From Candidatus Woesearchaeota archaeon (GTDB taxonomy: Archaea > Nanoarchaeota > Nanoarchaeia > Woesearchaeales > GW2011-AR4): DNA of 27,354 nucleotides. The translations under genes and the position numbers were made by a program. Shown here in pieces: positions 1 through 27,354 of this stretch. How positions within the stretch are numbered: position 1 is the stretch's first letter; each line of letters starts with the position of its first letter. The notes beneath the pieces were generated by a model, which was not told the DNA's origin, searched no databases, and was given only the letters and a program-made list of their open reading frames with translations. Location: the NCBI GenBank assembly GCA_023259315.1, contig JAHFQL010000002.1, positions 4,058 to 31,411 of the forward strand, written 5' to 3'.

Positions 1-1172
1 CTGAACAATCTTTGGAAAAAACCCGGCTTATCCTCTTTTTCCTCATCGCTGAACCATTTCCGGAGCCAGGACATAAATTTCTCAATCAATCCTGCGCTGG
101 TACACTTATTATTTAGGCAAAGATTACTTTCGCATTCAAAACCATTATTGCAGGGATCTTCTCCAGTTAACTGGTCCTTCAATTCCTTATTTATATCGCA
201 AAATTCGGTAGCAGTCCTAACACCAATAGGCATACATGTGCCACTATTGTCCAGGCATCCTGAACAAGTATCAGGCTCTTCTTCTCTTGGAGGAGTGCAT
301 ATGCCGTCGATCATGTCAAGCCCCTGGCAACATCTTCCGTCACCATATTTATCCGCCCGAAGTCCTGCACCAGCGCATCTTTCTTCTGTCGGTTGGTCAG
401 GTTGTTCAGTTGTTGAGAGTTCTGCAGGTTCATTCGTGGTTGGAGGCTCCACTGGACGGGCAGGAGCAGTTGGACGAGTTACAGGCACTGTTGGTTCTCG
501 TCTAACCCCTTTAACAGGTGCTTCTACGGGCTCTGACCCCATACATCTATAATGATAGCACACAAGACTATCACAATCGGAATCTCTCTGACATTTATCC
601 CCTATTTCACAGCCACGACACACACCCCCGCAATCAACTCCAGTCTCATCCTGATTGAGTTTACCGTCGGAGCATGATTCCACACTTACAGTTATGCACG
701 AGCCGCTTGGGTCGCATTGTCTGCCGCTGGGACATCCGCACCGGTTGCAGTTCTCTGTAAGGTCACCATCGGAACAATAGTAAGGCTGACCATTGGAGCA
801 CAGTCCTTCAGGGGTGCCATCAAAGCATCCTGTGCTTATTGGTACGCATTCCCCGTTCCTGCATCCATTATAGCCCTCTGCATTGCAGTCAATCCTGTCG
901 CTTGCAACGCTGTAACCTCCCTGCGAGCCGGTGCACCAATGTTCAATGAGGTAGCATTTAGGATGGTTGCAAAAGGAAGCACGCACCCCCCTTCCTGTGG
1001 CATCATAGCAATAATCTGAAAACGTCCTGCTGTCTTCAGGTACGGATATTGTCCCCATCCCAAGATAGTTCTTCCCGCCATCGGAATCCGTACACCCCGC
1101 ATAGGCAATAGCTACAACGGGGACTAAGAGAAATAATGCAGATATGATAATCAGGTCGGACTTACCTTTCAA
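1..1172 (-). CDS. Secreted cysteine-rich protein, C-terminus beyond window
   Basis: The reading frame stays open for 390 codons and runs off the left edge. There is no in-frame ATG after the upstream stop, so I take the TTG at 1172, preceded by GAGGT about 7 bases upstream. The N-terminus is a hydrophobic signal segment (residues 7-24, ISALFLLVPVVAIAYA) followed by GC, a possible lipobox. Next comes a domain opening with CTDSDGGKNY and many cysteines, including an ETGVDCGGVCRGC stretch typical of Cys-rich repeats in extracellular proteins. A Pro/Thr-rich linker follows, then a second Cys-rich segment and the start of a charged Trp-containing region (SWLRKWF). It is probably a disulfide-stabilised surface protein; the function is unknown. 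Its base composition is clearly richer in G+C than the following genes, which may mean transfer or domain-driven codon choice. Confidence 0.8.
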   Translation of the reverse strand, partial: MKGKSDLIIISALFLLVPVVAIAYAGCTDSDGGKNYLGMGTISVPEDSRTFSDYCYDATGRGVRASFCNHPKCYLIEHWCTGSQGGYSVASDRIDCNAEGYNGCRNGECVPISTGCFDGTPEGLCSNGQPYYCSDGDLTENCNRCGCPSGRQCDPSGSCITVSVESCSDGKLNQDETGVDCGGVCRGCEIGDKCQRDSDCDSLVCYHYRCMGSEPVEAPVKGVRREPTVPVTRPTAPARPVEPPTTNEPAELSTTEQPDQPTEERCAGAGLRADKYGDGRCCQGLDMIDGICTPPREEEPDTCSGCLDNSGTCMPIGVRTATEFCDINKELKDQLTGEDPCNNGFECESNLCLNNKCTSAGLIEKFMSWLRKWFSDEEKEDKPGFFQRLF

Positions 1173-1205
1173 TTTCGTACCTCTTTCGGTCTTTCATAGG
1201 GCTCT

Positions 1206-1739
1206 TTGTTTAATAAAGTTTCGTTTTTGGGGGCTGTGTGTAAGAATGACAGCTTATGGAGTGGAATGGGTGCTCCTCCAGCCAAACTTTATGATGTGCT
1301 TATGAATTTAAGCATAAAGCAGTATTTTGGCAGAAGCTTGAGAAGAAGCATGGGATTAATTCGTTTGATGAAGAAATCTTTTAAGATTTCTTTCAGAGTA
1401 CTATGCTTCAAAACTTTAGACAATTATCTGAATAATCCTTATTTAAAGAAATATCTTGATAAGCTAACAACCTATACCTCAAATCCTTTGAGGTTTTTGG
1501 AAAAAAATTTTGCAACCGACAAAACCGGTGAAAGGACGGTTACGAGGTCAAGCTGGTATAGTATAAGATGCAATAAAGAAATCAAAAAGAGAGACCACAT
1601 TAACGTCCATATAACCACAGGATGCGAATTGCATTCTGTTACATCAGTGGATGTTCTTGTTGAAAAAGGAAAGGATAATATTATTTTTAGAAATCATGTT
1701 AAAGCGCTAGAGAAAGAGGGTTACAACATAAATTTATGA
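1206..1739 (+). pseudogene. DDE transposase fragment (IS4/IS5-like), 3' part missing
   Basis: The 177-residue frame matches the layout of a DDE transposase N-terminal half. It has a helical segment (PPAKLYDVLMNLSIKQYFG), an N-L-N-x-P like segment (LDNYLNNPYLKKYLDKL), then FATDKTG, which carries the first catalytic aspartate, and a Trp/Arg-rich strand. HINVHITTGCELHSVTSVDV is the usual region after it. The frame stops at GYNINL, before the second Asp and the Glu of the catalytic triad, exactly where an IS200/IS605 fragment begins. The N-terminus (about residues 1-25) does not look like the family and may be extra sequence. I call it a dead remnant. The family is recognised from pattern only, so the IS group is uncertain. 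Confidence 0.72.
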
Positions 1740-2029
1740 ATTATCTTGAAAGGGATTATTGTTGGATTTGCGCCTACAAACAAGTGCATGTGGTCTGGCA
1801 TTATTTCCAGTGCAAGATTATTCAAACTCAATTCTTGGCATTGTCCGTCAATAATTGTTTTTAGAAATTCCCTTACTTTGCCTACCAAAATCGGCTTCCT
1901 GTACTTCGGAATCCAAATAATATGGTAGTTGATGTTGTACTTGCAGTGATGAGATGTTCTCACCGTTGCTATTTTACTTTCTATTTTATACACTTCTGGA
2001 TTGAAGTGTGGATATTTGTTTTTAGTCAT
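1721..2029 (-). pseudogene. tnpA: IS200/IS605 transposase TnpA, lacks the catalytic tyrosine
   Basis: This is the Y1 HUH single-strand transposase. Visible family features are HHCKYNINYHIIWIPKYR near the N-terminus and EIMPDHMHLFV, whose H-M-H is the HUH metal-binding motif. The protein ends shortly after PFKIIH with KFML, so the C-terminal helix carrying the nucleophilic tyrosine is gone and the enzyme cannot cleave DNA. The start is set at the ATG at 2029 because AGGTGG lies 5 bases upstream. An upstream in-frame ATG at 2098 would add 23 unrelated residues. No tnpB is present nearby. Confidence 0.85.
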
Positions 2030-2033
2030 TGCG

Positions 2034-2055
2034 ACCACCTCATTGTAAAGGTGGT
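2034..2055 (-). promoter_or_regulatory. Hairpin that can hide the tnpA ribosome binding site
   Basis: On the minus strand ACCACCT and AGGTGGT form a perfect 7-bp stem with an 8-base loop. The 3' arm is the Shine-Dalgarno sequence of tnpA, 4-5 bases from its ATG. Sequestration of the RBS by a 5' hairpin is known for IS200-type tnpA. Confidence 0.7.
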
Positions 2056-2167
2056 TGCTTGTATTGTTAGGGTGTTTCTCGTTTAGCGAACCATACATTA
2101 AACTTTTAGCTGATAAGCGACCTCGAAGAGGGAAAGGTTTAAGTTAAATGGTTTGCGTGAGAAACCC

Positions 2168-2181
2168 CCAGCTTTAGCTGG
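2168..2181 (-). repeat. Subterminal hairpin of the IS200/IS605 left end
   Basis: CCAGCT-TT-AGCTGG is a perfect 6-bp palindromic stem about 140 bases upstream of the tnpA start. IS200/IS605 ends carry such imperfect or perfect hairpins, which TnpA recognises instead of terminal inverted repeats. Confidence 0.6.
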
Positions 2182-2300
2182 ATTTATTTTGGGAGAATGT
2201 CATTTTGTTGCTATTGCAAAAATTTTTTAATGCTTCAATTATTTTTTCCCTTCTGTCCAGTCTAATTAAATAAGTGCCATTTATTTTCCTGGATTTCATC

Positions 2301-2996
2301 TTACCTTTTCTTCAAAATAATTATATTGCCCCTGCCCTTTTTTATCTTCTCAATAATTTCCTTGTGCTCAAGCTCGGCAATCATCAAACTTATCTTTGCC
2401 TCTGACAATGGAATCTGCTTTCTTATGTCCTTTTGGGTTGCTCTGCCGCCTTCCTGCTTTATAATTTTTATTATATCATCCAAACCGCTGTCTTCATTTC
2501 CTGCTCTTTCTTCCTTGGCTTCAAAATTTTTCTTTTTATGAGTTTTATTGTAATAAACCGCGCCAACTACTATGCCTAAAATAACTAGCACAATAAACAC
2601 TAAAATGACCCTATTATTAGTACTTCCTCCACTGACATCGCTATTTACTTCAATGCCGGGCTCTTCAACACCCTCTTCAACATCCGGAAACAAAATCAAA
2701 TCCAGAACATAAGAGCCATCCTGCATTATGGTTAAATTTTCCTGTGAAGAAGCAATAACACTATTTTTCTGCATCAATTTGGTTGTTATTGTATATCTTC
2801 CATTAGGGACATTGAATGAATAAGTGCTGTTTTGAGCCACGATTATCTGCTTAGGTATTGTATTAATTTCAACAATAGCATTATTTATTTTTTTCAATGA
2901 AAAATCGTATATTGTACCATAAATACTTGCCGCATATACGGAATTTACTAGTATTATCAAAACAAAAAACAGTACTAAAACCTTCTCCTTATGCAT
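2301..2996 (-). CDS. Membrane-anchored winged-helix protein with extracellular domain
   Basis: Residues 1-22 form a signal peptide (LVLFFVLIILVNSVYA). Residues 23-103 are a beta-rich extracellular domain with the look of a carboxypeptidase-regulatory/Ig-like fold (SIYGTIYD, NGRYTITTK). An acidic linker is followed by one transmembrane helix at 130-149 and a Lys-rich stop-transfer. Residues 171-231 are a MarR-like winged helix (GGRATQKDIRKQ, LSEAKISLMIAELEHK, and a GRGN wing). The order outside-TM-HTH is a known archaeal design for membrane-tethered transcription regulators; the signal sensed and the targets are unknown. A TATA-like box at 3017-3026 sits 21-30 bp upstream of the ATG, which supports this start. 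Confidence 0.85.
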   Translation of the reverse strand: MHKEKVLVLFFVLIILVNSVYAASIYGTIYDFSLKKINNAIVEINTIPKQIIVAQNSTYSFNVPNGRYTITTKLMQKNSVIASSQENLTIMQDGSYVLDLILFPDVEEGVEEPGIEVNSDVSGGSTNNRVILVFIVLVILGIVVGAVYYNKTHKKKNFEAKEERAGNEDSGLDDIIKIIKQEGGRATQKDIRKQIPLSEAKISLMIAELEHKEIIEKIKKGRGNIIILKKR

Positions 2997-3016
2997 GGTC
3001 TATAGTAATCTGCACA

Positions 3017-3026
3017 GATATAAAAA
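3017..3026 (-). promoter_or_regulatory. TATA-like box for the membrane winged-helix gene
   Basis: Read on the minus strand the element is TTTTTATATC, 21-30 bp before the ATG at 2996, the spacing expected if transcription starts at or near the start codon. Confidence 0.5.
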
Positions 3027-3173
3027 TATTATGGAAAGCAAAAAACTATTTTTTCTTTTCTCATGTTCTAAAAAAGCATAAAATGTCTTCTTAAAGATAA
3101 ATAAAGCAAAATAAAGACTTTTAAAGCTTGAAAGTATTCTATGAACCGTTCTTTTTCTCAAATAAAAAGTTTG

Positions 3174-3183
3174 TTTATAAATA
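3174..3183 (+). promoter_or_regulatory. TATA box of the coiled-coil protein gene
   Basis: TTTATAAATA lies 47-56 bp upstream of the ATG at 3230. This implies a leader of roughly 20-25 bases, and a good GGAGG Shine-Dalgarno is present at 3219-3223, 6 bases before the ATG. Confidence 0.6.
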
Positions 3184-3229
3184 AAAACACTAAACTATTA
3201 ACGTAATTGTATAGTATTGGAGGCTTAAA

Positions 3230-4636
3230 ATGAGAAAGACAATTTCAATGGCAATTATTGCAATGTTTTTAGTCAGCATCATACCATTTGTTTTTGCTGA
3301 AAGGCTTTTAGATTCCAAATTAGGAATAAGAGCAGAATCAAGAGATGGGAATGATTCTGCCAAAGTTGAAGCAAGAGACGAAATAAAGCTCAGAAATAAT
3401 GAAGCAAGGGCCGAACTGAAAGAAGAATATAGGGGTAAATTAAATATTTTAAGGGAAAATTACAGGGCCAAAATAGAGGCTTTGGGAGAGGAAAAAGCAA
3501 AAATGTTTGCAAACCTAAGCAGTGACAGGCTGCAGAAAATTGCAAAGCTTGACAAAAAACAGATAGAAAGGCTTGCAAAACTAAACGTAAAAAATCTCTA
3601 TAAGATAGCTGAATTGAAAGCAGACAGGCTTGAAAGGCTCACAGAGCTCGAAGAAAACAAACTGGAAAGAATTTCTGAATTGAATCAATCTGATATAGAA
3701 AAAATCTCTGATTTGAACAGGGCAAGAATAAAAGAGCTTGCAAAGATGAACAATGCGGAATTAAAGGAAGAGTTGAAGGCCATCCATTTTGTCAAAGTTA
3801 AGAATGCAGACGAGCTTAACCAAAGGAACTTAACACAGGCTAACCTAACTCAATTAAGGGAAAGATTTGAGAATGCAAAGCAGGAATTTAAAGACGCTAA
3901 AGAAGAGCTTGAAGTAACAAGAAAAGCACTTAAGGAAGCAAGAGACAAAGGAGATGAGAAAGGTTCTATAGAACATGCGAAGGACTATCTGTCAAAAGTG
4001 GCAGACGCTTTGATTTTACATCTTGAAAAAATAAAGGCAAAAGTACAGGAAAATAAGAACATAGGCAACGAAACAGAAGCAAAGATTGTTGCTGACATTG
4101 ACACGCAGATTTCAGAAATAAATCAAATAAAAGCCCATGTGCAGGCTGCAACTACAAAGGAACAAGTAAAGGAAGCAGCAAAGGAATTAAAGAAAAAATG
4201 GAATAGTCTCAAGCACTTGATTGATTTGTATTCCAAAAGAGTTGTGGCTGCAAGAGTTGAAGGAATTGTCCACAGGGGTTTAGTCCTTGAGAAGCAGCTT
4301 GACCACGTACTTGAAAAAGCAAAAGAGAAGGGCATTGAAGTGAATGCAACTGCAGAGATTAGCAATTTCAGCCAAGAGATTGCGAATTCAAAGGAAAAAT
4401 ATCTGGCAGCACAGGCCAAGATATCAGAAGCTTTTGATTTAAGGGCAAAAAATGAATCGGCCAATAGCGAGAAAATAAAATCATTGCTGGATGAAGTTAA
4501 CCAGTTGCTGAAAGAGTCAAGAGATTCGCTGAAACATGCCCACGAGACACTAAAGGCTATAGTGAAAATAATAAAAACAGCCATGCCCGAAGCTGACTTA
4601 TCAGCTGAGGCAGAAATTGAAGTAGAATCAGACTAG
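3230..4636 (+). CDS. Secreted coiled-coil protein with 11-residue repeats
   Basis: The 468-residue protein starts with a signal peptide (residues 1-23, ending FVFA) and is then almost entirely charged and helical. Residues 101-177 hold seven tandem 11-residue units such as IERLAKLNVKN, LERLTELEENK and IEKISDLNRAR. This hendecad period predicts a right-handed coiled coil. The rest, about residues 190-455, is Lys/Glu/Ala-rich helix without cysteines and ends in an acidic tail (EAEIEVESD). There is no transmembrane helix after the signal, so it is probably released or bound to the cell surface. Promoter and Shine-Dalgarno both fit the start. I do not recognise a named family; a structural surface role is only an inference. 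Confidence 0.85.
   Translation: MRKTISMAIIAMFLVSIIPFVFAERLLDSKLGIRAESRDGNDSAKVEARDEIKLRNNEARAELKEEYRGKLNILRENYRAKIEALGEEKAKMFANLSSDRLQKIAKLDKKQIERLAKLNVKNLYKIAELKADRLERLTELEENKLERISELNQSDIEKISDLNRARIKELAKMNNAELKEELKAIHFVKVKNADELNQRNLTQANLTQLRERFENAKQEFKDAKEELEVTRKALKEARDKGDEKGSIEHAKDYLSKVADALILHLEKIKAKVQENKNIGNETEAKIVADIDTQISEINQIKAHVQAATTKEQVKEAAKELKKKWNSLKHLIDLYSKRVVAARVEGIVHRGLVLEKQLDHVLEKAKEKGIEVNATAEISNFSQEIANSKEKYLAAQAKISEAFDLRAKNESANSEKIKSLLDEVNQLLKESRDSLKHAHETLKAIVKIIKTAMPEADLSAEAEIEVESD
3530..3760 (+). repeat. Seven 33-bp units encoding hendecad coiled-coil repeats
   Basis: Seven consecutive 11-codon units cover residues 101-177. Each begins with Leu or Ile and has a second hydrophobic pair near positions 4 and 7. 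The DNA copies are diverged, so the period is preserved at protein level. Confidence 0.8.
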
Positions 4637-4705
4637 CCTTCGCTGAATTGATGGCAAAATTTAATTTTAAATAGATTTATAAATAAGCAGAAGAGTCATC
4701 CTAAC

Positions 4706-4747
4706 AGATTTATTTTCATATGGCTCTTATTTAGCCACAATAAATCT
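4706..4747. repeat. Nested hairpin between the coiled-coil and lipoprotein genes
   Basis: AGATTTATT (4706-4714) pairs with AATAAATCT (4739-4747), and inside it GGCT (4722-4725) pairs with AGCC (4733-4736). It lies 70 bp after the stop of the upstream gene and just before the next TATA box, so it may mark a transcript end. Confidence 0.45.
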
Positions 4748-4759
4748 AAATGAGAAAAA

Positions 4760-4769
4760 TTTAAATATA
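4760..4769 (+). promoter_or_regulatory. TATA box of the small lipoprotein gene
   Basis: TTTAAATATA lies 21-30 bp upstream of the ATG at 4790, consistent with a leaderless transcript. Confidence 0.55.
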
Positions 4770-4789
4770 GATTACCCCATCAACACAAT

Positions 4790-5044
4790 ATGAAAAAAAT
4801 ACTGGTAGTGGCAATCATTGCTGTTTTAATCGTAATTTCTTCATGTAAGCCTATGTCAGAAACTGCAAGGCCATCAGAAAAGCCGGTAATGGAAAAACAG
4901 CAACCAACACAAATAGCTATTGGTGATGTAACCTCTGATTCTTTCGGGAATGATACGAACAGCGCTAATAACGATGACAAGGAATTAAGTTCAGGCCAAT
5001 TGGACGGTGCAGATTTGGGATTCCAGGATATAGAAAATATGTGA
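4790..5044 (+). CDS. Small putative lipoprotein
   Basis: The 84-residue product has a lipoprotein-type signal: MKK, a hydrophobic stretch, and ISSC as lipobox with Cys19 as the likely lipidated residue. The mature part is short, polar and acidic (NDTNSANNDDKE) and looks disordered. No domain is recognised. It has its own TATA box at leaderless spacing, and rtcA follows 33 bp later with a separate TATA-like element. Confidence 0.7.
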   Translation: MKKILVVAIIAVLIVISSCKPMSETARPSEKPVMEKQQPTQIAIGDVTSDSFGNDTNSANNDDKELSSGQLDGADLGFQDIENM

Positions 5045-5047
5045 AGA

Positions 5048-5057
5048 TTTATATTTT
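5048..5057 (+). promoter_or_regulatory. TATA-like box of rtcA
   Basis: TTTATATTTT lies 21-30 bp upstream of the rtcA ATG at 5078. Confidence 0.5.
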
Positions 5058-5077
5058 AAATTCTGTTTCTATAGCTT

Positions 5078-6178
5078 ATGATAAAAATTGACGGCTCGTA
5101 CCTTGAAGGCGGTGGTCAGATAATGAGAACAGCTCTAGCTCTCTCTACAATCACGCAGAAGGCTTTTGAAATTGAAAACATCAGGAAGAACCGCCCAAAT
5201 TCCGGATTGAAAAACCAGCATCTTTATTGCGTCAAAGCCCTTAAAGAGCTATGCAATGCTGTTTCTGAAGGTGACGAGCTAGGTTCTGTATTCCTGAAAT
5301 ACTTTCCAAAAGAATTAATTGCTAAAAATCTTAATGTTGATGTCGAGACAGCCGGTTCCATAACACTCCTGCTTCAAGCTTTATTGCTGCCTTCAATGTT
5401 TGTAAGCAAGCCAATCACCATCACAATAATCGGTGGTACAGACACAAAATGGAGCCAGCCTTTCGATTATTTCAATAATATACTGCTCCCGCAATTGCAA
5501 AGATTTGCCAAAATAGAAGCAAAATTGCTGAAGAGGGGCTATTACCCAAAGGGAAATGGCAAAGTCGAAATAAAAATAAACCCAAAATTTAAGATTAACA
5601 ATTTTTCCAGTTTTGAGGAATTTCATCAGCATTTAAAAGAGAATGTGCACAAGTATGATTTAGCTGAACAGCATAACTTAATACAAATAAAGGGAATTTC
5701 GCATGCATCAAGAGATTTAGAAAATGCAAGAGTTGCTGAAAGGCAAGCCCATTCAGCTCAAAGCTTCTTGGCTAGAAACTTTAATGTCCCTATAAAAATT
5801 TCATCAGAATATCAGGAAACTTTATCTGTTGGGTCTGGCATCACTTTATGGGCAATTTTTTCAAAAAACAAAAACGATATAGATGAGAACAATCCCATCA
5901 GAATAGGCTCTGATTCATTGGGCGAGCAGGGAAAAAAGGCAGAAATTGTTGGACAAGAAGCAGCTCACAGATTAATCAAGCAGATTGAAAGCAAAGCCCC
6001 AGTTGACAAATACTTGGCAGACCAGATACTCCCATTTATGGCCTTGGCTGGAAATTCTAAAATAAAGGTTTCTGAAATGACAAATCATTGTAATACAAAT
6101 ATATACACACTAGAACAATTTTTAGGCAAGGTTTTTGAAGTTGATGAGAAAAATAAAATAATATCGACAATTAACTGA
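5078..6178 (+). CDS. rtcA: RNA 3'-terminal phosphate cyclase
   Basis: RtcA converts RNA 3'-phosphate ends to 2',3'-cyclic phosphates through an enzyme-AMP intermediate. The hallmark N-terminus is present (IDGSYLEGGGQIMRTALALS), followed by RPNSGLKNQHL, the central GGTDTKWSQPFDYF and RGYYPKGNGKV. The C-terminal TNHCNTNIYTLEQFL holds His337, at the place of the adenylated catalytic histidine. At 366 residues it is slightly longer than typical members (about 340), mostly in the insert region around residues 180-210. The start is supported by the TATA box. In archaea the enzyme is linked to RNA repair or tRNA-type end processing; no ligase gene is adjacent here. Confidence 0.96.
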   Translation: MIKIDGSYLEGGGQIMRTALALSTITQKAFEIENIRKNRPNSGLKNQHLYCVKALKELCNAVSEGDELGSVFLKYFPKELIAKNLNVDVETAGSITLLLQALLLPSMFVSKPITITIIGGTDTKWSQPFDYFNNILLPQLQRFAKIEAKLLKRGYYPKGNGKVEIKINPKFKINNFSSFEEFHQHLKENVHKYDLAEQHNLIQIKGISHASRDLENARVAERQAHSAQSFLARNFNVPIKISSEYQETLSVGSGITLWAIFSKNKNDIDENNPIRIGSDSLGEQGKKAEIVGQEAAHRLIKQIESKAPVDKYLADQILPFMALAGNSKIKVSEMTNHCNTNIYTLEQFLGKVFEVDEKNKIISTIN

Positions 6179-6258
6179 TTCAAAAATTCTAGAAAAATCT
6201 TTAATAATAAAAAGTGCTTGTATTTTGACTAATGATAATATAAAATATTTTTAGTAAC

Positions 6259-6268
6259 CTTTTTAAAC
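6259..6268 (+). promoter_or_regulatory. TATA box of the Zn-ribbon/EF-1 beta operon
   Basis: CTTTTTAAAC is 22-31 bp upstream of the ATG at 6290. It is the only good promoter candidate for both this gene and EF-1 beta. Confidence 0.55.
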
Positions 6269-6289
6269 CAACTTCTTATCCTAAATGCC

Positions 6290-6466
6290 ATGACAGAAAA
6301 ACAAGCTGTGTGCAGTTCATGCAAAAAAAGGATATCAAACACAATAGGCTCCACTAGATTTATGTGCCCGAAATGCGGCAAAGTCGAGCTTGTGAGGTGC
6401 CATCATTGCAGGCAGATAGCTGCAAAATACAAGTGTTCTAGCTGTAATTTTGAAGGTCCTAACTAA
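6290..6466 (+). CDS. Small Zn-ribbon RNA-binding protein (COG2888 type)
   Basis: The 58-residue product reads MTEKQAVCSSCKKRI at its start and has four CxxC pairs (C8/C11, C26/C29, C37/C40, C49/C52), enough for two zinc ribbons. The spacing and the sequences FMCPKCG and KYKCSSCNFEG match the archaeal DUF1610/COG2888 family, predicted to act in translation. It sits 1 base upstream of the EF-1 beta start, an arrangement conserved widely in archaea. A TATA box at leaderless distance supports the start codon. Confidence 0.9.
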   Translation: MTEKQAVCSSCKKRISNTIGSTRFMCPKCGKVELVRCHHCRQIAAKYKCSSCNFEGPN

Positions 6467-6467
6467 T

Positions 6468-6746
6468 ATGGCTCAAGTGGTTGTAACTTTAAGGATTATG
6501 CCAAACGACACTTCTATCGACCTGTCCGGTCTTGAGTCCAAGGCAAAAGAGGAAATTGTTCATTTTTGCAATTCAAGGGAATTCAAAACAACCATAGAGC
6601 CAATTGCCTTCGGATTGAAAGCGTTGAACATAATATTCGTAATGGATGAAAGCAAAGGCAGCACTGAAAAACTTGAGGAAAAGATAAAGCTTATTGACGG
6701 CGTTGAGTCAGTTGAGGTAACAGATGTAAGAAGGGCGATTGGCTAG
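6468..6746 (+). CDS. Translation elongation factor 1 beta (archaeal)
   Basis: aEF-1 beta is the nucleotide exchange factor for aEF-1 alpha. The 92-residue protein starts MAQVVVTLRIMP, contains the IEPIAFGLKALNIIFVMDE core and ends with GVESVEVTDVRRAIG, all typical. I start at the ATG at 6468 rather than the in-frame ATG at 6450, because the latter would lie inside the Zn-ribbon gene and add MKVLTN, which family members lack. GAAGGT at 6452-6457 can serve as Shine-Dalgarno. Its stop overlaps the stop of the convergent lipoprotein gene. Confidence 0.94.
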   Translation: MAQVVVTLRIMPNDTSIDLSGLESKAKEEIVHFCNSREFKTTIEPIAFGLKALNIIFVMDESKGSTEKLEEKIKLIDGVESVEVTDVRRAIG

Positions 6747-7774
6747 CTAAACAATACCCAGTATAATTCGCTGGGAGAAATTTCCCATTTTCCACCAATC
6801 GCAGCATAAGCCCCATTTGTTGTCTTGACGCAGAGAGTTTGGCCTGAATACAAATTGGCTATTGTATCCTGTGCATTCATGCAATCTTCTTTTTTGATAT
6901 CTTTTATTTGCTTGTCCAAAACCTTCATTGTTGCAGGGCTGTATGCGGTGAAATAAAGGTAAATATTGTAGTTTGAAGAAAAAACATCAGGCGATGCCGA
7001 AGCAGTGCCTGTAAACATTGCATTCTTGAAGTCATAATACGTTATAAATCTGCTGCTTATGTTAACTTTGTTTAAATTTGAAGATGCTGCTGATGTTGAA
7101 TTATCGGTCTTTTTTTCAATTGGTTTGTTCTCTTCTGTTGGTTTGGGAGTGGGAACTGGCGTTCGCGAAGAACAAGCTTTTACAACTTGAGTGCAGTTTT
7201 TAAGATATGTTGCACACTTCTGTTCGGATTCCTTTTTAGCTTTCTCGGAAGCAAAAACACCGTAGCCAATACAAAAATCAATATGCTTACCATTTTCATC
7301 AAAAATCTCTGTAGCGGCATCAGATATAAAACCGGTTGGATAGGTCGAGTAGAAACTACCACACTTATTAACATAAACTTCGGTTGTCTCTTGCCCACAA
7401 ATCTTATTCAATATCACGTCCTGGGAAGGCTTTGCTACTTCCATTTCCGATAATCTCGCGCTTACCTCTTCAGTTGTGCCAACTTTCAAGGTGATTGTCT
7501 TTTTAAAATCTCCATATCCTTCTTTTTTAACCAATACGTCATGCTGGCCAACAGGAAAATTGTATATTGTCAAAGGGCTTTCTCCTTTCAGTTCATTATC
7601 AACATAAACTTGTGCTGATTTTGGTGAAGATTCAACAACAATAACTCCAGTGTCGACAAATTCTTCAGTTGTTTGATTTGCTTGCTCTTTAACTTCTGTT
7701 TTCGAGCATCCAATAACGATTAGAACAATAAAAAACGAAAAAATCAGTTTTATAATAATATTTCTGTAATCCAT
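6743..7774 (-). CDS. PEGA-domain lipoprotein
   Basis: The 343-residue protein has a lipoprotein signal (FIVLIVIGC, Cys23). A PEGA domain covers about residues 43-109 (GVIVVESSPKSAQVYVDNEL, SPLTIYNFPVGQHDVLVKK, GYGDFKKTITL). Family members of this fold are usually extracellular and associated with the cell wall or surface layer. The second half is unrecognised: a Cys-containing region (about 126-205) with a CAxYLKNC segment, a Pro/Thr/Lys linker, and a C-terminal domain with Tyr-rich strands. A minus-strand TATA-like sequence near 7797-7806 fits the ATG at 7774. The gene ends with a stop codon interlocked with that of EF-1 beta. Confidence 0.82.
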   Translation of the reverse strand: MDYRNIIIKLIFSFFIVLIVIGCSKTEVKEQANQTTEEFVDTGVIVVESSPKSAQVYVDNELKGESPLTIYNFPVGQHDVLVKKEGYGDFKKTITLKVGTTEEVSARLSEMEVAKPSQDVILNKICGQETTEVYVNKCGSFYSTYPTGFISDAATEIFDENGKHIDFCIGYGVFASEKAKKESEQKCATYLKNCTQVVKACSSRTPVPTPKPTEENKPIEKKTDNSTSAASSNLNKVNISSRFITYYDFKNAMFTGTASASPDVFSSNYNIYLYFTAYSPATMKVLDKQIKDIKKEDCMNAQDTIANLYSGQTLCVKTTNGAYAAIGGKWEISPSELYWVLFS

Positions 7775-7807
7775 ATTGTGTCTATTATACCTTTTTCATA
7801 TAAAAAA

Positions 7808-8872
7808 CTATTCTTTTTTCATTAAATTAACAAGTTTTTGATAAGGAGTATCGCTTCTTATTCCTTCTCCCTTGAAATGAGTATCGCTTGCCTTATATCC
7901 CAGTTTCTTTATTTTTGTAAGTATGGCTTCTTTTTTTCGCAATTTTTTAATGTTATTTTTCTTGCATATATAATTCAAGTCATAAAACCCAACGGCATTT
8001 ATTTCAGATTCCTCTTTTATTGTTTCCAGGAATTTTATTAATTCTTTATTTTTTCTGAATAATGTACTTTTTAATGAGTTTTTATAAATTGAGCTGCACA
8101 ATTTCTCATCAAATAATTTACCAAGCCACATAGGCCCAGATTCGTTGAACATCCCATGCATTCTTAATATTTCATCAACCTTGTTTTTTCCTTTTTCATT
8201 CCTGAAAAATACCCTCATGTAATGCTCTTTTGAATAAGAAAAAATAGGCGTCAGCGCCTTATCATATTGTGCAGATACAAGCTGAGTCTTTCTTATTAAA
8301 ATCCTTAAGCCTGTTTCATGCATCAAAGCACCTTTTTTTGGCACAGCCCAGTATTTTCTGATACAAGCATCAGGAAATGCCCCGCATAACGCAGAAGTAT
8401 CGGTTGCAGTCACTGCTAAAATTCCATCCCTTGCAAGCCTCTTGCATGCTGCGTCAAGAAAAGGGTTAGGAGTTCCAAAAGGGTCGATGTCAATATAATC
8501 AAAACCAGAAGAATTTAGAAGAAATAGATTAGCGTCTTTATTGGTTACAGATATTTTTTTGTTGTTTTTGTATGGTATTTTATTCAATTCCAAATTATTT
8601 TTTATTGATTTAACCGCTTCTTCGCCAATGTCATTTACATAAATTTTTTTGATTTTATTTTTCTTCAATTCTTTCAAAAACCTTATGCTTCTGATTCCGC
8701 TCGCGGCCAGAGGGTCAGCAATTTGCATCTTAGTTTTGTTTATGGAATTCAATAATAAAACAGAAATGTCTCTGTTCATACTCATGATAGGATTGTAGAA
8801 AACATCCATTTCTTTTGAGATTTTTTTTATTTCTTTGATTTTTAGTTTTGCTGAGCCTTCATTCATTATCAT
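7808..8872 (-). CDS. trm1: tRNA (guanine-26-N2)-dimethyltransferase Trm1
   Basis: Trm1 methylates G26 of tRNA with S-adenosylmethionine. Recognised segments are FYNPIMSMNRDISVLLL, the SAM-binding ADPLAASGIRSIRFLKEL, IYVNDIGEEAVKSIKNNLEL, the catalytic-type DIDPFGTPNPFLDAACK, and ATDTSALCGAFPDACIRKYW. The C-terminus is the helical domain of archaeal Trm1 (SDTHFKGEGIRSD). The open frame extends to a GTG at 8893, but the protein aligned from MNEGSAKLKI needs only the ATGs at 8872 or 8866; I choose 8872 without a clear Shine-Dalgarno. It is divergent from infB, with about 80 bp between the start codons. Confidence 0.95.
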   Translation of the reverse strand: MIMNEGSAKLKIKEIKKISKEMDVFYNPIMSMNRDISVLLLNSINKTKMQIADPLAASGIRSIRFLKELKKNKIKKIYVNDIGEEAVKSIKNNLELNKIPYKNNKKISVTNKDANLFLLNSSGFDYIDIDPFGTPNPFLDAACKRLARDGILAVTATDTSALCGAFPDACIRKYWAVPKKGALMHETGLRILIRKTQLVSAQYDKALTPIFSYSKEHYMRVFFRNEKGKNKVDEILRMHGMFNESGPMWLGKLFDEKLCSSIYKNSLKSTLFRKNKELIKFLETIKEESEINAVGFYDLNYICKKNNIKKLRKKEAILTKIKKLGYKASDTHFKGEGIRSDTPYQKLVNLMKKE

Positions 8873-8923
8873 GGAGACGATTAATTCTATCACAATTAAA
8901 AATCTATTTATTATTGCATAACG

Positions 8924-8930
8924 TTTAAAA
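8924..8930 (+). promoter_or_regulatory. TATA box of infB
   Basis: TTTAAAA lies 24-30 bp upstream of the infB ATG at 8954. There is no Shine-Dalgarno before the ATG, so a leaderless transcript is likely. Confidence 0.55.
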
Positions 8931-8953
8931 ACAGCTTACTCTTCTTAGGCCAT

Positions 8954-10717
8954 ATGCTAAGGCAATTAATTGTTACTGTCATGGGAAATGTGGATGCAGG
9001 AAAAACTCAGCTGCTCGATACTATTAGAAATACCACCATAGTCGAATCAGAGCCCGGAAGAATTACGCAATGCATCGGCTGCTCGCAAATTCCACTGGAT
9101 GTTGTCAAGAAGATAAGCGGCAAACTTTTGCAGGCATTGAAGCTTGAAATCAAGATTCCAGGTTTTGTCATTATAGATACTCCGGGCCATGCGGCATTCA
9201 CAAATCTAAGGAAAAGGGGCGGCAATTTAGCTGATATAGCGATTCTTGTAGTTGACATCAATGAAGGCATAAAACTCCAGACAGAAGAGTCAATTGATAT
9301 TCTAAAGCAGTACAAGACACCTTTTGTTGTAGCATTGAATAAAATAGATTTGTTATCCGGGTGGCATTCAGACCCGAACTTGACATTGCTGGAAAATATA
9401 CAAAAGCAAAATGAGCAGTTGATGGAGATTATTGAGAAAAGATTGTATGAAGTTGTAGGGAGGCTAAGCGAGTTGGGCTTTAACTCAGAAAGATTTGACA
9501 GGGTTGAGGATTATACAAAGCAGATTGCAATCATACCTATTTCAGCAAAAGCAAAAGAAGGGCTTCCTGAACTGCTGATGGTTATGACAGGACTATCGCA
9601 AAGATTTTTGGAATCAAATCTGGAGGTTAATCCGGAAAATTTTGCAAAAGGCACAGTTCTTGAAGTCAAGGAAGAAAAAGGCCTCGGCACAACAATGGAC
9701 GTAATTCTTTATGACGGCTCTTTAAGGCAAAACGACACTATTGTTATAGGCTCGCTTAGTGAGCCTATTGTGTCAAAAGTAAAAGCAATGTTCATCCCTC
9801 CTGCCATGATAGAAATGCGCTACAAAAAAGCAAAATTCAATCCAATAAAGGAAGTAAGCGCTGCAACCGGAATAAAAGTTTCAGGTCCTGAATTGGATAA
9901 TGTTGTGGCAGGCATGCCATTAAGAAGCTGCTTGCCTTCTGAAGTTGAAAGAGTAAAGGAAGAGATTAAAAAGGAAGTTGAGGAAGTTATCATAGAAACA
10001 GATAAGCATGGCATTGTAATAAAAGCTGATTCTCTTGGAAGCCTCGAAGCCCTGATTAAATTATTGAGGGAGAAAAATATAGATATCAAAAGAGCTTCAA
10101 TAGGAAATATATCAAAGAAAGATTTGTCTGATGCGGAAATAAATTTTGAGAATGACCCATTGCAGGCAGCAATACTTGGCTTTAACGCCGAGCTTATGCC
10201 GGATGTCAAAACCCCGCAAAATGTAAAGGTTATCTCGAGCAATGTGATTTACAAACTAATTGAAGATTTTGAGGCTTGGCAGAATGAGCAGAGAAAAATG
10301 CTCGAAAGCAGGGAAATGGATTATCTTGTAAAGCCGTGCAAGATAACGCTTCTTCGCGGCTATGTTTTCAGGCAGAATAACCCGGCAGTTGTCGGAGTTG
10401 AAGTTCTTGCAGGCACTCTTAGATCAAACACGCAATTAATGAAAAAAGATGGAACTGCGTTGACATTTGCAAAGAGCATACAGCACGAGCAGGAAACAAT
10501 AGAAAAAGCCGAAAAAGGCAAGCAAGTAGCAGTTTCATTACCCGATGTCACAATAGGGAGGCAGCTTCACGAAGGCGATATTCTGTATTCAATAATTCCG
10601 GAAGAACAATTCAAAAAATACAAGGAATATAAAAATATTCTATCGCAGGAAGAAATAGAAGTTTTAAAGGAAATCGCAGAGATTATGCGGAAGCAAAACC
10701 CGATGTGGGGGGTATAA
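8954..10717 (+). CDS. infB: Translation initiation factor aIF5B (IF-2 family)
   Basis: This GTPase promotes subunit joining and initiator tRNA placement. The 587-residue protein has the G domain at about 5-220: P-loop GNVDAGKT, DTPGHAAFTNLRKRGG, NKIDL and ISAK. It is followed by domain II (FAKGTVLEVKEEKGLGTTMD), domain III (VIIETDKHGIVIKADSLGSLEAL) and domain IV (VVGVEVLAGTLR). The usual GHVDHGKT of the P-loop reads GNVDAGKT, and switch I reads RITQCIGCSQIP where GITQHIGA is common, so both histidines typical of the family are replaced. Overall length fits archaeal members. The TATA box supports the start. Confidence 0.96.
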   Translation: MLRQLIVTVMGNVDAGKTQLLDTIRNTTIVESEPGRITQCIGCSQIPLDVVKKISGKLLQALKLEIKIPGFVIIDTPGHAAFTNLRKRGGNLADIAILVVDINEGIKLQTEESIDILKQYKTPFVVALNKIDLLSGWHSDPNLTLLENIQKQNEQLMEIIEKRLYEVVGRLSELGFNSERFDRVEDYTKQIAIIPISAKAKEGLPELLMVMTGLSQRFLESNLEVNPENFAKGTVLEVKEEKGLGTTMDVILYDGSLRQNDTIVIGSLSEPIVSKVKAMFIPPAMIEMRYKKAKFNPIKEVSAATGIKVSGPELDNVVAGMPLRSCLPSEVERVKEEIKKEVEEVIIETDKHGIVIKADSLGSLEALIKLLREKNIDIKRASIGNISKKDLSDAEINFENDPLQAAILGFNAELMPDVKTPQNVKVISSNVIYKLIEDFEAWQNEQRKMLESREMDYLVKPCKITLLRGYVFRQNNPAVVGVEVLAGTLRSNTQLMKKDGTALTFAKSIQHEQETIEKAEKGKQVAVSLPDVTIGRQLHEGDILYSIIPEEQFKKYKEYKNILSQEEIEVLKEIAEIMRKQNPMWGV

Positions 10718-10737
10718 AGCAAGGGTTTCGCCACGTA

Positions 10738-10803
10738 AAAATCAGTGATTTTCGATCATGGTTAATGCCATGCGAGAGTAACTAATTGCGAGCGCAGCGA
10801 GCG
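10738..10803. repeat. Cluster of short palindromes and a GCGAGCG doublet after infB
   Basis: The 130-bp gap between infB and the PUA gene contains AAAATCA-G-TGATTTT (10738-10752), CATGG-TTAATG-CCATG (10757-10772), and a GCGAGCG-CA-GCGAGCG direct doublet (10788-10803). The composition is less AT-rich than other gaps. Role unknown; a transcript end or a small structured RNA is possible. Confidence 0.45.
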
Positions 10804-10847
10804 GATTGAAAATTCAAATTAAAATAATAACAAAATCACAATAAAAA

Positions 10848-11303
10848 ATGCCAGAACTAAAAATTCTAAATAACAAGGAAATAAAAGAAGTATACAAATT
10901 AATAGAAAGCCAATGGAATGCAAAAATAAAGTTTGATTACGGTTTTCTTAAGAATTATAAGAACAGGGTTTTCATTATAAGCAAGGACATTGCCAAACTT
11001 GAGACATCAAATCTAAGGATTAATTCAGCTGGCATGTATTTTTGCGAGATTGATGATAAAGGAATGAGGCTAAGCATTGAAGGCAGCCAGCTTATTGGGC
11101 CAAAAGCAACGAAGAATGTTGTTGAGCTGAACGAAGATGAAGCAAGAAAATGGTTCAGGGGAGAAGACTTGGAAAAGGAGTGCAATGACTGCGAGGGATT
11201 TATTATCTTAAAGCACAAAAATGATTTTCTGGGAACAGGAAAATATTCCAATGGAAAAATTCTGAATTATGTTGGAAAGAGCAGAAGGATTAATGTAATC
11301 TAA
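10848..11303 (+). CDS. PUA-domain RNA-binding protein (COG3270-like)
   Basis: The 151-residue protein has an N-terminal helical part (residues 1-60, LNNKEIKEVYKLIESQW) and a C-terminal PUA-like domain with NSAGMYFCEID, GMRLSIEGSQLIGPKATKNV, and DFLGTGKYSNGKILNYVGKSRR. This arrangement matches the archaeal family once annotated as NOL1/NOP2/Fmu-related and predicted to work in ribosome or RNA biogenesis. It lies downstream of infB in the same direction, but with a 130-bp gap holding hairpins, so co-transcription is unclear. Its stop is interlocked with that of the convergent gene. Confidence 0.87.
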   Translation: MPELKILNNKEIKEVYKLIESQWNAKIKFDYGFLKNYKNRVFIISKDIAKLETSNLRINSAGMYFCEIDDKGMRLSIEGSQLIGPKATKNVVELNEDEARKWFRGEDLEKECNDCEGFIILKHKNDFLGTGKYSNGKILNYVGKSRRINVI

Positions 11304-12286
11304 TTTTGAGCAGTTACTGCTTTTTTTAAATTTCCAAAATAATTTGTAAGATTGTCATTATGATAGAACTCAGCTATATCTAAAGTTGGTAACCATCCTA
11401 ACAATTTCTGTGAAAAACCACTTCTGGAATTAACGTATCTTCCCCCAAGTACTGTTGAAGCTTTTTGCATTTCCTGCAAATTCATCCCCCCGGTAATAAT
11501 TTCATCAGGCTTTATATTTCTCAAGAATTGGAAATTTATTGTTGAAGCATAATGATCAGCTAGTGCCATCAGATACTGAGCAATACTTCTAATGCTATCT
11601 ACATCAATATGCCTTGCGATGTGGATAATCCTATCTCTTAATTCTTCAAAAGACGATAAAGATTCCCTGTATAGTGCATATGAAGGATCCTTAGCAAACC
11701 TTCCAAATATTATCTCCAGATTATATCTTTCAGCCAACAAAATCTCCAAACCTACCATTACAATTTCTGATCTTGCTCTAAATTCCCTGAATTGTTCATC
11801 AGCTTTTCCTTTCTGGGAAGTTGTGTAATCGCCATTTAATTTTCTTTGTCCGCGGTTTACTATTGCAGAGAGATTTCTATATATAACAACTCCGTTCCTT
11901 AAGAGTCTTGGCTGCTCACTTAAAAAATTAACATGACTGACATCAAATATAGCAGGGAAGTTACTGCTTACTAGGGCTTCAAAATCCTTAAATCGAGCAA
12001 TAAATATTTGATTTATCAAGTCTAAATCAAATCCGTTTCTTTGGTTAATTGTTTCCTTTAACCCTATAGCAGTGGCTCTTTTTAGTTCAGGGGCATAACC
12101 ACCATATTCTATTAACCTTTGACGAAGATGATCAAACCTTGCCTTTCCTTCGACACCAGTGCCATATAAATGTCCTATTCTTCCCTCTACTTTTCTCACA
12201 GCGGCACCTATTTGCTGATTTCTTAGTTGGGGTTCTTGCACTATCATTTCTAATAAGCTTCCAGTAGAGTTAAAATCCTGAACCAT
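11300..12286 (-). CDS. Hypothetical helical protein
   Basis: I do not recognise this 328-residue protein. It has no signal peptide, transmembrane segment or cysteine cluster and looks largely alpha-helical and soluble, with amphipathic stretches (LRQRLIEYGGYAPELKRA, ARSEIVMVGLEILLAERY, DSIRSIAQYLMALADHY). The open frame begins at a TTG at 12295, but the ATG at 12286 is preferred because GAGG lies 11 bases before it and only 2 bases before the TTG. A 39-codon frame ends just upstream, with its TGA overlapping that GAGG. Confidence 0.72.
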   Translation of the reverse strand: MVQDFNSTGSLLEMIVQEPQLRNQQIGAAVRKVEGRIGHLYGTGVEGKARFDHLRQRLIEYGGYAPELKRATAIGLKETINQRNGFDLDLINQIFIARFKDFEALVSSNFPAIFDVSHVNFLSEQPRLLRNGVVIYRNLSAIVNRGQRKLNGDYTTSQKGKADEQFREFRARSEIVMVGLEILLAERYNLEIIFGRFAKDPSYALYRESLSSFEELRDRIIHIARHIDVDSIRSIAQYLMALADHYASTINFQFLRNIKPDEIITGGMNLQEMQKASTVLGGRYVNSRSGFSQKLLGWLPTLDIAEFYHNDNLTNYFGNLKKAVTAQN

Positions 12287-12299
12287 TTTCAGCAATGCC

Positions 12300-12419
12300 T
12301 CATTTGTTTAGAATAACTAAAGAATATAATCCACAAAGTTTTCTACCTAAAAGAATCCCGTTTACCTTTGTCTTTATGTCATATACCCCAATACCTTTTT
12401 CTGTAACCAACACATTCAT
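12300..12419 (-). CDS. Possible 39-residue leader or small protein
   Basis: An ATG frame encodes MNVLVTEKGIGVYDIKTKV and a hydrophobic GLYSLVILNK end. It lies immediately upstream of the hypothetical protein gene at 11300-12286, and its TGA is part of the TGAGG that would be the downstream Shine-Dalgarno, so translation could be coupled. The region upstream is extremely AT-rich with several TATA-like sequences (for example around 12455-12475). No family is recognised and a frame of this size may be fortuitous. Confidence 0.35.
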   Translation of the reverse strand: MNVLVTEKGIGVYDIKTKVNGILLGRKLCGLYSLVILNK

Positions 12420-12590
12420 TTTATTTGACAATTTGTTTTTATAGTTTTAGGATTTATATATAATTTATATAAATTTAATAACTGATATTTAAATCTTTTT
12501 ATCCGTATCAGAGATTCTGAAATTTAAATAAACCACCTATTACATGATAAAATTATATTGGAAAATTATTTTTCTTGGAAAAACAAAAAC

Positions 12591-12628
12591 CTTATAAATA
12601 ATATTAAACATAACAATCAATAGGGGGA
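12591..12628 (+). promoter_or_regulatory. TATA box and Shine-Dalgarno for the gene at 12635
   Basis: CTTATAAATA (12591-12600) is followed by a G-rich GGGGGA at 12623-12628, 6 bases before the ATG at 12635. This decides the ATG over an in-frame TTG at 12629. It is one of the few genes here with a strong Shine-Dalgarno. Confidence 0.6.
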
Positions 12629-12634
12629 TTGGTC

Positions 12635-13447
12635 ATGAGTGCTGAGAAAGAGATAGTTAATTACTGGTATAATAAAAAAGGACTTTTCACAATTAATAAT
12701 ATCAAGACTGTAAATAACAGAGATTGCGGAATTCTGGCTTTGAAATTTGACAAAGATAAGGTGAATGAGGTATTTCACATTGAAGTCAGCTGCTCCATAA
12801 CCAACAACATATCCGAAACCACAAATCTTGATAAATCCATAGGAAAGATTGTTGATGAGAAATTTGAAGAGCAATCAATCGCTAATATAATCGACAGCCA
12901 TGTAAAACAGTTTTCTGTTTCAAAAAACGGGATAAAAAAAATAATAATTCTGGGAGCAGTGGCAAAGTCAAGAAAAAGTGAAATAATAAAAAAATTTAAC
13001 GAAAAGGGAGTTGAGGTTATTGAATTCGAGAATATATTGTATGATGTTTTGGAGCAGCTTGATACCCAATACTACAGGAATGACATAATAAGGACTTTAC
13101 AATTGGCAAAATTTTTGCTTTTAAACGAGCCTACAAAATTGTCCAAATTGCTTGTCAATGAGTCTTTCAGCTCAAACTCAAGAAAGGAATTTTTGTCAAG
13201 CATCTTGGACAGGGACGAAATTGTCAAGGAATTCAAAAGAACTAATGTTGAAAGGCTTGCTGCAATATTAAAAAGTTCTGGTTTAAAACCAAATGAATTG
13301 GCTCATATGCTTGAGCACAATATCCTTAACAAAAGAACAAGAAAAGTGTTTTTCAACTCATTGACTGAGCAGGAAAAAATAAGGAAAGTTGTAAGCAAGA
13401 TAATAAAGAAAAAGAAAACTGAAATGGAATTGAAGGAGTTTTTTTAG
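12635..13447 (+). CDS. Hypothetical protein, possible nuclease-like N-terminal domain
   Basis: The 270-residue soluble protein has two parts. Residues 1-140 alternate strands and helices: KEIVNYWYNKKGLFTIN, then GILALKFDKDKVNEVFHIEVSCS, and later IKKIIILGAVAKS. The pattern of a D (in KFDKDK) before HIEV resembles the core of PD-(D/E)XK restriction-like nucleases, but this is a shape argument only. Residues 145-270 are helical and basic and end KKKKTEMELKEFF. It ends 1 bp from the convergent ribH stop. Alternative readings include an RNA-binding protein. Confidence 0.72.
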   Translation: MSAEKEIVNYWYNKKGLFTINNIKTVNNRDCGILALKFDKDKVNEVFHIEVSCSITNNISETTNLDKSIGKIVDEKFEEQSIANIIDSHVKQFSVSKNGIKKIIILGAVAKSRKSEIIKKFNEKGVEVIEFENILYDVLEQLDTQYYRNDIIRTLQLAKFLLLNEPTKLSKLLVNESFSSNSRKEFLSSILDRDEIVKEFKRTNVERLAAILKSSGLKPNELAHMLEHNILNKRTRKVFFNSLTEQEKIRKVVSKIIKKKKTEMELKEFF

Positions 13448-13448
13448 T

Positions 13449-13855
13449 TCAATCTTTTCTCAGCATCCTGACAGCGCTATCCACTGCGCGCAGAGCATAT
13501 TCATTAGCTCTCTTGATGGCCTGATTCCATGTTGCATTAGGGCCTATTATGCCTAATGAAACCGGCTTATCATACTCGACAGAAAGGTGCAATAATTCAT
13601 ATGCTATGGCTTGTGCTATTACTTGGTCATGGCTTGTGTCACCCTTGACAATTGCCCCTAACGTAACAATGCCTTGTACATTTTTATCTTCAATCATTCT
13701 TCTAACAGCAAGCGGTATTTCAAAAGCGCCAGGCACTTCTACAATCTTAATCAGCCTCACATTCAACTCCTTTGTTCTCTGCTCGGCTTTTTTTCTCATT
13801 TTAGAGGTTATTTCATGATTAAAATCTGAAACAACTATTGCTAATTTTCCTTCCA

Positions 13856-13856
<1 letters not shown>
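13449..13856 (-). CDS. ribH: 6,7-dimethyl-8-ribityllumazine synthase
   Basis: RibH condenses ribityl-aminouracil with 3,4-dihydroxybutanone phosphate, the penultimate step to riboflavin. The 135-residue protein shows IVVSDFNHEIT, the conserved VPGAFEIPLAVRRM, LGAIVKGDTSHDQV with the catalytic-type His, and GIIGPNATWNQAIKRA. Length is normal for the archaeal enzyme. Its start overlaps the stop of ribC by one base, the last gene of ribK-ribC-ribH. Confidence 0.95.
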
Positions 13857-14706
<850 letters not shown>

Positions 14707-14728
14707 AATAAAAGTGGTGGTAATTTGC

Positions 14729-14738
14729 CTTATAAACC
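14729..14738 (-). promoter_or_regulatory. TATA box of the ribK-ribC-ribH operon
   Basis: On the minus strand the box reads GGTTTATAAGG, 23-32 bp upstream of the ribK ATG at 14706. It excludes the longer in-frame start at 14754. Confidence 0.65.
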
Positions 14739-14764
14739 TTATGCTACAGTTCATTTCCGCAAAA

Positions 14765-14775
14765 CTTTTTAAATA
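14765..14775 (+). promoter_or_regulatory. TATA box of the DUF460 gene
   Basis: CTTTTTAAATA lies 23-33 bp upstream of the ATG at 14798, consistent with a leaderless transcript divergent from the riboflavin operon. Confidence 0.55.
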
Positions 14776-14797
14776 AATTGAGTATACTTTTGCTCAC

Positions 14798-15964
14798 ATG
14801 AACGAAAAAAAGCTGTTGATTGTAGGCATAGACCCTGGCATAACAACAGCCTATGCAATAATTGGCATTGACAGCAATCTTATGCACCTGCATTCTTCAA
14901 AGCAGCTTGATTTGAATTCCATAATTTCTGAAACAATAAAATTTGGGAAAATTGTTTTGGTGGGGACTGACAAGTCAAAAACCCCGAATCTTGTCGAGGC
15001 TTTTGCAACAAAAGTCGGCGCTAAAATTGTAAATCCTCCAGAAGACTTAAAGGTTGATGAGAAGAGGAACATGACAAAAAACTTTGATTTTGATGATGAG
15101 CACCAATGCGATGCATTGGCTTCTGCATTATTTGCGTTCAAATCTTACAAGCCTTTGCTTGACAAGATAGATTTCTTTGCCAAAGAAAACAAGAAGCAAG
15201 AAATAAAAGACAGGATAAAGGAGATTGTAATAACAAAAAAAATCAGCATCAGGAACGCTGTCTCACTTATAGAAAAAAAAGATGAAGAAGACAAGATAGT
15301 AGAAAAAGCAGTTATAGAGAAGAAATTTACCGAGAATGATTTCCTTAAGATTTATAATAAGTTAAAGGCATATGAGTCAGAAATAAAATTACTGAAAAGG
15401 TATAATTCCAACCTGAACAAAAAAATAAATGATTTTCAAAAGGCAATTGTTAAAAAAACAGAAATCAAAATCGTAGATAAGCCTGATTTCAAGGAAAAAA
15501 GGATAAGATTTCTTGAAAACATTGTCAATTCAAGGGAAAAGGATATAGAGTTCCTGAAATCGCTTATCAAAAAATTTAACGAGGTTGTTTCCAATATAAA
15601 TAATTATTATGTCTTAAAGAAACTTGATACCTTAGGCATAAAAGAATTTAATTTTAAGAATAAAATTCTTGAGATAAAAAGAAATGACATGCTTTTGGTA
15701 GGTGACGCAAATATATTTAGCAATGAAGTGATTGATTTGCTGACTGACAAAGTATTTGTAATTGTTTGCAAGAATCCTATAAGCAGAAAAACAGAGAACA
15801 ACCTTCCATTTGTTTTTTTGAATGCAAAAGATTTGAAGATTATCGAAGACAAGTACTTTGGATTTATAGAGAAGAAGCATCTTGAGGCTGAGAAGAATAA
15901 GTTAGACTGGGTCAAAAAAGTTATTAACGACTATAAAATCGAGAAAAATTTAATCTCTAGATAG
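14798..15964 (+). CDS. DUF460 / RuvC-like RNase H-fold protein
   Basis: Residues 1-125 form the RNase H-fold (RuvC/YqgF-like) domain of DUF460 (COG2433): VGIDPGITTAYAIIGID with the first acidic residue, LVGTDKSKTP, and FDDEHQCDALASALFAFK with later acids. A coiled-coil region follows (residues 165-265) and a small C-terminal domain (about 285-388). At 388 residues it is much shorter than many archaeal members, which carry an additional N-terminal part. The biochemical function of the family is not established; a nuclease acting on structured nucleic acid is predicted. It overlaps the convergent NMD3-like gene by 15 bases. Confidence 0.88.
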   Translation: MNEKKLLIVGIDPGITTAYAIIGIDSNLMHLHSSKQLDLNSIISETIKFGKIVLVGTDKSKTPNLVEAFATKVGAKIVNPPEDLKVDEKRNMTKNFDFDDEHQCDALASALFAFKSYKPLLDKIDFFAKENKKQEIKDRIKEIVITKKISIRNAVSLIEKKDEEDKIVEKAVIEKKFTENDFLKIYNKLKAYESEIKLLKRYNSNLNKKINDFQKAIVKKTEIKIVDKPDFKEKRIRFLENIVNSREKDIEFLKSLIKKFNEVVSNINNYYVLKKLDTLGIKEFNFKNKILEIKRNDMLLVGDANIFSNEVIDLLTDKVFVIVCKNPISRKTENNLPFVFLNAKDLKIIEDKYFGFIEKKHLEAEKNKLDWVKKVINDYKIEKNLISR

Positions 15965-16402
15965 GTCCTCATTTCTTATCTTTACTTTTTTCCCTGTTTT
16001 CAAGTCCCTGGCGAATATCCTTTTTCCCACTTGCAGAAGCTTGACTTCATCGCCCCTAACCGAGATTATGTCGCCTCTCTTGTATTTAAATGGCCTGTAA
16101 AGAACATTAACCCTGAACAAATCCTTGCCTGTCTTGCTTTTTGTATGGAGCTTTGAGCTTATCTTTAATTCGCCGCCAAAGCTTTCTTTTAGTTTCTTGC
16201 CCAGTATCCTTATGAATTTCTGTGAAGTGATGTACAAGTCCTTGCCGTTTTCGAGTTTAGCTGTCTTTGTTACGGCAACATCTCCCCTTTTCTTGATTTG
16301 GTCGTAAACAAAACTGTATATCTCTTCATTCACTTCCCTAAGCTGCAAAATGCCCTGGTAATAGTTGGCCCTTGAAAATTTTAGTTTTTGGTTTTGCATC
16401 AT
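15950..16402 (-). CDS. NMD3-like protein without zinc fingers
   Basis: The 150-residue protein matches the region after the zinc fingers in archaeal NMD3, a ribosome large-subunit biogenesis protein: RANYYQGILQLREV, KDLYITSQKFIRILGKKL, FGGELKISSKLHTKSKTGKD, YRPFKYKRGDIISV. The N-terminal CxxC zinc-binding modules of the family are absent, and the protein starts right at the conserved YYQGILQLR block. A TATA-like stretch near 16425-16435 supports the start at 16402 and so argues that the short form is genuine. The C-terminal 30 residues form a KOW-like basic strand pair. Confidence 0.7.
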   Translation of the reverse strand: MMQNQKLKFSRANYYQGILQLREVNEEIYSFVYDQIKKRGDVAVTKTAKLENGKDLYITSQKFIRILGKKLKESFGGELKISSKLHTKSKTGKDLFRVNVLYRPFKYKRGDIISVRGDEVKLLQVGKRIFARDLKTGKKVKIRNEDLSRD

Positions 16403-16510
16403 TTTTATTGAAATGCTTTACTATTAAATATCAATGTATATTTATTTGCTTATCTGTACTTTATTGATTAAATGCAAACCTTTTTATTCTTTTTGCTAAG
16501 AATGCAAATT

Positions 16511-17134
16511 ATGACTGATTGGAATAAAACTTTAAAGAAAGTGTGGTATTTCGTCTGGGAAGATGATAGTGTATGGAGCTGGATTGTCAATGTTGTCCTT
16601 GCTTTTGTCCTGATAAAATTTATCGTTTACCCGGGCTTGGGCTATTTGCTTAGTACGTCGCATCCTGTTGTGGCTGTGGTTAGCGAGAGCATGGAACATT
16701 ATGGCAACTTTGATGAATGGTGGGAGAATGCAGGGAAATGGTACATATTCAACAGCATAAAAAAAGAGGATTTTGAAGGCTTTCCGCTTAGAAAAGGCTT
16801 TAATAAAGGCGACATAATGGTGTTAAAGGGCAAAAGCCCTGAAAACATAAAAGTTGGTGACATAATCGTATTCTGGAGCTATAAAAAAGAGCCAATAATA
16901 CATAGGATAGTGAAGAAATGGCAGGAAAATGGAATTTATTACTTCCAGACTAAAGGCGATAATTACAACACGAATCCTAATTCCATAAAAACTCCTGCGC
17001 TTGATGAAACAAAAATAAACCAAGACCAGATTGTGGGAAATGCTGTTGTCAGGATTCCTTTATTAGGCTACATCAAGATATGGTTTGTGCAGTTACTTGA
17101 TTTTCTAAAGGGATTTATTGTGCAAAAAGGTTAA
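16511..17134 (+). CDS. Signal peptidase I, archaeal/ER type
   Basis: The 207-residue protein has an N-terminal TM helix (WIVNVVLAFVLIKFIVYPGL), then VVAVVSESMEHY with the catalytic Ser, KGDIMVLKG, and EPIIHRIVKKW with the His that replaces the bacterial lysine. GDNYNTNPN and GNAVVRIPLLGYIKIW follow, and the C-terminus is hydrophobic. The frame opens at 16472, but a TATA-like CTTTTTATTC at about 16480-16489 lies inside that extension, so the ATG at 16511 (MTDWNKTLKK) is preferred. It would process the secreted proteins encoded at 1-1172 and 3230-4636. Confidence 0.93.
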   Translation: MTDWNKTLKKVWYFVWEDDSVWSWIVNVVLAFVLIKFIVYPGLGYLLSTSHPVVAVVSESMEHYGNFDEWWENAGKWYIFNSIKKEDFEGFPLRKGFNKGDIMVLKGKSPENIKVGDIIVFWSYKKEPIIHRIVKKWQENGIYYFQTKGDNYNTNPNSIKTPALDETKINQDQIVGNAVVRIPLLGYIKIWFVQLLDFLKGFIVQKG

Positions 17135-17135
17135 G

Positions 17136-17145
17136 TTTATATAGG
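17136..17145 (+). promoter_or_regulatory. TATA box of tfs
   Basis: TTTATATAGG begins 2 bases after the signal peptidase stop and lies 25-34 bp upstream of the ATG at 17170. Confidence 0.55.
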
Positions 17146-17169
17146 ATTTGGCAAAATTTTAAGTTTAAG

Positions 17170-17487
17170 ATGTTTTGCCCGAAATGCGGCTCAATACTTG
17201 TGCCGAGGAAGGAAGACAGCAAAAAGGTGCTGGCATGCTCATGCGGCTATAAAACGACCCATGTAGAGGGAGCCACAATCAGGGAGACCATACCAAAAAC
17301 AACCAAGGAAGTTGAGGTTGTTGACAGAGGTGAATTGCAGACGCTGCCAAAGACCACTGTTGAATGCCCGAAATGCGGCCACAAGACAGCTTATTTTTGG
17401 CTAGTCCAGACAAGGGCAGGAGATGAGCCAGAAACCAAATTCCTGAGATGCGAAAAATGCGGGCATACCTGGCGAGATTATGATTAA
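17170..17487 (+). CDS. tfs: Transcription factor S (RPB9/TFIIS-like)
   Basis: TFS stimulates transcript cleavage by arrested archaeal RNA polymerase. The 105-residue protein has the N-terminal zinc ribbon (MFCPKCGSILVPRK, CSCGYK), a linker and the C-terminal ribbon (VECPKCGHKTAYFWLVQTRAGDEPETKF, LRCEKCGHTWRDYD). The Asp-Glu pair in AGDEP is the catalytic acidic tip. Length and architecture are normal. Confidence 0.96.
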   Translation: MFCPKCGSILVPRKEDSKKVLACSCGYKTTHVEGATIRETIPKTTKEVEVVDRGELQTLPKTTVECPKCGHKTAYFWLVQTRAGDEPETKFLRCEKCGHTWRDYD

Positions 17488-17558
17488 ATAAATAAAATTT
17501 AGCCTTAATGTTCCTTATCTTGCCTGCTTAGCCATATATTCAGTACTGACTATATTTA

Positions 17559-18415
17559 TTATAAAATCGTAGGGCGAATATTCACTGATTTATCTGTGGG
17601 ATGAAGCCCGCCTCCTTCTAGTGTTTGTGATGGAGGCAGAAGAATTTTTTTCATCGTTTTAAGATATCTGTTAATTTCTTTTGTAGAAATCTCGTTAGCA
17701 AAATCCTTTGCAAATTCAGCTGTAATTTTCCTTCTTAGTTTGTAGGTATTTGCGTTTTTAGCGTATACTATCCAGCCCTCTAGAAAATCATAAATTGAGT
17801 CATAATCATCTTCGCACAATTTGTATTCCTGTCCTAATGCCTTTAATTTTTGCTTCATCTTCCTGATGTTTGACTTCTTAAGCAGTTTATGATAATAGAA
17901 AACGCGAAAGCCGAGAAAATTGATAGTATGTCCTAATCTTAAAATCTTAGATTTATCTTGATGAAGCTGAATCTTTAATTTGCTCTTCAACAACGCATTA
18001 ATCTCCTCTTTATAAAATGCCAGTTTTTGCTTATCGGATTCAAAGATTACAAAATCATCAACATATCGAATGTAATATTTTGCTTTCAGTTTGGTTTTTA
18101 CAAACCAGTCAAAATCATTGAGATAAATCTTTTTTCAAAAATAGGCTCGATTATATTACAAAGAGCATGATGCACGACCCTGTCCCTAAAATCAGACTTT
18201 GATATTTTTCTTGTCTTTGGGTCGTGGATTGTGAAATTCACCAATGGCTTTGGGCTGTAACAATGCAATAGAAGCTCTGAGCGAAGCAAAAGCAGATTTT
18301 CTTTGAGATTCTTCTCAAAATCCATAACATAAGGTTTTGTTGTCTTGTGCTTTCTTGCTTTTTTGTAAGCAAGAAAAAGATTGTCATAAGAGCATATCAC
18401 ACCATACAAATCCAT
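17559..18415 (-). pseudogene. DGR-type reverse transcriptase, internally deleted and frameshifted
   Basis: The N-terminal piece (97 residues, ATG at 18415) reads MDLYGVICSYDNLFLAYKKA, LLLHCYSPKPLVNFTIHDP, and SDFRDRVVHHALCNIIEPIF ending in FEKRFI. In another frame the C-terminal piece (about 188 residues) starts YLNDFDWFVKTKLKAKYYIR and has YVDD (18054-18065), FLGFRVFYYHKLLKKSN and FLEGWIVYAKNANTY. These are the flanks of a DGR-type RT. The part between them, which holds the first catalytic Asp and the region before the YLNDFD helix (roughly 100-130 residues by family comparison), is missing. The join is at about 18124 and also changes frame, so the first piece ends at 18098. The copy cannot be active as read. 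Its position after a template repeat identifies the DGR. Confidence 0.9.
17610..17637. repeat. 6-bp stem near the 3' end of the RT remnant
   Basis: GCCTCC (17610-17615) pairs with GGAGGC (17632-17637). On the minus strand it is followed by a second imperfect stem (CAC-A-GAT-AA-ATC-A-GTG) near 17585-17602. The pair resembles terminal hairpins of IS200/IS605 elements, but no transposase is next to it. Confidence 0.35.
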
Positions 18416-18455
18416 GATCAGTGTCAATAATAAAAATTCTCGACAAAAGACCATT

Positions 18456-18537
18456 CCGAAAGCGCCATTGTTGTTGTCAAGATTCCTGTTGTTGCCATTA
18501 ACATTGAAGTCGTTGACAGGGCCAAAGACCCGCAACC
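18456..18537 (-). repeat. DGR template repeat (TR)
   Basis: The 82-bp segment is nearly identical to the variable repeat at 18804-18888. On the minus strand it starts GGTTGCGGGTCTTTGGCC and ends GGCGCTTTCGG; both flanks contain no adenine. The 48 bases between hold 21 adenines, arranged as AAC, AAT and GAC codons, the classic design for adenine-directed mutagenesis. It lies between the target gene and the RT, as in canonical DGRs, and ends about 40 bases before the RT start codon. Confidence 0.93.
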
Positions 18538-18745
18538 CAAGCGCTAGCCACTTTACTTAATTATCACCGCAGGTTCAGCCGTATAACCCTAGGGCTATGT
18601 GTCCCTGCTGAATTTCATAGCTTCCAATTGAAAGCCTTAGTAAAATGGCGTGTGGCCTTTAAACCATTACTCATGGCTGTCGAGGCAAAAATAAAACAAG
18701 AAAAAGAATATTTAATGGTTTCTACTTTTTCGCGCCGGTAGCTGG
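18538..18745 (-). other. Noncoding DGR segment between target gene and TR
   Basis: The 208-bp stretch has no credible gene. No frame long enough for an accessory Avd protein (usually about 120 residues) is present; the longest ATG frame is 19 codons. It contains a hairpin at 18620-18635 (GCTTTC-AATT-GGAAGC with one G-T pair on the minus strand). DGR template RNAs usually extend upstream of the TR and are structured, so this may be the 5' part of that RNA. Confidence 0.5.
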
Positions 18746-19480
18746 CTAGCGAGACTCACCGAGCTCGCCTCGCATGTCACTGGCAGTTTTTTCAAAACGC
18801 ACCCCGAAAGCGCCAAAGCCGTAGTAGCCAAGATTCCTGCTACTGCCATCAACAACGAAGACGCCGACAGGGCCAAAGACCCGCAACCTATTCGTGTATG
18901 AGCTTTTTTGAGATTTAGAATGATCCTTCAAATCAAAAAACATTGATTGGCTGTTTTTTCCTTGTTCGCTTAGCCAATTGCCATAATCCTGCGCTCTAAT
19001 TCCTAGTCTTTCGTCAGAAAACAGTTTGGATGTTAATTCAGTTTGTCCAAAATCTGCAGTGTTTATTTTCGATTCTCCATGGTTTGCAACAACTGCAGTG
19101 CCATTTTTAAGCATTTCATCAACCACTGCATAAACCAATTCTCTTTGATTTTCAGGAATAACATATTCTTGGCCTTTTTTATGGGCTGCGACTAAATTAG
19201 CTATGCCGACTAACTTGCTTATAGCTCCTTCTGGGACTATGAAAACCTGATTGTTTCTATCATCATAAAGAATATCAGCATTTGTCCTGCTATAAGGCTT
19301 AAATGTACCCTTGCTTTCTTGTGCTCGAAGAAAACCAAGCTGCGCTGGAGAAACTATGCTAAGATTGTTAAGTGAAAAAGCCGCTTCCTGAACATCTAAT
19401 GGCGCTTCTTTGCGGCCGTAAGCAACAATATATAATCCTGCTTGCGTTCTATTAACTTGCATTTCCAAATTATGACTCAT
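18746..19480 (-). CDS. DGR target protein with C-terminal variable region
   Basis: The 244-residue protein carries the variable repeat at residues 198-226 (RVFGPVGVFVVDG, SSRNLGYYGFGAFGVRFEKTA). The position near the C-terminus and the GFGAFGVRF ending are typical of DGR targets with a C-type-lectin-like fold, although the fold is an inference here. Residues 1-190 are unrecognised: GLYIVAYGRKEAPLDVQEAA, a central helix AISKLVGIANLVAAHKK, and AQDYGNWLSEQGKN. There is no signal peptide or TM segment, so it looks cytoplasmic. The ATG at 19480 is chosen because GAGG lies 9 bases upstream; the in-frame TTG at 19495 is rejected. A strong TATA box precedes it. Confidence 0.9.
   Translation of the reverse strand: MSHNLEMQVNRTQAGLYIVAYGRKEAPLDVQEAAFSLNNLSIVSPAQLGFLRAQESKGTFKPYSRTNADILYDDRNNQVFIVPEGAISKLVGIANLVAAHKKGQEYVIPENQRELVYAVVDEMLKNGTAVVANHGESKINTADFGQTELTSKLFSDERLGIRAQDYGNWLSEQGKNSQSMFFDLKDHSKSQKSSYTNRLRVFGPVGVFVVDGSSRNLGYYGFGAFGVRFEKTASDMRGELGESR
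18804..18888 (-). repeat. DGR variable repeat (VR) inside the target gene
   Basis: The 85-bp segment matches the TR with changes nearly only at template adenines. TR to VR codons in order: AAC-GGC, GAC-GTC, AAT-GTT, AAT-GAT, AAC-AGT, AAC-AGC, GAC-GGC, AAC-TAC, AAC-TAC, AAT-TTT, while AGG and AAT in between are unchanged. That is 13 of 21 adenines altered, one C-to-T, and one extra GGC codon in the VR. The adenine-free GGCGCTTTCGG at its end would be the initiation-of-homing region. Confidence 0.93.
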
Positions 19481-19525
19481 TTTGTTAATCCTCAATAAAA
19501 GTGCATAAGAACAGAAAACACTTTT

Positions 19526-19535
19526 GTTTATAAAT
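19526..19535 (-). promoter_or_regulatory. TATA box of the DGR target gene
   Basis: On the minus strand ATTTATAAAC lies 46-55 bp upstream of the ATG at 19480, leaving room for a short leader with the GAGG Shine-Dalgarno. Confidence 0.6.
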
Positions 19536-19599
19536 CTTTCTATGTTTATTATTATAAAGTAGTGAAATAACTACATTAAGCACACAAAATCTTAGGGCT

Positions 19600-19833
19600 A
19601 TGCTGATTTCAGAAACAAAATTCAGAATACTTGTCAAGCCAAACGCAGATGAGAACAAGATAGAAAGTTTTGACATAGAAAGGAGTGCTTTTAGGATAAG
19701 CATAAAGGCAAAGCCGCAAGACAACAAAGCAAATATTGAATTGATAAAATTTCTGTCAAAAACATTGAAAAAGAAGGTAAAAATAATTTCCGGGCTTAAA
19801 TCAAAGGAAAAGATGATTCAAGTTACCAATTAA
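19600..19833 (+). CDS. DUF167 (YggU-like) protein
   Basis: The 77-residue protein contains FRILVKPNADENKIESFD, FRISIKAKPQDNKANIELIKFLSK and VKIISGLKSKEKMIQV, the full length and signatures of DUF167. The function of the family is not known. It diverges from the DGR target gene and precedes a helical protein gene in the same direction. Confidence 0.9.
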   Translation: MLISETKFRILVKPNADENKIESFDIERSAFRISIKAKPQDNKANIELIKFLSKTLKKKVKIISGLKSKEKMIQVTN

Positions 19834-19885
19834 AACAGAAAATATTTAAAATCTGCAAAATATTGCTGATAAAAAGAGATGTAAT

Positions 19886-20602
19886 ATGCTATTTTTAAAA
19901 CCAAAACCAATGCCCAATGAACTTTTGCCACCTCCACCGCCATTTCCAAGCTTGGATTTGGAGGAGAAACCCAAACCTGGACCAGTTATGGCGGAAAGTA
20001 GCTCAGAAGACAGGTTTGAAGACTTATTCAAAGATGTTAAAGACATTAATCCTAAAACAATAAAGGAAAAAACTGCATCAAAAATAAAAACACTTAAATT
20101 AAAGCAGAAACAAATAAAAATTAAAGGATTAAATGACAAATTAAAAACAAAACAAAAATTTAGTGATTATTCTCAAGACGATTTCGAAGATTTTGATTTG
20201 CCGAAAGATCTTGAAACAGATGAATATATTAAAAAAGGCCTAAAATCAAGGCCAAAAGAATTGGCAGAAGCTGAGGATGAAATTAAAACTGCAATTGAAA
20301 AGATAAAAGAGCATGAAAAACCGTCCTTATTTGGGAGTTTTTTCAGAAGTAAAAAGCCAGAACCAGAGACTGGCATGTCAATTCAAGAAATTCCAGAAGA
20401 CAATGTTTCCAGAATAATAGGCAAAATAAACAATGCAAGGCAGTCTTTGATGAATCTTGATTTGCAAAGAGCAAGAGAGGAATATTTAGAAATAATGAAG
20501 GCTTACAATGAACTAAGGCCAGGGGAACAAAGGAAAGTCTTTTACGAGATTAAAAATCTTTATTATGAAAGGAAAAGCGCAGAAAGCCTAAAGTTTCAAT
20601 AA
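19886..20602 (+). CDS. Hypothetical protein with proline-rich N-terminus and helical C-terminus
   Basis: The 238-residue protein begins with a proline-rich segment (LLPPPPPFPSLDLEEKPKPG). A highly charged linker rich in Lys and Asp follows. The C-terminus (about 175-235: IGKINNARQSLMNLDLQRAR, EEYLEIMKAYNELRPGEQRK) looks like a helical hairpin of TPR type. No signal peptide is present. The composition suggests a cytoplasmic scaffold or adaptor; no name is justified. A TATA-like ATTTAAAATC at about 19846-19855 lies upstream. Confidence 0.78.
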   Translation: MLFLKPKPMPNELLPPPPPFPSLDLEEKPKPGPVMAESSSEDRFEDLFKDVKDINPKTIKEKTASKIKTLKLKQKQIKIKGLNDKLKTKQKFSDYSQDDFEDFDLPKDLETDEYIKKGLKSRPKELAEAEDEIKTAIEKIKEHEKPSLFGSFFRSKKPEPETGMSIQEIPEDNVSRIIGKINNARQSLMNLDLQRAREEYLEIMKAYNELRPGEQRKVFYEIKNLYYERKSAESLKFQ

Positions 20603-20652
20603 ATCTTTTTCTTTGGCATAACCTTATTAAATCCTTAAACAACTCAAAATTT

Positions 20653-21327
20653 ATGGCAAAAGGAATGTTTATTGTTATAGATGGCATTGACGGCTCTGGC
20701 AAGAGCGAGATAGTGAAGATGCTTCACAACTATCTTTTTTCCAAATCCGTGAAAATCAGAGATTTTCGGGACACAGAAAGCCCAAATGATTTTCTAGTGA
20801 ATAAAAAATACGAGATTTTAATGACAAGAGAACCTACAGATGGCGCGTATGGCATTAAGATAAGAGAAATGTTGAGAAAAGAGAAAGATCCGAATACCAA
20901 TAGTAAAAAGATGATGGGATTATTTATCAAAGACAGGGATGAGCATCTGAAAAAAACAATAGGGCCTTTTTTGGAGAATTCAGGCAAAAATGATTTGAGT
21001 ATTGTTATTTGCGACAGATACTATTACTCAACAATAGCTTTTCAAAGTGCCCAAGGCTTTGGTATTCATGACCTAATCAATAAAAACAAAAAATTCAGAA
21101 AGCCAGATATAGCTTTCATACTTGATGTTGAGCCATCAATTGCACTTGAAAGGATTCAGTTCAGACAAAAAGAAAAATTTGAGCGATTGGATTTTATGAA
21201 AAAAACCAGAGCAAATTTTTTGAGTCTTCCTGAATTGTTAAGCGATAATATAAAGATTATTGATTCATCTAAATCTCTGAATGAAGTTTTCAATGATATA
21301 AAAAAAGAAATAGATAATATGTTATAG
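20653..21327 (+). CDS. tmk: Thymidylate kinase
   Basis: Tmk phosphorylates dTMP to dTDP. The 224-residue protein has the P-loop IDGIDGSGKSEIVKML, the substrate-side MTREPTDGAYGIKIREML, the DRYYYSTIAFQ motif and DIAFILDVEPSIALERI. Between the P-loop helix and the TREP motif, residues 32-56 form an insert of about 24 residues rich in charged and polar residues (RDFRDTESPNDF) that typical enzymes lack. With dut, in the opposite orientation just downstream, it forms a small dTTP-metabolism cluster. Confidence 0.93.
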   Translation: MAKGMFIVIDGIDGSGKSEIVKMLHNYLFSKSVKIRDFRDTESPNDFLVNKKYEILMTREPTDGAYGIKIREMLRKEKDPNTNSKKMMGLFIKDRDEHLKKTIGPFLENSGKNDLSIVICDRYYYSTIAFQSAQGFGIHDLINKNKKFRKPDIAFILDVEPSIALERIQFRQKEKFERLDFMKKTRANFLSLPELLSDNIKIIDSSKSLNEVFNDIKKEIDNML

Positions 21328-21365
21328 AGAATTTTGAATATGTATCATTTAGTCAAAATCCTCTA

Positions 21366-21416
21366 AGAAAACTTTGAATCAAATATAACAAAGTAATGTG
21401 TTATTCAAAGTTTTCT
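21366..21416. terminator. Long inverted repeat between convergent tmk and dut-side genes
   Basis: AGAAAACTTTGAAT (21366-21379) and ATTCAAAGTTTTCT (21403-21416) form a perfect 14-bp stem with a 23-base loop. It lies between the tmk stop and the stop of the 38-residue gene on the other strand, so a bidirectional transcript end is likely. A miniature mobile element is the alternative. Confidence 0.5.
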
Positions 21417-21420
21417 ATAA

Positions 21421-21537
21421 TTATTCTACCTGCTCTTCTGATTTGATTTCTGTTTTTTCTTCAGGAGGAAAATCAATCAGTTTTGTGTTTTTCTGTATTG
21501 TCTTGAATCTTATTGGTTTGCTTGTATCTTTTCCCAT
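21421..21537 (-). CDS. 38-residue protein downstream of dut
   Basis: The frame encodes MGKDTSKPIRFKTIQKN and an acidic end EIKSEEQVE. It has a strong Shine-Dalgarno GAGGTG 5 bases before its ATG, located right after the dut stop, so it is probably co-transcribed with dut. No family is recognised. The good RBS and clear start make it better supported than its length suggests. Confidence 0.6.
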   Translation of the reverse strand: MGKDTSKPIRFKTIQKNTKLIDFPPEEKTEIKSEEQVE

Positions 21538-21549
21538 ATTCACACCTCT

Positions 21550-21984
21550 TTAATCCATCCCTGTGCTTCCAAAGCCTTTTTCGCCTCTGGTAGTGCTGCC
21601 CAATTCATCAACTTCCTCAAATGCCGCTTCTTCAACTTTTGCAAACACCATCTGACCTATTTTCTTGCCCCTTTCTATCTTGTATGGCTTGTCGCTTAAG
21701 TTTATCAGAGGAACCTTGATTTCACCTCGGTAACATGAATCTATTGTGCCTATGCTGTTCGCATGGCTGATTCCATGCTCTGTTGCCAAGCCGCTTTTTG
21801 GCCTTACCTGAGCTTCATAGCCATAAGGTACGGCAATCTTTATGCCTGTAGAAATCAATTTTCTTTCCATTGGTTTAAGGAGATACTCCTCAGCAGCGTA
21901 CAAATCAACTCCTGAATCGCCTTTATGGGCATAAGAAGGCGTCTTTACATCTGCAACTTTTTTGATTTTGATATTTAAAACCAT
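21550..21984 (-). CDS. dut: dUTP diphosphatase
   Basis: The trimeric dUTPase hydrolyses dUTP to dUMP. All five motifs can be seen: YAHKGDSGVDLYA, VRPKSGLA, GTIDSCYRGEIKV, RGKKIGQMVF and TRGEKGFGSTG. In motif 3 the usual Gly before Tyr is Cys (IDSCYRGE). The frame opens at a GTG at 21993, but the ATG at 21984 gives the family-like N-terminus MVLNIKIKKV. The complete motif 5 indicates an intact enzyme. Confidence 0.95.
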   Translation of the reverse strand: MVLNIKIKKVADVKTPSYAHKGDSGVDLYAAEEYLLKPMERKLISTGIKIAVPYGYEAQVRPKSGLATEHGISHANSIGTIDSCYRGEIKVPLINLSDKPYKIERGKKIGQMVFAKVEEAAFEEVDELGSTTRGEKGFGSTGMD

Positions 21985-22096
21985 TTTCACCACAAAGAAA
22001 AATCATATTTTTGTTCAATAACTACTATATAAATAAATCGCAATTAAAAAATATATATTTTGAAAATATAGTTTTGTTAAGTTATATTAACTTTGA

Positions 22097-22600
22097 TTAT
22101 TCCTTCCTAAAGGACAGTATTGATGCAAAATTATGCTCGACAATCTCGCCAGTTGAAGCATTTATTTTCATGTTAAGTGTGTTAAAAGCCCCTGTAACAT
22201 AAGTTATGTTCCATATATTGCCAAGGCTTGATATGTTTTGGAGTATTGCTATCGTCTTGATGCTTTTGTCATTTGGAAAATTCTTTGCTTGGAATTCGTC
22301 TGCTTTTGCAAGGGCATTGTCAAATGTGACTTTGATTTTATCAATTTCTATTTCATTCACTTTTGTGTCTTCTTTTTTGAATACTTCTTCTGCCGGCCTC
22401 ATGTTGATAGTTTCGCCATCAATCACAAAAGTAGTTATTTTGTCCTTTTTCTTATCATAAAATCCGAGCTGCCAGTCATTTGGGTTCATTTCCTGCAATA
22501 TCTTGAATGCGTAAGAGAAGAAATTGTTTTTGTTTTTTTGCTTCCATTTCTTAAAGTCCTTGCTGCCTTCAAGTTTTTTAAGCGCCGATTTCAAGTCCAT
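22097..22600 (-). CDS. Hypothetical protein
   Basis: I do not recognise this 167-residue protein. It begins MDLKSALKKLEGSKDFKKWK and has a strand-rich middle (DWQLGFYDKKKDKITTFVID, IDKIKVTFDNALAKADEFQ) and an end with KINASTGEIVEHNFASILSF, which is reminiscent of a PepSY-like or cystatin-like fold. The start at 22600 is chosen because a TATA box lies about 22-30 bp upstream; longer in-frame starts would run into the divergent taw1 gene. No signal peptide is present. Confidence 0.72.
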   Translation of the reverse strand: MDLKSALKKLEGSKDFKKWKQKNKNNFFSYAFKILQEMNPNDWQLGFYDKKKDKITTFVIDGETINMRPAEEVFKKEDTKVNEIEIDKIKVTFDNALAKADEFQAKNFPNDKSIKTIAILQNISSLGNIWNITYVTGAFNTLNMKINASTGEIVEHNFASILSFRKE

Positions 22601-22620
22601 AATGTGCTTTAAAACCTCAA

Positions 22621-22630
22621 AATTTATATA
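22621..22630. promoter_or_regulatory. One TATA element facing both ways between divergent genes
   Basis: Only 46 bp separate the start codons at 22600 (minus) and 22647 (plus). AATTTATATA sits 17-26 bp from the plus ATG and 21-30 bp from the minus ATG, and its near-palindromic core can be read on both strands. Confidence 0.5.
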
Positions 22631-22646
22631 GATTTGGATTTTAACT

Positions 22647-23603
22647 ATGGGCATGATAACAGCTGATGTAAAGTTAATTCTGAAAAAACAGCAATACGAG
22701 ATTGTTGGCAATCATACCAGGGTCAAGACCTGCCACTGGACTAAAAGCGACTTGAGAGGGGAAGGCGGCTGCTACAAGAACAAGTTTTATGGAATTAACT
22801 CGCATCAATGTATACAGATGACCCCAACTTTCACTTGCAACAACGCTTGCGTATTTTGCTGGCGTGATCTGAGATATCACACGCAGCAAGCCATGGAAAC
22901 TGGAATTGACAGTCCTGTTGAAATAGTTGAAGGCACCATAGAAGCGCAAAAAAAACTTCTTTCTGGATTTGGTGGCAATCCGAAAACAGAGGAAGAGAAA
23001 TTTGAAAGGGCAATGCAGCCGCAGCATGTTGCAATCTCACTTGATGGCGAGCCAACTTTATATCCTAAACTGCCAGAATTGGTCAGGGAATACAAGAAAA
23101 AGGGATTTTCAACATTTGTTGTGAGCAATGGATTGCTACCGGAGAGAATTGAAAAATTAATCGAGGAACCGCCAACTCAATTATATATTTCTGTTGATGC
23201 CCCAAATGAAGAGCTGTTTAATATAATTGACAGGCCCATAATAAAAAACGCGTGGCAGGGCTTGATGAAAACATTAAGCATGCTTCCCCAGATAAGGGAA
23301 AAATCACGGACTGTCTTAAGATTCACTTTGATCAAGGGCTTGAACATGACAAAGCCGGAGCAATGGGCCGGTATAATAAAATTAAGCAATCCAATGTTTG
23401 TCGAGGTAAAAGCATACATGTGGGTTGGTATGTCAAGAGAAAGGCTTGAGCAGGAAAATATGCCGAATCATGAAGAGATAAGGGAATTTGCCAAAGAAAT
23501 TGCTAAATATGCTGATTACAAGCTGATAGATGAGCATGAGCCTTCAAGAGTTGTTTTATTAATGAAAGAAGATTTTGAAGGCCGAGTCATGAAGTTTGTT
23601 TAA
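22647..23603 (+). CDS. taw1: tRNA 4-demethylwyosine synthase (radical SAM)
   Basis: Taw1 converts N1-methylguanosine-37 in tRNA-Phe to the tricyclic wyosine base using pyruvate. The 318-residue protein has CHWTKSDLRGEGGCYKNKFYGI and HQCIQMTPTFTCNNACVFCWRD, in which the CNNACVFC motif binds the radical SAM [4Fe-4S] cluster. HVAISLDGEPTLYP, LYISVDAPNEELFNIIDRP and VEVKAYMWVGMSRERL follow. It is a complete archaeal-length enzyme. An ATG at 22653 is a possible alternative start. It ends with a stop interlocked with the convergent gene. Confidence 0.95.
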   Translation: MGMITADVKLILKKQQYEIVGNHTRVKTCHWTKSDLRGEGGCYKNKFYGINSHQCIQMTPTFTCNNACVFCWRDLRYHTQQAMETGIDSPVEIVEGTIEAQKKLLSGFGGNPKTEEEKFERAMQPQHVAISLDGEPTLYPKLPELVREYKKKGFSTFVVSNGLLPERIEKLIEEPPTQLYISVDAPNEELFNIIDRPIIKNAWQGLMKTLSMLPQIREKSRTVLRFTLIKGLNMTKPEQWAGIIKLSNPMFVEVKAYMWVGMSRERLEQENMPNHEEIREFAKEIAKYADYKLIDEHEPSRVVLLMKEDFEGRVMKFV

Positions 23604-24205
23604 ATCTCTATAATCTTTCCAAATGGCCCTGGATTTATGACTTTTGTTTTTCCAATCTTGTCTTCTTTTCCAAAATTCTCGTGCAGATGCCCTGAAATTG
23701 ATAAATTTACGCCATATTTTTTTATGAAATCTAAAAATGACTTGCTACCGGCATGATTTTTACCAAGTTTGTCTAGCCTTGTTCCATAAGGTGGAGCATG
23801 TGTCAATAAAATTATCTTCTTGCCTTTGTTTTCTTTTATTATTTTATTAAATTTTGTTTTTGCAATATGCTCAAACATCCTGTCTGTTTTTGAAAATCCG
23901 CCTCCACCGTAGCCGAGGAACAGCAAATCCTCCTCTATAAAATAATTTTTATGTATAAAGATTATGTTTTTGAACAGTCTTGAATATTTAAAAAAAGTTG
24001 AAGCATCTTCGTGATTGCCATGTATAATCAATATTCTTTTATTTAGCTGGCTCAATTTTCGCATTATTCCAACAATCCCGTGCTCAAAAATAGAAATGTC
24101 ACCAGCGCAAACCAGCAAGTCTGGCTTTTGATATTTTACTTTCTGCTCCAATCTTCTCAATGCAGTTAAAGAGCCGTGAATGTCTGTGAAAGCTAAGAGT
24201 TTCAT
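23600..24205 (-). CDS. Metallophosphoesterase (calcineurin-like)
   Basis: The 201-residue protein shows the five metal-binding blocks: FTDIHGS, VCAGDIS, IIHGNHED, LLTHAPPYGT and SGHLHENFG, ending NPGPFG. The size and the single domain match small archaeal phosphodiesterases of unknown substrate. A minus-strand TATA-like ATTTAAATAC near 24226-24235 supports the ATG at 24205. Confidence 0.93.
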   Translation of the reverse strand: MKLLAFTDIHGSLTALRRLEQKVKYQKPDLLVCAGDISIFEHGIVGIMRKLSQLNKRILIIHGNHEDASTFFKYSRLFKNIIFIHKNYFIEEDLLFLGYGGGGFSKTDRMFEHIAKTKFNKIIKENKGKKIILLTHAPPYGTRLDKLGKNHAGSKSFLDFIKKYGVNLSISGHLHENFGKEDKIGKTKVINPGPFGKIIEI

Positions 24206-24291
24206 GGCTTTAGGGTTTATTTTAAGTATTTAAATCTGATTATTAAAATTTGTGAATAGATTTAAAAGATATAACAGATAACCATTGAAGT

Positions 24292-24876
24292 ATGGAAGGA
24301 AGAGCAAAACTTGTTTTGATACCAAACTATTCTGGTAATTATACCCCTAAAATAGATGATAGAAATAGATTAAAATTGCCTGAGATGGTGAGGCGAACTA
24401 TGGCTGAGAGAAATAGATATAACATCATGACTGAAGAATTTCATATAATTCCTTATTTTGGTAATGGTTATGCAATGGCTTTTAAAGGAATTCCATTTGC
24501 CAGAATAGAAACTGAAAAAGATGTCACAAAAGAAGATTTAGATGTTTCAAGTATTGATGATATTGTTTATATATCAGCAGGAATTATAAAAAACGATTTG
24601 AAACCTAGGCCAGATTTTATATTTATTAATCCCACTACTGTCTTCATATACTCATCCACCGATGCGCAAAGAATGCTTTATGATGATTCTTGGAAAGATT
24701 GTGGATTTTCATTAAGGCATCAAACTGTAAGTTTAGACGAGCAAGGTCGAATTCAATTAAAAAAGGCGTTTGATGAATTTGAATACTTAAGAAATATAGT
24801 TATTGATAGTGAGAATCGTACTTGCATTACTGGCCAGCCGTTGCTTTTTTGTGTTACTTTAACAAAGCCTACTTAA
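24292..24876 (+). CDS. MraZ/AbrB-like double-domain protein
   Basis: The 194-residue protein has two copies of a D-x-x-x-R-h-x-h pattern, IDDRNRLKLPEMVRR near residue 21 and LDEQGRIQLKKAFDEF near residue 150, each followed by a short helix and strands. This is the layout of MraZ, whose two SpoVT/AbrB-like halves each carry D-x-x-G-R-x-x-h-P. The first copy has N for the G, and the second has K for the P. It is longer than MraZ (about 145 residues) because of an insert around residues 65-130. A DNA-binding role is an inference. The TATA-like GATTTAAAAG at about 24256-24265 fits the start. Confidence 0.65.
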   Translation: MEGRAKLVLIPNYSGNYTPKIDDRNRLKLPEMVRRTMAERNRYNIMTEEFHIIPYFGNGYAMAFKGIPFARIETEKDVTKEDLDVSSIDDIVYISAGIIKNDLKPRPDFIFINPTTVFIYSSTDAQRMLYDDSWKDCGFSLRHQTVSLDEQGRIQLKKAFDEFEYLRNIVIDSENRTCITGQPLLFCVTLTKPT

Positions 24877-26060
24877 ACAACACTATAATAATCTTCCAGC
24901 ACAATCTTATCAACATTATCAAGATTCCTAACAACATACAAACGGCCTTCTCCCAATTCAACTATCTTCTCTGCAAGTTTTTTTCCTTTTTCATCAAGAC
25001 TAATGCCTATCAAAGAGATTGTTATGCCCTTGCTTCTTGCAATCGAAGCTTCTTCCAAAGTAAATTTTTCCGGATCCTCGCCTTTTGTGGGCAAGGCATC
25101 TGTAATCAAAATCAAATGTTTTGTGATTTTATCGCTTGGGAACAATTCAATTGATTTTTGCAGTGTTGAAACTATATCTGTTTCTTTTGATGCCCTTATT
25201 CTTGTTATTTCCTTGAGCAGCCTTGTAAAATCCAGCGTTGGCTCAATTATTCCCATTATTTCGGAGCCAAATACTATCAAACCGACCTTGTTTTTTTCAT
25301 TTATCGCCTTATATGCCAAAGCGATTCCGGCTTTTTTGCAGGCTTCTATCTTCCTGCCCTTCATGGAGCCGGAAGCATCCAACGCGTAGACAATATAGGT
25401 TTGGCCTTTGCTCTGCTTTTCATAAACCTCCAAATCCTTATTGTCAAATCGCGTGTGGCTTCTTCTTAATGCAAGCTTGACTGATTTCTTTAACGCAATG
25501 TCCCTGTACCTGTCCCCTTTCTTGTAGAGCCTTGAATTCTCTTTCTCCCCATAGATAAATGTCCTCTCGCTTATTTTCTCTCCGATAATACCTTTTGATA
25601 TTATTTTGTCAAGCTCCTCAAAATATAGGACCAAAGATGCCAGCTCGATCCCTTTTTCTGATAATGAATTGTCATTTTTCACAAAACCTTCTTCCTTAAG
25701 GTCTTGAATTTTCTGCTGTATTTTTTCTTTTATATCCTTCTGGAATTCCGGTATGCCGATGTTCTTTTTTACGTAGTCGGGCTCGTAGCCGGATACCAAG
25801 CGTATGATTGATTCACCATAAATCTGCTTTGCCAGGGTATAGTTTTTCACCAATTGCTCGAACATCAAATCCGGGCTAAAAGAAGACATGCCCTGATTTA
25901 TCACATCACTTATTAATTTGCCACTGTCTATGACCTTTTTATCGTTTTCGAGAACAGAGTGCATGAATTTGTCTTCAAGCTGCTGAAATGAAAGTTTCCC
26001 AGTCAATTCTTCGGCATGCGAAATCTGATTTACTTCAACCTTGTCGCTACCGGTAATCAC
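24873..26060 (-). CDS. VWA-domain protein paired with an AAA+ ATPase
   Basis: Residues 1-170 are helical and unrecognised. Residues 220-395 form a von Willebrand A domain of the Mg-chelatase D/CoxE kind: IVYALDASGSMKGRKIEACK carries the MIDAS D-x-S-x-S from Asp228, ASKETDIV supplies the Thr, and HLILITDALPT the Asp. The gene starts at a GTG inside the end of the AAA+ gene (14-base overlap), so the two are almost certainly co-translated. MoxR/VWA pairs act as metal-chelatase or chaperone-like remodelling machines; the client here is unknown. Confidence 0.88.
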   Translation of the reverse strand: MITGSDKVEVNQISHAEELTGKLSFQQLEDKFMHSVLENDKKVIDSGKLISDVINQGMSSFSPDLMFEQLVKNYTLAKQIYGESIIRLVSGYEPDYVKKNIGIPEFQKDIKEKIQQKIQDLKEEGFVKNDNSLSEKGIELASLVLYFEELDKIISKGIIGEKISERTFIYGEKENSRLYKKGDRYRDIALKKSVKLALRRSHTRFDNKDLEVYEKQSKGQTYIVYALDASGSMKGRKIEACKKAGIALAYKAINEKNKVGLIVFGSEIMGIIEPTLDFTRLLKEITRIRASKETDIVSTLQKSIELFPSDKITKHLILITDALPTKGEDPEKFTLEEASIARSKGITISLIGISLDEKGKKLAEKIVELGEGRLYVVRNLDNVDKIVLEDYYSVV

Positions 26061-27087
26061 TGCTTTTTTGCTCTTCCAGTTGGTTCTGCCACTTGGTTGC
26101 TTCTATATTTTTATGGAATTGTTCCTTTATGTAGTCTTCAACGCTTTCCAGATACCTTACAGATGGCTTTAATCTGATTCTGTGGGCCAGGACAGAAACA
26201 AGAACATCTTTTATGTCTTCAAACTGTACGCTCTTTCTTTCCTTAAGCAAGGCGTTTGACTGTGATCTTTCATACAATCCTATGGAGGCCCTAACGCTTG
26301 GTTTCTTCTCCAATTTTTCGTCTTGCCTTAGTAATCTTACAAAATATGCCATTAAAGTCAAAATCTCGTCGCTAACATTAACTGTCTTTTCGCCTTTCAT
26401 AGCAACGATTTTTTTCTCTGTCTCAATATTTTCAGGGTAATCCATATAGACCATGTCGAACCTGTCAAGCAAAACATCGCTTAATTTTTCCGTTGATGTG
26501 TCTTCAGGATTCATTGTGCCTATAAAAATAAGATTTATGTCAAAATCCACGTCATAAGAACCTATGGTTGCTTTGCCTTCTTCAAGCACTTGTAGCAATG
26601 CATTCTGCAGTTTTTCAGGGCATCTGTTGAGTTCGTCAAAAAACAAAATGCCATTGTTGGCTTTGAATATCTTTCCAGGAGTGAAGGCCTCCAAGCTCAA
26701 AGGGCCGAATTTCAGCGCTTTTATTGGATCTATGTCTCCCAACAAATCTTCTACAGTCAAATCCGGACTTCCTTGTATCCTAATAAATCTTTTAATTCCA
26801 TCAAGCCTAACAGTCTTGTGCTTTTTTTGTTGCTTGCACGAAGGGCAAATTGGATTGGAGGGAATGCAATGATAGCTGCAGCCTTCATTAACTTCCATAT
26901 CCGGCAGCAATTTTGCCAGGTTCTTTGCTAGAGTTGTTTTGCCAATTCCCGGCTGGCCAACTATTATAATGTGGCGATTCATGAGCAAGGCTGATTTCAC
27001 AGATTGCTTTGCCTGCTCCTGGCCAAGAATGTCTGTAAATGGGTCCTTATTTTTCAAAAATATTTCCCTCAGTTGTTGGCTTAGCAT
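26047..27087 (-). CDS. MoxR/ChlI-like AAA+ ATPase
   Basis: The 346-residue protein shows ILGQEQAKQSVKSALL, Walker A VGQPGIGKTTLAKNLAK, Walker B ILFFDELNRCPEKLQNALLQ, sensor 1 FIGTMNPED and the arginine finger LLDRFDMVY, with a C-terminal helical lid. Between Walker A and the DLLGDIDP segment there is an insert with C-x3-C-x6-C-x2-C (GCSYHCIPSNPICPSCK), a possible zinc knuckle. It is the first gene of the AAA+/VWA pair. Confidence 0.92.
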   Translation of the reverse strand: MLSQQLREIFLKNKDPFTDILGQEQAKQSVKSALLMNRHIIIVGQPGIGKTTLAKNLAKLLPDMEVNEGCSYHCIPSNPICPSCKQQKKHKTVRLDGIKRFIRIQGSPDLTVEDLLGDIDPIKALKFGPLSLEAFTPGKIFKANNGILFFDELNRCPEKLQNALLQVLEEGKATIGSYDVDFDINLIFIGTMNPEDTSTEKLSDVLLDRFDMVYMDYPENIETEKKIVAMKGEKTVNVSDEILTLMAYFVRLLRQDEKLEKKPSVRASIGLYERSQSNALLKERKSVQFEDIKDVLVSVLAHRIRLKPSVRYLESVEDYIKEQFHKNIEATKWQNQLEEQKSSDYR

Positions 27088-27144
27088 TTTATAGTATATA
27101 GACCTTGAAGAGAAGAGCGAATTGTTTATAAAAGTTTTGAAATG

Positions 27145-27236
27145 TTCAGCTTTGCCTCATAAGTCCGATTTTTGACCGACTATTGGGGCAGATGGCTGAC
27201 TTTTGGGGCAAGTGGCTCTATTGAGGCAAAGCTGAA
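27145..27236. repeat. 15-bp inverted repeat in the AAA+ upstream gap
   Basis: TTCAGCTTTGCCTCA (27145-27159) and TGAGGCAAAGCTGAA (27222-27236) are perfect inverted copies 62 bases apart. GAAATGTTC occurs in direct orientation overlapping both arms (27139-27147 and 27234-27242). Confidence 0.6.
27178..27217 (+). repeat. Tandem 20-bp doublet inside the inverted repeat
   Basis: GACTATTGGGGCAGATGGCT (27178-27197) is followed directly by GACTTTTGGGGCAAGTGGCT (27198-27217), 17 of 20 bases alike. No gene is seen here; the doublet fills the loop of the flanking 15-bp inverted repeat. Confidence 0.55.
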
Positions 27237-27241
27237 ATGTT

Positions 27242-27354
27242 CTAAATCAATCTAATTAGATAAACTGCAGCCCCAGCCACAAATGGCACAATCAAATTAT
27301 CATCCACTTGCTCCGCTCCAATTTTTACCTCAATTGCTTCAACAACCATCGCAG
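27242..27354 (-). CDS. C-terminal end of a dolichol/phytol kinase-like membrane protein (partial)
   Basis: Only 37 codons are inside the window. They read MVVEAIEVKIGAEQVDDNLI and then VPFVAGAAVYLIRLI before the stop. The V-E-A-(I/L)... D-D-N-L-(I/T)-V-P-(F/L)-V-x-G pattern followed by a hydrophobic tail is the usual end of the SEC59/dolichol-kinase and CTP-transferase superfamily. The rest of the gene lies beyond the right edge, so the substrate cannot be told. Confidence 0.6.
   Translation of the reverse strand, partial: AMVVEAIEVKIGAEQVDDNLIVPFVAGAAVYLIRLI

Follow-up and report, generated by a model that had tools for sequence, protein, structure and literature searches.

The 27,354-nt stretch of contig JAHFQL010000002.1 analysed here (positions 4,058 to 31,411; hereafter, the window) probably holds what is left of a diversity-generating retroelement (DGR) for which an IS200/IS605-type element of a Woesearchaeota-like archaeon served as carrier. 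We put the probability of this reading at roughly 0.8. All window features given below lie on the minus strand.

The template repeat (TR, 18456..18537) and the variable repeat (VR, 18804..18888) were found at the same positions as in an earlier note on this DNA, and in the gene order it had described: target gene, then TR, then reverse transcriptase (RT). Its limits for the cassette, 17559..19480, also hold, as the target ATG lies at 19480 and the C-terminal piece of the RT ends at 17559. The ends of both repeats are free of adenine, as it had said, judged by eye. Alignment of TR with VR, which it had proposed as a check, reproduced its counts: 13 of the 21 TR adenines are changed in the VR (8 A>G and 5 A>T), compared with 1 of the 61 other bases (C>T), and there is a single 3-nt indel (3 gap columns) that makes the VR one codon longer. 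No VR adenine falls at a position without a TR adenine. Substitutions confined to TR adenines define a DGR, and the bias in the window is strong (Fisher P=5.7e-9); the chance that at least 13 of 14 substitutions would fall on A is likewise 5.7e-9. All 11 other TR/VR pairs tested show the bias (weakest P=8.4e-5), although changes at other bases are not rare in loci L123b (5/58) and L043 (3/73), which counts against a clean adenine-only pattern. The VR is one codon longer than the TR in L023 and L024 too. The extra codon would fit slippage in AAC repeats; insertions and deletions within such repeats are mentioned for DGRs in the accessible part of one report (PMC12875486).

The target gene (18746..19480, ATG 19480) encodes a variable protein of 244 amino acids, preceded by a TATA-like element (19521..19539) that is similar in relatives and whose function we infer from sequence. 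The earlier note had not recognised the target. Its family, with 95 database matches including the window protein itself, is indeed uncharacterised, but the target is predicted to adopt the C-type-lectin (CLec) fold of AvpA, with a C-terminal VR. The AvpA DGR (PDB 5ioo; Handa et al. 2016, PMC5006420), as described in the part of that paper available to us, is alike in having this fold, here matched over 197 residues, a C-terminal VR, about a dozen variable residues encoded mostly by AAY codons, and a DPANN host. Identity between AvpA and the window target is only 13%. The same source describes Avd-like proteins for the AvpA DGR, whereas none was noticed in the window DGR, in which no open reading frame of 60 or more amino acids lies on the coding strand between target and TR. 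The window DGR also differs from that of AvpA in its broken RT, its IS200/IS605-type ends and the RT-16 RNA adjoining its TR.

We next consider variability across the target family. The hypervariable residues of the target are those whose TR codons contain adenines. In alignment A1, which omits 13 of the 95 homologues (12 of at most 224 amino acids, and P0049), mean entropy was 2.85 bits in the 11 TR-adenine columns, defined from the window TR alone, versus 1.21 bits in the 227 others (P=2.9e-7) and 0.83 bits in the 14 non-adenine VR columns (P=3.6e-5). Residues encodable by NNY made up 628 of 643 in the 8 AAY columns, versus 13056 of 16237 before residue 200. The window target differs from its nearest homologue at 9 of 11 TR-adenine residues and at 21 of 232 others. 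One close pair of homologues, P0022 and P0024, counts against the diversification pattern, as it differs at 0 of 12 TR-adenine residues and 4 of 227 others.

A full-length match to the RT-16 RNA (Rfam RF03019) lies at 18539..18701 and ends 1 nt before the TR, scoring 68.3 bits (E 8.6e-9) against a gathering threshold of 50 bits. RT-16 reaches this threshold in 9 of 14 related loci. In 8 of these 9 the offset between its end and the TR start, located by repeat matches, is -2 to +3 nt; in the ninth, L044, RT-16 is present and no TR/VR pair was found. Loci in which the RNA abuts the TR are the window, L022, L023, L038, L041, L042, L062, L123 and L124. Abutting matches slightly under the threshold occur in L024 and L037, and L043 has a weak match; L025 and L125 gave neither RT-16 at threshold nor a TR. 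TR and RT start are 26-30 nt apart in three relatives and 40 nt apart in the window, and this short gap, together with the RT-16 RNA abutting the TR, suggests that the template RNA has its structured part on the 5' side of the TR. RT-16 is likely to be the 5' leader of the template RNA in these archaeal DGRs. The DGR of Bordetella phage BPP-1, according to the available part of PMC12875486, is alike in its adenine mutagenesis and in a TR that adjoins the RT, but places its structured spacer on the 3' side of the TR. Further differences are that no avd was seen 5' of the window TR, and that TR and RT start are separated by just 26-40 nt in the window and its relatives. In L024, a sub-threshold RT-11 RNA match (5995-6146) overlaps the RT-16 match, and the two Rfam families may therefore be related.

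The RT gene is broken in the window. RTs of the DGR clade are marked by GNxxSQ in motif 4 and by a catalytic YxDD. In the window, an N-terminal piece (18098..18415, ATG 18415) keeps about 100 native residues before the frame is lost and matches phrog_1423 over positions 101-198 (E 9e-33), and a C-terminal piece in another frame (17559..18119), with a YVDD box at 18054-18065, matches it over 302-451 (E 1e-35). About 100 residues are absent between the two, with a change of frame, and no complete reading frame remains. The loss begins ahead of the first catalytic motif and extends past motif 4. In L062 and L022 the RT is intact, matches phrog_1423 without a break and carries LGNLTSQ, which is deleted in the window, where YVDD persists; the SQ dipeptide of DGR RTs is named in the portion of PMC3521204 at hand. 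The junction (18115..18128) has one copy of TTTATCT for the left and right contexts together, and L024 and L062 have this 7-nt word at both places, in different reading phases. Deletion between repeats, shifting the frame, is the likeliest course; L023 and L123 have RT deletions of their own. The earlier note had held that a grouping of the RT pieces with group II introns would speak against a DGR. By profile comparison, both pieces match the PHROG RT family with the E values above, and the NCBIfam group II maturase model scores them at 31 and 50 bits, below its cut-off of 300. The claim of an archaeal DGR stands on TR/VR, RT family, RT-16 and family hypervariability, but that of a working element does not, as the RT is broken: the window DGR does not look functional as assembled. 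Inactivated DGR RTs with purely A-mutations in the VR have been described, and recent loss inferred from them (Schillinger 2012, PMC3521204, as far as its accessible text goes); by the same reasoning, RT loss in the window may be recent.

The earlier note had missed that the cassette ends in the right end (RE, 17559..17603) of an IS200/IS605-type element, and that a separate left end (LE) with a tnpA remnant is also present. This family is characterised by a Y1_Tnp transposase, imperfect subterminal hairpins, a conserved AATGAC-type left border, insertion next to a fixed short target sequence that is not duplicated, and transposition as circular single-stranded DNA. The RE, aligned with 8 other short-loop ends, has a partly degenerate hairpin, with 3 of 8 pairs broken in the window. 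The LE of the same IS family (2154..2204) has a hairpin and lies beside a truncated tnpA (1721..2038; Y1_Tnp E 2.3e-19, profile 2-72 of 121) that is 67-81% identical to tnpA of relatives; the catalytic tyrosine, which we take to lie in the C-terminal part of TnpA, is absent from this fragment. Across the aligned ends, the LE hairpin is paired in 100% of 35 cells and the RE hairpin in 90.6% of 64 cells; both partners have changed in 3 of 5 pairs of the LE and in 2 of 8 pairs of the RE. The folding z of the window LE DNA is only -1.1. Left borders read AATGAC in 7 of 9 cases and one-base variants of it in 2. LE and truncated tnpA lie 15 kb from the cassette, so that LE, tnpA and RE do not enclose it in the window. 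About 260 nt of tnpA are missing between the two halves, which are not exactly complementary and may therefore be independent remnants. DNA homology of the cassette to its element-borne relatives reaches upstream to 19560..19566, about where their tnpA ends. An empty insertion site was not obtained, the single other member of the genus that was compared being too distant.

Some relatives have both ends around the cassette. In L062, L024 and L023, homology begins at the LE and ends at the RE, the neighbourhoods differ, and between the ends lie tnpA, target, TR and RT (or an RT remnant). L062 is a complete element of 3.17 kb, whose TnpA matches Y1_Tnp across the whole profile (E 3.1e-32). In the open reading frame lists of three DGR-bearing elements, the coding strand holds only tnpA, target and RT frames. 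L124 has the RE, with no LE or tnpA detected. These elements resemble the IS200/IS605 family in their Y1_Tnp transposase, subterminal hairpins and AATGAC-type left border, but unlike its usual members they carry target, TR and RT as passengers. Partial texts of earlier reports place transposons among DGR vehicles (Schillinger 2012, PMC3521204), call them common beside DPANN DGRs (Dore 2024, PMC10907252, citing Paul 2017) and describe IS200/IS605 transposases near cyanobacterial variable proteins (Vallota-Eastman 2020, PMC7517822). What these sources share with our loci is mobile elements near DGRs, and an RT inactivated while the VR shows only A-mutations. They speak, in the parts available, of proximity, Tn7-type vicinity or possible cargo, whereas in the relatives here the cassette is enclosed by the LE and RE of one IS family. 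A literature search, which missed the main source papers, showed no prior report of a DGR enclosed between IS200/IS605 ends among the matches listed.

Element-borne DGRs are a minority among the DGRs of the class. A DGR RT occurs in 108 of 378 class genomes (E<=1e-40), several with more than one match. By comparison, the target profile matches 14 of the 378, strongly in 3, the tnpA lineage of the window is found in 7 (E<=1e-30), and the RE in 17, with at most two candidates scored per genome. The RE lies directly downstream of an RT gene or remnant at a minimum of 6 loci in 4 genomes. We examined 10 of the 11 tnpA loci, leaving out one in G359. A DGR target adjoins tnpA at 5 of the 11 (twice in G194, once in G001 and twice in G124), and L059, L060, L061 (at a contig end), L064 and L065 gave no match to the DGR target or RT queries. 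The window also encodes an IF5B-like protein, whose identity to its counterparts in ten related genomes is 51-60%, the best being G194 and G120.

Similar LE and RE with other sequence between them, and no match to the DGR queries, were seen at L060 (4093-7212), L126 (8858-4930) and L130 (514-4969), and this IS family may take different passengers. Similar small palindromic inserts sit inside the RE hairpin loop of L023 (5342-5446) and L130 (4875-4969), and a similar insert interrupts the tnpA of L023, as if a miniature repeat targeted both.

We propose the following history for the window. The RT would have copied an RNA holding RT-16 and the TR, misincorporating bases opposite A, and the mutated cDNA would have replaced the VR, yielding variants of a binding protein. 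TnpA would have moved the whole unit as single-stranded DNA between the hairpin ends. The RT would then have been killed by deletion between the two 7-nt repeats, and the half with LE and tnpA lost or separated from the cassette, which would fix the receptor in the variant that it last had, barring the action in trans of a different RT.

This history has to be weighed against readings in which the DGR still works. It could be live if the VR were diversified in trans by another RT, or if undeleted copies persisted in the population. The single non-adenine change between TR and VR would mean that RT loss was either recent or complemented, the G001 contig has an RT-less target as well as an intact RT with another target, and a DGR RT is present in 108 of the 378 class genomes, with multiple matches in several. 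The VR nevertheless retains one codon more than the TR, which slippage could explain, and we regard a live DGR as unlikely. It is very improbable that the RT gap is an assembly error in an intact element: assemblers can create false joins at short repeats, but the junction has the 7-nt word that L024 and L062 carry at each border, as in biological deletions, and L023 and L123 show other RT deletions.

The association with the transposon could also be looser, with IS200/IS605-type elements only neighbouring DGRs, as reported for cyanobacteria, without carrying them. Five of the 11 tnpA loci without a match to the DGR queries (one at a contig end, with 1 further locus left out) agree with this, as do the 6 loci in 4 genomes with the RE just 3' of the RT, set against 108 genomes with a DGR RT. 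We find it quite improbable, however, given that homology in L062, L024 and L023 runs from LE to RE with the DGR genes inside and different neighbourhoods outside. An ordinary duplication diverged by point mutation would account for two copies whose starts are 351 nt apart (+ strand), but we give it almost no credence in view of the adenine bias (P=5.7e-9), the family variability at TR-adenine codons and the adjoining RT and RT-16.

Beyond the remnant in the window, we tentatively suggest, at a little under even odds, that Woesearchaeota have self-mobile, complete DGRs in IS200/IS605-type transposons, that RTs of this lineage include contingency genes, in which slippage in tracts that evolved several times in a single tolerant linker turns hypermutation on and off, and that the template RNA begins with RT-16 as its 5' part. 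If so, receptor and diversifier would spread as a single unit, and a one-enzyme, single-stranded DNA transposon enclosing a DGR would be a concrete vehicle for the spread of DGRs among tiny, host-dependent archaea. RT-16, an Rfam family of unknown function, would gain a suggested role as leader of the template RNA. If the tracts do switch the RT, they would account for the way in which cells hold a mutator in check and retain a receptor that works well.

Among the matches listed, a number of DGR RT matches are split at a single linker, which separates motif 3 from motif 4. We compared two sets of loci: (i) 70 rank-ordered loci, comprising the first 30 and 40 of the next matches, a few of which end at contig ends; and (ii) 18 loci chosen mostly for a split RT match, so that tract frequency there is biased. 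The ranking of the first set favours intact genes and skips G292:C11, G376:C3, G082:C1, G325:C17 and three loci already included. The linker is in frame in 70 of 70, and 6 (L093, L106, L164, L165, L168 and L174) have a linker G run of at least 7 or an (AG)6 tract; runs of seven A were not counted as tracts. In the mostly split set, 12 of 18 loci have a linker tract, and all 12 are off frame (L135-L144, L148 and L152). L145 and L150 give off-frame rows without a tract, and both also pair in frame; three more are in frame without a tract, and no linker was found in one. Further linker tracts are off frame in L024 (~6815-6841), L038 (~6734-6760) and L124, and in frame in L041.

Counting as long tracts G or C runs of at least 8 and dinucleotide repeats of at least 6 units, we found 7 across all the DNA of the 70 loci, including 3 in the linker; 100 shuffles gave 0.34 on average and never more than 3. 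The repeat unit varies (G, C, AG, CT), and this suggests that the tracts arose more than once. Linker tracts that are often off frame suggest phase variation of DGR RTs by slippage. No report of DGR phase variation or repeat-tract switching was found in the titles and abstract openings of the literature matches listed. In the window RT, the linker segment is deleted. Poly-G or poly-C tracts also occur elsewhere in RT genes, in L179 and L185 (~350 nt after motif 4), L147 and L113.
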